From Chryseobacterium gleum (GTDB taxonomy: Bacteria; Bacteroidota; Bacteroidia; Flavobacteriales; Schleiferiaceae), in assembly GCA_945883565.1 (NCBI GenBank), contig CAMCXO010000001.1, positions 1 through 64,000 on the forward strand: DNA of 64,000 bases, given 5' to 3'. How positions within the stretch are numbered: position 1 is the first letter of the stretch; each line of letters opens with the position of its first letter. Made by a program: the position numbers and the translations under genes. Shown one piece after another: positions 1-64,000 of the stretch. The notes beneath the pieces are model-generated. The model ran no database searches. It was not told the origin of the DNA and saw only the letters and a list, made by a program, of their open reading frames with translations.

Positions 1-66
1 TCTAAAATAACCGATTTGTCTCAAGAAAGGATAAGGGAAATATTGAAAGAAAACGGATTGATGTAA
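1..66 (+). CDS. 3' end of an unidentified gene (partial)
   Basis: An open frame runs in from the left edge and stops at a TAA at 64-66. It gives 21 residues ending in ..REILKENGLM, a charged helical tail typical of the end of a soluble protein. The start and most of the gene lie outside the window, so no function can be assigned. It could also be a chance open stretch; 22 codons is weak evidence by itself. Confidence 0.35.
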   Translation, partial: SKITDLSQERIREILKENGLM

Positions 67-192
67 TTTGGCCTTTCAGCACGGCGGCAGGGAAACGGCA
101 GATGATGCTTGGTAAGACCTATACAAAGGAGCTCGCCCAGCCGCCATTCTTCAAAGGAGCACAGTCGACACGACAGGCTGAAAAGGCCTTGA

Positions 193-254
193 CCTTTTGG
201 GGCAAGCCAAAAGGAACAAGCCCTGCGCCGGCGATTGAGGCGCGCTGAAGACTA
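193..254. repeat. Intergenic repeat element, copy 1
   Basis: The core at 203-242 is identical over 40 bases to 396-435, and similarity extends from about 193 to 254. The left part folds into a perfect 8-bp hairpin, CCTTTTGG (193-200) with CCAAAAGG (207-214). A G/C-rich core (GCGCCGGCG) follows. It is non-coding and looks like a dispersed intergenic element; only two copies are in this window. Confidence 0.8.
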
Positions 255-336
255 AGCAGCGGGGGATTTCCTTTTCCCGCGGATTGCGCAGAAGGACGCA
301 GATTTCAAAAAGGTCCAGCAATTATAATATCTGGGA

Positions 337-385
337 ATGTTGTGAATAGCCTTAGAATTTTTCTATAAGCCAGTATTCACAACAT
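337..385. repeat. 12-bp inverted repeat with 25-base loop
   Basis: ATGTTGTGAATA at 337-348 is perfectly complementary to TATTCACAACAT at 374-385. The stem is AT-rich and lies exactly between the two copies of the intergenic repeat. It could be a hairpin in a transcript or a protein-binding palindrome. It lacks the G/C-rich stem and clean T-run of a standard terminator. Confidence 0.6.
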
Positions 386-447
386 CCTTTTTGGTCAAGC
401 CAAAAGGAACAAGCCCTGCGCCGGCGATTGAGGCGCCCTGAAGATTA
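386..447. repeat. Intergenic repeat element, copy 2
   Basis: This is the second copy of the element at 193-254, offset by 193 bases. The hairpin arm carries one extra T (CCTTTTTGG, 386-394, against CCAAAAGG, 400-407), and the end differs by single substitutions (CGCCCTGAAGATTA against CGCGCTGAAGACTA). The compensated hairpin with drift outside it suggests that the fold matters, or that both copies came from one mobile or amplified source. Confidence 0.8.
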
Positions 448-533
448 ATCAATAGCAAGAATGTAATAGCCGCAGGCCAATAGAAAAAATCTTTCAACCA
501 AACAAAAACCATTGGTCCCTCGCCATACCACCC

Positions 534-1040
534 CTAAAACAAATACACCCCAGCCTCAGGTTCAAAAACCACCTCAATGTGTTCTTTGAGCGTTGTAGAA
601 AGACTTAAACCTTTAACATCCGCCCGCACAGGCCAGCGGTGGTGGTCGCGGTCAACCATTACCACCGTTATGAGACCGGCAATAGGAGCAGTTAAAAAAG
701 CCTGCATGCCATAAATAAGGGTACTGCCAGTGTTCAAAACATCGTCTATTAAAACCACAAATCGGTTTTCCAGCTGTTCAGGGCCCACGCTTATTTGCGG
801 CAATTGGGCAGTAGGCTCGGCTTTATTGAGTTTTACCTGAGCAAATTCCAGACTCTGTGGGCTGTTTTTTTGTAAGTGACTGGCCAAACGCTCAGCCAGT
901 ATATTGCCTTTAGGCACAATGCCGGCCAAAAGCAAGGTGTGGTGGCCGAAACTGAGCTCTTGTACTTGCCAGGCCATACGCTCTATTTTTTGGGCTATTT
1001 GCGAGGCGTTTAAAATTTGGGTTGCGTTTTCTGCCATCAT
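534..1040 (-). CDS. Phosphoribosyltransferase (PyrR-like family)
   Basis: This 168-residue protein of the type I phosphoribosyltransferase fold carries the PRPP-binding loop VVLIDDVLNTGST at about residues 95-107. It resembles the PyrR/hypoxanthine-type PRTases in length and motif. The substrate base cannot be told from the sequence, and a regulatory rather than catalytic role is possible as in PyrR. The start ATG overlaps the stop of the upstream rlmD gene (ATGA, 1037-1040), so the two are probably cotranscribed and translationally coupled. No pyrimidine operon genes lie beside it, which argues against assuming PyrR function. Confidence 0.8.
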   Translation of the reverse strand: MMAENATQILNASQIAQKIERMAWQVQELSFGHHTLLLAGIVPKGNILAERLASHLQKNSPQSLEFAQVKLNKAEPTAQLPQISVGPEQLENRFVVLIDDVLNTGSTLIYGMQAFLTAPIAGLITVVMVDRDHHRWPVRADVKGLSLSTTLKEHIEVVFEPEAGVYLF

Positions 1041-2467
1041 AGGTTTCGTTGCTTAAGCAAAACTACGTTTTCGATATGGGCAGTATGTGGAAACATATCA
1101 ACGGGTTGCAGTTTTTCTATTTCGTAATGCTCCTTCATCAGCCCTAAATCGCGTGCCTGCGTGGCCGAATTGCAACTAATATAAACCCATTTAGGTGGAG
1201 CAATTTCTATAATTTGTTTCACCACGTCGGGGTGCATACCTTCACGAGGGGGGTCGGTTAGCAGCATTTGGGGCTTGCCATGGGTGCGAATAAACTGGGC
1301 ATCGAGCACCTTTCGCATATCGCCGGCAAAAAATTGGGCATTACTTATGCCATTAAGCTCGGCGTTTAAACGGGCATCGGCAACAGCCGCCTCAACGCCT
1401 TCTATGCCAATAACCTGTTTGGCTTTTTGCGCCATATACAAAGCTAGGGTCCCTGTACCTGTATAAAGATCGTAAACCAAGGCTTCGTTTTGCAAATTGG
1501 CAAACTCCAGAGCTATGCGGTACAATTCGGCCGCTTGCTTGGGGTTGGTTTGGTAGAAACTTTTAGGCCCTATGTTGAAGTGCAAATCGGCAGCACCCCG
1601 AAAACCGGGCATGGTTTCGGTGATAAGCGCTTGGCCCCAGAAATGTTGCATATCCAGTTCGTACAAACTGTCGTTCGCCTTGTCGTTAAAAGCATACCAA
1701 ATAGACTTTATTTCGCTAAATGCCTCCTGCAAAGCACTTAAAAGTTCGTGTAATTCCTGGCTCCTGTTTTCGGCCACCTGAAGCATTACCATAAAATCGC
1801 CCCGGCTGTTGTTGCGCAACATAAGGCTGCGGAGAAAGCCTTGTTTTTGTCGTGGGTGGTAAAAACTCCAGTTTTGTTTTATGGCATATTGCTTAATAAA
1901 ATCGCGGATGAGGTTTGAGGGCTCGGGCTGTAAATGGCAGGTGTTTACATTAAAAACACGGTCCCAGCGACCCGGAATGTGAAAGCCGGCGGCCCTGCGA
2001 TCAAAGTTTTCAGCGGTATTGGCCACTTCATGGGCCTCGAGCCAGCGCTCTCCCGAAAAACTGTACTCGAGTTTGTTTCGGTACCGGTAAATTTCAGGAG
2101 CAGGCAAAATGGGTTCGCACTCGGGCAGCTCCAGCCCACCCAATCGTTCTAAATGGTTTATAACTTCGTTTTGCTTGGCTTTGAGTTGTTCGCTGTACAG
2201 CAAGTTTTGCCAAGAACAACCCCCACAAAGGCCAAAGTGCTGACACTGGGCTGGTACCCGAAGCGGAGAGGCTTGGGTAAGCTCTATCAATGTGCCTTCG
2301 AGGTGTTGTTTGCGCTTTTTTTGAACCTGAACCTTTACCACATCGCCCGGAACCGCGCCCTTAATAAATACCACCCGTCCTTCGGCATCGCGGGCAATAG
2401 CCTTGCCTTTCGACGCCACCGATTGAACGTTTAGGCCTTCTAAAATAAATTGTGCATTTTTTGGCAT
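1037..2467 (-). CDS. rlmD: 23S rRNA (uracil-C5)-methyltransferase, RlmD/TrmA family
   Basis: A 476-residue RNA m5U methyltransferase. It has an N-terminal TRAM domain (about residues 5-62), then the four cysteines expected to hold a [4Fe-4S] cluster (C75, C81, C84, C177). The SAM site is YDLYTGTGTL near 333-342, DPPREG lies near 405-410, and the catalytic cysteine C432 is in YISCNSA. These features fit the RlmD/RumA branch, which modifies U1939 of 23S rRNA; related paralogues modify other positions, so the exact target is inferred. It is the first gene of a two-gene unit with the PRTase and is divergent from pheT. A TATCTTTG box lies only four bases upstream of the ATG. Confidence 0.88.
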   Translation of the reverse strand: MPKNAQFILEGLNVQSVASKGKAIARDAEGRVVFIKGAVPGDVVKVQVQKKRKQHLEGTLIELTQASPLRVPAQCQHFGLCGGCSWQNLLYSEQLKAKQNEVINHLERLGGLELPECEPILPAPEIYRYRNKLEYSFSGERWLEAHEVANTAENFDRRAAGFHIPGRWDRVFNVNTCHLQPEPSNLIRDFIKQYAIKQNWSFYHPRQKQGFLRSLMLRNNSRGDFMVMLQVAENRSQELHELLSALQEAFSEIKSIWYAFNDKANDSLYELDMQHFWGQALITETMPGFRGAADLHFNIGPKSFYQTNPKQAAELYRIALEFANLQNEALVYDLYTGTGTLALYMAQKAKQVIGIEGVEAAVADARLNAELNGISNAQFFAGDMRKVLDAQFIRTHGKPQMLLTDPPREGMHPDVVKQIIEIAPPKWVYISCNSATQARDLGLMKEHYEIEKLQPVDMFPHTAHIENVVLLKQRNL

Positions 2468-2471
2468 GGGG

Positions 2472-2479
2472 CAAAGATA
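2472..2479 (-). promoter_or_regulatory. -7 promoter box for rlmD
   Basis: On the minus strand TATCTTTG is a perfect match to the Bacteroidota -7 consensus TAnnTTTG. It ends four bases before the rlmD ATG, so the transcript would begin at or within a base or two of the start codon. No clear -33 TTG/TTTG is seen at the usual distance. Confidence 0.6.
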
Positions 2480-2507
2480 GCTTCACAGCGTCGCGGGCCT
2501 CATTTGT

Positions 2508-2515
2508 TACCTTCG
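2508..2515 (+). promoter_or_regulatory. -7 promoter box for pheT
   Basis: TACCTTCG matches TAnnTTTG with one change and lies 19 bases before the pheT ATG, within the 67-base divergent gap shared with rlmD. A clear -33 element is not seen. Confidence 0.45.
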
Positions 2516-2534
2516 CGCCTCCATTGTTGCAACT

Positions 2535-4928
2535 ATGAAAATTTCGTATCGCTGGTTAAAGCAGTATTTACACACCGATTTAGACCCCCAGGCTTTGGGC
2601 GAAATTCTAACCGAAATTGGTTTAGAAACCGAGAAGATTTCGAAAATTGAGCCGGTTGAGGGTGGGTTAAATGGGGTAGTGGTTGGAGAAGTGTTGGCCT
2701 GCGAACAGCACCCTAATGCCGACCGTTTAAAATTAACCCGGGTAAATGTGGGCCAGAGCGAGGCATTGCATATTGTATGTGGAGCACCTAATGTGGCCGT
2801 AGGTCAAAAAGTGGCGGTGGCTTTGGTGGGAAGCACTTTATTCCCTAAAAATGCTGAGCCTTTGACCATTAAAAAAGGCAAAATCAGGGGAGAGGTTTCT
2901 GAGGGTATGTTGTGTGCCGAAGACGAACTGGGCTTGGGCGAAAGCCATGCGGGCATTATGGTGCTGCCGCAAGAAGCCTTAGTGGGTTCAAATTTGGCCG
3001 AAGTGCTGGGTTTAGAAAGCGATTATTCCATAGAAATAGGTTTAACGCCCAATAGGGCCGATGCCATGAGCCACTATGGGGTGGCCCGCGATTTACATGC
3101 GGCCTTGCAATGGAGGGGTATAAAAAGTGAATTAACACTGCCCAGTGTGCAGTTTTTTCAGGTTCAATCGCCTAAATACCGAGTTAATTTAAGGGTAGAA
3201 GATGTGGAAGCCTGTCCCCGCTATTTTGGTTTGGTGGTTGATGGACTAAAAGTGGGGCCTTCGCCCAAATGGTTACAAGATAAGCTAATGGCCACCGATT
3301 TAAAACCCATTAACAATGTCGTTGATGTAACCAATTTTGTGATGCACGAACTGGGCCATCCGCTTCATGCTTTTGATTGGACCAAAATAGAGGAGGGTAC
3401 AGTGGTGGTGAGGCAGGCTGGGGGAGAAGACTTTACCACTTTAGATGGTAAAGCCAGGGCATTACATGCACTTGATTTGTGTATTTGCGATGCCGAAAAA
3501 CCCATGTGTTTGGCAGGGGTTTTTGGCGGATTAAACAGTGGAGTTAGCGAATTGACCCATGCGGTATTTTTAGAATCGGCTTATTTTAATCCGGTGCGCA
3601 TTCGGAAAACGGCCAAAAGGCATGGTTTAAATACCGATGCATCGTTTAGGTATGAGCGCGGTATAGACCCCAATATGGGCATGTTGGCTTTGAAGCGCGC
3701 AGCCATTTTGCTGCAAGAAGTAGCGGGCGGCTATGTGGCATCCGAAATAGCAGAGGTGGAGAATAAAGTATTCGAGCCAAACCGGCTACGGGTGTCGGTA
3801 AAGCGCGTAGAAGGATTAATTGGCCATGCTTTAGGTGCCGATGCAGTAAAACGTATTTTGCAGTTGCTCGAAATAAAAGTATTGGCCGAAAACGGCGATG
3901 CTTTGGAATTGGAAATTCCGCCCTACCGTGTAGACGTTCTTCGAGAGGCCGATGTGGTTGAGGAAGTTTTGCGTATTTACGGACTAAACAACATTCCGTT
4001 TCCGGAAAAAATGGCGTTTAGTACGGGCAGTTCCGATGTGTATGGTTTGGCGGCCCTAAGGAATAAAGTGTCGGAGTTTTTGGTGGCCAAAGGGGTTCAG
4101 GAATGCCTGCACAACTCCTTACACAAAGAGGCCGCCTACGAAGGCGAGGATTTGGTGCGCATTTTAAATCCGCTTAGTCAGGATCTGGGGGTATTGCGAA
4201 ACCATCCTTTGCCCAATGGTTTGGAGAGCATTCAGCGCAACGTTAATTTTAGACAAGGCGATTTGCGCTTTTTTGAGTTTGGTAGAACCTACCACAAAAC
4301 CGAAAAAGGGTACAGAGAAGAAGGCTTCCTGGCTCTATGGTGCAGCGGTAGGCAGAATGTTGAAAACTGGAATGTGGGAAAAGAAATGGCCGACTTTTTT
4401 GGGATGAAGGCTTTGGTTTTAGGGATTTTGGATTTGTTGGGATTAAGGGATTTGGATGAAAAGCAAGAAAACGGCCGCTTTTATTTGGAAAGTAAGAAAA
4501 AGCGTTTGGCAGAAGTATTTGAAGTGCCAAAATCGGTTTTACAAGCTTACGACCTCGAACAAGCTGTGTTTTTTGCCCATTTGAATTGGGACATAGTTTC
4601 AAATTTGGCCTTGAAACACCGTATTGCAACCAGCGAAATTATACGATTTCCAAGGGTGAGGCGTGATTTAGCCCTCTTGGTTGATAAAAACCACCCGTTT
4701 GCCGATATAAAGGCATGTTTGGAAAAAGTGAACCGCAAGTGGCTGCAAGAGGTTGGTTTATTTGATGTTTACGAAGGCAAAAACCTGCCCGATGGCAAGG
4801 TGTCGTATGCGGTTAAATTGGTGCTTCAAGATGCGGGTAAAACTTTAACCGACTCTGAAATAGATAAATACATAGAAAAAGCCCTTAAAAGTTTACACGA
4901 CGAATTGGGGGCTGAACTTAGGTCGTAG
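2535..4928 (+). CDS. pheT: Phenylalanine-tRNA ligase beta subunit
   Basis: At 797 residues this is the usual length for the bacterial beta subunit of the alpha2-beta2 phenylalanyl-tRNA synthetase. The order is an EMAP-like tRNA-binding domain at the N-terminus (about 40-150), the B3/B4 editing region (about 210-385), the B5 domain (about 400-470), a pseudo-catalytic core, and the ferredoxin-fold anticodon-binding domain in the last 95 residues (FPRVRRDLALLVDK). The editing domain hydrolyses mischarged Tyr-tRNA(Phe). The alpha subunit gene pheS is not in this window, so the two are unlinked here, at least within 64 kb. The ATG at 2535 begins the canonical MKISYRWLKQY. Confidence 0.97.
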   Translation: MKISYRWLKQYLHTDLDPQALGEILTEIGLETEKISKIEPVEGGLNGVVVGEVLACEQHPNADRLKLTRVNVGQSEALHIVCGAPNVAVGQKVAVALVGSTLFPKNAEPLTIKKGKIRGEVSEGMLCAEDELGLGESHAGIMVLPQEALVGSNLAEVLGLESDYSIEIGLTPNRADAMSHYGVARDLHAALQWRGIKSELTLPSVQFFQVQSPKYRVNLRVEDVEACPRYFGLVVDGLKVGPSPKWLQDKLMATDLKPINNVVDVTNFVMHELGHPLHAFDWTKIEEGTVVVRQAGGEDFTTLDGKARALHALDLCICDAEKPMCLAGVFGGLNSGVSELTHAVFLESAYFNPVRIRKTAKRHGLNTDASFRYERGIDPNMGMLALKRAAILLQEVAGGYVASEIAEVENKVFEPNRLRVSVKRVEGLIGHALGADAVKRILQLLEIKVLAENGDALELEIPPYRVDVLREADVVEEVLRIYGLNNIPFPEKMAFSTGSSDVYGLAALRNKVSEFLVAKGVQECLHNSLHKEAAYEGEDLVRILNPLSQDLGVLRNHPLPNGLESIQRNVNFRQGDLRFFEFGRTYHKTEKGYREEGFLALWCSGRQNVENWNVGKEMADFFGMKALVLGILDLLGLRDLDEKQENGRFYLESKKKRLAEVFEVPKSVLQAYDLEQAVFFAHLNWDIVSNLALKHRIATSEIIRFPRVRRDLALLVDKNHPFADIKACLEKVNRKWLQEVGLFDVYEGKNLPDGKVSYAVKLVLQDAGKTLTDSEIDKYIEKALKSLHDELGAELRS

Positions 4929-4980
4929 AACGTCTTTAGGCTTTATATTCGAACCCAATACCCCTAAAATTCAAAACACC

Positions 4981-6156
4981 ATGAAAGAAGTAGTAATTGT
5001 TTCGGCTGTTCGCACAGCCATTGGCAGCTTTATGGGAAGCCTGTCGGGCATACCGGCTCCCAAACTGGGTGCAGCCGCCATTCAAGGCGCATTAAATAAA
5101 ATAAAGCTTGATCCAGCCTTGGTTCAGGAGGTGTATATGGGCAATGTTTTACAAGCCGGAAGTGGGCAAGCGCCTGCCCGACAAGCCGCCATATTTGCGG
5201 GTTTATCTAATGAGGTGCCCTGCACCACCGTTAATAAAGTATGCGCCTCAGGCATGAAGGCCGTGGCCATGGCTGCCCAAGCCATTAAAGCAGGCGACGC
5301 TGAGATTATGGTAGCCGGAGGCATGGAAAACATGAGTCAGGTTCCACATTATGTTCAAATGCGTATTGGGGTAAAACTGGGAGCAGTTCAAATGGTAGAT
5401 GGCATGGTGCACGATGGCTTAACCGATGTTTACAATGCCATTCATATGGGCAGTTGCTCAGAACTTTGTGCAGAAGAACATGCTTTTAGCAGAGAAGATC
5501 AAGACCTGTTTGCCATAGAATCGTATACCCGTTCGGCCAAAGCTTGGGAACAAGGCAAGTTTAACGATGAAGTGGTTCCGGTTATGGTGCCTCAGCGCAA
5601 AGGCGATGACTTGGCGTTTGTCCATGATGAGGAATACAAAAATGTGGATTTTGCCAAAATCCCCACTTTAAAGCCGGTGTTTAAAAAAGATGGTACCATT
5701 ACGGCTGCAAATGCCTCCACCTTAAACGATGGAGCGGCAGCACTCGTTTTGATGAGCCGCGAAAAAGCCGATGCTTTAGGGCTTAAACCCCTCGCGCGTA
5801 TTTTATCGTATGCCGATGCAGCCCATGCACCTGAATGGTTTACCACAGCTCCGGCCAAGGCTTTGCCTATTGCCATTGCCAAAGCAGGATTAAAAATATC
5901 AGATATAGAATACTTTGAGCTCAATGAGGCTTTTTCGGTGGTGGGCCTGGCCAATATTAAATTGTTGGGCATTTCGGCCGACCACACCAATGTAAATGGT
6001 GGAGCGGTTTCTTTGGGTCACCCACTGGGCGCCTCTGGAGCGCGCATTTTGGTAACCCTTATCCATGTATTGCACCAAAATGGAGCCCGCTACGGTGCTG
6101 CAGGAATTTGCAATGGTGGAGGAGGGGCCGGCGCAATGGTAATTGAACGTTTATAG
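4981..6156 (+). CDS. Acetyl-CoA C-acetyltransferase (thiolase)
   Basis: This 391-residue thiolase has all three catalytic positions visible: acyl-accepting C88 (VNKVCASG), H347 (SLGHPLGASG) and C377 (GICNGGGG). The length and motifs fit the degradative/biosynthetic acetyl-CoA acetyltransferase group (AtoB/ThlA type), which condenses or cleaves acetoacetyl-CoA. No other beta-oxidation or butanoate gene is adjacent, so the pathway is not fixed by context. A possible -7 box, TATATTCG (4944-4951), lies 29 bases before the ATG. The next gene follows after 15 bases. Confidence 0.93.
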   Translation: MKEVVIVSAVRTAIGSFMGSLSGIPAPKLGAAAIQGALNKIKLDPALVQEVYMGNVLQAGSGQAPARQAAIFAGLSNEVPCTTVNKVCASGMKAVAMAAQAIKAGDAEIMVAGGMENMSQVPHYVQMRIGVKLGAVQMVDGMVHDGLTDVYNAIHMGSCSELCAEEHAFSREDQDLFAIESYTRSAKAWEQGKFNDEVVPVMVPQRKGDDLAFVHDEEYKNVDFAKIPTLKPVFKKDGTITAANASTLNDGAAALVLMSREKADALGLKPLARILSYADAAHAPEWFTTAPAKALPIAIAKAGLKISDIEYFELNEAFSVVGLANIKLLGISADHTNVNGGAVSLGHPLGASGARILVTLIHVLHQNGARYGAAGICNGGGGAGAMVIERL

Positions 6157-6171
6157 TTCGATAACCAAAAC

Positions 6172-6951
6172 ATGCAGTTCGGGTCTACTTTGTTGTACGC
6201 CGTGCCCATAAGGGCTCAGGCAAGCGAAAAATCGGAAATGGTTTCGCAATTGCTGTTTGGCGAACCCTTCGCGGTTTTGGAAGCGCGCGAAAAGTGGACC
6301 CGAATTAAATCGTTGTTAGACAAATACGAAGGCTGGATAGCGAGCAACCAATGGATTGAGATAGAGGCCGAGGCGGCGAAGAACAGACCTGTCTATTTTG
6401 CAGCCGACTTGGTAAACGCGTTGGAAACCTCGGTTCAACAAAGTTTGGGTTATGTGCCTTTGGGGGCCATTTTATCCGAATGGAATGAAGAATTATCAGA
6501 AGGTCGATTAGGTAGTCACGCATTTGTTTACAAAGGAAGCATAACGTCTAAAGTGTCGTCGCGCAAACGTTTAGTAGAAAACGCGCTTCGGTTTTTAAAT
6601 GCGCCATACTTATGGGGTGGAAAAACCCCCTTCGGCATAGATTGTTCGGGTCTGGTTCAAATGGTTTATCGCCTTTCAGGAAAATTTATGCCCCGTGATG
6701 CCTGGCAACAAGCCGAAATGAAAGGCAAAACCTTGGGCTTCCTGGCCGAATGTAAACCGGGCGATTTGGCCTTTTTCGACAACGAAGAAGGCAAAATTGT
6801 GCACGTTGGCATCTTATTAAGTCCAGAGCGTATTTTACATGCCAGCGGTTTTGTGCGTATTGATGGAATCGACCAATCAGGAATATACAACGCTACCAAG
6901 CGTATGCATACCCACAAATTGCGACTGCTTAAGCGCTTTTTAGCCAATTAA
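6172..6951 (+). CDS. SH3b plus NlpC/P60 peptidase
   Basis: A 259-residue protein with a bacterial SH3-like N-terminal region (about 1-65, ending EGWIASNQW) and a C-terminal NlpC/P60 cysteine peptidase domain (about 130-255). The triad is visible as C158 (GIDCSG), H211 (KIVHVGI) and H223 (ILHASG). Such enzymes cut gamma-D-Glu-diamino acid bonds in peptidoglycan stem peptides or recycle murein peptides. No signal peptide is seen, which favours a cytoplasmic muropeptide-recycling role like that of YkfC-type enzymes, though this is inference. Confidence 0.88.
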   Translation: MQFGSTLLYAVPIRAQASEKSEMVSQLLFGEPFAVLEAREKWTRIKSLLDKYEGWIASNQWIEIEAEAAKNRPVYFAADLVNALETSVQQSLGYVPLGAILSEWNEELSEGRLGSHAFVYKGSITSKVSSRKRLVENALRFLNAPYLWGGKTPFGIDCSGLVQMVYRLSGKFMPRDAWQQAEMKGKTLGFLAECKPGDLAFFDNEEGKIVHVGILLSPERILHASGFVRIDGIDQSGIYNATKRMHTHKLRLLKRFLAN

Positions 6952-7051
6952 GCCATTGGCCTCAAAGGGTCACAAAGCGAGGGCGACTTTGTTATGTTTG
7001 CGGTGTTTACAAAAAGCCGCGTAACCAAATTTCTACTTAACAGGCTATACG

Positions 7052-7059
7052 TACTTTTG
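7052..7059 (+). promoter_or_regulatory. -7 box immediately before guaA
   Basis: TACTTTTG matches TAnnTTTG exactly and ends three bases before the ATG at 7063. A second exact match, TATGTTTG, lies at 6993-7000. Either would place the transcription start downstream of the in-frame ATG at 6994, so the upstream extension of guaA is excluded if one of them is used. Confidence 0.5.
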
Positions 7060-7062
7060 AAC

Positions 7063-8592
7063 ATGCAGGAACGCATTCTTATTTTAGACTTTGGTTCGCA
7101 ATACACCCAACTTATTGCCCGCAGATTAAGGGAGTTGAATGTGTTTTGCGAAATATATCCGTTTAACAAAATACCAAACATTGGCTCCGAAACCAAAGGG
7201 GTTGTTTTGTCGGGAAGTCCGTTTTCTACCCTCGAAAAACACGCGCCTATTCCCAATTTAAATGGCATAAAAGGAAACTTGCCCATTTTGGGTATATGTT
7301 ACGGCGCCCAATATTTGGCGCATCATTTTGGGGGTATGGTTGAAAAATCGCGCAGCCGCGAATATGGTAGGGCCAATTTGAGCTGGATAGAAAGTGGCGA
7401 ATGCCTGTTTAACAATATTCCCGAGGGCAGTCAGGTATGGATGAGCCATGGCGATACCATTCAATCGCTGCCGGAACATTACCGGTTAATTGCTTCTACT
7501 AAAGATGTAAAGGTAGCAGCCTACAGAATTGAAGGCGAGGCAACTTATGCCGTTCAGTTTCATCCGGAGGTTTACCATACTTCACATGGTTTGCAACTGC
7601 TTACCAATTTTGTTGAAGAGGTATGTGGCTGTGCACGAAATTGGACGCCAGTGGCCTTTATTGAATCGACCATTCAAGAACTTAAGCAAAAACTGGGCAA
7701 CGACAAAGTGGTTCTGGGGCTTTCAGGTGGGGTCGATTCGTCGGTTGCGGCCACTTTATTAAGCGAAGCTATAGGCGATAGGCTGCACTGCATTTTTGTT
7801 AATAATGGCCTTTTGCGCAAAAATGAATTTGAAGAAGTACTTAAGCAGTACGAGGGTATGGGCCTTAATGTGAAGGGGGTAGATGCTTCCGACCGTTTTA
7901 TTTCGGCGTTGAGTGGATTAGCAGATCCGGAGGCCAAACGCAAAACCATAGGAAAATTGTTTATCGAGGTTTTCGATGATGAAGCACATGAAATAGAAGA
8001 GGTGAAGTGGTTGGCTCAGGGAACCATTTATCCGGATGTTATTGAATCGGTTTCGGTGGCAGGCCCCTCAGTTACCATTAAATCGCATCACAACGTAGGT
8101 GGATTACCTGAAAAAATGAACCTCCAGGTGGTGGAACCGCTACGTATGTTGTTTAAAGACGAGGTGCGTAAAGTGGGCAAAAGTTTGGGAATGCCTGAAA
8201 TGCTTTTGGGCCGACATCCTTTTCCTGGTCCGGGATTAGCCATTCGAATTTTGGGTGCGATTACCCCTGAACGCCTCGACATTTTAAAAGAGGTAGACCG
8301 CATTTTTATAGATGGCCTAAAACACGACGGACTTTACAACGACGTTTGGCAAGCGGGCGCCATTTTGCTCGATACCCGCTCGGTAGGGGTAATGGGCGAC
8401 GAGCGTACCTACGAAAATGTGGTGGCATTAAGGGCGGTTCAATCTGTAGATGGCATGACGGCCGACTGGGTGCATCTGCCTTACGATTTTTTGGCCCGAA
8501 TTTCAAACGAAATCATCAATAAGGTAAAAGGTGTTAATAGGGTAGTGTACGACATAAGCTCCAAGCCACCTGCAACAATAGAATGGGAATGA
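7063..8592 (+). CDS. guaA: GMP synthase (glutamine-hydrolysing)
   Basis: This 509-residue protein converts XMP to GMP using ATP and glutamine. The N-terminal class I glutamine amidotransferase has C79 (GICYG), H167 and E169 (FHPEV). The ATP pyrophosphatase has SGGVDSS at 221-227, and the C-terminal dimerisation domain ends KPPATIEWE, the canonical GuaA terminus. I chose the ATG at 7063 because it starts [16 protein letters not shown], where the family begins. The longer frame from 6994 adds 23 residues without similarity and overlaps a promoter box. The last ten bases overlap the next gene. Confidence 0.96.
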
Positions 8593-10592
8593 AGCAACTA
8601 CTTTCAATAATCCTATTGTTTGGGCTGGGCTTTTTAACGGCCCAATCTCAAGGAAAGTTTCAATATCACAAAGTAGCCAAAGGCGAAACCCTTTATGGCA
8701 TTGCGGCTCAATATCAAATAAGCGTTGACGAGATTAGAAGTTTAAATCCCGATACCAAACTCAAACTCAAAGAGGGTACGGTTTTAATACTACCGGCGGT
8801 TAATAAATTGAAGTCAAAGCCGGTTTACCAAAAGAGTCATACCGTAGCGGCCAGCGAAACTTGGTACGGCATCAGCAAATTGTATGGGGTTTCAGTCGAA
8901 ACCCTGCAAAATGCAAATCCCAATTTGGGAGGTGCTCCGGTTTTGCGTGAGGGTTTGGTACTCAATATTCCGGAAAACAACATTACTACAAGCCCTAAAG
9001 AACCGGGAAGCGATTCTACCTACCAAGGTATGGTATTTCATAAGGTGGCAAGTGGCGAAACGCTTTATGGCTTGTCTAAAAAATACAACATCAGCATGTT
9101 GCAGCTTCAAGAGTGGAACCCAACGGTTTTGGAATCGGGATTGAAGTTCGGCCAATGGTTGGTGGTAAAAGCAGGGGGGGCTAAAGAAGTGATGGCCAGC
9201 GACGAAGCATCTTTAGTAAAAGAAGCTTCAACTGATTTGGCTAAAGACGTGGCTGCTAAACCTTTAGAGCCAACCGCCAATGAACCCATTCAGGAAGAAA
9301 CCTACCGATTATACAAACTGGGGCAGGGTGAAGACTTATCGACCATTGCCATGGCCTTTGGCACCACTTCCGATGATTTGGTGCAATTAAACCCCGAATT
9401 GCGCGATGGATTGGTGGCAGGGCGATACATAATTGTGCCTATTAATAAAGGGGTTCAAACCGAAGAAAACAAGCAAGAAACCCAGAAAGAAACCCTGTCT
9501 AAGCCGCGAGATACAGGGGCTTTTAAAGCCTTGGTAATTTTGCCTTTTACCGATTTTGTAGACGATACCACCGAAGTTTATGAATTTGGAAATTCTTCGG
9601 CCGAAAAAATGCGTTTAAGGGCGGCAATGTTTTATTCGGGTTTGCAATTAGCATACGATAGCCTTACATCTTCGGGGCAAAAAATTCAATTGGCGGTTTA
9701 TGACAGCGAAAACCGCGAAAGCAAACTGCGCGAAATACTCCAGGACACCTTTTCAATGCAAGCCCAATATTCAATTGGGCCTTTATATGCCAACAATGTG
9801 CTTTCGTTATCTAGGCAAGCGGCCCATCTGCCAATGAGAATTATTTCTCCCTTAAGTGGGCAATTGGCCATAAAAGATGAAAAAAATATTGTGGATTTGG
9901 TTTCGAGCGATGAAGCCTCAGACCAAAAGGCGCTTGAATACATCGAAAAGCATTTCGACGGGGCTCAGGTTCTTTTGATTTATGGTGCTCAGGATGTTGA
10001 AATGCAAAAGCGCATGGCAGATATCAGCGCTCAGTTAAAAAAGCGCTCTGGCGGATGGGTGAAAGAAATAAAACTGGATCCCGCTCAGCCCGGATTAACC
10101 AAAGCCAAAATAGAAGAGGCCTTTGAAGGCCATGAAACGGGTACTAGACTTATATTAAGTGCCCTTAAAAGCACCAAAACCATAACCGGATTGGCCAAGA
10201 GCTTAGACGCTATGAGCGTAAAGCCTGCTTGGATCTCATTGTATGAATGGCCACATTTGCAACACGTAGAAGGCAAAATAATGGAGGCTTTGAAATTAGC
10301 CGGTCCAAAAAAATATTTTGCCCCCGAAAACGATAAGGCCGTAGAGCGTTTTCAAGAAGCTTATAAGGCCCGCTTTGGTCGCGAACCAGAACTGTATGCT
10401 TTTCAAGGTTACGACGCTCTGATGTTTGCGGTTTTATACCATCAAGCACTCCAAACGGGATTAAATGATACACTGGTTTATAAAGGACTTCAAACCGACA
10501 TAAAAGTGTCTTTGGATCTCAAAAAAAGTGTTCAAAACCTCGACATAAGGTGGCAGGAAATGGGCGATAAGCGCTGGAAAAAAGTAGATTAA
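8583..10592 (+). CDS. Four-LysM protein fused to a type I periplasmic-binding domain
   Basis: A 669-residue exported protein. A signal peptide (about 1-23) is followed by four LysM modules (about 27-71, 86-130, 152-195, 241-286; each with a GETLYGI-like or GEDLSTI core). The region from about 315 to the end resembles the type I periplasmic-binding fold of amino-acid ABC receptors (FKALVILPF.., [11 protein letters not shown]). LysM binds peptidoglycan, so the ligand-binding domain would be tethered to the wall. No ABC permease is nearby, so a sensory or structural role is as likely as uptake. The start overlaps guaA by ten bases. A second ATG two codons in (8589) is equally possible. Confidence 0.85.
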
Positions 10593-10677
10593 CCGCATTT
10601 TTTTGCGTTTATCACCAAAACATCCACAATTTGATAAGAGCAAGTATCTTTAGGCACTAACCTTTTAAAATTAAGCA

Positions 10678-11196
10678 ATGAATCAAGAAACAAAAACCTA
10701 CGGTTTGTATTTAGGGGTAGCCTCTGTTTTGGTTTCGGCCATAATGTATGCTTTGGGCATGTTCGAATTGGGTGGAAATAACATAGCCCTTTCCGTACTG
10801 TCTCTCGTTTTGATGATTGCCGCCTTTATTTTGGCGGGAAATGCTTTAAAAAAACGCCAAGATGGCTATATGACATTTGGTGAAGCCTTTAAAACCTATT
10901 TGGGTATTGGGGTAATAGCTTCTATTATCAGCACAGCATGGATGGCCCTGTTTGTTTTTGTATTAGAGCCCGATTATCAGCAAAACATGCGCGATATTCA
11001 ATACGAGAAAATGATTGAAGCCAATCCTGACATGCCCGAAGATCAAATTGAAATGGCTTTGAGCATGGCCGAAAAATTTTCATCTCCAGTTATGATTCTG
11101 GTGTTTGGCTTAGTAGGTGCTATTATTTTTTATTTAATAATTGGCGCCATCATGGCCGCAATTACCAAGAAAAATCCACCCATTTTTAACAACTAA
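10678..11196 (+). CDS. DUF4199 membrane protein
   Basis: A 172-residue protein with four hydrophobic segments (about 10-30, 36-56, 75-98, 140-162) and a charged loop between the third and fourth. The pattern and the KKRQDGYMTFGEAFK stretch fit the DUF4199 family, common in Bacteroidota and of unknown function. It lies 12 bases before a glycosyltransferase gene, so it may be the first gene of a three-gene envelope-glycan unit. A near-consensus -7 box (TATCTTTA, 10645-10652) lies upstream. Confidence 0.75.
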   Translation: MNQETKTYGLYLGVASVLVSAIMYALGMFELGGNNIALSVLSLVLMIAAFILAGNALKKRQDGYMTFGEAFKTYLGIGVIASIISTAWMALFVFVLEPDYQQNMRDIQYEKMIEANPDMPEDQIEMALSMAEKFSSPVMILVFGLVGAIIFYLIIGAIMAAITKKNPPIFNN

Positions 11197-11208
11197 TTCT
11201 TAAAAGTC

Positions 11209-12171
11209 TTGCTCGACCTTTCATTGGTCATTCCGCTTTATAACGAGGCCGAATCGCTTCCTGAACTGCACTCCTGGATTGCACGGGTGTGCAGAGCAGA
11301 AGGATGGCGTTACGAGATTGTTTTTATAGACGATGGTTCAACCGATAGCTCATGGTCTGTTATTTTGCAATTAGCCGAAAAAGATCCCAATACCAAGGGA
11401 ATACGCTTTAGACGTAATCATGGAAAATCGGCCGCTTTAAACGTTGGATTTAAAGCCAGTAGCGGCAAAGTGGTGATCACCATGGATGCCGATTTGCAAG
11501 ACAGTCCCGATGAAATCCCTGATTTGGTAAAACGAATTAGCGATGAGGGCTTTCACCTTGTTTCGGGCTGGAAGAAAAAACGTTACGACCCCATCACCAA
11601 AACCATTCCTACCAAATTATTTAACTGGGCAGCCAGACGTGTTTCAGGCCTAAGTCTGCACGATTTTAATTGCGGTTTGAAAGCCTATTCAGGCGAAGTG
11701 GTTCACAATATTGAAGTAGAGGGTGAAATGCATCGTTACATCCCCATTCTGGCCAAAAATGCCGGGTATACCAGAATTGGCGAAAAAGTGGTTCAACACC
11801 GTGCCCGAAAGTATGGGAGTACCAAGTTTGGATGGGAACGTTTCGTGAATGGCTATCTCGATTTAATGACCTTGTCTTTTGTTTCTAAATTTAGCAAAAG
11901 ACCCATGCATTTTTTTGGGCTTTATGGCAGCATGATGTTCTTATTTGGGTTTGTAGCCGCCATTTATATTGGTGCCGCAAAGCTTTACCGATTGCATCAT
12001 GGGCTTAAAACCATCCTCATTACAAACGACCCTTGGTTTTACATTGCGCTAACGTGTATGATCCTAGGCAGTTTATTGTTCGTTACCGGATTTTTAGCCG
12101 AACTAATCGTTCGAACAGCCTACCGCAAAGAAGCGTATACGGTGAGCGAAAAATGCAACTTTAATGGCTGA
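11209..12171 (+). CDS. Family 2 glycosyltransferase, DPM1/GtrB-like
   Basis: A 320-residue enzyme with a GT-A domain at the N-terminus (LVIPLYNEAESL, DDGSTDSS at 41-48, MDADLQD with the metal-binding DAD at 93-95). Two membrane segments follow at about 232-255 and 275-300. This is the arrangement of polyprenyl-phosphate sugar transferases (dolichyl-phosphate mannose synthase-like, GtrB/ArnC-like), which load a sugar on undecaprenyl phosphate at the cytoplasmic face. The start is a TTG; no ATG lies in frame between the upstream stop and the conserved LVIPLYN. It overlaps the next glycosyltransferase by eight bases. Confidence 0.88.
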   Translation: MLDLSLVIPLYNEAESLPELHSWIARVCRAEGWRYEIVFIDDGSTDSSWSVILQLAEKDPNTKGIRFRRNHGKSAALNVGFKASSGKVVITMDADLQDSPDEIPDLVKRISDEGFHLVSGWKKKRYDPITKTIPTKLFNWAARRVSGLSLHDFNCGLKAYSGEVVHNIEVEGEMHRYIPILAKNAGYTRIGEKVVQHRARKYGSTKFGWERFVNGYLDLMTLSFVSKFSKRPMHFFGLYGSMMFLFGFVAAIYIGAAKLYRLHHGLKTILITNDPWFYIALTCMILGSLLFVTGFLAELIVRTAYRKEAYTVSEKCNFNG

Positions 12172-13147
12172 ATCGGGGCTTAAGTTTAGCCTTATTTCGC
12201 CAACCTTTTTGAGAGAAGAAGAGGTGAGCGAATTTCTGGATAGTTTAACGGGTTTGAATTACCCTGCTTTTGAGGTGATATTGGGCGATGGAAGCCCTGG
12301 AAATGAATTGAAGGGCCTTTTTGAAACCTATCAAAACCACTTGCCCCTTAGAGTTTATCATCGGCCATACCTTCCGGTTAGCGATGCCCGTAACCGGGCG
12401 GCTGAATGGTCTACCGGCGAATACCTTATTTTTCTTGACAGCGATTGTCTGATTCCTTCTGAATATTTAAACCAAATCGAAGCCCATTTAAGTCAAAATC
12501 CACTTGATTTGTTTGGCGGCCCCGACAAAGCAGATGAGAATTTTACACCACTTCAAAAGGCGATTTCATTTAGTATGACCCATTTTATTACCACCGGAGG
12601 TATTAGAGGGGGCAAGAAAACCTTAACGTCTTACCAACCCAGAGGATTCAATATGGGCATAAAGCGAAAGGTGTTTTTTGAAGTGAAAGGGTATGATGAA
12701 CAGCTTAAATGTGGTGAAGATGTAGATTTAAGCATTCGAATACAGAAGGCAGGTTATAAGTCGGGATTTATTCCGGAAGCAGCGGTATTTCACAAAAGGC
12801 GAACGAGTTTAAAGAAGTACTTTAAACAAGTATATCGGTTTGGGGCAGCACGTATCGATTTAGCAATGCGCCATCAAAACCAAATGCGGGCCGCACATGT
12901 ATTCCCATTTGCCTTTGCATTGGGTTTGATTTTTTCTATTTTAATGCTTCCCGTCACCAGCTGGTTTTTTCTAATGTATGCTATGTATTTTTTGGCGGTA
13001 GGGGTTTTTGCCCGGATAGAAACAAAATCAACAGGAATAGCTTTCTTAAGTATGCTAAGTACCGCTACTATGTTTTTGGGTTATGCCTACGGCTTCGCAC
13101 GAAATGCCATTTCGCATTTGGTTTTTAAGAAAGCTTTGAAGCTTTAG
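12164..13147 (+). CDS. Family 2 glycosyltransferase with C-terminal membrane segments
   Basis: A 327-residue protein. The N-terminal GT-A fold shows SPTFLREEEV, a GDGSPGN loop and the LDSDCLIP metal-binding motif. Two hydrophobic segments lie near residues 245-295, and a short basic tail follows. The acceptor and donor are unknown. It overlaps the preceding GT2 gene by eight bases, so the pair is translationally coupled and likely acts on the same envelope glycan. Confidence 0.85.
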   Translation: MAESGLKFSLISPTFLREEEVSEFLDSLTGLNYPAFEVILGDGSPGNELKGLFETYQNHLPLRVYHRPYLPVSDARNRAAEWSTGEYLIFLDSDCLIPSEYLNQIEAHLSQNPLDLFGGPDKADENFTPLQKAISFSMTHFITTGGIRGGKKTLTSYQPRGFNMGIKRKVFFEVKGYDEQLKCGEDVDLSIRIQKAGYKSGFIPEAAVFHKRRTSLKKYFKQVYRFGAARIDLAMRHQNQMRAAHVFPFAFALGLIFSILMLPVTSWFFLMYAMYFLAVGVFARIETKSTGIAFLSMLSTATMFLGYAYGFARNAISHLVFKKALKL

Positions 13148-13351
13148 CTAAAAATAAAAAGCCTAACCAAAGCAGCAAACCAACGAAAATTTGCGCAACT
13201 TTTAACAAGGGTCAGGTATAATCGGTTCGTGGCATATTAAACTAAATAGTGTTTTCGGTATTAACGATTGTTTTAGAAAGACTTTGTTGTTACCAGTTAG
13301 ATGAATGTTAGTAGACTTAACAATTAGATATTGGCAAATTCGTTGAGAAAC

Positions 13352-13382
13352 TTGCCAAGTGAAGATTGTGTGCTTACCTTTG
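13352..13382 (+). promoter_or_regulatory. Promoter of the YceI lipoprotein gene
   Basis: TTG at 13352-13354, 20 bases, then TACCTTTG at 13375-13382. This is a full match to the Bacteroidota -33/-7 arrangement. It lies 30 bases before the ATG at 13413 and downstream of the longer in-frame start at 13359, which it therefore rules out. The rest of the 265-base gap (13148-13412) shows no gene. Confidence 0.75.
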
Positions 13383-13412
13383 TCTATGTTTAAACATCAA
13401 AACAAAACAAAC

Positions 13413-14090
13413 ATGAGAAAATGGTATAACGGGGCAGCATTTGGCGCCCTTGCAATGTTGGCAGTTGCCTGTGGTGGCAATACTGGAGAAGCGGTAGAAG
13501 CTACAGATGCTCAGGCAGTTGAAGAAGTAGCTGCAGAAGCATCTTACATGGTGGAAGCAGGCAGCGTATTGAAGTGGGAAGGTTTTAAAACCTACTCAGA
13601 TGGAAAACATTTTGGTACCGTTAACCTTACAGAGGGTTCTGTTACCACCAAAGGCAGCGATTTGGTTGGAGGAAAATTCACTTTCGACTTAAACAGCATC
13701 AACTCATTGGATATGAAGCCAGAAGATGAGTACCGCGCCAAATTGATTGGCCATTTAATGAGCCCCGATTTCTTTGATGTGGCCAACCATCCTACGGCTT
13801 CTTTCGAAATAACAGGGGTTGAAGCTGCTGCTGACGAAGCCGGCAACACCCATAAAATCAGTGGAAATCTAAGCATTCGCGGCATCACCAAAAACATCAG
13901 CTTTCCTGCCCATGTTATGATGCACGAGGGCATGGTGCACATCAAAGCGCCTACTTTTACCATAAACCGTACCGATTGGGGCGTTCAATATGGTTCGGCC
14001 AATGGGGTTGAAGTAACCGATGCCATTAAAGACAAATTGATTGACAACAACATCAAGTTTGAGTTTGATTTGAAGGCCAACAAAGCCTAA
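13413..14090 (+). CDS. YceI-family lipoprotein
   Basis: A 225-residue protein with a lipoprotein signal ending LAVAC (lipidated C20), a short acidic linker, and a YceI-like lipocalin-fold domain (about 45-225). Typical family patterns are present (FKTYSDGKHFGTVNL, FDVANHPTASFEITG, SIRGITKNISFPA). YceI proteins bind polyisoprenoid or amphiphilic ligands in the periplasm; the ligand here is unknown. The start is chosen from the lipoprotein signal and the promoter just upstream. It is a single-gene unit closed by a strong terminator at 14111. Confidence 0.9.
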   Translation: MRKWYNGAAFGALAMLAVACGGNTGEAVEATDAQAVEEVAAEASYMVEAGSVLKWEGFKTYSDGKHFGTVNLTEGSVTTKGSDLVGGKFTFDLNSINSLDMKPEDEYRAKLIGHLMSPDFFDVANHPTASFEITGVEAAADEAGNTHKISGNLSIRGITKNISFPAHVMMHEGMVHIKAPTFTINRTDWGVQYGSANGVEVTDAIKDKLIDNNIKFEFDLKANKA

Positions 14091-14110
14091 TCAAATTTTT
14101 TACAAAAAGA

Positions 14111-14140
14111 AACCCGCACGCCATTTGAGGTGTGCGGGTT
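14111..14140. terminator. Bidirectional rho-independent terminator
   Basis: The stem AACCCGCACGCC (14111-14122) pairs with GGTGTGCGGGTT (14129-14140) around a six-base loop. It is followed by a T-rich run on the plus strand and preceded by an A-rich run. It lies between the convergent YceI and thioredoxin genes and can serve both. Confidence 0.88.
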
Positions 14141-14183
14141 TTGTTTTTTCTCTAATATTCACTTCTATAGAGCAGAGGTGCCT

Positions 14184-14963
14184 TTAACCAAACAGCAACA
14201 TACTAAAACGCCTTTGGTACTTTTTGGTGATTGGGTGTTGATGTCCAAAAACATCGAACATAGCAATAAGCACTTTTCTGGCTGATTCGCGCTCTTGACT
14301 TCCAGGCATTAATTTGGCTAAAAGAAGTTCTACAAGGGTTTCCCAATTCGAAGTTTTCCAATGGGTTCTTTCTTCTTCAAATTCTACAGGTAACGGTTTT
14401 GCCCAAATTTGAGAAGCTTGGACATATATTTCTTGATTAAGACCCAATTTTGGGTACATATCCGAAAATGCATCCGGCTTAAACAAAAACCGCATCTTCA
14501 TCAAAGCTTCATTGGCATCATCGAGGTGCTGCCAATTTGCTGCTTTTTCTTCAAATTCATGAAAAGCCGTTGAATCGAGAGGCCAAATGTTACGCGATCT
14601 AAAGTCTAGCCAAGCACTTTTTTCAGGAGATGGTAAATTTTCATTCAACCATTTTAAAATAGCTTGGGCTGGCAAGGCACCTGTAAATTCGGCTATAACA
14701 TTCCCTTTAAAAAACATTTTAACCGCAGGAATTCCCTGAATTTTATACACTTGCATCAAATGCGGATGGGCTTCGGTATCAATTTTCACCAACTCCCAAC
14801 GGCCGTTGGCTTCATCGGCTAATTTTTCAATAACGGGACCTAACACCCGACAAGGGCCGCACCATGCCGCCCAAAAATCGACCACTACCGGAATGGTTTG
14901 GCTGCGTTCAAGCACCAGTGCTTCGAAGTTCATTTGAAATTTTTTCGCGAAATTGGCCTGCAT
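14184..14963 (-). CDS. Thioredoxin with C-terminal TPR-like extension (CnoX/YbbN-like)
   Basis: A 259-residue protein: a thioredoxin domain with the active site WCGPC (C35, C38) and the cis-proline region GIPAVKMF, then about 150 helical residues. Length and arrangement resemble co-chaperedoxins of the YbbN/CnoX type, in which a TPR-like tail binds chaperonin clients. Orthology is inferred from layout. A second start at residue 11 (14933) is close to where the family normally begins and may be the true one. The 5' end overlaps a divergent open frame, but the small membrane protein there starts later, at 15004. Confidence 0.85.
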   Translation of the reverse strand: MQANFAKKFQMNFEALVLERSQTIPVVVDFWAAWCGPCRVLGPVIEKLADEANGRWELVKIDTEAHPHLMQVYKIQGIPAVKMFFKGNVIAEFTGALPAQAILKWLNENLPSPEKSAWLDFRSRNIWPLDSTAFHEFEEKAANWQHLDDANEALMKMRFLFKPDAFSDMYPKLGLNQEIYVQASQIWAKPLPVEFEEERTHWKTSNWETLVELLLAKLMPGSQERESARKVLIAMFDVFGHQHPITKKYQRRFSMLLFG

Positions 14964-15003
14964 TCTCGTGAAGTTATGTGATGAGGGTCATAAAACAAAT
15001 TAT

Positions 15004-15207
15004 ATGTCATTCTTGGTTTATTTGGTGTTGAGCTTTTTAATCGGCTATTGGAACTACAACCGAGGTTGGTCTTTTATGAATGCCTTTTTGGTGTCCTTAA
15101 TTTTTACACCGGTCATAGGCTTGTTGTTTACGTTTATTAGAGGACATGGTCCTATGTACGACGAACAAAACGCCCGCCGTTTTCCGGATAATTCAGAAGG
15201 ATTTTAG
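15004..15207 (+). CDS. Small two-span membrane protein
   Basis: A 67-residue protein, MSFLVYLVLSFLIGYWNYNR at the start, with two hydrophobic segments separated by a short loop and a charged C-terminus. An ATG at 14953 in the same frame would add 17 unhydrophobic residues and run into the divergent thioredoxin gene, so 15004 is preferred. I do not recognise a family. Confidence 0.6.
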   Translation: MSFLVYLVLSFLIGYWNYNRGWSFMNAFLVSLIFTPVIGLLFTFIRGHGPMYDEQNARRFPDNSEGF

Positions 15208-15251
15208 CTTTACAACTAGGTGGGCAAAGCATAGCCGCGTATTTTAGCCAC

Positions 15252-16265
15252 GTGAATTACCCCCAAATTATTCAGTCGATTATTGACCGAAAATTTAGCC
15301 CGGTTTATCTTTTACATGGAGAGGAGGACTTTTTCATAGATGAAATCATGAATAAGTTAGAAGCCTACAGCATGCCTGAATCTGAACGCGATTTCAATTT
15401 GAGCATTGTTTATGGAAAAGACGCCGACGGTAAACGCATTGCAGGTGAGGCCAGACGTTATCCTATGATGGGGGCAGAAAAAGTTTTTATATTGGTTCGT
15501 GAGGCCCAGGCACTTAGTAAAATAGATGAGCTCTTAGAACAATATGTGGCTAACCCAAACCCCACCTCTGTATTGGCTTTGGCGTTTAAGAAGAAGAAAA
15601 TAGACAAACGAACCAAATTGTTTCAGGCAGCCGATAAAAAAGGAGTGGTTTTTTCATCCGACAAATTGCGCGACCATTTGCTCACCGAATGGGCGGTAAG
15701 CCATGCCCAAGGTATGGGACTGCGGTTAGACAGTAAGGCAGCCTATATGATTACTGAGCTCATAGGTAACGATTTATCGCAAATGGATTCGCAATTGAAG
15801 AAATTGCAAATGGTATTGCCAAAAGGCGAAGCCATTAGCGATAAAATGGTGGCCGAGCACATTGGCCTTAGCAAAGAGTATAATCCCTTCGAATTGGTAA
15901 AGGCCTTAATGCGTAAAGATCGTTTTAAAGTTCAACAGATCATTCAATATCAGAAGTATCATTCAAAAGATTTGCCCTTGCCAATGGTTACCGCCATATT
16001 GTACGGGCAATTTGAAAAGCTCCTGTTGCTGCATTATGGCCCCGATAAAAAACCGGATTATTTCGAAAAGCAATTTGGAATAAAAGCCTATACTTTAAAA
16101 GAACTTCAGTCTTACAAAACCGTTTTCGATGCCCGTGCTTGTTCTCGCATTTTATTGCTATGCAAAGAGTACGATGGTAAATCGAAAGGTTTTGGTACCG
16201 GTAAAACAGATAGTACAGAACTCTTTAGAGAGTTTGTTTGGAAAATACAATTGCTCGCACGTTAA
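15252..16265 (+). CDS. holA: DNA polymerase III subunit delta
   Basis: This 337-residue protein matches the clamp-loader delta subunit. It starts with the short N-terminal motif YLLHGEEDFFIDE, followed by the Rossmann-like AAA+ region without Walker A, and the helical collar domain to the end. Delta opens the beta sliding clamp as part of the pentameric loader. The start is a GTG at 15252, which lies exactly four bases after TATTTTAG (15240-15247), a one-mismatch -7 box. The gene ends 19 bases before the TonB receptor start. Confidence 0.92.
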   Translation: MNYPQIIQSIIDRKFSPVYLLHGEEDFFIDEIMNKLEAYSMPESERDFNLSIVYGKDADGKRIAGEARRYPMMGAEKVFILVREAQALSKIDELLEQYVANPNPTSVLALAFKKKKIDKRTKLFQAADKKGVVFSSDKLRDHLLTEWAVSHAQGMGLRLDSKAAYMITELIGNDLSQMDSQLKKLQMVLPKGEAISDKMVAEHIGLSKEYNPFELVKALMRKDRFKVQQIIQYQKYHSKDLPLPMVTAILYGQFEKLLLLHYGPDKKPDYFEKQFGIKAYTLKELQSYKTVFDARACSRILLLCKEYDGKSKGFGTGKTDSTELFREFVWKIQLLAR

Positions 16266-16284
16266 CAGCCCCTTACCACACTCT

Positions 16285-18624
16285 ATGAAACACTTCTTTT
16301 TGCCCATTCTTTTGCTTGCCCTTTTAATAAGTTTCAGCCCCTTGCAAGCTCAAAATCAGAAAGGCAAAATACGTGGCTTTGTTCTTGAAAAAGGAAGCGA
16401 AAGCCCCATTCCGTTTGCAACCATTGCGCTACTTGACCCAAACAGTCCGAGTGGAAGGTCTACCAAAGTGGGAACTACCACCAATAACGACGGTTTTTTC
16501 ATCTTGAACGATGTACCGGTTGGAGACCAAACCATTGAAGTGGTGTTTTTGGGAATGGAAACCCAAAAGCTTCAGGTTAATGTAAAAGAAGGCCGAATCG
16601 CAAACGTTAAAGTATTTATGGCCGAATCGAATACCATTTTGCAAGATGTGGTGGTGAAAGGTGAACGTCAAGAACAACAAAAACAGGTGCTTACTTCTGT
16701 TGTAAGCTTGTCGCCTAAGCGAATTGAGCAATTTTCGGTTGGAGGCGATGCCGACCTTATACGCGCTATTCAGGTACTACCAGGTGTAGTAACTACCGGT
16801 GACCAAGGCGGACAACTATACATTAGAGGAGGCGCACCTATTCAGAATCTGGTGCTTTTAGACAATATGATTATTTACAACCCATTTCACAGCATTGGAT
16901 TCTTTAGCGTTTTCGACACCGACATATTACAAAGTGCGGATGTATTTACAGGCGGTTTTAATGCCGAATATGGTGGAAGAACTTCTTCGGTTATGGACGT
17001 TAAAACCCGTCAGGGCAATCAAAAGCGTTTTTCGGGCAAAGCATCCGCTAGCACTTACAGCGCCAAACTGTTATTGGAAGGCCCACTTTTCAAAGCCAAA
17101 AACGAAGAGCGCGCAGGTACTTCATTCATCATTTCCGGAAAAACCTCTTACCTCGATCAAACATCTTCTATTTTTTATCCTTATGTAGAAACCGAATTTG
17201 GGGGCTTACCTTTTAGCTTCACTGATTTATATGGCAAAGTAAGCAACACCAGCAGCAATGGATCACAAATCAATGCCTTTGGGTTTTTGTTTGAAGACGC
17301 AGTAAAATTTGGTACCGCCGATAATATTTCCTGGAACAGTCAGGGTTTGGGATTTGATTTCAGGGCCATTCCTATTTCTTCTTCAATGGTATTAAAAGGC
17401 AATATGGCATACAGCAACTACAGCATAGTAAGCAACCAAAGCGATGGATTGCCAAGAGCCAGCGACATCAATGGGTTTAATGGAGGTTTGGATTTCACCT
17501 ATTTTTTAAGAAGAAACGATGAATTACGGTATGGAATTCAAGCCATAGGCTATCAAACAAACTTTAGCTATACCAACGAATTAGACCGCACCATTTCGCA
17601 AACTGAAAACACCACCGAACTTGCTGGTTACTTCAGATACAAGGTCGACATTACCCGTTTTTTAATAGAGCCCGGAATACACGTTCATTATTATGGTTCT
17701 TTGGGGCAGGTTTCGTTTGAACCTCGAATGGGATTTAAATGGCTGATAAACGAAAAATTTCGTCTAAAAGCCTCTGGCGGATGGTACTCCCAAAATTTGG
17801 TGGCTGCCAACAGTGACCGCGATGTGGTGAACCTGTTTTACGGTTTTCTGTCTGGCCCCGATGATATTCCAAGCGAATTTTCCGACAACCGCCTTCAGCT
17901 GGCTCGACATGCCATTTTTGGATTTGAATACCAAATAGGCGAATACATTGACCTCAATGTTGAGGCTTATGTAAAAGACTTTAATCAAATTACCAACATA
18001 AACAGAAATAAACTTTACAACAGCGACGACTTCACAAAACCGGAAATTTTGAGGAAAGATTTCATAGTAGAATCAGGTTTGGCACAAGGAATAGATATTT
18101 TAGTAAAAACAGAATATAAGAACTATTATTTGTGGGCGGCCTACTCGTTGAGCACTGTTACCCGAAATGATGGATTAAGAGAGTACTATCCCCATTTCGA
18201 CAGACGCCACAATTTAAACTTAGTGGCCTCCTATTTCTTGGGAAAAGACCGTAAATGGGAATTTAATGCGCGCTATAATTTTGGATCAAGTTTTCCTTTT
18301 ACCCCAACCCGGGCATTTGTTCCTTCCCAGCCGTTCACATTGCCCGATGGTACTCCATCAACAGAATACGACTATACCGTTGAAAATGGGCAAGTAAAAG
18401 TACTGTATGGCGATTTAAATTCACGACGATTGCCCAATTACCACCGTTTCGACATCAGCGCCAAACGTACCTTCGACTTTAAGCGCAACCAAAAACTCGA
18501 AATCAATGCCGGTGCTACCAACATCTTGAACCGTGCCAATATTTTCTATTTCGACCGCCTCAATTTTAGAAGGGTCGACCAATTGCCCATCATGCCAACC
18601 ATTGGGTTTGCCTACTTGTGGTAG
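16285..18624 (+). CDS. TonB-dependent receptor with carboxypeptidase-like N-terminal domain
   Basis: A 779-residue outer-membrane receptor: signal peptide (MKHFFLPILLLALLISF.., about 1-23), a carboxypeptidase-D regulatory-like beta-sandwich (about 30-110), plug (about 130-235, LPGVVTTGDQGGQLYIRGG), then the barrel. No SusD partner follows, so it is not a classic SusCD pair, and the substrate is unknown. I place the start at 16285, where the signal peptide begins. The longer frame to 16129 overlaps holA and has no export signal at its N-terminus. Confidence 0.9.
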   Translation: MKHFFLPILLLALLISFSPLQAQNQKGKIRGFVLEKGSESPIPFATIALLDPNSPSGRSTKVGTTTNNDGFFILNDVPVGDQTIEVVFLGMETQKLQVNVKEGRIANVKVFMAESNTILQDVVVKGERQEQQKQVLTSVVSLSPKRIEQFSVGGDADLIRAIQVLPGVVTTGDQGGQLYIRGGAPIQNLVLLDNMIIYNPFHSIGFFSVFDTDILQSADVFTGGFNAEYGGRTSSVMDVKTRQGNQKRFSGKASASTYSAKLLLEGPLFKAKNEERAGTSFIISGKTSYLDQTSSIFYPYVETEFGGLPFSFTDLYGKVSNTSSNGSQINAFGFLFEDAVKFGTADNISWNSQGLGFDFRAIPISSSMVLKGNMAYSNYSIVSNQSDGLPRASDINGFNGGLDFTYFLRRNDELRYGIQAIGYQTNFSYTNELDRTISQTENTTELAGYFRYKVDITRFLIEPGIHVHYYGSLGQVSFEPRMGFKWLINEKFRLKASGGWYSQNLVAANSDRDVVNLFYGFLSGPDDIPSEFSDNRLQLARHAIFGFEYQIGEYIDLNVEAYVKDFNQITNINRNKLYNSDDFTKPEILRKDFIVESGLAQGIDILVKTEYKNYYLWAAYSLSTVTRNDGLREYYPHFDRRHNLNLVASYFLGKDRKWEFNARYNFGSSFPFTPTRAFVPSQPFTLPDGTPSTEYDYTVENGQVKVLYGDLNSRRLPNYHRFDISAKRTFDFKRNQKLEINAGATNILNRANIFYFDRLNFRRVDQLPIMPTIGFAYLW

Positions 18625-18662
18625 TTAATAAATGAAATCTTAACGATTTCTTAAAATTTGCC

Positions 18663-18692
18663 TTGTACGGCAAAAGAATATCGCTATTTTCG
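18663..18692 (+). promoter_or_regulatory. Promoter of cphA
   Basis: TTG (18663-18665), 19 bases, TATTTTCG (18685-18692). Spacing fits the Bacteroidota consensus and the -7 box has one mismatch. It leaves a leader of roughly 30 bases before the cphA ATG. Confidence 0.6.
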
Positions 18693-18729
18693 GAGCGTTC
18701 AGACTAGCTGAAAACCTAAAATAGCCCTT

Positions 18730-21381
18730 ATGAGAATTCGTGAAGTGAACGCTATGCGCGGACCAAACTATTGGAGCATTCGCCGCCATAAGCTAATGGT
18801 AATGGTTTTGGATTTAGAAGACTTGGAATTACGCCCTACCAACGAAATACCCGGTTTCTTAACCAGACTTAAGGCATTATTCCCAAGCATGTATAGCCAC
18901 CGTTGCTCTGAAGCGGTAGAAGGTGGTTTTTTTATAAGGGTAGAAGAAGGAACTTGGATGGGGCATGTTATAGAACATATTGCCCTTGAAATTCAAACAC
19001 TAGCCGGCATGGATGTGGGCTTTGGAAGAACCCGTGCCTTTGGAGAACCAGGTGTTTACCATGTGGTATTTGCTTATATGGAAGAAAAAGCCGGGCGTTA
19101 CGCGGCCGAAGCTGCGGTGAGAATAGCCCAGGCCTTGGTAGACGATGTGCCATATGATTACAGTGAAGACATTCAAAAAATGCGCGAATTGCGAGAAGTC
19201 GAGCGTTTGGGGCCCAGTACAGGTAGCATTATCGAAGAAGCCGCATCTCGGGGCATTCCATGGATTCGTTTAAATAAGTATTCATTATGCCAATTGGGCT
19301 ATGGCAGCCGTCAGAAACGCATCCAAGCCACGGTTACCAGCGAAACTTCAAGTATTGCGGTGGAGCTGGCCTGCGACAAAGAAGACACTAAATTTTTACT
19401 TGAAAAGGCCGAAATCCCGGTGCCAAAAGGCGAAATCATAAGAACCGAAGCGGGTTTAAGGGATGCTATTAAATACGTTGGATATCCATTGGTGATTAAG
19501 CCAGTAGATGGCAATCATGGGCGGGGAATTACCGTCAACATTCAGCAATGGGAAGATGCTTTGGTGGCTTTCGAAGCCGCTAAACAAGTTTCCAGATCGG
19601 TCATTGTAGAAAAGTTTATTACAGGCGAAGACTTTCGATTACTGGTTATCAATTATAAATTGGTGGCGGCAGCAAAACGAACCCCGGCCGGCGTTTTGGG
19701 CGATGGCAAACATACTGTTCAACAGTTAATTGATAGCGTAAATGCCGATCCTAGGCGCGGATATGGGCACGAAAAAGTACTCACACAAATTACCATAGAC
19801 GACATTACGCGTAGCCAACTTAAAAGCCAAGGGCTTGATTTGAATTCAATTCCTGAACCCAATTATTGGGTGCGTTTAAAAGATACCGCCAATTTGAGTA
19901 CGGGAGGAACGGCTACAGATGTTACCGAATTGGTGCATCCTTACAACGTTTTTATGGCCGAACGTATTGCTCGTATTATAGGTCTTGATATATGTGGCAT
20001 CGATATGATGACCAATAACATAAGCATTCCGTTGCCCGAAACAGGCGGGGCAGTTTTAGAGGTTAATGCTGGGCCGGGATTTAGAATGCACTTGGCACCA
20101 ACCACAGGTCTACCTCGAAATGTGGCAGCCCATGTGGTAGATATGCTTTTCCCGCCCGGTACAGAATCGAGAATTCCCATTGTTTCAGTAACCGGCACCA
20201 ACGGGAAAACCACTACCACCCGATTAATTGCCCATATAATGCGTTTAAAGGGCCATAAGGTAGGTTATACCACCACCGATGGGGTTTATATTCAAAACAG
20301 GTTGCTCATGCAAGGCGATTGTACGGGTCCGGCCAGTGCCGAATTTGTTTTGCGCGATCCTACTATTGATTTTGCTGTTTTGGAAACAGCAAGAGGTGGA
20401 CTCTTAAGGGCGGGCTTGGCTTTTTCAAGTTGCGATATCGGCATAGTCACCAATGTAGCACCAGATCATCTGGGGTTAAAAGGCATCCATACCATTGAGC
20501 AATTGGCTAAAGTTAAAGCGGTTATCCCAGAAACGGTTCAAACCAGTGGCTATGCAATTCTAAATGCCGACGACGATTTAGTGTACGCCATGCGCAAAAA
20601 CGTAAATGCCAATGTGGCGCTGTTTAGTATGGATGAAAACAATCCGCGTATAATGGCCATAATGAAAGTTGGAGGCTTGGCAGCGGTTTATGAAAATGGG
20701 TACATAACCATTTGCCGGGGCGAATGGAAACTTAGGGTAACAAAAGCCATAAATGTGCCGCTTACTTATGGCGGTAAGGCCCTTTTTATGATTCAAAACG
20801 TTTTACCCGCTACATTGACAGCCTATATTCAAGGCATGGGGATAGAAGAAATAAAGAATGCCTTGGAAAGCTTTATTCCCTCACCGTCGCAAACGCCGGG
20901 TCGATTGAATATGTTTGAATTTAAAAACTTCAATGTACTGCTCGATTATGCCCATAACCCTGCTGGATTACGGGCGTTACAGGTAATGTTGGAACGCATG
21001 GATGGGCATCCTAAAGTGGGCATTATTGCCGGAATTGGCGATAGGCGCGACGAAGACAATCGTGATATTGGGCGTGTGGCCGCCGAAATGTTCGATGAAA
21101 TTATTGTGAGGCAAGACAAGCATCTAAGAGGCAAAACCGAACAAGAAATTATTGACAGGCTTCTGGAAGGCATACATAGTATTGACCCCAACAAATCATT
21201 AACGGTCATTAGAAGTGAAAGAGAAGCCATTGATCATGCTATTGGGCAAGCTAAACCGGGCTCACTTATCGTTATTTGCAGCGATGTGGTGCCTGATGCT
21301 TTGGCACAGGTAAGCAAATTCAAAGAGCAGGAAGTAGAAAAGCTATATGAATTTGGTAGGAAAGACATTCCGAATTTATAG
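18730..21381 (+). CDS. cphA: Cyanophycin synthetase
   Basis: An 883-residue protein that polymerises aspartate and arginine into multi-L-arginyl-poly-L-aspartate, a nitrogen reserve. The cyanophycin-specific N-terminal domain (1-160) is followed by the ATP-grasp domain (about 205-475, KPVDGNHGRG) that adds aspartate, then the Mur-ligase-like domain with P-loop GTNGKTT at 489-495 and DYAHNPAGL. Length and motifs match CphA1-type enzymes, which do both steps. No cyanophycinase (cphB) or isoaspartyl dipeptidase gene is in this window, so degradation must be encoded elsewhere or the polymer has another fate. Confidence 0.93.
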   Translation: MRIREVNAMRGPNYWSIRRHKLMVMVLDLEDLELRPTNEIPGFLTRLKALFPSMYSHRCSEAVEGGFFIRVEEGTWMGHVIEHIALEIQTLAGMDVGFGRTRAFGEPGVYHVVFAYMEEKAGRYAAEAAVRIAQALVDDVPYDYSEDIQKMRELREVERLGPSTGSIIEEAASRGIPWIRLNKYSLCQLGYGSRQKRIQATVTSETSSIAVELACDKEDTKFLLEKAEIPVPKGEIIRTEAGLRDAIKYVGYPLVIKPVDGNHGRGITVNIQQWEDALVAFEAAKQVSRSVIVEKFITGEDFRLLVINYKLVAAAKRTPAGVLGDGKHTVQQLIDSVNADPRRGYGHEKVLTQITIDDITRSQLKSQGLDLNSIPEPNYWVRLKDTANLSTGGTATDVTELVHPYNVFMAERIARIIGLDICGIDMMTNNISIPLPETGGAVLEVNAGPGFRMHLAPTTGLPRNVAAHVVDMLFPPGTESRIPIVSVTGTNGKTTTTRLIAHIMRLKGHKVGYTTTDGVYIQNRLLMQGDCTGPASAEFVLRDPTIDFAVLETARGGLLRAGLAFSSCDIGIVTNVAPDHLGLKGIHTIEQLAKVKAVIPETVQTSGYAILNADDDLVYAMRKNVNANVALFSMDENNPRIMAIMKVGGLAAVYENGYITICRGEWKLRVTKAINVPLTYGGKALFMIQNVLPATLTAYIQGMGIEEIKNALESFIPSPSQTPGRLNMFEFKNFNVLLDYAHNPAGLRALQVMLERMDGHPKVGIIAGIGDRRDEDNRDIGRVAAEMFDEIIVRQDKHLRGKTEQEIIDRLLEGIHSIDPNKSLTVIRSEREAIDHAIGQAKPGSLIVICSDVVPDALAQVSKFKEQEVEKLYEFGRKDIPNL

Positions 21382-21465
21382 AAAGTGGTCGAGCTTGCTT
21401 AAAATAGGAGGCTATGCTGGCATTTTTTGATGCAAATTGCTCCCAATTCTGTAAGCAGTTTTTAA

Positions 21466-23499
21466 ATGCGTAAACTTTTTTTTCAGACTCTTAAAAATGA
21501 GGGCAAATGGCATTTTGCCATTCTTTTCATGTTGGTTCTTGCTTTTGGTTCGAACAGTAGAAATGGGCAATTGCTCAATTATGACGATGAACGCTACATC
21601 CAAGGCAACCCCTATATACAAACTTTAGACTTTGAAACGCTTAAAGATCAATTCACCCATTATTTCGACGGGCATTATCATCCACTAACATTATTGAGTT
21701 TAAGCGTAGATAGACTGGTTTTTAGCGATGCTGTTTTTGGTCATCATTTGGTTAATTGGTTCTTTCATGTTTTAAACACTTTTTTAGTCTACTTTTTAGT
21801 AATCGCTTTGTTTAAAAATAGCCAAACAGCCTGGTTTGTTTCTTTGGTGTTTGCTTTACATCCAATTCAAGTAGAATCATATGCTTGGATGAGCGAAAGG
21901 AAAAATGTTTTATATGCTTTCTTCTTTTTGCTTTCTATGTGGTCTTATGTGAATTATGTGCGAAAAGAAGCTGGGTTTTGGCCGGTCTTAATTTTCACGC
22001 TTTTAAGCTTGTTGAGCAAGGCTCAAGCCGTTGTGCTTTTACCCGTTTTTTTATTAATTGATTATGTAGAAGAAAGAGATTTCAGGAACAAGGTGCTTTG
22101 GCTACAGAAGCTTCCATTTCTTATTGTTTTCGGCCTCTTTTTATGGGTAACTACTGGAGCGCAAACAGAAAGTTGGGGCAACTTAAATACATTGGATTAT
22201 TCTCGATTTCAACGCTTCTTTCTCGCCTCTTATGGCTTTTTAAGCTATATAGTGAAAACCATTCTTCCTTTTGGCATTTCGCCATATTACCCTTATCCTA
22301 AAGACATTGGACTGTCTTTGAGTTTATGGCATTATGCTTCTCCCTTATTTGTAATGGGATTTTTAGCTTTATGCTATTGGCTGCACTTAAAGAAAATGAA
22401 TCAGGCTTTGTTTGGAATGCTCTTTTTCTTCTTTAATTTGGTTTTAATGCTGAAATTTTTCGATGTACCTTATGGAAATTATTTGTGGGCTAACCGATAT
22501 ATTTATTTAGCCATAATAGGTTTAACGTTAGCTCTCTCCCAACTGGTCCAATTGAAATTACCTGCTGTATGGAAAGAAAAGCGCAACTTTCATATTTTCA
22601 CGGGTGCTTTGGCTGTGGGCATGGGTATACTAAGCCTGCAACAAGTAGAATTTTGGAATAAGAGCTCAAATTTATGGGGTAGAGTAAGCAGCCTTTATCC
22701 AAAATATGCGCACGCCCAAAATATGTATGCATTGGGTTTATTGGCTGAAGGCGAAACTAAAGAAGCCAGAAGTGCATTTGAATCCTTGTTAAAACTTGAT
22801 CCAGAATTTAGCTCGGCTTATGTAAATTTAGCTGTTCTCGATTTTAAGTTGGGTAACCCGGAAAAAGCCAAAAGCCAAATTTTAAAAGCTTTGCAATCTC
22901 AACCCGAAGATCCAATGGTTTTGAATACGGCTGTAGGTATTTTTTTGCAAACCAATCAGTTTTCTGAAGCAAAGCCTTTATTGGAAAAGCTTCTACTCCT
23001 TCAGCCCGAAGTGGAGGAACATCGGGTCCAGTTTGCCCGCACTTTAATTATGCTCGAAGATAGCATTCAAGCTAAAAAAGCCATAAACCAAGTCACTGAC
23101 TCGAATAAAAAAAATGCTTTGCTTCAGTTGCTGCAGCAAAATGCCAAAGGACAAAACCCGCAAGTAAGTTCATGGTTGGAGCAAGCTACCGCACTAGGCA
23201 AACAAGGCCGATTTGCTGAGTCAGAAGCCCTGTTTAATAAAGTAATAGAAGCCGACCCAAACAATGCTATGGCTTATATAAATAGAGGTACGAATTACGC
23301 GCTTCAGAAAGAGTTTGAAAAAGCCTTAAGGGATTTTGAAAAGGGTATTTCGCTAAATCCTAGTGATGCTCGTCCATATTTAATGATGGGCTATTTGCTT
23401 CGCGATTTAGGTCGAAATGCTGAAGCATGTGCCCAATTTCGCTTTGCAAAATCAAAGGGCGTTCAAGTAGAGGAGGGGCTTTTAAGGGCTTGCGAATAA
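21466..23499 (+). CDS. Multi-span membrane protein with C-terminal TPR repeats (GT-C-like)
   Basis: A 677-residue protein with about ten membrane segments in the first 380 residues and tetratricopeptide repeats after that (AYVNLAVLDFKLGNPEKAK, AYINRGTNYALQKEFEKA). The first external loop carries an acidic pair, D40-D41 (NYDDERYI), placed as in GT-C glycosyltransferases such as the TMTC/O-mannosyltransferase group. A role as a lipid-linked-sugar-dependent glycosyltransferase is therefore plausible but unproven. It stands alone, 84 bases after cphA, and converges with the oxygenase gene seven bases beyond its stop. Confidence 0.75.
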   Translation: MRKLFFQTLKNEGKWHFAILFMLVLAFGSNSRNGQLLNYDDERYIQGNPYIQTLDFETLKDQFTHYFDGHYHPLTLLSLSVDRLVFSDAVFGHHLVNWFFHVLNTFLVYFLVIALFKNSQTAWFVSLVFALHPIQVESYAWMSERKNVLYAFFFLLSMWSYVNYVRKEAGFWPVLIFTLLSLLSKAQAVVLLPVFLLIDYVEERDFRNKVLWLQKLPFLIVFGLFLWVTTGAQTESWGNLNTLDYSRFQRFFLASYGFLSYIVKTILPFGISPYYPYPKDIGLSLSLWHYASPLFVMGFLALCYWLHLKKMNQALFGMLFFFFNLVLMLKFFDVPYGNYLWANRYIYLAIIGLTLALSQLVQLKLPAVWKEKRNFHIFTGALAVGMGILSLQQVEFWNKSSNLWGRVSSLYPKYAHAQNMYALGLLAEGETKEARSAFESLLKLDPEFSSAYVNLAVLDFKLGNPEKAKSQILKALQSQPEDPMVLNTAVGIFLQTNQFSEAKPLLEKLLLLQPEVEEHRVQFARTLIMLEDSIQAKKAINQVTDSNKKNALLQLLQQNAKGQNPQVSSWLEQATALGKQGRFAESEALFNKVIEADPNNAMAYINRGTNYALQKEFEKALRDFEKGISLNPSDARPYLMMGYLLRDLGRNAEACAQFRFAKSKGVQVEEGLLRACE

Positions 23500-23506
23500 T
23501 GGATTT

Positions 23507-24436
23507 TTACTTCAATCCAATTTCTCTAAGGCGTTCATCTAAATAATCGCCCGCCAAAATGGGTGAATATTGTGCTTCCATACTTTCTGAAACGCACACT
23601 GGCAAACAATTTAGAGGCATATCCGATTGTGGATGCAAAAAAAAGGGAATGCTGTATCTCGATTTCCCATTTAAAGCTTCAGGGGTATTAATAACTCTAT
23701 GGGTGGTGCTTCGCAGGCGGTTATTGGTTAAACGTTGAAGCATGTCGCCGACATTTACGACCAATGCATGACCTTGGCTTTTTACATCTATCCAATGGCC
23801 ATTTCGGTCTAAAACCTGAAGCCCATCGGCAGATGCGCCCATAAGAAGAGTAATCAAATTAATATCTTCATGCTCGGCACTTCTAATGGCGTTTCCAGTT
23901 AATTTTTCTATTGGAGGGTAGTGAATGGGCCTTAAAATACTATTCCCAGAAATCACCCAAGACTCAAAAAAATCCAAGTCTAATTTTAAATACAACGCAA
24001 TGGCTTTTAATACCTCTCGACCTGTTTTTAGAAGTGCTGTATAAATTTTCTGGCCTATATCTAAGAATTCAGGGAATTCATCAACCACTACATTGGCAGG
24101 GTAGTTTAAAGTTTTCAATAGTTCTGAATCCAATTCAGGGCCAAACTGCCAAAATTCTTTTAAATCGCCTTCGGTACTGTTTTTTGCATGTTCGGTTCCA
24201 AATGGGGTATAACCCCTTTGTCCAAACAAGCTTGGTCTATGGTACTTCATTTTAACCGAAAGAGGAAGGGAAAAGAATGATTCAGCTAAATGGTAAAGTC
24301 TGCTGGAATCTTCATTGTTTAAAAAATGGCCTTCTAGTCCAACAAAGCCAATATCTTCATAGGCTTCGCCCAGCTGCTTGGCAAAAAGGAGCTTATTCCC
24401 ATGGGAGTATTCTTGAAGATTTAAAACTGGAATCAT
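23507..24436 (-). CDS. 2-oxoglutarate/Fe(II)-dependent dioxygenase, isopenicillin N synthase family
   Basis: A 309-residue non-haem iron oxygenase. The iron ligands are visible as H189 and D191 (AEHEDINL) and H246 (STTHRVIN), and the 2-oxoglutarate carboxylate contact as R260 with S262 (SRYSIPFFL). The N-terminal DIOX_N region (IPVLNLQEY..) is present. Family members act on small molecules such as amino acids, hormones or antibiotics; the substrate cannot be told. A possible minus-strand -7 box, TACTTTCG, lies at 24459-24466, 22 bases before the ATG. Confidence 0.88.
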   Translation of the reverse strand: MIPVLNLQEYSHGNKLLFAKQLGEAYEDIGFVGLEGHFLNNEDSSRLYHLAESFFSLPLSVKMKYHRPSLFGQRGYTPFGTEHAKNSTEGDLKEFWQFGPELDSELLKTLNYPANVVVDEFPEFLDIGQKIYTALLKTGREVLKAIALYLKLDLDFFESWVISGNSILRPIHYPPIEKLTGNAIRSAEHEDINLITLLMGASADGLQVLDRNGHWIDVKSQGHALVVNVGDMLQRLTNNRLRSTTHRVINTPEALNGKSRYSIPFFLHPQSDMPLNCLPVCVSESMEAQYSPILAGDYLDERLREIGLK

Positions 24437-24476
24437 GTTTGGGAAGGTTAAAGAGGGCCGAAAGTAAGGTGGGTAC

Positions 24477-26588
24477 TTAGTTCTTCATAATTTTTTCGAC
24501 AACCAAAATTTCATCACCTTGAGTTAACCTTAAAACGTAAGTCCCAGCACTCAAAAAAGAAGCATCAACCAAAAGCTCGTGCAAGCCGCTGCTTAAGCCT
24601 AAATAAGAATTCTGATAAATAATCTGACCTTGCAAGGTGCTAAGTACAAGTTCGGCATTTCCGTTTACAGGCAATTGGAAACGAATGGCGTATAGATTTT
24701 TAGATGGATTGGGATAAATCAAATTGTTGTTTGGCAATGATTTAAAAGGAATGACCACCTTTTGGTTTCGGCGGCAACCAAGAGCATCTTCAACGGCAAC
24801 CATAACGGTATCTCCGGCACAATAGCCTGCAGATAAAGAGTTTGAAGAGTTTTGATTGTTGAAATAATAGGTGTACGGAGGAAGTCCACCTTGGGTTTCA
24901 ATCTGGATATTGGCATTGCAAAAAACATTGCCTTCTTCTGCCAATACCTGTGCTTCTAAAATTAGCGAATCTTTACTTAACAAACGGGCTGTGAAAGTGG
25001 CATTGCTTTGACTTGATAACCCATAATAACCCGCCGCCCAAACCTCCGAAGGTTTGTTATACCGTCGCTGTAAACCAATATAATCGCCCCAGCGTTCGTA
25101 TTTGCCTTGAATTCTATCCACATAGCTTTCTCCCTTTACGACAAAAGTGATAGGGGAATATTCGCCTAAATTATTCATGTAAAGAGCGCAATAGCCAGCT
25201 GCATCGGTAGGAGAGCTATGGTTAAAAACCATCATTACTTGATTTTGACAATCGTCTACTCCAGTCCATGCAATGTTAGGATACCCAAAGTCGAGGCGTT
25301 CATGGCCAATAATTTTGGCCGACATTTCGGGGATTTCACTTTGGATATTGCTTACTATACCATGGTAAATACCACATCGACCGGTGCTTGTGTCTATGGT
25401 ATTACTCACAAACTGAATGCGGTCTCCAATCAAAATAGCGCCTAATACACGGCCATCGTTGGTGTCGAATCCGGTGGCCGGATCGTTGGTATCGGTATCG
25501 CTTTGGCGCGCGTTGGGTGGAACACCATAGGGCAAAGGACTTATTAAAGGTTGGACTTTAAGACTGGCTTGAGGGGAATTGGCGCTGTCATTTAAGTGAA
25601 GCAAGAAAATGCTATCATTTTCTAGTGCAAAATTTCGATTAGATAGCAAATAAATGCCCTGCCCTGTGGGTTTATCGGCGTGTTGAACGGCATGTAGATT
25701 TCGGATGTAACGATTATTATACCTTATGTTATGCCAAAGACGGGCATCGAGACTATCGTGGCCTTCAAAAGCTTTATCGAGATTGACTTGCCAAATCATG
25801 CTGCCGTCGAAACCTGTTTGCCAAGGCTCGTCGGGTACAATGAAATTGGCGGTGAAAAACAGCTCACTCTCGGAAAGGGCAATTACAGGGAAATCAGTCC
25901 ATCTGTTGTTGTTTAATGGATTGCCGGGAAGGCTATAAACATGCCATCCATCGCGAGGGTCGTTGGTAAGGCTGAAAGCCAATATAATAGCCGAATTGTC
26001 CGGAAGGTTGCCTCTTAAAAAAGCCAAAACAAAGCGGTCGCGAATTGGGTCGTAAGCCACCTTAGGATCGAAAAAGTTAGCATTGTTTATTGAAAAGTCG
26101 ATAGCAATAAGCCCCAAAGCATATCGTCCTGTACTGGGATAAAGATCTTCGCCCGTATGGGCATTATAAGCGCCAATAAAAGAATTGTAGGCATGTAAAA
26201 CTATACCTTGGTTGCTAATGGCCAAACTGTTGTCGTTTGGAATTCCGCCCACCAATGGCACACCAAAATTGCCTACCAATCGTTCATGCAGGCGTTTCTG
26301 ATCAACCCAAACGCTGTCGCTTATTTGCGCTTTAAATGCCGGTTTTGAAGATTTTTTTGGGTGAAGCCGTTTTTGTTCGGCTTTTAGTTGCAATAAATGG
26401 CTTCTTACTCCTTCGCCATCCGGGTGAACAGCTTCAATTTTCACAATTTGATTGGGCAGCAATTCGGGCGAGGGAAAGTCTTTACCGGCTACCCCTTTGT
26501 AAGTAGCTTTAAAATCTTTGGTTTCTTGAGCTGAGGCCAAAGTGCTTGAAAAATATAAGAGCAATAAGGCTAAATAGCGATACAACAT
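24477..26588 (-). CDS. Secreted protein with type IX secretion sorting domain
   Basis: A 703-residue exported protein. It has a signal peptide (MLYRYLALLLLYFSSTLASA), a large middle region of repeated beta-rich stretches without a family I recognise, an Ig-like segment (NANIQIETQGGLPPYTYYF), and a C-terminal domain of about 75 residues. That last domain contains YPNPS and GTYVLRL, the pattern of T9SS type A sorting domains. The protein would be carried through the outer membrane and anchored or released. The start at 26588 is set by the signal peptide. It lies 45 bases downstream of the patatin gene and may be cotranscribed with it. Confidence 0.85.
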   Translation of the reverse strand: MLYRYLALLLLYFSSTLASAQETKDFKATYKGVAGKDFPSPELLPNQIVKIEAVHPDGEGVRSHLLQLKAEQKRLHPKKSSKPAFKAQISDSVWVDQKRLHERLVGNFGVPLVGGIPNDNSLAISNQGIVLHAYNSFIGAYNAHTGEDLYPSTGRYALGLIAIDFSINNANFFDPKVAYDPIRDRFVLAFLRGNLPDNSAIILAFSLTNDPRDGWHVYSLPGNPLNNNRWTDFPVIALSESELFFTANFIVPDEPWQTGFDGSMIWQVNLDKAFEGHDSLDARLWHNIRYNNRYIRNLHAVQHADKPTGQGIYLLSNRNFALENDSIFLLHLNDSANSPQASLKVQPLISPLPYGVPPNARQSDTDTNDPATGFDTNDGRVLGAILIGDRIQFVSNTIDTSTGRCGIYHGIVSNIQSEIPEMSAKIIGHERLDFGYPNIAWTGVDDCQNQVMMVFNHSSPTDAAGYCALYMNNLGEYSPITFVVKGESYVDRIQGKYERWGDYIGLQRRYNKPSEVWAAGYYGLSSQSNATFTARLLSKDSLILEAQVLAEEGNVFCNANIQIETQGGLPPYTYYFNNQNSSNSLSAGYCAGDTVMVAVEDALGCRRNQKVVIPFKSLPNNNLIYPNPSKNLYAIRFQLPVNGNAELVLSTLQGQIIYQNSYLGLSSGLHELLVDASFLSAGTYVLRLTQGDEILVVEKIMKN

Positions 26589-26633
26589 AGGACGACAGTT
26601 TGGATTTAAATGTAGCAAAAGGCTTCTTAATAG

Positions 26634-27395
26634 TTAATGAGGAATCCGTGCAGATTTTAAGGCTGTTATAGTGGCTTCATAACCAACTTTAAAGGCATCT
26701 GCAGCATAGCGCGTATCTAGCAAAGGTTTGCCGCATAAGGCGCTGTATTCAATTTGTAACCAAGCTTTTGCTGAGGAATGACAATGGTTGGCGGCCAGCT
26801 CAAAAATTCTTTGGGTAATATCCACCAAATTATTGAGTTGATTGCTTTCTCCTATAGGGGTTGCGTTACAAGCAATAATACTTCTACAAAGACTCTCTAA
26901 AGGTTGAACCGGAATATTATCAAACAATCCACCATCAACAAACATCAACCCATCTATTTCTACAGGGGCAAATAAAACCGGCAAGCAACTCGAGGCTGTT
27001 AGCAATTTAGCCAGTGGCCCTTCTTGGAAATAAAACACTTTAGCGGTGGTGAGTTCAGAAGCCGTGATAATAAGGGGTTTTGGCAAATCTTCTATCCGCT
27101 TTATGCCCAATTCCGCATTCAGGAAATCTTCTAAACCTTGTAATTCTAATAAACCCTTTCTAGGAATTCGTACTTTGACAAAATCAAAAATACCTTTTTC
27201 GCTAAAAAGATTGAGGATATTTTCGGGTGATTCCCCGGCACACAAAAAGGCTCCAACCAAGGCGCCGGCACTGGTTCCGGCGATAATATTGGGTTCTAAA
27301 TCATTTTCTAACAAGGCTTTCCAACAGCCTAGATGAGCTATACCTCGCGCACCTCCACCTCCAAAAGCAATACCAAGTTTAAACTTATTGGTCAT
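26634..27395 (-). CDS. Patatin-like phospholipase
   Basis: A 253-residue serine hydrolase of the RssA/YlbK-like patatin group. It shows the oxyanion loop GGGGARG, the nucleophile S42 in GTSAG, and the dyad aspartate D154 in VDGG. No signal peptide is seen, so it is predicted cytoplasmic or membrane-associated, acting on acyl esters. I choose the ATG at 27395; the track-like extension begins at a TTG that lies inside the -7 box at 27414-27421. Promoters for this gene and tyrS overlap. Confidence 0.9.
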   Translation of the reverse strand: MTNKFKLGIAFGGGGARGIAHLGCWKALLENDLEPNIIAGTSAGALVGAFLCAGESPENILNLFSEKGIFDFVKVRIPRKGLLELQGLEDFLNAELGIKRIEDLPKPLIITASELTTAKVFYFQEGPLAKLLTASSCLPVLFAPVEIDGLMFVDGGLFDNIPVQPLESLCRSIIACNATPIGESNQLNNLVDITQRIFELAANHCHSSAKAWLQIEYSALCGKPLLDTRYAADAFKVGYEATITALKSARIPH

Positions 27396-27413
27396 TTTAA
27401 AAGATAATTGAAG

Positions 27414-27442
27414 CAAAGGTATTCTTTGAGCTTTGGCTTCAA
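27414..27442 (-). promoter_or_regulatory. Promoter of the patatin gene
   Basis: On the minus strand: TTG (27440-27442), 18 bases, then TACCTTTG (27414-27421), an exact -7 match. The start point would fall near 27408, upstream of the ATG at 27395. It interlocks with the divergent tyrS promoter. Confidence 0.65.
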
Positions 27443-27463
27443 CACTTTGCCAAACTACTTTCG
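27432..27463 (+). promoter_or_regulatory. Promoter of tyrS
   Basis: TTTG (27432-27435), 20 bases, TACTTTCG (27456-27463); the tyrS ATG follows after 15 bases. The -33 element lies inside the stretch used by the opposing patatin promoter. Confidence 0.65.
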
Positions 27464-27478
27464 CACCAAAGTAAAAAC

Positions 27479-28756
27479 ATGAGCCATTTTATTGATGAAC
27501 TGCGTTGGCGGGGCATGTTACACGACCAAATGCCAGGTACAGAGGAGCTTTTAACAAGGCCCCACGTAAAGGGCTATATAGGTTTCGATCCAACCGCCGA
27601 TTCATTAGGGGTGGGAAATATGGTACAGATTATGACCTTAATGCATTTTCAAAGGGCCGGTCATAAACCAATCGCTTTAATTGGCGGTGCTACTGGTATG
27701 GTGGGCGATCCGAGTGGCAAAAGCCAAGAACGGAACTTGCTTGATATGGACCAACTTCTATTTAATCAGGCCTGTCAAAAGACCCAACTTGAAAAATTCC
27801 TTGATTTCGATTGCGGTCCTCAATCTGCCGAAATCGTAAACAATTACGATTGGTTTAAAGATTTTGGCTATTTGCAGTTTATACGAGAAGTTGGAAAGCA
27901 CATAACGGTTAATTATATGCTGTCTAAAGATTCGGTTAAAAACAGGTTAGAAAACGGGATGTCGTTCACCGAGTTTAGCTACCAACTTATCCAAGGCTAT
28001 GATTTTTACCATTTGTGGAAAAACCACGGGGTAATGCTTCAAATGGGAGGAAGCGATCAGTGGGGAAATATTACTACCGGAACCGAGCTTATTCGTCGAA
28101 TGGCACAAGGCAATGCTTTTGCTCTTACAACGCCGCTTATTAAAAAAGCCGACGGAACTAAATTTGGAAAGTCAGAAGGTGGAAACATTTGGCTGGATCC
28201 TAAAAAAACCAGCCCATACAAGTTTTATCAATTTTGGTTAAATGCCGCCGATGAAGATGCTGGTGGGTTTTTGCGCATTTTTAGTTTGAAAAGCAGGGAG
28301 GAGATAGAGACGGTAGAAATCGAACACTTAAAAGGCCCTCATTTGCGCCTCTTGCAGCGCAGTTTAGCAGAAGAATTATGCGAACGTGTGCATTCTAAGA
28401 GCGATTTAGAGAAAGCCATCCAAGCCAGCGAAATGTTGTTCGGTAAAGGCGACGAAAACCAATTGCGAAGCCTAGACAATGAGACTTTACTTGAGGTATT
28501 TGAAGGCGTTCCTCAATTTGTGGTTTCTAAATCCATATTAGAACAGAACGTTGGAATTGTGGAAGTACTAAGCGTAGAAACTCAAGTGTTCTCATCCAAA
28601 GGCGAAGCTCGTAAAATGTTAGATGCCAATGGTGTTTCGGTAAATAAGCAAAAAGTTGACGCTCAATTTAAATTCAATACTTCGCATTTAATAAATGGTA
28701 AGTTCATACTGGTGCAGAAAGGTAAAAAGCAATACTATTTGTTAATTTTCGGGTAG
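27479..28756 (+). CDS. tyrS: Tyrosine-tRNA ligase
   Basis: At 425 residues this is the usual bacterial class I TyrRS. The HIGH-like site is SLGVGN (42-47), the tyrosine-binding region includes YQLIQGYDF and [10 protein letters not shown], and the KMSKS-like loop is KFGKS (228-232). An S4 RNA-binding domain occupies the last 75 residues. It attaches tyrosine to tRNA(Tyr). It converges with lptB, whose stop is only eight bases away, and no terminator is apparent between them. Confidence 0.96.
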
Positions 28757-28764
28757 TTGAGAAT

Positions 28765-29508
28765 TTATAGTAAAATGTTCTTTTTGCGAAGTTCGAAGTT
28801 TTTGCCGAGGTACACTTTTCTCACCTGTTCATCGGCTGCAAGCTCTTCGGCCGTACCTGATTTTAATATACTGCCTTCAAACATTAAATACGTGCGGTTG
28901 GTAATAGCCAAGGTTTCTTGAACGTTGTGGTCTGTAATGAGAATGCCTATGTTTTTATTGCGCAACCCAGCCACAATGGTTTGAATGTCTTCTACGGCTA
29001 TAGGGTCTACGCCTGCAAATGGTTCGTCTAATAAAATAAAACTGGGGTCTACCGCAAGGGCTCTCGCAATTTCGGTTCTCCTTCTTTCGCCACCACTTAA
29101 CAAATCGCCCCGATTTTTACGAATGTGTTGAAGGCTGAATTCGTTTAGAAGAGATTCGAGTTTTTCGTGTTGCTGTAATTTCGAGAGTTTGGTCATTTGC
29201 AGAACACCAAGAATATTTTCTTCAACACTCAATTTGCGAAAAACAGATGCTTCTTGTGCCAAATAACCAATGCCTTTTTGAGCTCTGCGGTACATTGGGT
29301 CTAAGGTGATGTCGTCATCGTCTAAATAAACATGTCCTTCATTGGGTTTAATAAGGCCCACTGTCATATAAAAAGAAGTGGTTTTACCGGCACCATTTGG
29401 ACCAAGCAAGCCAACTATTTCGCCTTGATTTACTTCGAATGAAACGCCTTTAACCACGCTTCTACTGCGATAACGCTTCACCAATCCTACAGCTTTTAAA
29501 GTTCTCAT
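28765..29508 (-). CDS. lptB: LPS export ABC transporter ATP-binding protein
   Basis: A 247-residue ATPase with Walker A GPNGAGKT (36-43), signature LSGGERRR (137-144) and Walker B FILLDEP (157-163). The GERRR signature and [13 protein letters not shown] are characteristic of LptB, the motor that pulls lipopolysaccharide out of the inner membrane with LptF/G. The permease genes are not in this window. It overlaps the tatC stop by four bases (ATGA), an arrangement that couples two unrelated envelope-transport functions. Confidence 0.9.
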
Positions 29509-30332
29509 TTCGGGGCTTGCGTTAGTTGATTTCTTCGAATTTCTTGTCGTTTGGCAATACCAATACTCACTTCATATAGCAACATAACCGGAAGGGCTAC
29601 CAATATTTGACTCATAACATCGGGCGGGGTTATAATAGCCGATAGAACCAAAATTAACACAATGGCATGACGGCGGTATGTTTTCATAAAAGAAGCCGTT
29701 ACCATACCCGCCTTACTTAAAAAATAAACCAAAACGGGTAATTCAAATAGCAATCCACTACTCAAAGTTACAGATGTTACGGTGCCAATAAAAGAGCTCA
29801 CTTCAATGCGATTGGTTACCGTTGCGCTAAGTGCATAGTTGCCTAAAAACTGAACAGAAAGAGGAGTTATGAGGTAATAACCAAATAATATCCCGGCAAA
29901 AAACAACATAGAACTCACGAAAACCAAACCCCTTGAAGCCTTTCGTTCTTTAGGATAAAGTCCAGGTGCTATAAATCGCCAAATTTCCCAAATAGCATAA
30001 GGGAACGATAAAACAAGGCCACCAAAAAAGGCAATCCACAAGTGGGTGGTAAATTGACCTGCCATTTTGGTGTTTAGCAACTCAAAGGGGGGGCTTGTAA
30101 AACAAAACATTCCCTCCAGACCCAGATTTTGGGTGATTTCACAAAATGCTTTATAGGTAGGAAACTGAGGCTGCATTGGGCCAAAAAGCAACACATCAAC
30201 AAAAAAATCTTTTTCTATAAAAATATAAGTGGCTACCACCAAAATCACCACTGTGGTGCGCATTATATGCCAACGCAGAGCTTCCAAATGGTCGAGGAAG
30301 CTCATTTCGGAGGGGCTTTGTTTTTTCTTCAT
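29505..30332 (-). CDS. tatC: Sec-independent (Tat) translocase subunit TatC
   Basis: A 275-residue membrane protein with six hydrophobic segments. It has the TatC N-terminal signature [11 protein letters not shown], with the conserved glutamate-containing first cytoplasmic segment, and the LYPKERKA loop. TatC recognises twin-arginine signal peptides. I place the start at the ATG at 30332; the frame extends to a TTG at 30356 without supporting similarity. tatA/tatB are not nearby. It is the first gene of a two-gene unit with lptB. Confidence 0.92.
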
Positions 30333-30389
30333 TTTGCGATGCGAAAGTCTGAACAAAGCTGCAATGAAAAAAACCTAAGTCGCTTGCTA

Positions 30390-30397
30390 TATCTTTG
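30390..30397 (+). promoter_or_regulatory. -7 box upstream of recQ
   Basis: TATCTTTG is an exact TAnnTTTG match, 69 bases before the recQ ATG at 30467. No -33 element is seen at the usual distance, so the assignment is tentative. Confidence 0.4.
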
Positions 30398-30466
30398 GGG
30401 CTTTGCCTTAAATTTAGAATGTGATATCAGAGCATGCCGTGGAGAGGGTATGCCTTACAAAAAGTT

Positions 30467-32632
30467 ATGAGCGTTACAGAGCAACTTAAGAAATTTTTTG
30501 GCTTCGATAGTTTCAAAGGAAACCAGGAAGCAGCCGTTAAAAGTATATTAGATGGCTACGATACATTTGTTATTATGCCCACTGGTGGCGGTAAATCGCT
30601 TTGCTACCAGCTGCCGGCTCTTGTAAGTGAGGGCACAGCCATTGTGGTGTCGCCTTTAATTGCATTGATGAAAAATCAGGTCGATTCATTAAGGGGCTTC
30701 TCTACGGAGTATGGAATTGCCCATGTATTGAATTCATCGCTTAATAAACGTGAAATTCAACAAGTACAAACCGATTTGTTGAGTGGGGTAACCAAATTGC
30801 TTTATGTAGCCCCCGAATCACTAAACAAAGAGGAATACATAGAACTACTGCAAAAAGTAACCATTTCGTTCTATGCTATTGACGAGGCGCATTGTATTTC
30901 AGAATGGGGACACGATTTCAGGCCGGAATACCGGAATTTAAGAAGCATTATGAGCCGTATTGTAAAGAGGCCTGTAATTGCTTTAACGGCAACGGCAACC
31001 CCAAAGGTTCAAAGCGATATTCAAAAGAACCTGGGTATGGAAGATGCCAATGTGTTTAAGTCATCTTTTAATAGGGGCAATTTGTATTACGAAGTAAGGC
31101 CTAAACGCGATGTTGAAAAGGAATTAATACGCTTTATAAAACAGTTTCAAGGCAAAAGCGGTATTGTTTACTGCTTAAGCAGAAAAAAGGTTGAAGAAAT
31201 TGCCGAAACCCTTCAAGTAAATGGCATTAGTGCTTTGCCTTATCATGCTGGTCTAGACAGCCATACTCGAGCCCGACATCAAGATGCCTTTCTTATGGAA
31301 GAAGTAGATGTAATAGTGGCTACCATTGCCTTTGGTATGGGAATAGACAAACCAGATGTGCGATTTGTAATTCATCACGACATTCCTAAAAGTCTTGAAA
31401 GTTATTATCAAGAAACTGGTAGGGCCGGTCGTGATGGTGGTCAAGGTCATTGTTTAGCTTTTTATTCTTTTAAAGACATCGAGAAGCTTGAGAAATTTAT
31501 GAATAATAAGCCGGTTTCTGAACAAGAAATTGGCCGGCAACTTATTCAAGAAACCATCGGATATGTAGAAACTTCATGTTGCAGAAGGGTTTTCTTATTG
31601 CATTACTTCGGTGAGCATTTTAATGAAGAAAACTGCAACCAAATGTGTGATAATTGCAAAAATCCGGTACGGGTTTTTGATGGGGCCGCCGATTTGAATT
31701 TGGTACTTCAGTCTATTAAGCTAACCAATCAAAGGCTTAAATTTCAACACATTACTTCAATTTTACGTGGCGAAACCAATTCCATTATTAAGTCTAACCG
31801 AGCCAATGAATTACCGGTATTCGGTAAAGGGGTTTCCAAAAGTGAGCTTTATTGGAACAGTGTATTGCGACAAGCCATTGTAAGAGGATATCTCACCAAA
31901 GACATTGAGAGCTATGGTGTTTTGAAGTTCAACGAGCAAACAGAGCGTTACTTAAATGCGCCAACGCCTTTTATGATTCGTGAAGATCACGATTTTAGTA
32001 AAGACATGTTGGATGCCCCGGTTGCAGCAGGTGCTGCTGTTTTAGATGAAGTATTGTACAAACTGCTTCGCGATTTGAGAAAAAGCGTAGCGAAAAAAAT
32101 GGAAGTTCCGCCTTATGCCGTTTTTCAAGATCCATCTCTTCAAGAAATGGCTTTGCACTATCCGGTAAATATGGAGGAACTGAAACACATAAGTGGAGTA
32201 GGTGAGAGTAAGGCTAAAAAGTTCGGGCAGGCATTTATCGATCTAATTGCCAAGCACATAAAAGAAAACAATATTGAAAAGGATGAATCCTTTTATGTGA
32301 AATCGGTCATCAATAAATCGGGTAATAAAGTTGCCATTATTCAAAATACAGACCGCAAAATACCGCTTACCGATATTGCTTCTAATAAAAATATGAGCTT
32401 GGAGGAGCTTATAACCGAAATAGAACATATTGTAAACGCTGGGACCAAAATCAACATCGACTATTATTTAAACAGTGTGTTAGATGAAGATCAGATTGAA
32501 GAGGTTTACGAATACTTTATGGAAGCCGAATCAGACGATTTAAAAGCCGCACATGCCGAATTTGAAGGGGAATATGACGAATTGGAGTTGCGTCTGATAC
32601 GGATTAAATTTATGAGCGAAGTGGCGAATTAA
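30467..32632 (+). CDS. recQ: ATP-dependent DNA helicase RecQ
   Basis: A 721-residue superfamily 2 3'-5' helicase: Walker A TGGGKS (39-44), DEAH box (139-142), motif VI QETGRAGRDG, and zinc-binding cysteines (SCCRR..CNQMCDNCKNP). A winged-helix RQC region follows, then an HRDC domain (LLRDLRKSVAKKMEVPPYAVF) and about 120 further residues with a helix-turn-helix-like acidic tail. It is longer than E. coli RecQ (609), as is usual in Bacteroidota. The start at 30467 gives MSVTEQLKKFFG, where the family begins; the upstream ATG at 30434 is less likely. Confidence 0.95.
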   Translation: MSVTEQLKKFFGFDSFKGNQEAAVKSILDGYDTFVIMPTGGGKSLCYQLPALVSEGTAIVVSPLIALMKNQVDSLRGFSTEYGIAHVLNSSLNKREIQQVQTDLLSGVTKLLYVAPESLNKEEYIELLQKVTISFYAIDEAHCISEWGHDFRPEYRNLRSIMSRIVKRPVIALTATATPKVQSDIQKNLGMEDANVFKSSFNRGNLYYEVRPKRDVEKELIRFIKQFQGKSGIVYCLSRKKVEEIAETLQVNGISALPYHAGLDSHTRARHQDAFLMEEVDVIVATIAFGMGIDKPDVRFVIHHDIPKSLESYYQETGRAGRDGGQGHCLAFYSFKDIEKLEKFMNNKPVSEQEIGRQLIQETIGYVETSCCRRVFLLHYFGEHFNEENCNQMCDNCKNPVRVFDGAADLNLVLQSIKLTNQRLKFQHITSILRGETNSIIKSNRANELPVFGKGVSKSELYWNSVLRQAIVRGYLTKDIESYGVLKFNEQTERYLNAPTPFMIREDHDFSKDMLDAPVAAGAAVLDEVLYKLLRDLRKSVAKKMEVPPYAVFQDPSLQEMALHYPVNMEELKHISGVGESKAKKFGQAFIDLIAKHIKENNIEKDESFYVKSVINKSGNKVAIIQNTDRKIPLTDIASNKNMSLEELITEIEHIVNAGTKINIDYYLNSVLDEDQIEEVYEYFMEAESDDLKAAHAEFEGEYDELELRLIRIKFMSEVAN

Positions 32633-32633
32633 A

Positions 32634-32786
32634 CTAGTTTTTTAACCACAACGACTTACCTAAAGTACGGGTATCGCTTACTTCCAAAGCCCTCGAATAG
32701 TTCAGAATGTTTTGAATGGTTGATGATTTAGGCTTTTGGGGTTGCGCCTCTAAAGTGGCGTCTTTTAAAGTGTAGATTTCAGTCAT
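32634..32786 (-). CDS. Small 50-residue protein of unknown function
   Basis: A minus-strand ORF of 51 codons, below usual length cut-offs. The protein begins MTEIYTLKDATLEAQPQKPK and continues with STIQNILNYSRALEV, ending SLWLKN. The central TIQNILNYSRAL stretch resembles a short motif I associate with small hypothetical proteins of Bacteroidota, from memory and unverified. Its stop is one base from the recQ stop on the other strand. The sequence is hydrophilic with no membrane segment or cysteines. No promoter closer than a one-mismatch box is seen upstream. An antisense or chance ORF cannot be excluded. Confidence 0.6.
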   Translation of the reverse strand: MTEIYTLKDATLEAQPQKPKSSTIQNILNYSRALEVSDTRTLGKSLWLKN

Positions 32787-32917
32787 AGGCTATGTTTGAT
32801 ATTCTAACGTAACTTATTACTTTTGTTGTATTACACATAAACAATTTTACTAAATTCTTTTCGCCATTCACTTCTTGTTTACTGTAAGAGATGTATTCTA
32901 TCGTTTAGCCATTGCTG

Positions 32918-33847
32918 TCAAACATAATCGGTAGAAATAATTTGCTCTATACCTTTAGAATAAGGTGTTGCATTAAAGTTAAATGCGCTCTCAAACTTCT
33001 CACTTTTGAAAATATAAGGCCTATCGTACTGGTAAAGCATTTCAACGGTTTCTTTCATAATAGGCATAAAAAGTCCTAAAAACTTTAGCATGGCAGGCTT
33101 TAGCACCCGAAAAGATGCTTTAGCTTGGAGTTTTTCTGCAATGGATTCAATCCACTCTTTACCGTTAGGGGGATTTGAAGCAGTTGGGAGATGCCACACT
33201 TGATTGTATGCCTCTGCGCTATTGCCCAAAAGTGCAGTGGCTTTGCCGGCATCAGGGGTATAGGTAAATGAATGTTTGAAGTTTTCGGAAGCCAGCCACA
33301 TAGCTTTCTTTTTCAAGCTTAACGGTTTAAATACCATTTCAGTTAACACGCTATTTCCCGCTATACTTGGGCCATAAAAATCAGCCGACCTGGCTATTAA
33401 AGCTTCTATACGACCTTTTGACGCGCTTTCTAAAATCATATTGGCCACCTTGGCCCGTACCTGGCCTTTTTTACTAGAGGGATTAATGGTGCTTTGTTCT
33501 GTCATGTGGTCTAAACACTTAACATCGTACATATAAACATTATCGAAAAACACCAGCTTACTACCATGTGTTTCGCAAGCGCGTATGAGATTTTCGATAA
33601 ACAAAGGCCAACTCTGTTGCCAAATTTTAACACTGTATGGAAATCCCACCGTTGCATAAACAACTTTAGAACCTGCTATGGCCTGGTTTAAGCTTTTGAA
33701 ATTTAAGACATCAGCCTTAAACAATAGGTCGTTTTCGTTTATCTTTTTGGGGTTTCGGGCCACCAGACGAATTTGGTCGGTATGATTTTTAAGGGCTTTG
33801 GCAAGTTCGATGCCAATAACACCTCCAGAGCCAACAATGGTTTGCAT
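32918..33847 (-). CDS. NAD(P)-dependent epimerase/dehydratase-like protein
   Basis: A 309-residue Rossmann-fold protein. The glycine-rich dinucleotide loop is near the N-terminus (GSGGVIG, 6-12), with basic residues following the second strand (LVARNPKK) that could favour NADP. The SDR-type YxxxK catalytic pair is not clearly recognisable, so it belongs among atypical extended SDRs acting as nucleotide-sugar or quinone-like reductases, or as a regulatory homologue. It stands alone downstream of a TonB receptor and is separated from it by a terminator. Confidence 0.8.
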   Translation of the reverse strand: MQTIVGSGGVIGIELAKALKNHTDQIRLVARNPKKINENDLLFKADVLNFKSLNQAIAGSKVVYATVGFPYSVKIWQQSWPLFIENLIRACETHGSKLVFFDNVYMYDVKCLDHMTEQSTINPSSKKGQVRAKVANMILESASKGRIEALIARSADFYGPSIAGNSVLTEMVFKPLSLKKKAMWLASENFKHSFTYTPDAGKATALLGNSAEAYNQVWHLPTASNPPNGKEWIESIAEKLQAKASFRVLKPAMLKFLGLFMPIMKETVEMLYQYDRPYIFKSEKFESAFNFNATPYSKGIEQIISTDYV

Positions 33848-33875
33848 TTTGTGGGTTTTTAAAAGGTTATAAGTT

Positions 33876-33905
33876 AAAGGACCGATTCGCGAAAATCGGT
33901 CCTTT
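33876..33905 (-). terminator. Rho-independent terminator after the TonB receptor gene
   Basis: AAAGGACCGATT (33876-33887) pairs perfectly with AATCGGTCCTTT (33894-33905) around the loop CGCGAA. It lies 11 bases beyond the receptor stop in its direction of transcription. The T-run is short, so termination may be partial. Confidence 0.7.
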
Positions 33906-33916
33906 ATTATTGGTGT

Positions 33917-36322
33917 TTAAAAGTTAACTCGATAAAGAATATCGGGGAAGAATCCAATTTGATACACATCGTTTATTTGATCCGTTACCGGATTATAGCG
34001 GCGTGTGAAGATGTTTTTTCTATTGGTTACATTCTGTAAATCAACAAAGAATTGTTGCGAAAACTTGCTTTTTTTGGAGTTTAAGCGAAATCCAATCTTC
34101 ACATCCATTCTGAAGTATCCCTCCAAACGCTCACTAAAGGCCAAGGTTTCCTGCAAAACTTCGCGCCCTCCGTTGTTGCGGGTAGCTTCTAAATCAATTG
34201 GCGTAAAAGGCCTGCCTCCCGATGTGGTTAAACGGGCATCAAGGGTAATGATTTTTCTATCGTCAATTTTAAATTCTTTCCCCCCTAAAACATTCAAAAC
34301 ATATTGGGTATTGAAAGCAGTTTGCCTATCAACACCATCACTGCCTTCGTAACGACTATCGAACAAAGAAGTGGTAGCCAATAGATAGTAGTTGTTGCTA
34401 AAGAATTTTTCGAGGGTTATTTCCAGACCTAAATTGTTACCAATTCCGGTGTTTACAAGCCCTCCACGCTCGTTGAACACAAAATTGCTTCCTTCGTTTA
34501 ACACAGAGTATGAACTTGGTACAGCCTCTACAGGGGCATCGAAAATGTACTGATAATAGGCTTCCGTTTTTAGACGCCAAGAAGGAGCAAATTTCCAATC
34601 ATGTCCCAACACAAAGTGATGGCTTTTTATGAAGTCAAGGTCTTTATTGGTTTCTTCAAATATACCCGCCGATGTTTCTTGTTTTAAGGCAATTACCGGA
34701 AATGGCGCAGATTGACCATGCAAACCGTAAGCTAAACTCAAGCGTCTTTTAGGTGTGTATTGCCAGCTTAATGCTGACCTTGGTCCAACCATTTGAGAGT
34801 TGCTGAATTCAAAGTATTGAGCATGAAGTCCGAAATTCCAGCTAAGTGCGTCTGTAAACTTATAGTCACCCTGAGCGTAAATCTGAACTAGAGGTGAATA
34901 TGTGTCAACATCTCTAGACTGCAGGAAGTAGTCAGGAATTCCATCGTCGTTTAAGTCGGGAATGCTTGACCTGCGGTCGCGGTCTAGAACCGAACTGCTT
35001 AAGTGATACACTTCTAGCATGCCACCAGCTCTAAGGTTAAAACGTGAAGAGTATTTTTTGTTGTATTGGCTGTTTAAGGTATATCTTCTTTCGCGGTCTT
35101 CAACGGCAACTGCTTGGTATTTACTTCCAAAATTTGGTCTAAGGCTATCGTTAATATAATTGTCTTGATCAAAAATCAATTCCATTAAAGTGGCACCAAG
35201 TGTGGTTTTTAAATAGGCCTGATTGCTTAAGCGATAGGTGTGACTTAGGCCAACAGTACCAATTCTGTTTTTAACATATGAGTCAACCGTTGGGTCGGCA
35301 AATAAATCGTTTTCGTCTATTTCATCACCTAAAAAATCGATATTGCTTATGCCACCTAAGCCAAAAAGTTCGAAACGCCCTAATTTACTTTCGCCGAAAT
35401 TCAATTTAAAGCTAAGGTCTTGGTAGTAAGGAATGGCCGAAGTTCCGGTGGCCGCTAAACTGGCTATTCCATACCGATATGAAATTAAATAAGATGATTG
35501 TTTTTTCCGGTTTAAAGGGCCTTCGGCCATAAACTCTAAACCACTAAACGCAGCCATTTGGGCAGTAAATTCATGGGTTTCTGTATTGCCATTTCTAAAC
35601 TTCACATCAAAAACAGCTGCATTGGCGTTCCCATATTCGGCAGGGAAAGCTCCAGTTAAAAAGTCACTGGTTTTCAATAAATTGGTGTTTAACGCGCTTA
35701 CAGGCCCACCAGTAGTTCCTAGGGTAGAGAAGTGGTTTGTGGTAGGTACAGGAAGGCCTTCAACGCGCCAGAGCAACCCAATAGGAGAGTTTCCCCTTAC
35801 TACAATATCGTTTCTAGAATCATTGGCGGCATTAACGCCCGCGAAGTTTGCGGCCAAGCGCGCTACATCGTTTCGGCCACCTGAATATCTTGTTACTTCT
35901 TCAAGACTAAAGGTTCGGGCGCTAACTTTAGCCATTTCGTTAATAGGTCTGTCTTTGTTGTTTTCGGCAGTAACCACTATTTCTTTTAGCATTTCTACTG
36001 ACTCCACCAATGAAATATCGAGTACAACTTCTTTGCCGGCAGTTACCATAACATTGGATAAGGTTTGGCTTTTGTAGCCCATGTATTTAACTTCAAGAGT
36101 GTGCCGGCCAGGTGGAACATTTTCTATTGTGATACGGCCATTGGCATCGCTTACGGCACCAAGAATTGGACTTAAATCGCTTACCACAACACTTACACCA
36201 GGAAGTGGAAAGTCAGAATCAGAATCTTTCACTATTCCACGAATAGTTTGGTTTTGAGCTACTAAAACATGGCTTAGAACACTTAATCCCAAAATAGCCA
36301 AATACTTTAATTTTCGTAACAT
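33917..36322 (-). CDS. TonB-dependent receptor
   Basis: An 801-residue outer-membrane receptor: signal peptide (MLRKLKYLAILGLSVLSHVL..), a carboxypeptidase-D regulatory-like domain (about 28-108, DANGRITIENVPPGRHTLEVKY-like pattern), plug (about 125-240) and a C-terminal barrel ending LYRVNF. The start is placed at 36322 by the signal peptide; a longer frame to 36382 has no export signal. No SusD or hydrolase accompanies it. It is divergent from a LytS-type kinase/ABC/ZIP unit (gap 36323-36565), which makes a metal or metallophore substrate a reasonable guess, nothing more. Confidence 0.9.
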   Translation of the reverse strand: MLRKLKYLAILGLSVLSHVLVAQNQTIRGIVKDSDSDFPLPGVSVVVSDLSPILGAVSDANGRITIENVPPGRHTLEVKYMGYKSQTLSNVMVTAGKEVVLDISLVESVEMLKEIVVTAENNKDRPINEMAKVSARTFSLEEVTRYSGGRNDVARLAANFAGVNAANDSRNDIVVRGNSPIGLLWRVEGLPVPTTNHFSTLGTTGGPVSALNTNLLKTSDFLTGAFPAEYGNANAAVFDVKFRNGNTETHEFTAQMAAFSGLEFMAEGPLNRKKQSSYLISYRYGIASLAATGTSAIPYYQDLSFKLNFGESKLGRFELFGLGGISNIDFLGDEIDENDLFADPTVDSYVKNRIGTVGLSHTYRLSNQAYLKTTLGATLMELIFDQDNYINDSLRPNFGSKYQAVAVEDRERRYTLNSQYNKKYSSRFNLRAGGMLEVYHLSSSVLDRDRRSSIPDLNDDGIPDYFLQSRDVDTYSPLVQIYAQGDYKFTDALSWNFGLHAQYFEFSNSQMVGPRSALSWQYTPKRRLSLAYGLHGQSAPFPVIALKQETSAGIFEETNKDLDFIKSHHFVLGHDWKFAPSWRLKTEAYYQYIFDAPVEAVPSSYSVLNEGSNFVFNERGGLVNTGIGNNLGLEITLEKFFSNNYYLLATTSLFDSRYEGSDGVDRQTAFNTQYVLNVLGGKEFKIDDRKIITLDARLTTSGGRPFTPIDLEATRNNGGREVLQETLAFSERLEGYFRMDVKIGFRLNSKKSKFSQQFFVDLQNVTNRKNIFTRRYNPVTDQINDVYQIGFFPDILYRVNF

Positions 36323-36530
36323 GGGTTTTGTTAATTGGTTGTTGAGACAGCGAAAGTGCTTAAGAAAATGTTGGTTTATCAAGCGGTTTATATTCGAAAA
36401 GGCATTTCAGGTGTTTCAGTCAACATAAAATGGATGCGAAACGTAAAATCCTTTTGCTTTGTATAAATGCCGGTTTAACACTCGAATTTTGGCATTCAAC
36501 CTCACATAATAACGTTTCACCCATAAGTAC

Positions 36531-36561
36531 TTTGCGAGCTGCGAGAGTTGATATAGCTTTG
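36531..36561 (+). promoter_or_regulatory. Promoter of the kinase-regulator-ABC-ZIP unit
   Basis: TTTG (36531-36534), 19 bases, TAGCTTTG (36554-36561). Both elements match the consensus exactly. The box ends four bases before the ATG at 36566, so the mRNA should be leaderless or nearly so. The remaining 200 bases of the divergent gap show no gene. Confidence 0.75.
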
Positions 36562-36565
36562 GACT

Positions 36566-37606
36566 ATGCTTCCTAAGTTTCACATTTTAAAAGAGCCATA
36601 TCCTCGAATTATCGGCGTTCCTTTGGTGGGTATATTGCTTACTTTTGTTTTAGGGAAAGATCCTTATTCCTTTTCAGAGTTTTTCAAGTCTATTTCTATA
36701 GTTGGTATTATGTGGAATGCCGACTTTTATTTACTGCAATTTTATAGAAAAAGGTACCCAAAGTTAAATCAAACCCCAAAAAGATTATTTCGATCTGGAA
36801 TGGGTTTGTTGGCCGCCAATACAGTTTTAGATTTTTTATTGTGTCAATGGTTTGATTTATTGGGGATTGGGGACCAAATACCTATGCGGGATTATTATCC
36901 GGATAAATTAATTATAAATTTTACGGTTACTGTCATTATTGCCATGACATATGAATCGGGGTATTTTTTTAGCGGCTGGAAGGCACAACTTATGCTTAAC
37001 GAGCAAATTCAATCTAGGCAACTACAATCTGAACTTAGTGCTTTAAAGAATCAAATTTCACCACATTTTTTATTTAACAGTTTAAACACCTTGATAACTT
37101 TAATTCAGGAAAGCCCAGAAAAAGCTACAGCATTTACCGAAAAACTTTCTGATGTTTATCGATATATTTTACAGTTTAAAGAAAGTGAATTGGTTGATTT
37201 AAATACAGAACTAGCTTTCGCAGAAGCCTATGGATTTTTAATGAAAATGCGCTTTGAAGAAGGCTTAGAGCTTGATATTCAAATCCCACAAAATGAACGA
37301 CATAAAGGGATAGCACCTTTAAGTTTACAATTGCTCATCGAGAATGCCATTAAACACAATGTGGTTTCAAAATCAAAGCCATTAAAATTAGAGGTTTACA
37401 CGGAAAATGGGATATCTTTAATTGTCAAGAACAATCTGCAACCTAAGCGAAGTTCTGCCGCTTCTACGGGCACTGGCCTTAAAAACATTAAAAGTAGATA
37501 CGCACTTTTAAGTCAACATGAAGTGGATATCATCGAAACGCCTCTACACTTTATGGTTGCTTTGCCGTTGTTGCCTATAAAATCGATGCATCAAACTATT
37601 TTGTAA
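36566..37606 (+). CDS. LytS-type sensor histidine kinase
   Basis: A 346-residue kinase with three to four membrane segments in the first 135 residues. The HisKA-like phosphoacceptor motif of the LytS family follows (QISPHFLFNSLNTL, H167), and then a GHKL ATPase (LLIENAIKHNV, GTGLKNIKSRY). It lacks a large extracellular sensor domain, so the stimulus is sensed at or within the membrane. Its stop codon directly abuts the start of the LytTR regulator gene, the standard partner arrangement. The first gene of a four-gene unit reaching to the ZIP transporter. Confidence 0.92.
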   Translation: MLPKFHILKEPYPRIIGVPLVGILLTFVLGKDPYSFSEFFKSISIVGIMWNADFYLLQFYRKRYPKLNQTPKRLFRSGMGLLAANTVLDFLLCQWFDLLGIGDQIPMRDYYPDKLIINFTVTVIIAMTYESGYFFSGWKAQLMLNEQIQSRQLQSELSALKNQISPHFLFNSLNTLITLIQESPEKATAFTEKLSDVYRYILQFKESELVDLNTELAFAEAYGFLMKMRFEEGLELDIQIPQNERHKGIAPLSLQLLIENAIKHNVVSKSKPLKLEVYTENGISLIVKNNLQPKRSSAASTGTGLKNIKSRYALLSQHEVDIIETPLHFMVALPLLPIKSMHQTIL

Positions 37607-38386
37607 ATGATTAGAGTACTAATTATTGAAGATGAAGCTCCAGCTTACCGCAGGCTAAGTCAATTGCTAGAGTCTCATCATTTGCAATTTGAGGTAGTAG
37701 AAGTATTGGATTCGATTTCTGAAGCTTTAAAATGGTTTAGAAATCATAATACTCCCGATTTGATTTTTAGCGATATTCAATTGAGTGATGGATTGAGTTT
37801 TGAAATTTATGAAGCCTTTCAACCTCAATGTCCCATAATATTCACGACAGCATACGATGAATATGCTTTGGAAGCTTTTAAAACATTTGGCATAGATTAT
37901 TTACTTAAACCCATTCAAATTGTTGATCTGGAGCGTGCCATCCAAAAATTCGAAATTATTAAGGGTAATAAAGCGACTAATAATTTTGGAATAGAGCTGG
38001 AAAAATTACTTCAAAAGTTTAATACCAAACAAATAGAGTATAAAGAGCGATTTTTAATAAAGTCAGGCAGTAAATGGCAACCTATTTTTGTTGATGAAAT
38101 TGCTTTTTTTTGTTATCGGGAAGGATTTAGTGAATTGTTTACCAATCAAGGGAAGCACTTTTTGTGCGATGAAAGTTTAGATGTATTAGAAGCCCAATTA
38201 AATCCTAATCAATTTTTTAGAGCAAACCGTCAGCTTTTGGTACATATTAATTCAATTAAACAAGTGCAACAGCATTTGAAAGGCCGGTTATGTCTTGAAT
38301 TGTCGCCTAAATGTCCAGTAGAAAGTTTGATAAGTAGAGATCGTGCCAGAGCGCTAAAAGATTGGTTGAGAGGAACAACGGCCTAA
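37607..38386 (+). CDS. LytTR-family response regulator
   Basis: A 259-residue regulator with a receiver domain (acidic pocket E8, D9, phosphoacceptor D56 in IFSDIQLS, lysine of LLKPIQ) and a C-terminal LytTR DNA-binding domain (about 145-255, FLIKSGSKWQPIF.., FFRANRQLLVHI). It is the partner of the kinase whose stop codon it adjoins. LytTR proteins bind pairs of direct repeats spaced about one helical turn; a search around 36323-36565 would be sensible. The stop TAA overlaps the next ATG by one base (TAATG). Confidence 0.93.
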   Translation: MIRVLIIEDEAPAYRRLSQLLESHHLQFEVVEVLDSISEALKWFRNHNTPDLIFSDIQLSDGLSFEIYEAFQPQCPIIFTTAYDEYALEAFKTFGIDYLLKPIQIVDLERAIQKFEIIKGNKATNNFGIELEKLLQKFNTKQIEYKERFLIKSGSKWQPIFVDEIAFFCYREGFSELFTNQGKHFLCDESLDVLEAQLNPNQFFRANRQLLVHINSIKQVQQHLKGRLCLELSPKCPVESLISRDRARALKDWLRGTTA

Positions 38387-39216
38387 TGTTAAGCATGGCT
38401 TATTTTTGCCCAATGCAAGATATTTCGGTTAATGCCACGGCCATTCGAATTAAAGAGTTAACGGTTAGCTATCAACATAAACCGGTACTTTGGAATATAA
38501 ATTTGAAATTGCCGAGTTCGCAAATAATTGGAATTATTGGCCCAAATGGTTCTGGTAAAACCACATTACTTAAATCTATTATGGGCCTTTTGCCTTTGGA
38601 CAGCGGCCATGTTGACTTTTTTGGAGAGCCTCTTAAAAACATGAGGGGTAAGATAAGCTATGTACCTCAGCGTGAATCAGTTGATTGGGACTTTCCGGCT
38701 ACCATATACGATGTGGTCTTAATGGGTAGGTACAGAAGTAACAATCTGTTTAGGCGTTTAAAGGCAGCAGATCATGCCATAGCAAAAGAGGCAATTGAAA
38801 AAGTGGGGCTAAGCGATTTACAAAATAGGCATATTGGGCAACTAAGTGGAGGACAACAGCAAAGGGTCTTTTTAGCTCGTGCCTTGGCACAGGAAGCGGA
38901 TATTTATTTAATGGATGAACCCTTTGTGGGGGTTGATGCGGCTACAGAAGATGCTATTTTAAGAATTCTGGCAGAAATGCGAAAGCAGGGTAAAACCTTA
39001 ATTATAGTCCACCATGATCTTCAAACAGCATTTCAAACTTTTGATTGGATAGTTCTGCTTAGAACTAGATTAATTGCGAATGGACCAACCAAAGAGGTTT
39101 TTACAGCTGAGAATTTACAGGAGGCCTATGGTGGAAGACTAAGCGTATTATCGCGTATCGGCGAATTAATGCAAAAAGAAGAACTAGACTTAAACCCATC
39201 GAAAACAGAACTTTAA
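38386..39216 (+). CDS. Metal-type ABC transporter ATPase (TroB/MntB/ZnuC-like)
   Basis: A 276-residue ABC ATPase: Walker A GPNGSGKT (52-59), signature LSGGQQQ (153-159), Walker B IYLMDEP (173-179). The segment YVPQRESVDWDFP.. and the VLMGRY motif are characteristic of the manganese/zinc/iron chelate group. No permease or solute-binding gene follows; a ZIP gene does, after one base. The start at 38386 overlaps the regulator stop (TAATG). An alternative start at 38413 (MQDISVNA) lies four bases after TATTTTTG (38401-38408) and would serve an internal promoter. Confidence 0.88.
   Translation: MLSMAYFCPMQDISVNATAIRIKELTVSYQHKPVLWNINLKLPSSQIIGIIGPNGSGKTTLLKSIMGLLPLDSGHVDFFGEPLKNMRGKISYVPQRESVDWDFPATIYDVVLMGRYRSNNLFRRLKAADHAIAKEAIEKVGLSDLQNRHIGQLSGGQQQRVFLARALAQEADIYLMDEPFVGVDAATEDAILRILAEMRKQGKTLIIVHHDLQTAFQTFDWIVLLRTRLIANGPTKEVFTAENLQEAYGGRLSVLSRIGELMQKEELDLNPSKTEL
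38401..38408 (+). promoter_or_regulatory. Possible internal -7 box before the ABC ATPase
   Basis: TATTTTTG matches TAnnTTTG and ends four bases before an in-frame ATG at 38413. No -33 element lies at the right distance, so it may be coincidence. If active it would express the ATPase and ZIP genes without the two-component system. Confidence 0.3.
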
Positions 39217-39217
39217 A

Positions 39218-40051
39218 ATGGATGCAGAAGCTATTTTAGGCGAGTGGTTTATTAAACAAAGCCCAGTATTTCAAGCCTTTATGGCAACAACGTTTACATG
39301 GTTTTTAACTGCTCTAGGTGCTTCTTTAGTATTCTTTTTTAAAGGGATGAGCCGAAAATGGCTGGATGGAATGCTTGGCTTTACCGGCGGGGTTATGATA
39401 GCTGCTTCATTTTGGTCTTTGCTTGCTCCAGCCATAGAGCTTAGCGAAAAACAAGGTCAGATTTCGTGGCTACCTCCGGCTATCGGCTTTGCTTCTGGAG
39501 CGTTGTTTCTCTTTTTTCTCGATAAATTCGTTCCTCATTTACACATTAATTTTAAAAAAGAAGAAACAGAAGGGCCCCAAACAAATTGGCACAAAACCAC
39601 CCTTTTGGTTCTGGCCATAACTTTGCACAATATCCCTGAAGGCTTAGCGGTGGGTGTAGCCTTTGGAGCATTTGCCAGCGGTATCGAAGGGGCCACTCTG
39701 GGGGCAGCATTGGCTTTAGCTATTGGAATCGGGCTCCAAAATTTCCCTGAAGGTTTGGCCGTAAGTATGCCTTTGAGAAGAAGTGGAGTGAGTGCAAGAC
39801 GGAGCTTTTGGTATGGTCAACTTTCGGCCATTGTGGAACCTGTAGCCGGAGTTGTTGGTGCATTGGCGGTAATGTACATGCAACCCATTTTACCATATGC
39901 ATTGGCTTTTGCCGCAGGCGCTATGATATATGTGGTTATTGAAGAAGTAGTCCCCGAGTCACAACGCGATAAGTATACCGACGTGGCCACCTTGGGCTTT
40001 ATTGGTGGTTTTTTGGTTATGATGATTTTAGATGTTGCTTTAGGGCAATAA
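39218..40051 (+). CDS. ZIP family metal transporter
   Basis: A 277-residue protein with about eight membrane segments. The ZIP binding-site motifs are HNIPEG (137-142) and QNFPEG (174-179), and a histidine-containing cytoplasmic loop (PHLHINF) lies between segments 3 and 4. It resembles the GufA/ZIP11-like branch, which moves zinc or related divalent ions into the cytoplasm. It lies one base downstream of the ABC ATPase and closes the operon; an AT-rich inverted pair after it (40046-40074) is too weak to call as a terminator. Confidence 0.93.
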   Translation: MDAEAILGEWFIKQSPVFQAFMATTFTWFLTALGASLVFFFKGMSRKWLDGMLGFTGGVMIAASFWSLLAPAIELSEKQGQISWLPPAIGFASGALFLFFLDKFVPHLHINFKKEETEGPQTNWHKTTLLVLAITLHNIPEGLAVGVAFGAFASGIEGATLGAALALAIGIGLQNFPEGLAVSMPLRRSGVSARRSFWYGQLSAIVEPVAGVVGALAVMYMQPILPYALAFAAGAMIYVVIEEVVPESQRDKYTDVATLGFIGGFLVMMILDVALGQ

Positions 40052-40109
40052 TTTGTATTTTATCAAAAAATTATTATACATTTAATGCATAAATTCAAGC
40101 ATATTTACC

Positions 40110-41132
40110 GTGTCTTCATTTGTTAATCATACCATTTTCGATCAATACGTACCCGACTGGTTAATGCGGTCTCGCAATGTTTTTTGCACAATTGTAGATG
40201 AAAACGGAAATTATATCTATGCAAATCAATATTTTAAAGATGTTTTTAGTTGTAATTGGCCAACTTGGATTAAAAACGGTTATACAAATTCGGTTCATCC
40301 TGACGATTTAGATGTGCTTAACTTTGCAGTAAGTAGGTTGTTGGCGTTTGGAGGTATTGAAAAGTTTGAAATTCGAAAACCCACTTCTTTATCAGGCGAT
40401 TACATACATACTCAATGGGAGATATCACAAATAAAGAACGAATTTGGAAAAGTTTTCGCGTTTTTAAATATTGGCTTCGACTTAACTAACGAAATACTGT
40501 ATTTGAATTCTCTACGAGAAACAGAGTTTAAATTACAGGCAATTTTTAATTCCACAAACCATCCAACCATTCTTTTAAATAAAGACTTTACCATTCAATA
40601 CATAAACAAAGCCGCCGAGGAATTGGGTTGGCAAATGGTAAATGCCAAACCTCTAATAAACGATAACATTCTAAGTTACCTTAGTTTGTCGTTTATTGAT
40701 TTTTTTAAAGAACTAATCGATAAGGCTTGGGATGGACTTTGTACAGAAACGGAGTATTTTATTGAAGACAAATGGTGGAGTTTGAAGGTGTTTTCAGTAT
40801 TGACAGATAGCAAAAAACGAATAGGCGTAGCTTTGCAAGTAATTGATATTACCATTGATAAAGAAAAAGAAAACAGAATCTTAGAGCAAAATCAACGCCT
40901 TAGACAAATTGCTTGGCAACAATCGCATGAAGTTAGAGCCCCTTTGTCTAATATGCTTGGCTTGTTGCATTTAATGCAATTAAAAGGCAAAGAAACAAAT
41001 GGCGAGGAATTAGATTTTTTAATTCAATCTTTAATTGGCGAAGGAAAGAAGCTTGATAAAGTCATACATGAAATTGTAAAAAATTCGAATCATGTATTCG
41101 ATCGCATAAACGACAAGGAAGTGCAGCAATAG
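40110..41132 (+). CDS. PAS-PAS-DHp protein lacking a kinase ATPase domain
   Basis: A 340-residue soluble protein: two PAS domains (about 20-125 and 135-255), a coiled-coil linker, and a histidine phosphoacceptor helix (QQSHEVRAPLSNMLGLL). It ends about 50 residues later with no N, G1 or G2 box. It is therefore a sensor with a dimerisation/phosphotransfer domain but no ATPase; it could be phosphorylated by another kinase. The start is a GTG at 40110. The first PAS lacks the LOV-type GRNCRFLQ motif, so a flavin photoreceptor is not indicated. The photorepair operon begins 120 bases downstream. Confidence 0.85.
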   Translation: MSSFVNHTIFDQYVPDWLMRSRNVFCTIVDENGNYIYANQYFKDVFSCNWPTWIKNGYTNSVHPDDLDVLNFAVSRLLAFGGIEKFEIRKPTSLSGDYIHTQWEISQIKNEFGKVFAFLNIGFDLTNEILYLNSLRETEFKLQAIFNSTNHPTILLNKDFTIQYINKAAEELGWQMVNAKPLINDNILSYLSLSFIDFFKELIDKAWDGLCTETEYFIEDKWWSLKVFSVLTDSKKRIGVALQVIDITIDKEKENRILEQNQRLRQIAWQQSHEVRAPLSNMLGLLHLMQLKGKETNGEELDFLIQSLIGEGKKLDKVIHEIVKNSNHVFDRINDKEVQQ

Positions 41133-41252
41133 ATTTAAATTGTTTAAATTCTTTCGATTTTTTAATCAAGTAAGCAAAAGTATATTCAGTTTAACTTTTT
41201 TTAGAACAATTCATTGTTTCGTCTGTCTTATCTATTAAACCAAAATCTTGTT

Positions 41253-41708
41253 ATGTACGTTTTTGAAAGAACTCAGGAAATACCTGTATCTGTAGAACAA
41301 GCCTGGGATTTTTTCTCTTCCCCAAAGAATTTAAAAGAAATAACGCCGTCTTATCTAGGATTTGACATAAAAAGCGAATTGCCCGAAAAAATGCATGAGG
41401 GTTTATTTATTATGCACATGGTTAAACCCATTTTTGGAATCCCAATGGAATGGGTTACTGAAATAACCCATATTAATAAAGGGAGATTTTTTGTAGACGA
41501 GCAGCGAAAAGGCCCCTACAGAATTTGGCACCATGAACATCATTTTGAACCCACGCCTAAAGGTGTTCGAATGTTTGACAGAGTGAGTTACGAGCTTCCC
41601 TTTGGACTTTTTGGTCAAATGGTTCACCCCTTATTAGTGAAGCCTAAGCTTGTTGAGATTTTTAATTTTCGCTTTGATAAAGTCGAGAAATTGTTTGGTA
41701 AAGTATGA
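41253..41708 (+). CDS. SRPBCC (START-like) family protein
   Basis: A 151-residue protein of the SRPBCC fold, with VFERTQEIPVSVEQAWDFFS at the N-terminus and a hydrophobic cavity pattern. It resembles the COG4276 group, which often accompanies photolyase/cryptochrome genes. The molecular role is unknown; the fold binds hydrophobic ligands. The ATG at 41253 matches the domain start, whereas an in-frame ATG at 41214 adds 13 residues without similarity. Its TGA overlaps the next ATG (ATGA), starting a chain of coupled genes. Confidence 0.85.
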   Translation: MYVFERTQEIPVSVEQAWDFFSSPKNLKEITPSYLGFDIKSELPEKMHEGLFIMHMVKPIFGIPMEWVTEITHINKGRFFVDEQRKGPYRIWHHEHHFEPTPKGVRMFDRVSYELPFGLFGQMVHPLLVKPKLVEIFNFRFDKVEKLFGKV

Positions 41709-42301
41709 ATAGGGTGGTTTTTGGAATTGATTTTGGCAGTAGGTTATCAGGAAACACCGTTTTGTGTATTTTCAATTTTGGTAGAATACACTTTATGCAG
41801 GTTGATAAAAATGTTGATGCCGATGTTTTTCTTCTAAATGCGGCCAAGCATTTTAAACCTGAATTGGTCTTTATAGATGCTCCTTTAAGTCTGCCCGGTG
41901 TTTATTCAGGTTTACACGATCATAATGACTACCATTTTAGGTGCGCGGATAAAGACTTAAAAGCTATGTCACCAATGTTTTTGGGAGGACTAACAGCACG
42001 AGCCATAGAACTAAAAGATATTTTATTGGCACAGGGTATTGCAGTAAAAGAAACTTTTCCAAGAATAATGGCTAAAAGAATGGGACTAGAATCACTTGGT
42101 TATAAGGGAGGTAAATTGGCGCTTATAACCTGTAAAAAAGAGATTCTATCTAAAATGAACCCTGCAATCGCTATTGACTGGGAAGAAATCAACAGTTGGC
42201 ATGCTTTAGATGCCCTTTTGTCTTTGATGTCGGCTTTAAACTATGTTAGTGGAACCCATAAAGTATATGGCTGTGAAGAAGAGGGCCAAATTTTTGTGTG
42301 A
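41705..42301 (+). CDS. DUF429 protein (predicted RNase H-like nuclease)
   Basis: A 198-residue protein with the DUF429 pattern: an acidic first strand (VFGIDFGS), a second acidic strand (VFIDAPLSLP), and a C-terminal WHALDALLS helix. The family is predicted to have an RNase H-like fold and its biochemical role is not established. It starts within the stop of the SRPBCC gene and its own stop overlaps the GTG of the photolyase gene, so it belongs to the photorepair operon. Confidence 0.82.
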   Translation: MNRVVFGIDFGSRLSGNTVLCIFNFGRIHFMQVDKNVDADVFLLNAAKHFKPELVFIDAPLSLPGVYSGLHDHNDYHFRCADKDLKAMSPMFLGGLTARAIELKDILLAQGIAVKETFPRIMAKRMGLESLGYKGGKLALITCKKEILSKMNPAIAIDWEEINSWHALDALLSLMSALNYVSGTHKVYGCEEEGQIFV

Positions 42302-43839
42302 ACAATATAAGTAAAATCAGGCTTGTTCTTGGAGACCAATTAAACCAGAATCATTCTTGGTTTAAAAGAACAGATCCCCATATTTTATATGTCATGATGG
42401 AAGTGAGAACTGAAACAGACTATGTAGTTCATCACATCCAAAAAATTCTGGGCATTTTTTCTAATATGAGGGCTTTCGCGGATTCTTTAAGAAATCACGG
42501 GCACTTGGTACACTATATTCGAATTGGCGACGCAGAAAATAAACAAGATTTCATAAATAATTTAATTCCATTATTGCAAAAGTTTCAGGTAAAATATTTT
42601 GAATATTTAGAACCAGATGAATTTAGATTAAAGTCATATTTTGAAAATGGACTTAAGCAGTTTAACATGCTAGTAAAGATCTACTCTACTGAGCATTTTT
42701 ATACAAATACTTCTGAACTAAGCTCTTTTTTTCAGGATAAAAAAACATATCTCATGGAATCTTTTTATAGATACATGAGGAAAAAACACAATGTGTTAAT
42801 GTCTGGAAATCATCCAATAGGAGGTAAGTGGAACTTTGATTTGGAAAACAGAAAGAAATTACCAGACAAGCAGTTTATTCCTCAGGCCAAACTTTTTAAT
42901 CACAACGTTAAAACATTATATAATGAAATTATTTCTTCCCAAGTAAAATTTTTAGGTTATATCAATGAGTCTGATTTTATTTGGCCGATTGGTCGTAAAG
43001 AAGCTTTAGAGCTATTAGAGCATTTCTGTATCTATCTTCTTCCTTTTTTTGGAACTTTTCAAGATGCTATATCGTCTAGAGATTGGAGTTTGTTTCATAG
43101 TAGAATTTCATTCGCACTAAACCTGAAAATTATAAGTCCGATTGAAGTAGTTGAGATGGTGGAAAAGTATTATGTAGCTAATCCGAGTTTAATAGCCATT
43201 CAGCAAGCAGAGGGTTTCATAAGACAGATTCTGGGATGGAGAGAATATATAAGAGGTGTTTATTGGGCTGAAATGCCCGTCTATTCAGAAATGAATTATT
43301 TTCAGAACAAAAGAAAATTGCCTGATTTTTATTGGACAGGAAACACCAGAATGTCTTGTATGAAAGCGGCCATTAAACAAACACTGGATCATGCTTATGC
43401 TCATCATATTCAGCGTTTAATGGTAACTGGCAATTTCGCTTTGTTGTCAGGAATTGAACCTAAACAGGTTGATTTCTGGTATTTAGGTGTATACATAGAT
43501 GCATTTGAATGGGTAGAATTACCAAATACTAGGGGAATGAGCCAGTTCGCCGATGGAGGATTATTGGCAACAAAACCCTACGTAAGTTCTGCGAATTATC
43601 TTAATAAGATGGGCGACCATTGTAGCAGTTGTTATTATAATCACAGATTGAGAGTCGGTGAGAAAGCTTGTCCTTTTAACAGTTTGTACTGGAATTTTTT
43701 TGACGAAAAAAGGAAATTACTAGAAAGGAATCCTCGTGTAGGTATGGTATATAGAACTTTGGATAAAATGGGTGCTCAGGACTTGAAAGAAGTTAAAGTT
43801 CAGGCCTCAAAATATCTTGAAAACCTAAGTGATATTTGA
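42298..43839 (+). CDS. Fe-S cluster (6-4) photolyase-like protein (FeS-BCP/PhrB family)
   Basis: This 513-residue protein carries the four cysteines of the bacterial (6-4) photolyase family: C354, C442, C445 and C458. Each is four positions beyond those of Agrobacterium PhrB (350, 438, 441, 454), as I recall them. The histidine pair H369-H370 matches the PhrB active-site H365-H366 by the same offset. These enzymes use FAD and a lumazine antenna to repair (6-4) photoproducts with blue light. The start is a GTG overlapping the upstream stop (GTGA). Some relatives act as sensors rather than repair enzymes. The stretch is very AT-rich (11 of 60 G+C at 42541-42600). Confidence 0.9.
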
Positions 43840-45335
43840 AACCAATTGCAAATGTTATTTGGTTCAAGCGCGATTTACGTGTAGATGACCATTTGCCTCT
43901 GTTATTAGCATTGGAACAGAACTTTCCTGTTCTGGCAGTTTTCATTTTTGAACCGTCTTGGTTAAAATCTCAAGATTACTCACATAGACATGGCAAATTT
44001 GCTTATGAGTGCTTGAAGGATCTTGAAATAAAACTTTGGGAATTAGGAATAAGATTAAATGTGATATGGGGTGAGGCTCTAGATGTTTTTAACGAATTAA
44101 GCATACAAATAGAAATTCAAAATGTTTTCAGCCACATAGAAATTGGAACTCAAAGAACTTTCAATAGAGATGTTTTATTGAAATCGCTCTTTAGAGCTAA
44201 AGGAATTTCTTGGAGAGAAATTCAGTTTAATGGAATAAAAAGAGGCGTAAAAAACAGAGAGAATTGGGATAAAGGCTGGAAAGACTACATAGATCAGCCA
44301 TTAATTAAATTAAAAAGCCAACCCATTCATGAATTGACTATTAAGTTTTCTGGTATTCCAAGTAAACTCGAGGACATTTACAATTCCACAAGATTGCACC
44401 TACAAAAAGGCGGTTATTCGGTTGCGAAAGAGCGTTTAAATGAGTTTTTAACTAAAGATATCTTGTCATACAATCGAAATATTTCAAAACCATTTGAAAG
44501 CCGACAGTCTTGTAGTCGTTTATCTCCTTACTTGGCTTGGGGGGCATTAAGTACTCGGCAAGTAATCCATTTAAGTTTAGGTCAATCCTGTCCTTCACGA
44601 AATAAGAATTTACAAAGTTTTATATCAAGATTACTTTGGCAAGCCCATTTTATGCAAAAATTCGAGTCCGAGTGTTCAATGGAGTTTCAATCCTTGAATA
44701 AGGCTTACAATAATCTAACATTTAATAGTAATTCATCTTTTATTGCAGCTTGGGAGTCTGGTGAAACTGGATATCCATTAGTAGATGCTTGCATTCGTTG
44801 TGTAAAGGAAACAGGTTATTTAAACTTTAGGATGAGGGCTTTAGTCGTAAGTTTTTTAACCCATGTTTTAGGTCAAAGTTGGCAATCTGGTGCACACTTT
44901 TTGGCCAGAAAGTTTTTGGACTACGAGCCAGGAATACATTTCCCTCAAATGCAAATGCAAGCCGGGGTTACAGGCGTAAACATTATCCGAGGTTATAACC
45001 CGGTGAAACAGTCGAAAGATCATGACCCTGAAGGTAAATTTATAAAAAAATGGGTTAAAGAGTTAGAAAGCCTACCAGCTCATTTGATTCATGAACCTCA
45101 TAAAATTGCGCCATTAGATTCTTATTGGTATGGATTTAAGCCAGGAGATAATTATCCACTACCTATAGTCGACTTTCAAATAGAAATAAAGAGAAATCTA
45201 GAAAGATTGTGGGGCCTTAGAAAAGAACAATTAACACAAAACGAAAATGAAAGAATCATACAAAAACATACCACATCAAACAGAAGTCACAATGAACGAA
45301 GTAGAATTATCTTTGGACTGGTTGAATCCCATTGA
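43836..45335 (+). CDS. Photolyase/cryptochrome family flavoprotein
   Basis: A 499-residue protein with an N-terminal antenna domain ([17 protein letters not shown]) and a C-terminal FAD domain ([51 protein letters not shown]). By eye alignment with E. coli photolyase the Trp306 and Trp382 positions of the electron chain are Y328 and Q373, while Trp359 is kept (W349); the tract QMQMQAG replaces GWQWAAS. It is thus a divergent branch of uncertain activity. The start is a TTG overlapping the upstream stop (TTGA). Its last 89 bases overlap the DUF2452 frame. Confidence 0.85.
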
Positions 45336-45741
45336 TGCGACTCAGGTAGCTAGTTCGCCAGGTTTAATTTCGTATGCACATCATGTTGGGAGTGCATTAA
45401 TAGAACCCACAAAACAGGGTGTAATTAAGAGCAAAGCCCTTAGCAGTATGGAACAACAGACCGAAATGCAATTAAATCAAATCAAAGAGCAAATCGAGTT
45501 GTTGAAGATGCAAGCGGAGAAAGTTTTGGAAAGAAAAAGAGTATCGATGTTTATTTATAGTGCAAAAATGAGTTTTGAACCATTGGTAGGCCATACTTAT
45601 TTTTTGTATGAAAGTAAAGAAAATGCATACATTTTAAGTATGATTGCGCCTGAAGATTGGCAAAAGATTCCCTTTAGGTCATTTGTTGCCAAAATAAGAC
45701 TTTTGGCAGACCATACATGGGAAATTATTGAGAAAAAATAG
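45247..45741 (+). CDS. DUF2452 protein
   Basis: A 164-residue soluble protein: a short N-terminal region ([24 protein letters not shown]), a central helix with heptad character ([20 protein letters not shown]), and a C-terminal beta-rich region ([11 protein letters not shown]). It fits DUF2452, of unknown function. The ATG at 45247 overlaps the photolyase gene by 89 bases; an in-frame ATG at 45292 would overlap by 44 and begins nearer the conserved part. The last gene of the operon. Confidence 0.8.
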
Positions 45742-45955
45742 TATTAATAGTTTAGTAAAGTTCTAAATTCATTTTTTGAAAAATGAAGACGAAATTTTTA
45801 AAACTAGTTATTTAAACAATCATCATATTCAATTTTATTATTACAATTGAACAGGAAGGAATTTGACCTGATTTAGCTTGTTTCAAAAATACCTTTAAAA
45901 AACGATGCGTAAAAGTACTTAGATTGTCTTAGTTTCGCCCCGCATATATTGTAAC
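45742..45955. other. AT-rich intergenic gap before cysQ
   Basis: No ORF is seen in these 214 bases. A 9-bp palindromic pair with a two-base loop lies at 45768-45787 and is AT-rich. TAGTTTCG at 45930-45937, a one-mismatch -7 box, lies 18 bases before the cysQ ATG. Confidence 0.5.
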
Positions 45956-46750
45956 ATGAACGAATACATGGATGCGGCCCTTAAAGCGGCCCTTAAAGCG
46001 GGAAAGGCGATCTTAGAAGTTTACAACTCGTCTGATTTTGAAGTTGAAAGCAAAGATGATGACTCGCCCTTAACCTTAGCCGACCGTAAATCACATTTGG
46101 CTATTGTTTCAGAACTCGAGTCAACAGATGTGCCAATTTTAAGTGAAGAAGGTAAGAAAATAGCTTTTAGCGATCGAAGTCATTGGGTTTGGTTGTGGGT
46201 TGTAGATCCGTTAGATGGCACCAAAGAATTCATAAAGCGCAATGGAGAGTTTACAGTTAATATAGCTTTAGTAAATGGTCAAGATCCTGTAGCAGGGGTT
46301 ATTTATGTACCTGTTACTGGAGAATTATATGCCGGTTTGGTAGGTGAAGGTGCCTTTAAGGCCCACTTTAGTTCTGGTGAAGGTCAAGTTTCATGGGAAG
46401 ACTTGAAAGGAAGTGGCCAAAAGTTGCCAATTAAATATGAACGCGCCTTTACCGCAGTTGGCAGTCGTTCGCACATGAGTCCTGAAACCGAAGCGTATTT
46501 TGCTGAAATGGAAAAGGAGCATGGAAAAATTGATATAATTTCTAAAGGAAGCAGCTTAAAACTTTGCATGGTGGCTGAAGGGTTGGCAGATGTTTATCCC
46601 AGATTTGCACCAACCATGGAATGGGATACGGCGGCTGGTCATGCTATTGCAAATGCAGCTGGTTTCAAAGTTATGGTGCATACTGGCGAGCATCCGTTAA
46701 AATATAACAAACCCGATTTGTTGAATCCGTGGTTTATAGTTAAACCTTAA
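45956..46750 (+). CDS. cysQ: 3'(2'),5'-bisphosphate nucleotidase
   Basis: This 264-residue protein of the inositol monophosphatase superfamily has the metal-binding motif DPLDGTKEF (D84, D87), an upstream acidic SEE (63-65), and the C-terminal WDTAAGHAI. CysQ removes the 3'-phosphate of PAP and PAPS and so recycles a by-product of sulfate assimilation; it also controls PAP, which inhibits exoribonucleases. No cys assimilation gene is adjacent. The ATG at 45956 gives MNEYMDAALK, the usual N-terminus. Confidence 0.92.
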   Translation: MNEYMDAALKAALKAGKAILEVYNSSDFEVESKDDDSPLTLADRKSHLAIVSELESTDVPILSEEGKKIAFSDRSHWVWLWVVDPLDGTKEFIKRNGEFTVNIALVNGQDPVAGVIYVPVTGELYAGLVGEGAFKAHFSSGEGQVSWEDLKGSGQKLPIKYERAFTAVGSRSHMSPETEAYFAEMEKEHGKIDIISKGSSLKLCMVAEGLADVYPRFAPTMEWDTAAGHAIANAAGFKVMVHTGEHPLKYNKPDLLNPWFIVKP

Positions 46751-46774
46751 GCTTTATCAGGCGTTAATGCATTA

Positions 46775-47692
46775 TTGCAGATTTTAAGAAAACGGGTGTT
46801 TACCATTCAACAAGAATTTAGACCTCAAGATATAATAGAACTGGCAAAACCACGCTTAGCCAGTAGCGTGGTTTTTTCGGCGGTAGCTGGCTATTTAATA
46901 GGTTATAAAGTTTTTAACCTTTGGTCTCTCACTCTATTGGCTATTGGAGGCTTTATGGTGGTTGCGGCTTCCAATGCATTCAACCAAGCTTGGGAGAAAC
47001 AGCGCGACAGTAGGATGGAAAGGACTAAAAATAGGCCTATTGCATCCAGCAGAATGAGTTCTGGTTATGGTATTTTCTTAGCCTCGCTTATGTTGATTTT
47101 AGGTCTAACCAGCCTTTGGTTAATCAACCCCCTATCTGCTATTTTTGGTTTGGCAAGCACAATGCTTTATGTATTGGTTTACACACCATTAAAAGCTCAT
47201 GGACCGTTAGCCGTTTTTGTAGGCGCTATTCCTGGGGCCATACCTTTTATGTTGGGCTGGGTGGCAGCTCGAAACGATTTTGATTTGGAAGCGGGTACTT
47301 TATTCGCTATTCAGTTTGTGTGGCAATTCCCACATTTTTGGGCAATTGCATGGATGCTACACGATGATTATGCTAAAGCGAACTATAATTTGCTGCCTTC
47401 TGGAAAACGTGATAGTGTTTCGGCTTTTCAAATACTTTTTTATTGTATTGCTTTAATTCCTTTATCCTTGTTACCGGCCGTAGGTCTTACTAAAACATTA
47501 GTCTTGTCGCCATTAGGTTTTTTTGTAGCTACAATAATTGGGGGTTTTTTAGTATATCGAGCAATAGAATTCTTTAACCAACGAACTGTCAAGTCAGCCA
47601 AAAGATTGATGTTAACAAGTGTATTATGGCTTACATTGTATCAACTTGTTTTAGTAACCAACAAATTGTTTCTTGATTTATGGGAGAATTAA
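46775..47692 (+). CDS. cyoE: Protohaem IX farnesyltransferase (haem O synthase)
   Basis: A 305-residue UbiA-family prenyltransferase (CyoE/CtaB) with about eight membrane segments. The aspartate-rich motif is NAFNQAWEKQRDSRMERTKNRP, and a second loop HDDYAKANYNLLP follows. It converts haem B to haem O for haem-copper oxidases. The start is uncertain: a TTG at 46775 or a GTG at 46796, since no ATG is in frame before the first conserved residues. It overlaps the next gene by 13 bases and opens a cytochrome oxidase block. Confidence 0.9.
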   Translation: MQILRKRVFTIQQEFRPQDIIELAKPRLASSVVFSAVAGYLIGYKVFNLWSLTLLAIGGFMVVAASNAFNQAWEKQRDSRMERTKNRPIASSRMSSGYGIFLASLMLILGLTSLWLINPLSAIFGLASTMLYVLVYTPLKAHGPLAVFVGAIPGAIPFMLGWVAARNDFDLEAGTLFAIQFVWQFPHFWAIAWMLHDDYAKANYNLLPSGKRDSVSAFQILFYCIALIPLSLLPAVGLTKTLVLSPLGFFVATIIGGFLVYRAIEFFNQRTVKSAKRLMLTSVLWLTLYQLVLVTNKLFLDLWEN

Positions 47693-48261
47693 GCGTAGAA
47701 GATAAACGCAAGGTTCGAAAGCCTTTACTTTGGGTAGCTATGGCTAGTATGGCGATGGCGTTTGCAGGGTTAACAAGTGGCTATATAGTTAGCCGAAAAG
47801 CGTTATTAAGAGAGAATTTGTGGGTGGAATTCGCATTGCCTTCAACATTTATTTGGAGCACATTGGTTTTGGCAATAAGCAGTTTGTTTTTAATTTTCGG
47901 TTCTCGAAGAATAGATCAAAACGATTCGCCAAACCTCACTAGGTTCATTTGGTCAGCTTTCTCGCTAGGTCTGCTTTTTCTTATCTTGCAGTACGAGGGT
48001 TGGAAAAGTTTGATCGACTCTGGTGTATATTTCACTGGAAAGGGAAGTAGCACATCAGGTTCTTGGGTGTATGCCATCACTTTTTTCCATTTTTTGCATG
48101 TTATTGCCGGAGTCATAGCCTTAGGGGTAAGTGGCAATAGGGCCGCAAAAGGGCACTATTCAGCAACCCAAAAACTTGGTTTTGAATTGGCAGCAACATT
48201 CTGGCACTTCTTAGGAATCTTATGGCTCTTCCTATTCCTTTTTTTGCATTTTATTCGTTAA
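47680..48261 (+). CDS. Haem-copper oxidase subunit III-like protein (short)
   Basis: A 193-residue membrane protein with five hydrophobic segments (PLLWVAMASMAMAFAGLTSG, FIWSTLVLAISSLFLIFG..) ending in a charged-poor HFIR tail. It belongs to the cytochrome c oxidase subunit III family and is the short copy in the common Bacteroidota order cyoE-coxC-coxC-coxD. It overlaps cyoE by 13 bases. The catalytic subunits I and II are not in this window. Confidence 0.85.
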   Translation: MGELSVEDKRKVRKPLLWVAMASMAMAFAGLTSGYIVSRKALLRENLWVEFALPSTFIWSTLVLAISSLFLIFGSRRIDQNDSPNLTRFIWSAFSLGLLFLILQYEGWKSLIDSGVYFTGKGSSTSGSWVYAITFFHFLHVIAGVIALGVSGNRAAKGHYSATQKLGFELAATFWHFLGILWLFLFLFLHFIR

Positions 48262-48289
48262 CATTGCACGCGATTTAAACCCATAATAC

Positions 48290-49210
48290 ATGACAAACGA
48301 AGTGGTGGCACAAGCCCCTGAAAAACTTTGGGGTGGAGGTAGGCAGCCTCTTGGGGCTAGTTATGGAAAACTAATGATGTGGTTTTTCTTAATGAGCGAT
48401 GCTCTAACTTTTTCCGGTTTTTTAACTGCCTATGGCTTGATGCGGTTTAAATACGTAGAAACATGGCCAGTGGCGGAAGATGTGTTCACACATTTTCCAT
48501 TCTTACATGGAGATCATCCGCTGCTTTTCGTTGCCTTAATGACTTTCATTCTTATTATGTCATCTGTTACTATGGTGCTTGCTGTAGATGCGGGTCATCA
48601 TAATAATAAAAAGTCTGTTGTTTTATGGATGTTCCTTACCATTATCGGAGGTTTTGTTTTCTTGGGTTCTCAAGCATGGGAATGGTATCATTTTATAAGC
48701 GGAGACAAAGGTGCTGTGCAATTGTCTAATGGCAATTTAATGTATATAGCTGATTCAGAAGGCGACCAAGTTTCGCTTTCAGAGTTGGTGCATGGCCCGG
48801 TTCTAGAAGGTACACACCATGCACATCACGAGAAGTTTACCAGTGCTCAGGTAATTGAGGCCTTTGAAGAAGGTGATTATTTATTGATGACACCTGGGAA
48901 ATCTAAAATGGAACTCTCTCGATCACAGTCATTGCGCGAAATTAAAAATTCAAATGTGGTTCAAGGGGCCAATATGGTGAGAAACGAATATGGGAATAAT
49001 TTATTTGCCAATTTCTTTTTCTTTATAACCGGCTTCCATGGCTTCCACGTTTTCTCAGGGGTAGTAATTAATATAATAATTTTTATTAATGTATTGATGG
49101 GAACTTATGAGCGCAGAGGGCACTATGAAATGGTTGAAAAAGTTGGGCTATATTGGCACTTTGTAGATTTGGTTTGGGTATTTGTGTTTACTTTTTTCTA
49201 CTTGGTTTAA
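48290..49210 (+). CDS. Cytochrome c oxidase subunit III (long)
   Basis: A 306-residue protein: subunit-III membrane segments with an inserted soluble region of about 85 residues (about 140-225, rich in E, H and K) between the third and later spans. The final spans keep the family pattern (GFHGFHVFSGVV, YWHFVDLVWVFVF). It is expected to stabilise the proton-pumping core. The insert is unusual relative to the short subunit upstream and is probably periplasmic or cytoplasmic depending on span count. It lies 28 bases downstream of the short copy. Confidence 0.88.
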   Translation: MTNEVVAQAPEKLWGGGRQPLGASYGKLMMWFFLMSDALTFSGFLTAYGLMRFKYVETWPVAEDVFTHFPFLHGDHPLLFVALMTFILIMSSVTMVLAVDAGHHNNKKSVVLWMFLTIIGGFVFLGSQAWEWYHFISGDKGAVQLSNGNLMYIADSEGDQVSLSELVHGPVLEGTHHAHHEKFTSAQVIEAFEEGDYLLMTPGKSKMELSRSQSLREIKNSNVVQGANMVRNEYGNNLFANFFFFITGFHGFHVFSGVVINIIIFINVLMGTYERRGHYEMVEKVGLYWHFVDLVWVFVFTFFYLV

Positions 49211-49228
49211 GTTTAATTCTCGAGAAAT

Positions 49229-49579
49229 ATGGCACATCACAAAGTAGGCGAAAGCGAACATCACGAAAGTCCTGAGGGTACACGTTGGATTTGGATGGTG
49301 TTTTGGCTGTTATTAGTGGTTACAGGTATTGAAGTTGGTCTGGGTATTGTTAAACCAGGTATTTTGATGAGGGAAGTAATGGGCACCAGCGCATTGAACA
49401 TTCTCTTTATCTTGCTTACATTAGTTAAGGCTTACTACATAGTTGCGTTTTTTATGCACCTCAAATTTGAACGCAAAAATCTAATTTGGGTAATTTCTCT
49501 ACCAGCACTAATTTTAATACCATATCTGCTGTTTATTGTACTAACGGAGGGCCAATACATCAACATTATGTTGAAATAG
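49229..49579 (+). CDS. Cytochrome c oxidase subunit IV-type protein
   Basis: A 116-residue protein with a histidine-rich N-terminus (AHHKVGESEHHESPEGT) and three membrane segments, fitting the bacterial subunit IV family (COX4_pro). It is a small accessory subunit of the haem-copper oxidase. It lies 18 bases after the long subunit III gene and 14 before the SCO gene. Confidence 0.85.
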   Translation: MAHHKVGESEHHESPEGTRWIWMVFWLLLVVTGIEVGLGIVKPGILMREVMGTSALNILFILLTLVKAYYIVAFFMHLKFERKNLIWVISLPALILIPYLLFIVLTEGQYINIMLK

Positions 49580-49593
49580 TTGGTTAAATAACT

Positions 49594-50358
49594 ATGAATA
49601 AAAAGCTCCAACAATGGGCAGTTTTGGCGGTTATGCTATTACTGCCTTTTTTAATTTATATGGTCTTTGTTTACAGTGCTAAAGAGAATTTTTTTACAAA
49701 CCTTGAATTTGTAGGACCTCAGACTATTACTGAAAGACAATTGCCTGATGGTAACGTACAGTTTGATACCTTACCTTATAAAATTCCACATTGGTCTTTT
49801 GCTAACGAGTTAGGACTACAAGTTAGTAGTGATGCGTATAAGGGCAAAATTTACCTGGCTAACTTCTTTTTTACTCGATGTCCAAGTATTTGCCCAAGTA
49901 TGAATTTTCAAGTTTTGCAATTTCAAGAGAGATTTTCGGGATTTAAAGATTTCAAAATAGTTTCATTTACTGTTGATCCAAGTAACGATTCAGCGCAAGC
50001 GCTGCATTCCTATTCAATTCGAATGAAAGCGAATAACGAAGTTTGGAATTTTTATACTGGCGATAAAGTGGATCTTTATAAAACAGCTTCTCATTACTTA
50101 CAAAGTGCCCAAGAAGATGCATCTGCTCCAGGTGGTTTTTTGCATACCGAACAATTGGTATTGGTTGATTGGGAAGGAAGAATTCGATCAAGAAAAGATG
50201 AAAAAGGTAATGTTATGGGTTCTTACAATGCATTGTTGGCTACCGATGTTAAAATGTTAATGGAAGATATTAAAGTATTGATTGCAGAGTTCGAGAAACA
50301 TAAATCCATGTTAGAATATCGTGAACAAAAGAAAAATAAAAGCAAGTACCGCGATTAA
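49594..50358 (+). CDS. SCO1/SenC copper chaperone
   Basis: A 254-residue membrane-anchored thioredoxin-fold protein. One N-terminal membrane segment (about 10-27) is followed by the copper-binding C96 and C100 (TRCPSICP) and H184 (GFLHTEQ). SCO proteins deliver copper to the CuA centre of subunit II. The C-terminus is lysine-rich. It ends the oxidase block; the DUF420 protein often found next to it in Bacteroidota is not present here. Confidence 0.92.
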   Translation: MNKKLQQWAVLAVMLLLPFLIYMVFVYSAKENFFTNLEFVGPQTITERQLPDGNVQFDTLPYKIPHWSFANELGLQVSSDAYKGKIYLANFFFTRCPSICPSMNFQVLQFQERFSGFKDFKIVSFTVDPSNDSAQALHSYSIRMKANNEVWNFYTGDKVDLYKTASHYLQSAQEDASAPGGFLHTEQLVLVDWEGRIRSRKDEKGNVMGSYNALLATDVKMLMEDIKVLIAEFEKHKSMLEYREQKKNKSKYRD

Positions 50359-50364
50359 CGTTTC

Positions 50365-50372
50365 TATATTTG
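50365..50372 (+). promoter_or_regulatory. -7 box upstream of the TolC gene
   Basis: TATATTTG is an exact TAnnTTTG match 23 bases before the TolC ATG. A second exact match, TAAATTTG (50387-50394), ends one base before that ATG. No -33 element fits either well. Confidence 0.4.
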
Positions 50373-50395
50373 TTTGACGCTAAAGTTAAATTTGC

Positions 50396-51817
50396 ATGTA
50401 CCCCAATCGATTGACTTATTTATTTTTATTCTTGGCTCTTCTTGTATGTAATATATCTAATGCGCAGAAATTATGGACTTTGCGAGAGTGCATTGATACT
50501 GCTCTTGAGAGAAACATTCAAATTCAACAATCTGCAATTCAACTTCAAGTAGCTGATAATGCCAAAGATGCAGGAATGGCAGCTTTTTTTCCAACTTTGA
50601 ACGCTTCAGCCGGGTATAATTGGAATTTCGGACTAAATATTGACCCTGTTACGAATGTACCAAGTAGGGATAGTAGGCAAACATCAAATTTAGGATTACA
50701 AGCTAACTTGACATTGTTTGACGGCCTTCGGAATTACAACACATTGGCTCAGAATCGTTTAGATTATGCTTCCAGAATTTACCAATTAGAAGATGTTAAA
50801 AACAACACATCCTTAACTGTAGCGTCTCAATATTTGCAAATTTTGTTAAACAGAGAAATCGAGCGAATAGCTCAAATGCAACTTGAATTAACAGAAGCAC
50901 AAATTAAGCGCATGACGGATTTGGTGAATGTTGGAACGCAACCGTATGGCAGTCTTCTAGATTTACAGGCACAAAAAGCACGTGATATTCAATCATATAC
51001 ACTTGCGAAGAACAATCTTAAAGTGTCTCGCTTACAACTGGCACAGTCCATATTAATTGAGGACTTCAAAAACTTTGATGTGTCAGGTCTTGATATCCCA
51101 GCTCCTGGCGCAGAGATTTTGGCCTTGGATGCAAATCACATATATCAAGCCGCATTACAAAATCAACCGTCAATTAAATCTTCTGAGTTCAGCTTAGAAA
51201 GTGCCCAAAAAAGCACGGCAACTGCGAAAGGTTCGGCTTGGCCAACCATTAGTTTATTTGGCTCAGTTCAAACCAATTACTCCAATCAAGTACGGGAATT
51301 GTCTTTAACTCCAAGAGATCCTGAGTTAATTGGAATTACTGGAAATGGGGATCAGGTTTTTGATTTAGGTGGCTTTAATTTAAATGCGGGAGAGATTAAA
51401 GACTTTAGTCGTCAATATAACGACAATTTTAATGAGTTTATAGGTATCAGTATTAACGTACCTATATGGAGTGGGTTACAAATTAGAAATGCCATTCGAA
51501 ATGCCAAACTCAACGAAGAAAATGCCAACTTACAGCTAACAGCAGCCCGAAATACATTGCAACAAACAATTGAAAGAGCCTATGCTGATGCCGAGGCTGC
51601 TTATGAAAGCTATCTAGCAGCTGAAAAGTCGGTTGCTGCAGCTGAGGAATCGTACAAATACGCACAAGTTCGTTATGAAAATGGCGCTATCAACCAGTTT
51701 GATTATGAAAATGCACTAAATGCACTTTCAAGATCAAAAGCGCAAAAAGAGCAATCTCGATACGATTATATTTTCAGGGTAAAAACTTTGGAATTTTACT
51801 TGAACGGCAACTTATAA
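50396..51817 (+). CDS. TolC family outer-membrane efflux protein
   Basis: A 473-residue exported protein: signal peptide (MYPNRLTYLFLFLALLVCNI.., cleaved near 24), then the two OEP repeats of long helices (LRECIDTALERNIQIQQSAI, AYADAEAAYESYLAAEKSV, QVRYENGAINQFDYENALN). It forms a trimeric channel-tunnel across the outer membrane. The adaptor gene follows after ten bases. No inner-membrane pump lies beside them, so they must recruit a pump encoded elsewhere. Confidence 0.9.
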   Translation: MYPNRLTYLFLFLALLVCNISNAQKLWTLRECIDTALERNIQIQQSAIQLQVADNAKDAGMAAFFPTLNASAGYNWNFGLNIDPVTNVPSRDSRQTSNLGLQANLTLFDGLRNYNTLAQNRLDYASRIYQLEDVKNNTSLTVASQYLQILLNREIERIAQMQLELTEAQIKRMTDLVNVGTQPYGSLLDLQAQKARDIQSYTLAKNNLKVSRLQLAQSILIEDFKNFDVSGLDIPAPGAEILALDANHIYQAALQNQPSIKSSEFSLESAQKSTATAKGSAWPTISLFGSVQTNYSNQVRELSLTPRDPELIGITGNGDQVFDLGGFNLNAGEIKDFSRQYNDNFNEFIGISINVPIWSGLQIRNAIRNAKLNEENANLQLTAARNTLQQTIERAYADAEAAYESYLAAEKSVAAAEESYKYAQVRYENGAINQFDYENALNALSRSKAQKEQSRYDYIFRVKTLEFYLNGNL

Positions 51818-51827
51818 CCCTAAGAAA

Positions 51828-53150
51828 ATGAAAAAAAAGCAGATTTACATCATTATTGGCATCGTTCTCATAACGATGCTTTTAGTGCTTGCACGCAGAT
51901 TAGGCTGGTTAGGCGATAATAACAAGGCAAAGGAAGTTACTGTAGAAGTGGCCACAAAAGGAACAATAATAGAAATTGTTTCTTCAAGTGGTAAAATACA
52001 ACCAGAGCTTGAAGTGAAGATTTCACCTGAGGTAAGTGGGGAGATTGTTGAGTTGCCAATTATTGAAGGTCAAGATGTTGAAAAAGGTCAGTTGCTGGTT
52101 AGAATTAATCCTGATATCTATTTAGCAGCCGTAAGCAGAACTGAAGCAGCTGTAAATGCTTCTCGATCAGCATTGGCATCGGCAAAAGCCCAGCTTATTG
52201 AAGCCGATCGTATTTATCAAAGAACGCTTGAGTTAAAAAAGAAAGGTGCCGTTTCTGAGCAAGAATTAGATGGGGCTCAACGAGGGTTTGAAGTGGCTAG
52301 GTTGGCTGTTGAATCCACAAATTTTCAGCTTAAAAGTTCAGAGGCTAATTTAAAGGAGGCGCGTGACAATTTGAACCGAACTACTATTTATTCTCCAGCG
52401 CAGGGCACAATTTCATTATTAAATGTCGAAGCTGGTGAAAGAGTAGTGGGTACTGCCCAAATGGCAGGTACGGAACTTTTACGTGTGGCTAATTTAGAAA
52501 ACATGGAGGTATTAGTTCAAGTAAATGAAAACGATATTGTAAGAGTTCATCTTGGGGATACAGCAGATATAGAAGTTGATGCGTTCTTAGGAAAAACATT
52601 TAAAGGCATAGTTACCCAAATTGCTAATTCCGCTAAATTGGTTACCGCCAGCACCGATCAGGTAACAAATTTTGAAGTGCGCGTGAGAATTTTAAAAGAA
52701 AGCTATATTAATTTGTTGGAAGAAGGAAAAAAATCTCCTTTTAGGCCAGGAATGACGGCTTCTGTTGATATAAAAACCATCAAAAAAAGGAACATAGTTA
52801 AAGTACCAATTCAATCGATTACTTTGAGAAGTGATTCAACCCAAGCAGTTAAAGGTGCTCGTAAAAAAAGTACTAATTCTAAGGAGAATGAGATGATAGA
52901 GTCTGAAAAAGATGATAAACCTGAAAACTCCGAAATAAAACAGGAAGATTTCGAAGTTGTGTTTATTGTAAATGAAAATAATACAATAAAGTTAAAGGCT
53001 GTTCAAACAGGTATTCAAGACGACAAGTTCATAGAGATTGCCAAAGGTTTAAAAGAAGGTGAAAAGGTGGTGACTGGTCCTTATGCCCTTTTAAGCAAGC
53101 TTTTGGAATCTGGAGATTTGGTCAAGATAAAGCCAGGATCTTCTAAATAG
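51828..53150 (+). CDS. HlyD/MacA-like efflux adaptor
   Basis: A 440-residue periplasmic adaptor with a short cytoplasmic N-terminus and a membrane anchor (about 6-24). The lipoyl halves (VKISPEVSGEIVELPI.., TIYSPAQGTISLLNV) flank a coiled-coil hairpin (about 95-180), and a beta-barrel domain follows. The long lysine/glutamate-rich insert at about 345-380 is unusual. The MacA-type layout predicts a MacB-like ABC pump; none is adjacent. It ends six bases before the next gene's TTG start. Confidence 0.88.
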   Translation: MKKKQIYIIIGIVLITMLLVLARRLGWLGDNNKAKEVTVEVATKGTIIEIVSSSGKIQPELEVKISPEVSGEIVELPIIEGQDVEKGQLLVRINPDIYLAAVSRTEAAVNASRSALASAKAQLIEADRIYQRTLELKKKGAVSEQELDGAQRGFEVARLAVESTNFQLKSSEANLKEARDNLNRTTIYSPAQGTISLLNVEAGERVVGTAQMAGTELLRVANLENMEVLVQVNENDIVRVHLGDTADIEVDAFLGKTFKGIVTQIANSAKLVTASTDQVTNFEVRVRILKESYINLLEEGKKSPFRPGMTASVDIKTIKKRNIVKVPIQSITLRSDSTQAVKGARKKSTNSKENEMIESEKDDKPENSEIKQEDFEVVFIVNENNTIKLKAVQTGIQDDKFIEIAKGLKEGEKVVTGPYALLSKLLESGDLVKIKPGSSK

Positions 53151-53156
53151 TATTTC

Positions 53157-53912
53157 TTGAATCTGATTTACTTATTAGGTCTCAAATTCGAATTATTTTT
53201 ATTCGGATTGTTTTATAGTTATTTTCATTCGGGAAGTAATATTAAATGTAATTTATGTGGCAATACATTTTCTAAGTTTAGACCGGAAGGATTTAAATAT
53301 TCTATTCTTAAAACCCACAAAGTTATAGGAGCTGGGTATAGGCGGAATGCAAAATGCCCTAAATGTGGAGCCTTAGATAGAGAGCGATTGGTTTACTGTT
53401 TTTTAAACAAATATGAGTTACTTCAAAATCATGTAAAACTATTGCACATTGCACCGGAATTGTCCCTCCAAAAAGCGTTAAAAGCTAAAGTCGATTATTT
53501 ATCAGCAGACTTAAATAGCCCATTGGCTGATTATAAAGTTAACTTGTTAAGCCTTCCTTTTGATTTAGAGCAATTTGATGCAATTATTTGTAATCATGTT
53601 TTAGAACACATTGAAAATGATCGTCAAGCAATTCAAGAATTGTATAGAACCTTGCGAATTGGTGGTTGGGGAATTTTTCAAGTTCCCATTTCTCGAGAAA
53701 TAAATAAAACCATTGAAAATGAAAATGCAAACACTAAAAGAGATCGAATAAAAAATTTTGGTCAAAAAGACCATTGCCGTATATATGGCTCTGATTATTT
53801 AGATAGACTAAAATCTGTAGGATTTAAAGTCGATGAGATTTATCTTGAAAATCAATTAATAGATTCCCATGCTTTAAATAAAAATGAATGTATATTTTTG
53901 TGTAGAAAATAG
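53157..53912 (+). CDS. Class I SAM methyltransferase with N-terminal zinc ribbon
   Basis: A 251-residue protein with a hydrophobic N-terminus (FELFLFGLFYSYF, 11-23), then a zinc-ribbon pattern (C31, C34, C67, C70), then a class I methyltransferase domain with HIAPELSL, an acidic strand end (LSADLN) and NHVLEHIEND. The substrate is unknown; the zinc module suggests a macromolecular or polysaccharide-linked target. The start is a TTG at 53157, chosen because it yields the first hydrophobic stretch; a later start is possible. The stretch is AT-rich (14 of 60 G+C at 53221-53280). Confidence 0.78.
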   Translation: MNLIYLLGLKFELFLFGLFYSYFHSGSNIKCNLCGNTFSKFRPEGFKYSILKTHKVIGAGYRRNAKCPKCGALDRERLVYCFLNKYELLQNHVKLLHIAPELSLQKALKAKVDYLSADLNSPLADYKVNLLSLPFDLEQFDAIICNHVLEHIENDRQAIQELYRTLRIGGWGIFQVPISREINKTIENENANTKRDRIKNFGQKDHCRIYGSDYLDRLKSVGFKVDEIYLENQLIDSHALNKNECIFLCRK

Positions 53913-53966
53913 ATGTTATTAAACTAAAAGTGCCATATTTGATAATCCTCATTAATACTAAAGGCT

Positions 53967-55220
53967 ATGTCGGTTTTATTTATCAGAATTCAGCAGTTGG
54001 TTGGCATCCGCAAATCGGATGAATATCGATTACAGGGGGCGGAAATGGCTGAGGTAAAAACCATAGATAATGCTTGGCTTTGGTGTGATGAGGGTAGAAT
54101 TCTAGATTTTGGCCCGATGGAAGAATTGCCCAAAGTTTTGTTAGAACAAAGCCATGAGATTGTTGATGCGGATGGTAAAATGATAATTCCGGCTTTTGCC
54201 GATTCACACACACATTTGGTTTTTGCTGAAAGCCGTGAAAAGGAATTTGTATTGAGAATTAAAGGCGCCAGCTATGAGGACATCGCTCAATCGGGAGGAG
54301 GAATACTTAATTCGGCAGCAAAATTACGTCACCAATCTGAAGATGCATTGTTTGAAGATGCTTTGATGAGGCTACAAGAGGTAATTACATTAGGAACAGG
54401 AGCTATCGAAATAAAAAGCGGCTATGGATTAAGCACAGAAGCTGAAGTAAAAATGCTCCGAGTTATTCAAAAGCTGAAAGCATTTTCACCAATTCCAATT
54501 AAATCAACCTTTCTGGGTGCACATGCGTTCCCTTTAGAGTTTAGAGATAACAGAAAGGGTTATATAGACAAACTTGTTAATTCAATGATTCCAAGAATAG
54601 CAGAAGAGGAATTGGCAGATTATATTGATGTGTTTTGTGATAGAGGCTTCTTTACAACTGATGAAACTTCTGCTATTTTGGAGGCTGGTTGGAAACATGG
54701 GCTTCGCCCTAAAATTCATGCAAATGAGTTGGATTTTTCAGGAGGAATTCAAGTTGGAGTCAAATATGATGCTTTGTCGGTTGATCACTTAGAGTATACA
54801 GGTGAAGCTGAGATTGAAGCTTTAAAAGGAACATCTACTATGCCAACATTACTACCTAGTACCGCATTTTTTATAGGCTTGGAATATCCTCCAGCCAGAA
54901 AAATGATCGATTCAGGGCTTGGTGTTGCGCTTGCAAGCGATTATAATCCAGGCAGTTCGCCATCGGGAAGAATGCCATTTATTTGGAGTTTAGCTTGTAT
55001 TAAATTAAAAATGCTACCAGAAGAGGGTTTGAATGCCTTGACTTTAAATTCGGCTTATGCTATGGGACTGGAGGAGGAATTGGGCAGTATAACAAAAGGG
55101 AAACTTGCCAATTTTATTCTTACAACCTATGTACCATCTTTGGAATTCTTACCATATTCTTTTGGAAGCGATTGGATAGAAGAAGTGTATATTGAAGGCA
55201 GGCCGTTTAGAGGATTGTGA
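53967..55220 (+). CDS. hutI: Imidazolonepropionase
   Basis: A 417-residue amidohydrolase that opens the imidazolone ring in histidine breakdown, giving N-formimidoyl-glutamate. The metal-binding HxH is H81/H83 (DSHTHLVF), and the signatures KSGYGL, KIHANEL and SDYNPGSSPSG are present. hutH, hutU and the final formiminoglutamate enzyme are not in this window, so the pathway is dispersed. It converges with a receiver-domain gene whose stop lies seven bases away. Confidence 0.94.
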   Translation: MSVLFIRIQQLVGIRKSDEYRLQGAEMAEVKTIDNAWLWCDEGRILDFGPMEELPKVLLEQSHEIVDADGKMIIPAFADSHTHLVFAESREKEFVLRIKGASYEDIAQSGGGILNSAAKLRHQSEDALFEDALMRLQEVITLGTGAIEIKSGYGLSTEAEVKMLRVIQKLKAFSPIPIKSTFLGAHAFPLEFRDNRKGYIDKLVNSMIPRIAEEELADYIDVFCDRGFFTTDETSAILEAGWKHGLRPKIHANELDFSGGIQVGVKYDALSVDHLEYTGEAEIEALKGTSTMPTLLPSTAFFIGLEYPPARKMIDSGLGVALASDYNPGSSPSGRMPFIWSLACIKLKMLPEEGLNALTLNSAYAMGLEEELGSITKGKLANFILTTYVPSLEFLPYSFGSDWIEEVYIEGRPFRGL

Positions 55221-55227
55221 AGCTAGA

Positions 55228-55632
55228 CTATTTTTTAACCGACTGAAGATACTCTTCTACAATAAAAACTATATTCTGATTAACAAGTGGTTTGGTGATA
55301 TATCCAAAAACAGAGGGATAACTATTTGCTTTTTGTTGATCATATTTTGAAATTGAGGAACTTACCATATAAATATGAGATGTATTTTGACTAAATTGTT
55401 CGTGAAACGCATCTAAGAAGTCAAATCCACTCATCACAGGCATATTTATATCTAATAATATTATTCCGGGCAAATCTTTGTTTTGCTTTCGAATTTCTGC
55501 TAAAAAAAATAGAGCGGCGTTGGCTTCTCGTTGAACATAAATGTGAGCTTGTGGATAAGTTCTTTGAATGATGTTTTTTAAAACAAAGTTGTTTACTTGG
55601 TCATCATCGACAATTAGAATATCAAGCTCCAT
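55228..55632 (-). CDS. Stand-alone receiver-domain protein
   Basis: A 134-residue CheY-like protein with acidic pocket D9/D10/D11, phosphoacceptor D61 (LLDINMP), S/T of MVSSSI and conserved lysine in YITKPL. No output domain follows. It would act as a phosphorelay intermediate or by protein-protein contact. It overlaps the REC-AraC gene by 11 bases and is the last gene of the minus-strand unit. Confidence 0.9.
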   Translation of the reverse strand: MELDILIVDDDQVNNFVLKNIIQRTYPQAHIYVQREANAALFFLAEIRKQNKDLPGIILLDINMPVMSGFDFLDAFHEQFSQNTSHIYMVSSSISKYDQQKANSYPSVFGYITKPLVNQNIVFIVEEYLQSVKK

Positions 55633-56371
55633 TTTTAAGATTTTTCAATGAAGGTGTTACACCATATTTTGTTTTGTAACATTTGCCAAAATACGAAAGG
55701 CTCTTAAAACCTAAATGAAAAGCAATTTCTTTTATTGGCATTTGAGTACTTTCTAAAAGCTCTTTCGCTTTAACCAGTTTTATTTCATTAATATACTTTA
55801 CAGGTGTCATACCGGCTTTCTCTTTCACCAGGTTTTCGAGCTTGGAATAACTCAATCCCATTTCATCGGCCAAATCAGGTATTGAGAAATGCTTAAACTT
55901 GTATTTCTTAATAATCAAAGAGTCGAGCATTGCCAAAATAGGATCTTTTACTGGTAAAGAAGTTTTTATTTCCAAGTCTGTTGAGTATATTTTATCTAAA
56001 TATTCTTGTTTACGCAACAAATTGTTTATTCTACTAATTAATACCTGAGTTCTAATGGGCTTTACTAAGTAGTCATCTGCCCCCTTGTCATACCCCATTA
56101 TTAGGTTTTCATCCTGACCTAAAGCAGTTAATAATATGATCGGAATGTTCTTAAGATCCGACATCTCTTTAATACTTTTTAAAAGTCCGAAGCCGTCAAG
56201 TCGTGGCATCATTATGTCGGAAACGATTAAATCAGGACGAAATTCCTTTAATTTTTCCAATCCGTCTGCACCATCTATGGCTGTTTGAACAGTAAAGTGC
56301 TCTGACAAAAGAATCTCCATGCTTTCAAGGAGATCTTTATTGTCTTCAACTATGAGTATCTTTTTTTTCAT
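55622..56371 (-). CDS. REC-AraC response regulator
   Basis: A 249-residue regulator with an N-terminal receiver domain (phosphoacceptor D52 in VSDIMMPR) and a C-terminal AraC-type double helix-turn-helix (about 150-249, LADEMGLSYSKLENLVKEK, KEIAFHLGFKSLSYFGKCY). It resembles the DNA-binding output part of Bacteroidota hybrid two-component systems but as a separate protein. The ATG at 56371 is preferred over a GTG at 56380; the gap to the kinase stop is 12 bases. Confidence 0.92.
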   Translation of the reverse strand: MKKKILIVEDNKDLLESMEILLSEHFTVQTAIDGADGLEKLKEFRPDLIVSDIMMPRLDGFGLLKSIKEMSDLKNIPIILLTALGQDENLIMGYDKGADDYLVKPIRTQVLISRINNLLRKQEYLDKIYSTDLEIKTSLPVKDPILAMLDSLIIKKYKFKHFSIPDLADEMGLSYSKLENLVKEKAGMTPVKYINEIKLVKAKELLESTQMPIKEIAFHLGFKSLSYFGKCYKTKYGVTPSLKNLKNGA

Positions 56372-56383
56372 GTATTGCACAAA

Positions 56384-57526
56384 TTAAGGTAAAAAAAGTG
56401 CAAAAGGCAATTCTAAAGTGAAAATAGTTCCCTTGCCTAAGTTACTTTCAACTTTAATGTGTCCATAGTGAAGTATAACAAACTCTTTTACAATGGCTAA
56501 TGCAACACCAGTCCCCTCTATATTTACGGCATTTGAAGCCCTGTAGAAGGGTTTAAACAACTTGGTGATATCCTCTTTTGGTATTCCAATGCCTTTGTCT
56601 TGAATATAAATTACCAGATTTTCTTTTGCTTTAAAATCAAAAACGATTTTAACCCTTTCATAATTGGGTGAAAACTTACATGCATTCTCGAGTAGGTTGG
56701 ATAAAATGTATCTAAGCATTCTTTTATCTCCTCTAATTTCCTTATTGATACCAACTAGTTCAAGGTCTATTGAGTTATTAGGATAGGCTTCTAAAGCTTC
56801 TTGAATAATTTCACGCCCTAACATTTCGATATCTAGGGAGATTGGTTCCATTTGTTCTTCGCCCAAAATGGTTTTCCTGTACTGGACAATATCACTAACA
56901 ATTCCATTTAACCTATTTATTTGCTTTTCAATATTATAGCAAACTCTATTGTACCTCGAGTCGAGCTTGTCTTTTTCTATCCATGAATTTAACATATCGG
57001 CCTGCATTTGTAAAACGGCCAAGGGTGTTTTAAAAGCATGACTGGCTATAGCGAAAAGACTTGAACGTAATTCGTGGATTTCCTTTTCTTTCGACCAAGC
57101 GCGTGTAAGATCTTCCATTAAACCAACGCTTTCGGTAATATCTGTTGTAACAGAGAGAAGCCAATCGCTTGAACTGGAACCAGAAATTTGTGCAATTGTC
57201 CATTTAGTTCGAGTCCAAATTCTACTACCGTCTTGCCTAAATAACATTAATTTGACAGGGGTTCTTGGTTTGTATAGCATTTTATTTAACAACTCTGCAT
57301 CAAGACTTTCTTTGAATTCAGGCGCTATAAAATCAGTTAACAATTTCCCAATCATTTCTTGGGAATTTACTCCTAACAAATTTTGACTGGACTGCGTTGT
57401 AAATACAATACGTTTATCTTCTGCACGATGTAAGCAAAATAAATCTGATGTATTGCTCGAAATCAGAGCATTAAAAAGCCCTGTTAATTCTTGGTTCTGG
57501 CTTGAATTATTATTCATTTCTTGCAT
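56384..57526 (-). CDS. PAS-domain histidine kinase
   Basis: A 380-residue soluble kinase with a PAS domain (about 20-130, EFKESLDAELLNKM) and a HisKA dimerisation domain with H163 (AIASHAFKTPLAVLQ). The HATPase domain follows (ILSNLLENACKFSPN, DKGIGIPKED, EGTGVALAIVKEF). No membrane segments are seen. The start ATG at 57526 is preferred; the frame extends to a TTG at 57592 that overlaps the regulator. It is the only complete kinase in this operon and the likely donor for the three receiver proteins around it. Confidence 0.92.
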   Translation of the reverse strand: MQEMNNNSSQNQELTGLFNALISSNTSDLFCLHRAEDKRIVFTTQSSQNLLGVNSQEMIGKLLTDFIAPEFKESLDAELLNKMLYKPRTPVKLMLFRQDGSRIWTRTKWTIAQISGSSSSDWLLSVTTDITESVGLMEDLTRAWSKEKEIHELRSSLFAIASHAFKTPLAVLQMQADMLNSWIEKDKLDSRYNRVCYNIEKQINRLNGIVSDIVQYRKTILGEEQMEPISLDIEMLGREIIQEALEAYPNNSIDLELVGINKEIRGDKRMLRYILSNLLENACKFSPNYERVKIVFDFKAKENLVIYIQDKGIGIPKEDITKLFKPFYRASNAVNIEGTGVALAIVKEFVILHYGHIKVESNLGKGTIFTLELPFALFLP

Positions 57527-57566
57527 ACAGTTTTCACCAAGACTGAAAAAACAGGGCTCAAAATAT

Positions 57567-58184
57567 TTATACGAACTGATACATTTTGGCAAAGTTGATT
57601 AAATCAACTACATTTCTTGCTTGCAGCTTATTGAGCAATCTTTGTTTATAAGTGCTAACAGTTTTATCACTAATCCCTAATTCTTCTGAAATGTCTTTAT
57701 TAGATTTCCCTATACTTAATAATTTTAAAACTTCGCTTTCGCGATTCGAAAGCTTGATTTTTCTTTTCTTTTCTCTTTGCGGTGTTTTAACTGTGTACAA
57801 GGCCTCATTAAAATGTTCTCCACCTTCTACAACCAATTTAATAGCTTTCACAACTTCTTTTGGGTCAGAATCTTTTGAGACGTAGCCAGATGCCCCCATT
57901 TTCCGGGCTGTTGGGCCATAAATTTCCTCTGGATGCATACTTAGAACCACAACCTTAATCTCCGGATATTCTTCATGCAAACGCCGTAATGCAGTAATAC
58001 CATTAACTTTTGGCATATCGATATCAAGTAAGATAACCTCTGCACTTAATTTTTTAATGAGTTCAAACAGTTCATCGCCGTCTGTAGCTTCACCAATCAA
58101 TCTGATGGTATCATCAAATTTGAGAAACAAATCCAAGCCTTTTCGCACAATCGCGTGATCGTCGGCTATAATAACGTTCGTCAT
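57567..58184 (-). CDS. NarL/FixJ-family response regulator
   Basis: A 205-residue regulator: receiver domain with D54 (LLDIDMP) and a C-terminal LuxR-type helix-turn-helix (NRESEVLKLLSIGKSNKDIS..). The ATG at 58184 gives MTNVIIADDHAIVRKG, the normal start; a frame extension to 58229 has no similarity. It is the first gene of the minus-strand signalling unit and lies divergent to a sensorless kinase. Confidence 0.93.
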   Translation of the reverse strand: MTNVIIADDHAIVRKGLDLFLKFDDTIRLIGEATDGDELFELIKKLSAEVILLDIDMPKVNGITALRRLHEEYPEIKVVVLSMHPEEIYGPTARKMGASGYVSKDSDPKEVVKAIKLVVEGGEHFNEALYTVKTPQREKKRKIKLSNRESEVLKLLSIGKSNKDISEELGISDKTVSTYKQRLLNKLQARNVVDLINFAKMYQFV

Positions 58185-58235
58185 TTTTAAAGATTTAATT
58201 AAACGTTCTCCCGCTGCTAAAGTAAGCAAATATTG

Positions 58236-58265
58236 TTGTATTCTTCTCCCAGGGTTGTATTTTTG
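58236..58265 (+). promoter_or_regulatory. Promoter reading towards the sensorless kinase
   Basis: TTG (58236-58238), 19 bases, TATTTTTG (58258-58265): a consensus pair on the plus strand. It leaves an unusually long leader of about 140 bases before the ATG at 58411, AT-rich and without an ORF of note. On the other strand only a one-mismatch -7 box is seen for the NarL-type gene. Confidence 0.6.
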
Positions 58266-58410
58266 TAAAATAAGTATTTCTGATTTTTGCTAATAAAAAT
58301 CGTATTAATATACGTTCAAAATCGTTTTAAAAAATATCGAATTTGAGATTTTGTAAACTCCAACTAAATGCAGTTGTTTAAAATGTGCGTATAATTGTAT
58401 AAATATAAAC

Positions 58411-59160
58411 ATGAAAACAGATTTCTCAAAAGACGACTTTAATTCTAAGATTAGTAAAGTAGCGTTTAAAAGCGAAAAATTTCTTGCTCTTGCTACTCAC
58501 CATTTTAAAGGGCCGCTCACATATTCTGCTCAAATAGCAAAGAGCTTACACGAAAAGTGGGAAGTTCTAGATGAAAAATCTAAACGTGAGTATATGGCCA
58601 TACTTTCCGAAAGTTTGCAAGAGCTTCGCACAACAGTAGACAGTATTCTAAAGTGGGCTAAATCCGAATTACATTTCAAAAAATCTGAAGCGAGTACAAT
58701 TCATGTAGAGGCACTTTTAGAAAACCAGATCCAAAGTTGGAAAACCACTGCTCTTTGGAAAAAAATTACCATTGAGTTACGTTGCAACTATAAAAAATCA
58801 CTTACTGTAGATGTTCAATGTTTGGAAGTTATACTTCAAAATTTTTTAAGCAATGCAGTTAAATTTTCTAAAGAAGAACATAAAATAGTGGTTTTTTGTG
58901 AAATCCTTAATGAAGAAAACGCTATTCTAATCGGTGTGGAAGATGAAGCAGGTGGTATAAATCCCGATCAACTTAAAACGATTTTTTCTGGAAATAACCA
59001 TCTTCCAGATATTGGAACTGCCAATGAAAAAGGCAGTGGATTAGGCCTATTATTAAGCCAGGAATTGGCTGAATCACAGAACTGGGAACTTATGGTTGAG
59101 TCGTCAAGTATAGGCAGTAGATTTTTTATTCGGATTCCACACGAAAATTCTCGGGGATAA
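58411..59160 (+). CDS. Histidine kinase without a sensor domain
   Basis: A 249-residue protein that starts almost at the phosphoacceptor helix (ALATHHFKGPLTYSAQI; H30 or H31). It has a full HATPase domain with N box (ILQNFLSNAVKFSKE), G1 (VEDEAGGINPDQ) and G2 (GSGLGLLLSQEL). The N-terminal sensor is missing, so it must be controlled by a partner. The H box is atypical (HHFKGPLT rather than SHE(L/F)RTPL). Its 3' end overlaps nadE on the opposite strand by 35 bases. Confidence 0.85.
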   Translation: MKTDFSKDDFNSKISKVAFKSEKFLALATHHFKGPLTYSAQIAKSLHEKWEVLDEKSKREYMAILSESLQELRTTVDSILKWAKSELHFKKSEASTIHVEALLENQIQSWKTTALWKKITIELRCNYKKSLTVDVQCLEVILQNFLSNAVKFSKEEHKIVVFCEILNEENAILIGVEDEAGGINPDQLKTIFSGNNHLPDIGTANEKGSGLGLLLSQELAESQNWELMVESSSIGSRFFIRIPHENSRG

Positions 59161-59935
59161 TGCAAACTGGTATGGGCTTCATTTTATGCTGATTTGCTCG
59201 ATTTAAATTTAAATAAATCTGCATTACCTGCAATTTCCGGCCATCAAGACCTTCTAAACCAGAACCGCTTTGGTCCCTTTCCATAGCCCATTCAAGCTCA
59301 GAATAACTGGCTCCTAGTTGGTCTTCATCTGTTCTGTTATCCCCCCAAAGTCCATCTGTTGGAGGCGCCATCAAAATAGACTTTGCTATTCTGGCTTCTT
59401 TAGCCAGTGTATAAACTTCAGTTTTTGTTAAATCTGCAATTGGACTAAGATCCACGCCACCATCTCCATATTTAGTATAAAATCCTACCCCGAAATCCTC
59501 AACTTTATTTCCAGTACCAGCCACTAATAAGTTTTTTACTCCTGCTACAAAGTACAAAGTTGTCATGCGTAAACGTGCACGGGTATTGGCGAGAGCCAAG
59601 TCGAAATTAATACTATCTAACTGAGGGATTTGTCGTTTAAAACTATCATAGACCGGGCTTAATTCAAAATCAAAAGATTGAACATTATTATATTGCGATT
59701 TTAAGAAATTTATATGTTCTTCGGCCCGTTCATTTTGAATGTTGGCCTGATGAATAGGCATTCGTAAACAGACGGTTTTTAATCCAGTTTCGGCACATAA
59801 AAAGCTTGTTAGCGCAGAATCAATACCTCCGCTCACACCAACAACAAACCCATTACATTTTGAATTTACAGCATAATCATTTAACCAATTAGAAATAAAC
59901 TGGATGGTTTGTTTTGGATTTATTAGTTTGTTCAT
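59126..59935 (-). CDS. nadE: NH3-dependent NAD+ synthetase
   Basis: A 269-residue enzyme with the P-loop SGGIDSA (35-41) and the family segments AGTGNKVEDFGVGF and KYGDGGVDLSPIADLTKTEVY. It amidates deamido-NAD+ to NAD+. It lacks the N-terminal glutaminase domain, so ammonia or a separate glutaminase is used. In gliding Bacteroidota nadE is often found beside gldB/gldC, as here. The last 35 bases run into the 3' end of the sensorless kinase gene. Confidence 0.94.
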   Translation of the reverse strand: MNKLINPKQTIQFISNWLNDYAVNSKCNGFVVGVSGGIDSALTSFLCAETGLKTVCLRMPIHQANIQNERAEEHINFLKSQYNNVQSFDFELSPVYDSFKRQIPQLDSINFDLALANTRARLRMTTLYFVAGVKNLLVAGTGNKVEDFGVGFYTKYGDGGVDLSPIADLTKTEVYTLAKEARIAKSILMAPPTDGLWGDNRTDEDQLGASYSELEWAMERDQSGSGLEGLDGRKLQVMQIYLNLNRANQHKMKPIPVCIIPENFRVESE

Positions 59936-59943
59936 AATATTAT

Positions 59944-60582
59944 TTAAAATAAAAAGCCCAGGCTCAAGTTAATACCATTCATTCTAAAATTATCACGTTT
60001 GTTTATGTGAGGATGCTGACTGCTAAGCGCATTTGTAATTCCTCCTTGATAATCTAGTCCAATTAATGCTTCAGAACCTCCTCCAATATCGTAAGTAAGC
60101 CCAATACCGACTAAAAAATTCAACTGAAAATCTAGAAAATAATCTTCTAATAATCTGGCTTCATTAAATTCAGGACGAAAGTTAACTTTTTCACCTGTAT
60201 TAAATGACAAGATACTTCCAAATTTGGCAAAAAGGCGGTAATTGCCCATATCTGCGCTCTGCATTTTAAGGGCAATGGGAATATCTAAAACCGATTGACG
60301 GAAACTGCCCGTAGTATCGTTGAGCTTAAGAGAAGAGGCTCTTTGACCTATACTGACTCCTGAATGAATAGCATATCTCTCTGAAAAATAAAAATCAGCT
60401 ATTAGACCCCAATTTACCCTAAAACCTGCCGAAACATCGGACTTATCATTCTCACTTCCAAACCAAAACAAGTTGGGGGTTAAATGCAATCCAAATCGGG
60501 ATTCCTGAGCAAATGACTTTTGTGTTGAACCAAGTCCAAACAAAATGATGATCAAACAAATAGTCTTATAACTGCCGTTCAT
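59944..60582 (-). CDS. Outer-membrane beta-barrel protein (PorT-like)
   Basis: A 212-residue exported protein: signal peptide (MNGSYKTICLIIILFGLGST..), then an eight-strand-like outer-membrane barrel (alternating hydrophobic residues, final GINLSLGFLF). It resembles the PorT/porin families seen in Bacteroidota; whether it is the T9SS PorT is undecided. The start at 60582 is set by the signal peptide. It lies eight bases upstream of nadE, so the two may be cotranscribed, and it is divergent from gldB. Confidence 0.8.
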   Translation of the reverse strand: MNGSYKTICLIIILFGLGSTQKSFAQESRFGLHLTPNLFWFGSENDKSDVSAGFRVNWGLIADFYFSERYAIHSGVSIGQRASSLKLNDTTGSFRQSVLDIPIALKMQSADMGNYRLFAKFGSILSFNTGEKVNFRPEFNEARLLEDYFLDFQLNFLVGIGLTYDIGGGSEALIGLDYQGGITNALSSQHPHINKRDNFRMNGINLSLGFLF

Positions 60583-60589
60583 GATGCTG

Positions 60590-60597
60590 TATTTTTG
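60590..60597 (+). promoter_or_regulatory. -7 box for gldB, abutting the opposite box
   Basis: TATTTTTG is an exact TAnnTTTG match, 21 bases before the gldB ATG at 60619 (12 before an alternative ATG at 60610). The next base begins the -7 box of the divergent barrel gene on the other strand. No -33 element is obvious. Confidence 0.55.
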
Positions 60598-60605
60598 CAA
60601 AAGTA
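60598..60605 (-). promoter_or_regulatory. -7 box for the barrel gene, abutting the gldB box
   Basis: On the minus strand TACTTTTG matches TAnnTTTG exactly, 15 bases before the ATG at 60582. The two boxes adjoin as a near-palindrome, TATTTTTGCAAAAGTA (60590-60605), so the two start points would overlap. Confidence 0.55.
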
Positions 60606-60618
60606 GAACATGCAAGAC

Positions 60619-61584
60619 ATGCGGACTTTAGTATTGGCTTTTCTTTTTTTATCGGCTTTGGTTTCATGCAACCAAAAGTCAGAGGTGCCTGATATATCTT
60701 CTTTAGATGCTAGAACTGAGATAGGTCGGTTTGAAAAAGCATTTTTTGAATGTCCTCGTCACAGAGTAGATAGCTGCTTGGCTTTTCTAAAAACCGACTT
60801 TGAGCCATTCTTTATGCTTGGAGACTCTTACTTCTGGCAGCTTCAGAGAAATGACAGTTTGATTAATTCACTTAAACGGGATGTCGATTCTAAGTCAAAA
60901 GAATTAGATATTGCTGTTTCTGAATGTATAGAAGTCATGAAGTACTATAGGCATTATTTTCCTGGAAGCAAAGATTTGAAACTTTATACATATATATCTC
61001 CAAACGACGTAAACTATCCAATTATTTTTACGGACACAGTTGCTTTTATAGCTTTAGACCAATATTTAGGTCGAAATTCTCCGTTTTATGCTCCGTGGCC
61101 TGATTATTTGATTTATAGAAAAGAACCTATTTTCTTGAGTGCTGATTTGGCCGATCAGATTGCCTTACATTTCATAAAGTCGCCTGAAACATTATCTGAT
61201 TTTCTATCTGATATGATTCTGGAAGGGAAAAGGTTGTATTTGGCATCAAAATTATTGCCTAATAAAGAGGAAAGGCACTTACTAAGATATTCTAAGGAGT
61301 CTTGGGATTTTTGTATTGCACATGAACGAGAAATCTGGAAGTATTTTTTGGAACAAAAAGCTTTGTTTTCAAGCTCGTTGGACTTGAAGAGAAGATTTAT
61401 TTTTCCCGCACCTTTTTCTAAATTCTACTTACCGATAGACAATGAAAGTCCTGGTCAGGTAGGGCGATGGATTGGTTATCAGTTGGTTAAAAAGGCAGTT
61501 GAAAAAAATAATTTAACTTTAAAAGAACTTTTGGCAATTCAGGACGCTAATTGGTTTCTTAAAAATGCAAAATATCAACCATGA
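60619..61584 (+). CDS. gldB: Gliding motility lipoprotein GldB
   Basis: A 321-residue lipoprotein with signal MRTLVLAFLFLSALVSC (lipidated C17). The body includes the stretch FPGSKDLKLYTYISPNDVNY and LDQYLGRNSPFY, matching GldB. GldB is required for gliding on surfaces in Flavobacterium johnsoniae; its biochemical role is not known. The start at 60619 is chosen from the lipoprotein signal; an ATG at 60610 would add three residues. It overlaps gldC by four bases (ATGA). Confidence 0.9.
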   Translation: MRTLVLAFLFLSALVSCNQKSEVPDISSLDARTEIGRFEKAFFECPRHRVDSCLAFLKTDFEPFFMLGDSYFWQLQRNDSLINSLKRDVDSKSKELDIAVSECIEVMKYYRHYFPGSKDLKLYTYISPNDVNYPIIFTDTVAFIALDQYLGRNSPFYAPWPDYLIYRKEPIFLSADLADQIALHFIKSPETLSDFLSDMILEGKRLYLASKLLPNKEERHLLRYSKESWDFCIAHEREIWKYFLEQKALFSSSLDLKRRFIFPAPFSKFYLPIDNESPGQVGRWIGYQLVKKAVEKNNLTLKELLAIQDANWFLKNAKYQP

Positions 61585-61925
61585 GCAAAAGGAGCAAAAT
61601 ATTAATAGAAGTTGAACTCGATGATAACCAAGTCCCTGAAAAACTGAATTGGGAAGCTGAGGATGGAGGGATATCTAACCAAAAAGCGGATGCAATTTTT
61701 GTTTCAGTTTGGGATGGAAGAACGAAAGATACACTTCGAATTGATTTATGGACAAAAGAGATGACTTTAGACGATATGAAGCGTTTTATTCATCAGATTT
61801 GCCTTAGTCTAGCTGATACATTACAGCGTGCAACAGCTGATGAAGAATTAGCCGATGACATGCGTAAATTCTCTCATTATTTGGCTGAGAAAACAGGCTT
61901 AATTAAATCTAAAAAATTAGAATGA
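61581..61925 (+). CDS. gldC: Gliding motility protein GldC
   Basis: A 114-residue soluble protein matching GldC by length, its start SKRSKILIEVELD, the pattern DGRTKDTLRIDLWTKEM and the C-terminal helix of the family. It is cytoplasmic and helps gliding with GldB. It starts within the gldB stop codon, so the pair is translationally coupled. Confidence 0.9.
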   Translation: MSKRSKILIEVELDDNQVPEKLNWEAEDGGISNQKADAIFVSVWDGRTKDTLRIDLWTKEMTLDDMKRFIHQICLSLADTLQRATADEELADDMRKFSHYLAEKTGLIKSKKLE

Positions 61926-61992
61926 GTATAACTCTAAATACTCTTTAATTGAGATGTGTAATATGTAAAGAATTTTTTTTCATTTTTCAAAT

Positions 61993-62523
61993 ATGAAAAA
62001 ACCCTTTTTTTTAGTCATTTTCTTGACGATTTTAATGGTTTTAGGGTCTCAGTTGCGTTGGAGCTTTGGTCCGGTACCTATTGTACTCACGACTATTCCT
62101 TTGTACTATTCAATTCTTATATTGCCTTATTATTTTTCTGGCATTGTGCCATTGCTATTTTTGACTTTAGGGGCAATTGGATTACCAGTGTTTAGCAAAG
62201 GCGGTGGGCTTTTAGAAACGCTTTCTGGTCCAACAGGTGGCTACTTAGTCGGTTTCGTTTTAGTGGGTTGGTTAGCTCCTCTCTCAAGACTATTGCCAAA
62301 GCAAACTCGATCAATATGCCCACCTTTGTGGCTGGCCTTTTTGATTCTTCATCCTTCTGGTTTGATTTGGATGTATATTGCGCACAATGATGTTTGGTTT
62401 AGTTTATTTCCCAATTATATTTGGCTATTATTGGCAGATTTGATCAAAATAACAATGGTTTGGTTTTTTTATAAGTATGTAAATGCGCCAAATCAAAAGT
62501 TGCCAGTTAGTTCTAAACCTTGA
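61993..62523 (+). CDS. bioY: BioY biotin transporter
   Basis: A 176-residue S-component of an energy-coupling-factor transporter with about six membrane segments. The BioY motifs GPVPIVLTTIPLYYSI and GLLETLSGPTGGYLVGF are present. It takes up biotin, alone or with EcfA/T. No EcfA or EcfT gene is adjacent, so it may work solo or use a shared module. It is not preceded by an obvious TAnnTTTG box or riboswitch. Confidence 0.9.
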   Translation: MKKPFFLVIFLTILMVLGSQLRWSFGPVPIVLTTIPLYYSILILPYYFSGIVPLLFLTLGAIGLPVFSKGGGLLETLSGPTGGYLVGFVLVGWLAPLSRLLPKQTRSICPPLWLAFLILHPSGLIWMYIAHNDVWFSLFPNYIWLLLADLIKITMVWFFYKYVNAPNQKLPVSSKP

Positions 62524-62535
62524 ATTAAAACCAAG

Positions 62536-64000
62536 ATGCCCAATATTTCAGGAAATGCTGTTGAAGTAGACGAACCCAATATGGCTAAAGATACTAATTT
62601 AAGTGCCTTAGGCATATTGGTTTTAGTTTTCTTTTTCTGGGGTTTTATTGCTGCCGGTAACGGCATTTTCATTCCTTTTTGTAAACATTTTTTTGAGTTA
62701 GATCAATTTCAGTCTCAACTAATTGATTTTGCGTTTTACACGGCCTATTATTTTGGCGCATTAGTTCTTTTTATTGTTACAACTATAACAAAAAAGGATC
62801 TTATCGGCATTTGGGGTTACAAAAACAGTATAATTTTTGGTTTACTTTTTTCGGCAATTGGAGCTTTGGTCATGATTCTAGCTGTTCAGAACAAAGAGTT
62901 TATAGGCATGCTCACAGGCCTGTTCATGGTGGCTTTAGGGTTCTCACTTCAGCAAACAGCGGCTAATCCGTTTGCAATCCTTTTGGGTAACCCAAAAACA
63001 GGAGCCGATAGGGTTAATTTAGGTGGTGCGGTCAATTCTTTAGGAACCACAATAGGACCATTGGTTATTGCTTTTGCACTTTTCGGATCCACAGAGAGTT
63101 TAAGTGATGATCAAATTGCACACCTCGACTTAAATAAAGTTACTTGGATGTACTCAATTGTTGCACTTCTGTTTGTAGTAGCTGCATTGGTTTTTGTGAG
63201 CTCTAAGAAGGTTCCGTCAGGTAAATATACAGAGGCAATAGTACCGGCAAGTCGCGCACTAATGCTTATGCTATTTATGAGTGGATTTTTAATGATTTGC
63301 TTCGCTTTTGTTTTCGATACATATAAATCAACAACATCTTTGGAGAGTGATCAACTTGAATTTCAAAGAATTTCATGGCTTATTGCGGCCTTGCTTGGAA
63401 TCATTGGAATATTACTTTTCACATTAAAGGCTTCTAAGTCTAACGCACTTAGTTGGGGAGCTATGCAATTTCCTCAACTCATTTTGGGAATGTTAGGTGT
63501 TTTTGTTTATGTCGGTGTTGAGGTATCTATTGGAAGTAATCTGGGTGAATTACTTAAGAATGAGGAATTCGGTGGATTTCAAGCGAGTGAAATTGCACCA
63601 TTTATTAGTATGTATTGGGGGAGTTTGATGATAGGTAGATGGGCAGCGGCAGTTCATGTATTTAAGCTAAAGCCGCTCTTAAAAAAAGTTGCACTTATTA
63701 CTGTTCCACTTTTAGCTTTCATGGTTATAATAGCAGCTAACGTTGTAGCAAAGAAAAATGTCGACCATTTATGGGCTTATATTGTTCTTGTTTTTATTCA
63801 AATTTTAGGGTTTTTGTTTACAGGGAATAATCCAAATAGGGCTTTATTAGTGTTTTCAATATTTGGAATGACGTCGTTATTGGTAGGCTTGAACAGCTCA
63901 GGAATAACTACAGTGTATGCTTTTTTGGCGGGAGGCTTGGCATGCAGCATTATGTGGCCTGCTATTTTTAGTATGTCATTAATGGGATTAGGGAAATATA
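62536..64000 (+). CDS. FucP-type sugar MFS transporter (3' truncated by the window)
   Basis: An open frame from the ATG at 62536 runs past the right edge (488 codons visible). It has about 11-12 membrane segments, and the segment GLFMVALGFSLQQTAANPFAILLG with the polar QQTAANP is typical of the L-fucose/glucose:H+ symporter family. The next motif NLGGAVNSLGTTIGP is also characteristic. It likely imports a hexose or fucose by proton symport. The start is 12 bases after bioY. The C-terminus lies outside the window. Confidence 0.85.
   Translation, partial: MPNISGNAVEVDEPNMAKDTNLSALGILVLVFFFWGFIAAGNGIFIPFCKHFFELDQFQSQLIDFAFYTAYYFGALVLFIVTTITKKDLIGIWGYKNSIIFGLLFSAIGALVMILAVQNKEFIGMLTGLFMVALGFSLQQTAANPFAILLGNPKTGADRVNLGGAVNSLGTTIGPLVIAFALFGSTESLSDDQIAHLDLNKVTWMYSIVALLFVVAALVFVSSKKVPSGKYTEAIVPASRALMLMLFMSGFLMICFAFVFDTYKSTTSLESDQLEFQRISWLIAALLGIIGILLFTLKASKSNALSWGAMQFPQLILGMLGVFVYVGVEVSIGSNLGELLKNEEFGGFQASEIAPFISMYWGSLMIGRWAAAVHVFKLKPLLKKVALITVPLLAFMVIIAANVVAKKNVDHLWAYIVLVFIQILGFLFTGNNPNRALLVFSIFGMTSLLVGLNSSGITTVYAFLAGGLACSIMWPAIFSMSLMGLGKY

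Follow-up and report, generated by a model that had tools for sequence, protein, structure and literature searches.

Gene content and layout of the locus

The window, that is, the whole stretch of 64,000 nucleotides that was analysed, comes from a 2.86-Mb draft genome, assigned to the Bacteroidota by way of its relatives, and the operon in it lies on contig C1. ORF calling found five co-directional, overlapping reading frames on the + strand, spanning positions 41253-45741. The features are as follows:

41133..41252, + strand: upstream gap of 120 bp, presumed promoter on weak evidence; holds GTTTAACTTT at 41189
41253..41708, + strand: SRPBCC protein (PF03364), 151 aa; predicted small-ligand pocket protein (Pfam)
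41705..42301, + strand: DUF429 protein, 198 aa, predicted RuvC/YqgF-fold nuclease (Pfam, alignment, model); site codons D9 at 41729-41731, D58 at 41876-41878, H166 at 42200-42202 and D169 at 42209-42211
42298..43839, + strand: Fe-S bacterial (6-4) photolyase (PF04244, DPRP), 513 aa (Pfam, alignment)
43836..45335, + strand: divergent photolyase/cryptochrome-family protein ('type A' CPF), 499 aa (Pfam, alignment, tree); altered sites R265 at 44628-44630, NFRMR at 44823-44837 and an 11-residue stretch at 44928-44960
45292..45741, + strand: DUF2452 protein (PF10504; Pfam), start uncertain (ATG 45247, ATG 45292 or TTG 45322)

Because the first gene is preceded by this 120-bp gap and the last is separated from CysQ by 214 bp, the candidate transcription unit consists of these five genes. 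The coupled five-gene chain proposed by a first-pass annotation is borne out, as the frames are co-directional and overlapping and all Pfam calls exceed their gathering cut-offs (Polyketide_cyc, 32.0 versus 23.4 bits; DUF429, 25.7 versus 23; DPRP, 232 versus 22; FAD_binding_7, 204 versus 27; DUF2452, 67.5 versus 25). The overlaps ATGA (SRPBCC/DUF429), GTGA (DUF429/photolyase) and TTGA (photolyase/CPF) that it described are exact, but the 89-base overlap given for the CPF and DUF2452 genes is doubtful, as it presupposes a start at ATG 45247. Most DUF2452 homologues start at the N-terminal motif M[IV]NPID, which is here preceded by TTG 45322 or ATG 45292, so that the two genes probably overlap by 14-44 bases and the 89 bases would be a start-site artefact; in G150, a genome of the same genus, the corresponding overlap is 8 bases. 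Upstream of the operon, a PAS gene was considered as a LOV photoreceptor and rejected, as no cysteine LOV motif was seen in its translation.

Recurrence of the cluster in relatives

Co-occurrence of the five families in relatives, which the first-pass annotation suggested as a check, was found for the same genus and for another family. All five genes are together in two genomes of the same genus (G149 and G150), and a third genome of this genus carries, on a short contig, the portion of the set that the contig spans. Two genomes from another family of the same order harbour the five genes in changed order, with photolyase, CPF and DUF2452 on one strand, DUF429 divergent and SRPBCC a few kb off, and the arrangement SRPBCC-DUF429-photolyase is present in five more same-family genomes. 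As searching the genome with the Pfam DUF429 profile did not recover the gene of the window, homologues were searched with the protein or an alignment instead; a single-sequence DUF429 scan of the genome contigs gave no match, and no DUF429 was found on plasmids.

In a class sample of 396 genomes, 164 of which carry the Fe-S photolyase, the count of intact DUF429 loci, at one per genome, was 41, and both genes co-occur in 36 genomes versus 17 expected from the photolyase frequency. Within 21 of these 36, representing seven families, DUF429 is located at most 2 kb from the photolyase (15 pairs on the same strand with DUF429 upstream and 6 divergent; naive binomial p ~3e-48). Although such p values ignore relatedness, chance adjacency of the two genes is implausible, because the pairing spans seven families and two orientations. 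Further, in two families DUF429 lies between a CPF gene and the photolyase, some with overlapping ends, and in one named Saprospiraceae genome SDR, type-A CPF, DUF429 and photolyase are consecutive. On the other hand, the neighbourhood of about a third of the DUF429 loci lacks any gene of the photolyase family. SRPBCC, which adjoins photolyases in other families and gene orders too, has the Fe-S photolyase no more than 5 kb away in about eleven genomes of the class.

For the operon as a whole, one could suppose that genes with no relation to each other came to lie side by side by chance because the genome is compact, given that Bacteroidota operons are dense and that DUF2452, present in 155 of the 396 class genomes, is mostly on other contigs or away from photolyases. 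The recurrence in other genera, families and gene orders makes this explanation very improbable; it is refuted for DUF429 and SRPBCC and weakly possible for DUF2452. Likewise, independent scattering of the members, which the first-pass annotation had named as speaking against its reading, does not describe DUF429 and SRPBCC, which adjoin photolyases across families and gene orders, whereas the link of DUF2452 is looser.

A canonical (6-4) photolyase next to a predicted RuvC-like protein

The photolyase is homologous over its whole length to the (6-4) photolyase of V. cholerae (7ykn; E 7e-161). All four Fe-S cysteines (C354, C442, C445 and C458, as aligned with 7ykn) are present, as is the catalytic His-His pair H369/H370, found in 88/92 and 92/92 sequences of the family set, respectively. 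Judged by these residues, it is a canonical Fe-S bacterial (6-4) photolyase.

The DUF429 protein gave a confident AF2 model (pLDDT 96.6), for which the best Foldseek match was T. thermophilus RuvC (E 1.4e-4), followed by phage RuvC and YqgF, with moderate TM scores of 0.4-0.5; the model thus has the RNase H-like fold of the RuvC-type superfamily. A conserved acidic metal site was found in the alignment, with D9 in 44 of 45 DUF429 sequences (Asn replaces it in G150) and D58, H166 and D169 in 45 of 45. Further invariant elements (R79, D82, E116 and the segment MSPMFLGG) are not features of RuvC. At the sequence level no significant match with RuvC was obtained, and a profile search of the PDB gave only an HNH nuclease, at E=1. 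YqgF/Tex-type domains can act in binding or scaffolding. DUF429 may therefore use its fold for nucleotide or nucleic-acid binding or as a scaffold and not cut at all, to which the moderate TM scores, the loss of D9 in one relative and the invariant residues foreign to RuvC would lend themselves; however, the near invariance of D9, D58, H166 and D169 over 45 sequences, and the activity predicted from conserved sites in the available text of Majorek 2014 (PMC3985635), make such a role unlikely. The same text assigns DUF429 to the RuvC/YqgF clade of the RNase H-like superfamily and, as far as it is available, reports no photolyase link. T. thermophilus RuvC likewise uses His as the third active-site residue (PMC3834835). 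DUF429 is thus predicted, from its model and conserved sites, to be a RuvC/YqgF-fold metal-dependent nuclease, and the nucleotide clean-up suggested earlier fits less well than a RuvC-like nuclease with regard to the fold match, the conserved D/D/H/D residues and the published prediction.

A divergent photolyase/cryptochrome-family clade

The type-A CPF of the window is below every curated NCBIfam cut-off; for example, it scored 176 bits against the CRY-DASH model TIGR02765 (cut-off 317), while the other CPFs at these loci scored 511-578. To compare active sites, 92 type-A sequences were aligned with the 66 CPFs of other kinds found at these loci and numbered as in E. coli. According to established photolyase literature, E274, N341, M345 and W384 are lesion or substrate contacts, W382 is the FAD-proximal Trp and residue 378 faces FAD N5. 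The diagnostic replacements occur in 92/92 type-A sequences and 0/66 other CPFs. Arg replaces E274, Phe replaces N341 and Ala or Ser is at position 345 in all 92; wherever there are data, N378 is His and W384 is Met (no W or Y), and none has Trp at 382, where F, L, I or M is found instead. Type-A proteins thus have neither the FAD-proximal Trp nor the N, D or C at 378 of known CPF subfamilies, and the window protein, with R, F, A and M at 274, 341, 345 and 384, corresponds to none of them. The FAD-binding residues R342, R344 and D372 are retained.

In the tree, type-A sequences form a single clade on a long branch (support 0.947). At least 587 loci were found, including ones in Flavobacterium, Algoriphagus, Polaribacter and Saprospiraceae. 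Among the best 80 named loci of these at least 587, the genes within 4 kb include Fe-S photolyase (35), other CPF (36), DUF2805 (30), flavin reductase (17), SDR (15), DUF2452 (8) and SRPBCC (7). By its residues and its place in the tree, type A is a Bacteroidota-wide clade that is neither a canonical photolyase nor a canonical cryptochrome, and the initial description of this gene as a second photolyase/cryptochrome needs correction, the lesion contacts and the FAD-proximal Trp being replaced in 92/92.

It is conceivable that type A is nonetheless a genuine DNA photolyase whose pocket is unusual, acting for example on CPDs or another lesion in the phylum. The retained R342, R344 and D372, the adjoining photolyases and a pocket as strictly conserved as suits an enzyme agree with this. 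But the known lesion contacts E274, N341, M345 and W384 are all replaced together with W382, and the same genome already has two other CPFs in addition to the (6-4) enzyme, which leaves the proposal doubtful.

SRPBCC, DUF2452 and the light islands

The SRPBCC subfamily has an invariant motif, DEQR.GP...WHH.H, and a ligand-binding role is inferred from superfamily membership. For DUF2452 the model was middling (pLDDT 81.8, pTM 0.56) and Foldseek gave no match below E 0.17, therefore no fold is claimed. Three of its genomic contexts are informative: DUF2805-DUF2452-flavin reductase-CPF-photolyase-DASH operons occur in Flavobacterium and Sphingobacterium-type genomes; in other genomes PTPS-FolE-DUF2452 is followed by a MerR+B12 gene of LitR/CarH type, with SRPBCC divergent; and a flavin-reductase domain (Flavin_Reduct) is fused to DUF2452 in proteins that adjoin CPF genes in two loci. 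Given this fusion and the PTPS-FolE and B12 light-sensor neighbours, a role of DUF2452 with flavin or pterin cofactors is plausible.

A second light island is located on contig C7 of the same genome and encodes LitR/CarH, an ECF sigma factor, CrtI, CrtB and a NUDIX/Idi-type protein, as well as PTPS, FolE, SDR, flavin reductase and a CPF; a further CPF is on contig C9. No LitR gene is linked to the window operon, LitR being on C7 and the operon on C1. In other species, one combined island holds parts that are here split between the operon and C7, and such light islands, in which SRPBCC also recurs, hold TspO too. In the LitR/carotenoid island, the 10-mer GTTTAACTTT, which occurs once in the window (41189), is present upstream of the ECF sigma gene as well; this would be a weak tie between islands on different contigs. 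An ECF-type motif (GAAC-N15/18-GTC) was rejected as a general promoter signal of the operon and its relatives, as it was found only in the window and G150.

Such islands raise the question of hitch-hiking in a light regulon, where the genes would be neighbours only through shared light induction (by LitR/CarH or an ECF sigma factor) and DUF429, SRPBCC and DUF2452 would have separate tasks under photo-oxidative stress, for instance with carotenoids or lipids. The presence of carotenoid genes, SDR, TspO, FolE/PTPS and LitR in the same islands, and the pairing of SRPBCC with DUF2452 in two genomes lacking any photolyase at the pair, are consistent with it. On the other hand, DUF429 is tied far more tightly to photolyases than to other island genes and in several families immediately precedes the Fe-S photolyase gene or is divergent to it; hitch-hiking thus deserves consideration but is not the probable explanation.

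A possible light-driven DNA repair module

We propose, at a probability of about 0.5, that the operon forms a module for light-driven DNA repair. In this module, the Fe-S photolyase, which by sequence has everything needed, would reverse (6-4) photoproducts. DUF429 may cut structures that the photolyase cannot reverse, or ones arising at UV-stalled forks, and both would be kept co-expressed by its position, in which it directly precedes the photolyase gene or is divergent to it. The type-A CPF keeps its FAD-binding core, but its substrate pocket is exchanged in full, as is the FAD-proximal Trp; it therefore most likely works as a flavin photoreceptor, or as a photoenzyme acting on another lesion, and not as a CPD photolyase. 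SRPBCC and DUF2452 may be accessory proteins for flavin or pterin cofactors, and the operon would work beside the C7 island. Of the light-sensing or repair role that the first-pass annotation had assigned to SRPBCC, DUF429 and DUF2452, the part concerning DUF429 and SRPBCC agrees with their recurrence by photolyases, while DUF2452 is mostly elsewhere; its idea of cofactor handling is a reasonable guess for SRPBCC and for DUF2452 (which occurs in photolyase, flavin-reductase and pterin operons).

Photoreactivation is regarded as a one-enzyme reaction. If a nuclease repeatedly travels with a photolyase, this would mean that a major aquatic phylum couples direct reversal with the cutting of DNA. 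More tentatively, with the odds somewhat against it, the operon may hold two undescribed components of light-driven repair, namely a RuvC-like nuclease working with a (6-4) photolyase, and photolyase-like flavoproteins found across the Bacteroidota, which lack the FAD-proximal Trp, have their pocket rebuilt to R/F/A/H/M and would be a new photoreceptor or photoenzyme. The greatest novelty would lie in these two, the RuvC-like protein coupled to a photolyase and the divergent clade of CPFs. The latter is large and uniform in its active site, and offers a test case for flavin photochemistry without the usual Trp relay; DUF2452 makes the uncharacterised family of human C1orf50 approachable in bacteria. 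In the open-access literature (subscription papers were outside the scope), no paper was found that connects DUF429 or DUF2452 with photolyases or that deals with the type-A clade.

Comparison with known systems

The photolyase shares homology, the four Cys and the His-His pair with the Fe-S bacterial (6-4) photolyases (Agrobacterium PhrB, V. cholerae 7ykn/8a1h and CryB), but differs from them in sharing an operon with a nuclease-like DUF429, a link for which no open-access report was found. DUF429 has the fold and the GIDxGS start motif in common with RuvC and YqgF (RuvX) of RNase H-like clade D, and the residues D...D...HxxD with T. thermophilus RuvC, yet differs by an extra invariant region, RxxD...MSPMFLGGLTARA...E, and by being a single gene that adjoins a photolyase and not ruvAB. 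As for the LitR/CarH B12 light-response regulons, other genomes, and contig C7 of this one, have a cluster of genes for LitR, ECF sigma, carotenoids, FolE/PTPS, SDR, flavin reductase and CPF, whereas the window operon has no LitR gene. The human C1orf50 protein has been named DUF2452, with bacterial orthologues stated as none identified (PMC11842435); the window protein belongs to the same Pfam family (above cut-off), but is bacterial and linked to photolyase, flavin-reductase and pterin genes. Finally, type A has the photolyase N-terminal and FAD-binding domains and the FAD-region residues in common with CPD I-III, animal (6-4)/CRY, plant CRY and CRY-DASH proteins, and differs from all of them by E274R, N341F, M345A/S, N378H, W382F/L/I/M and W384M. 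Known subfamilies have M/H/Q/V and W/Y at the two tabulated recognition positions, and the A/S plus M of type A fits none of their position-1/position-2 pairs (PMC7560933).

A sequence common to the operon and a second light island

The genome that carries the five-gene photolyase operon (SRPBCC, DUF429, Fe-S photolyase, a type-A photolyase/cryptochrome-family protein (CPF) and DUF2452) also harbours a second light island, and the operon itself is preceded by a gene for a PAS-PAS protein:

Window 40110-41132: PAS-PAS protein, immediately 5′ of the operon, with a weak C-terminal HisKA match
L304 (contig C7:14000-33900 of G000, the window's own genome), 8631-16746: light island

The island encodes a LitR/CarH-type regulator, an ECF sigma factor, CrtI, CrtB, NUDIX, PTPS, FolE, SDR, flavin reductase and CPF. 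The 10-mer GTTTAACTTT is found at window position 41189, inside the presumed promoter gap of the operon, as its single occurrence in the 64 kb; a second copy is located upstream of L304:9656, ahead of the ECF sigma gene of the island. The 10-mer is possibly an operator common to this gene and the window operon. The PAS-PAS protein lacks an ATPase domain, the HisKA match at its end being weak.

Operon families in related loci

All four Fe-S cysteines are missing, with the catalytic histidine retained, in 28 of the 92 proteins of the DPRP family (PF04244) from related Bacteroidota loci (for example, L092-L099). Carotenoid clusters (lycopene cyclase, CrtI-like) contain or neighbour DUF429-photolyase pairs at L024, L022 and L030, and at L039 (genome G082) DUF429 is degraded to a remnant with several stop codons.

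The DUF2452 proteins of L279-L286 carry an N-terminal extension of 130-170 residues, for which Pfam search returned no match in the three tested. In two genomes of the same genus as the window's (L072 and L090), DUF2452 and a gene for a Na+/H+ antiporter flank the gene of a conserved 295-aa protein without Pfam match. Furthermore, Flavin_Reduct-DUF2452 fusion proteins are encoded at L187:5089-6120, L287, L288, L289 and L290, two of them adjoined by a CPF gene.
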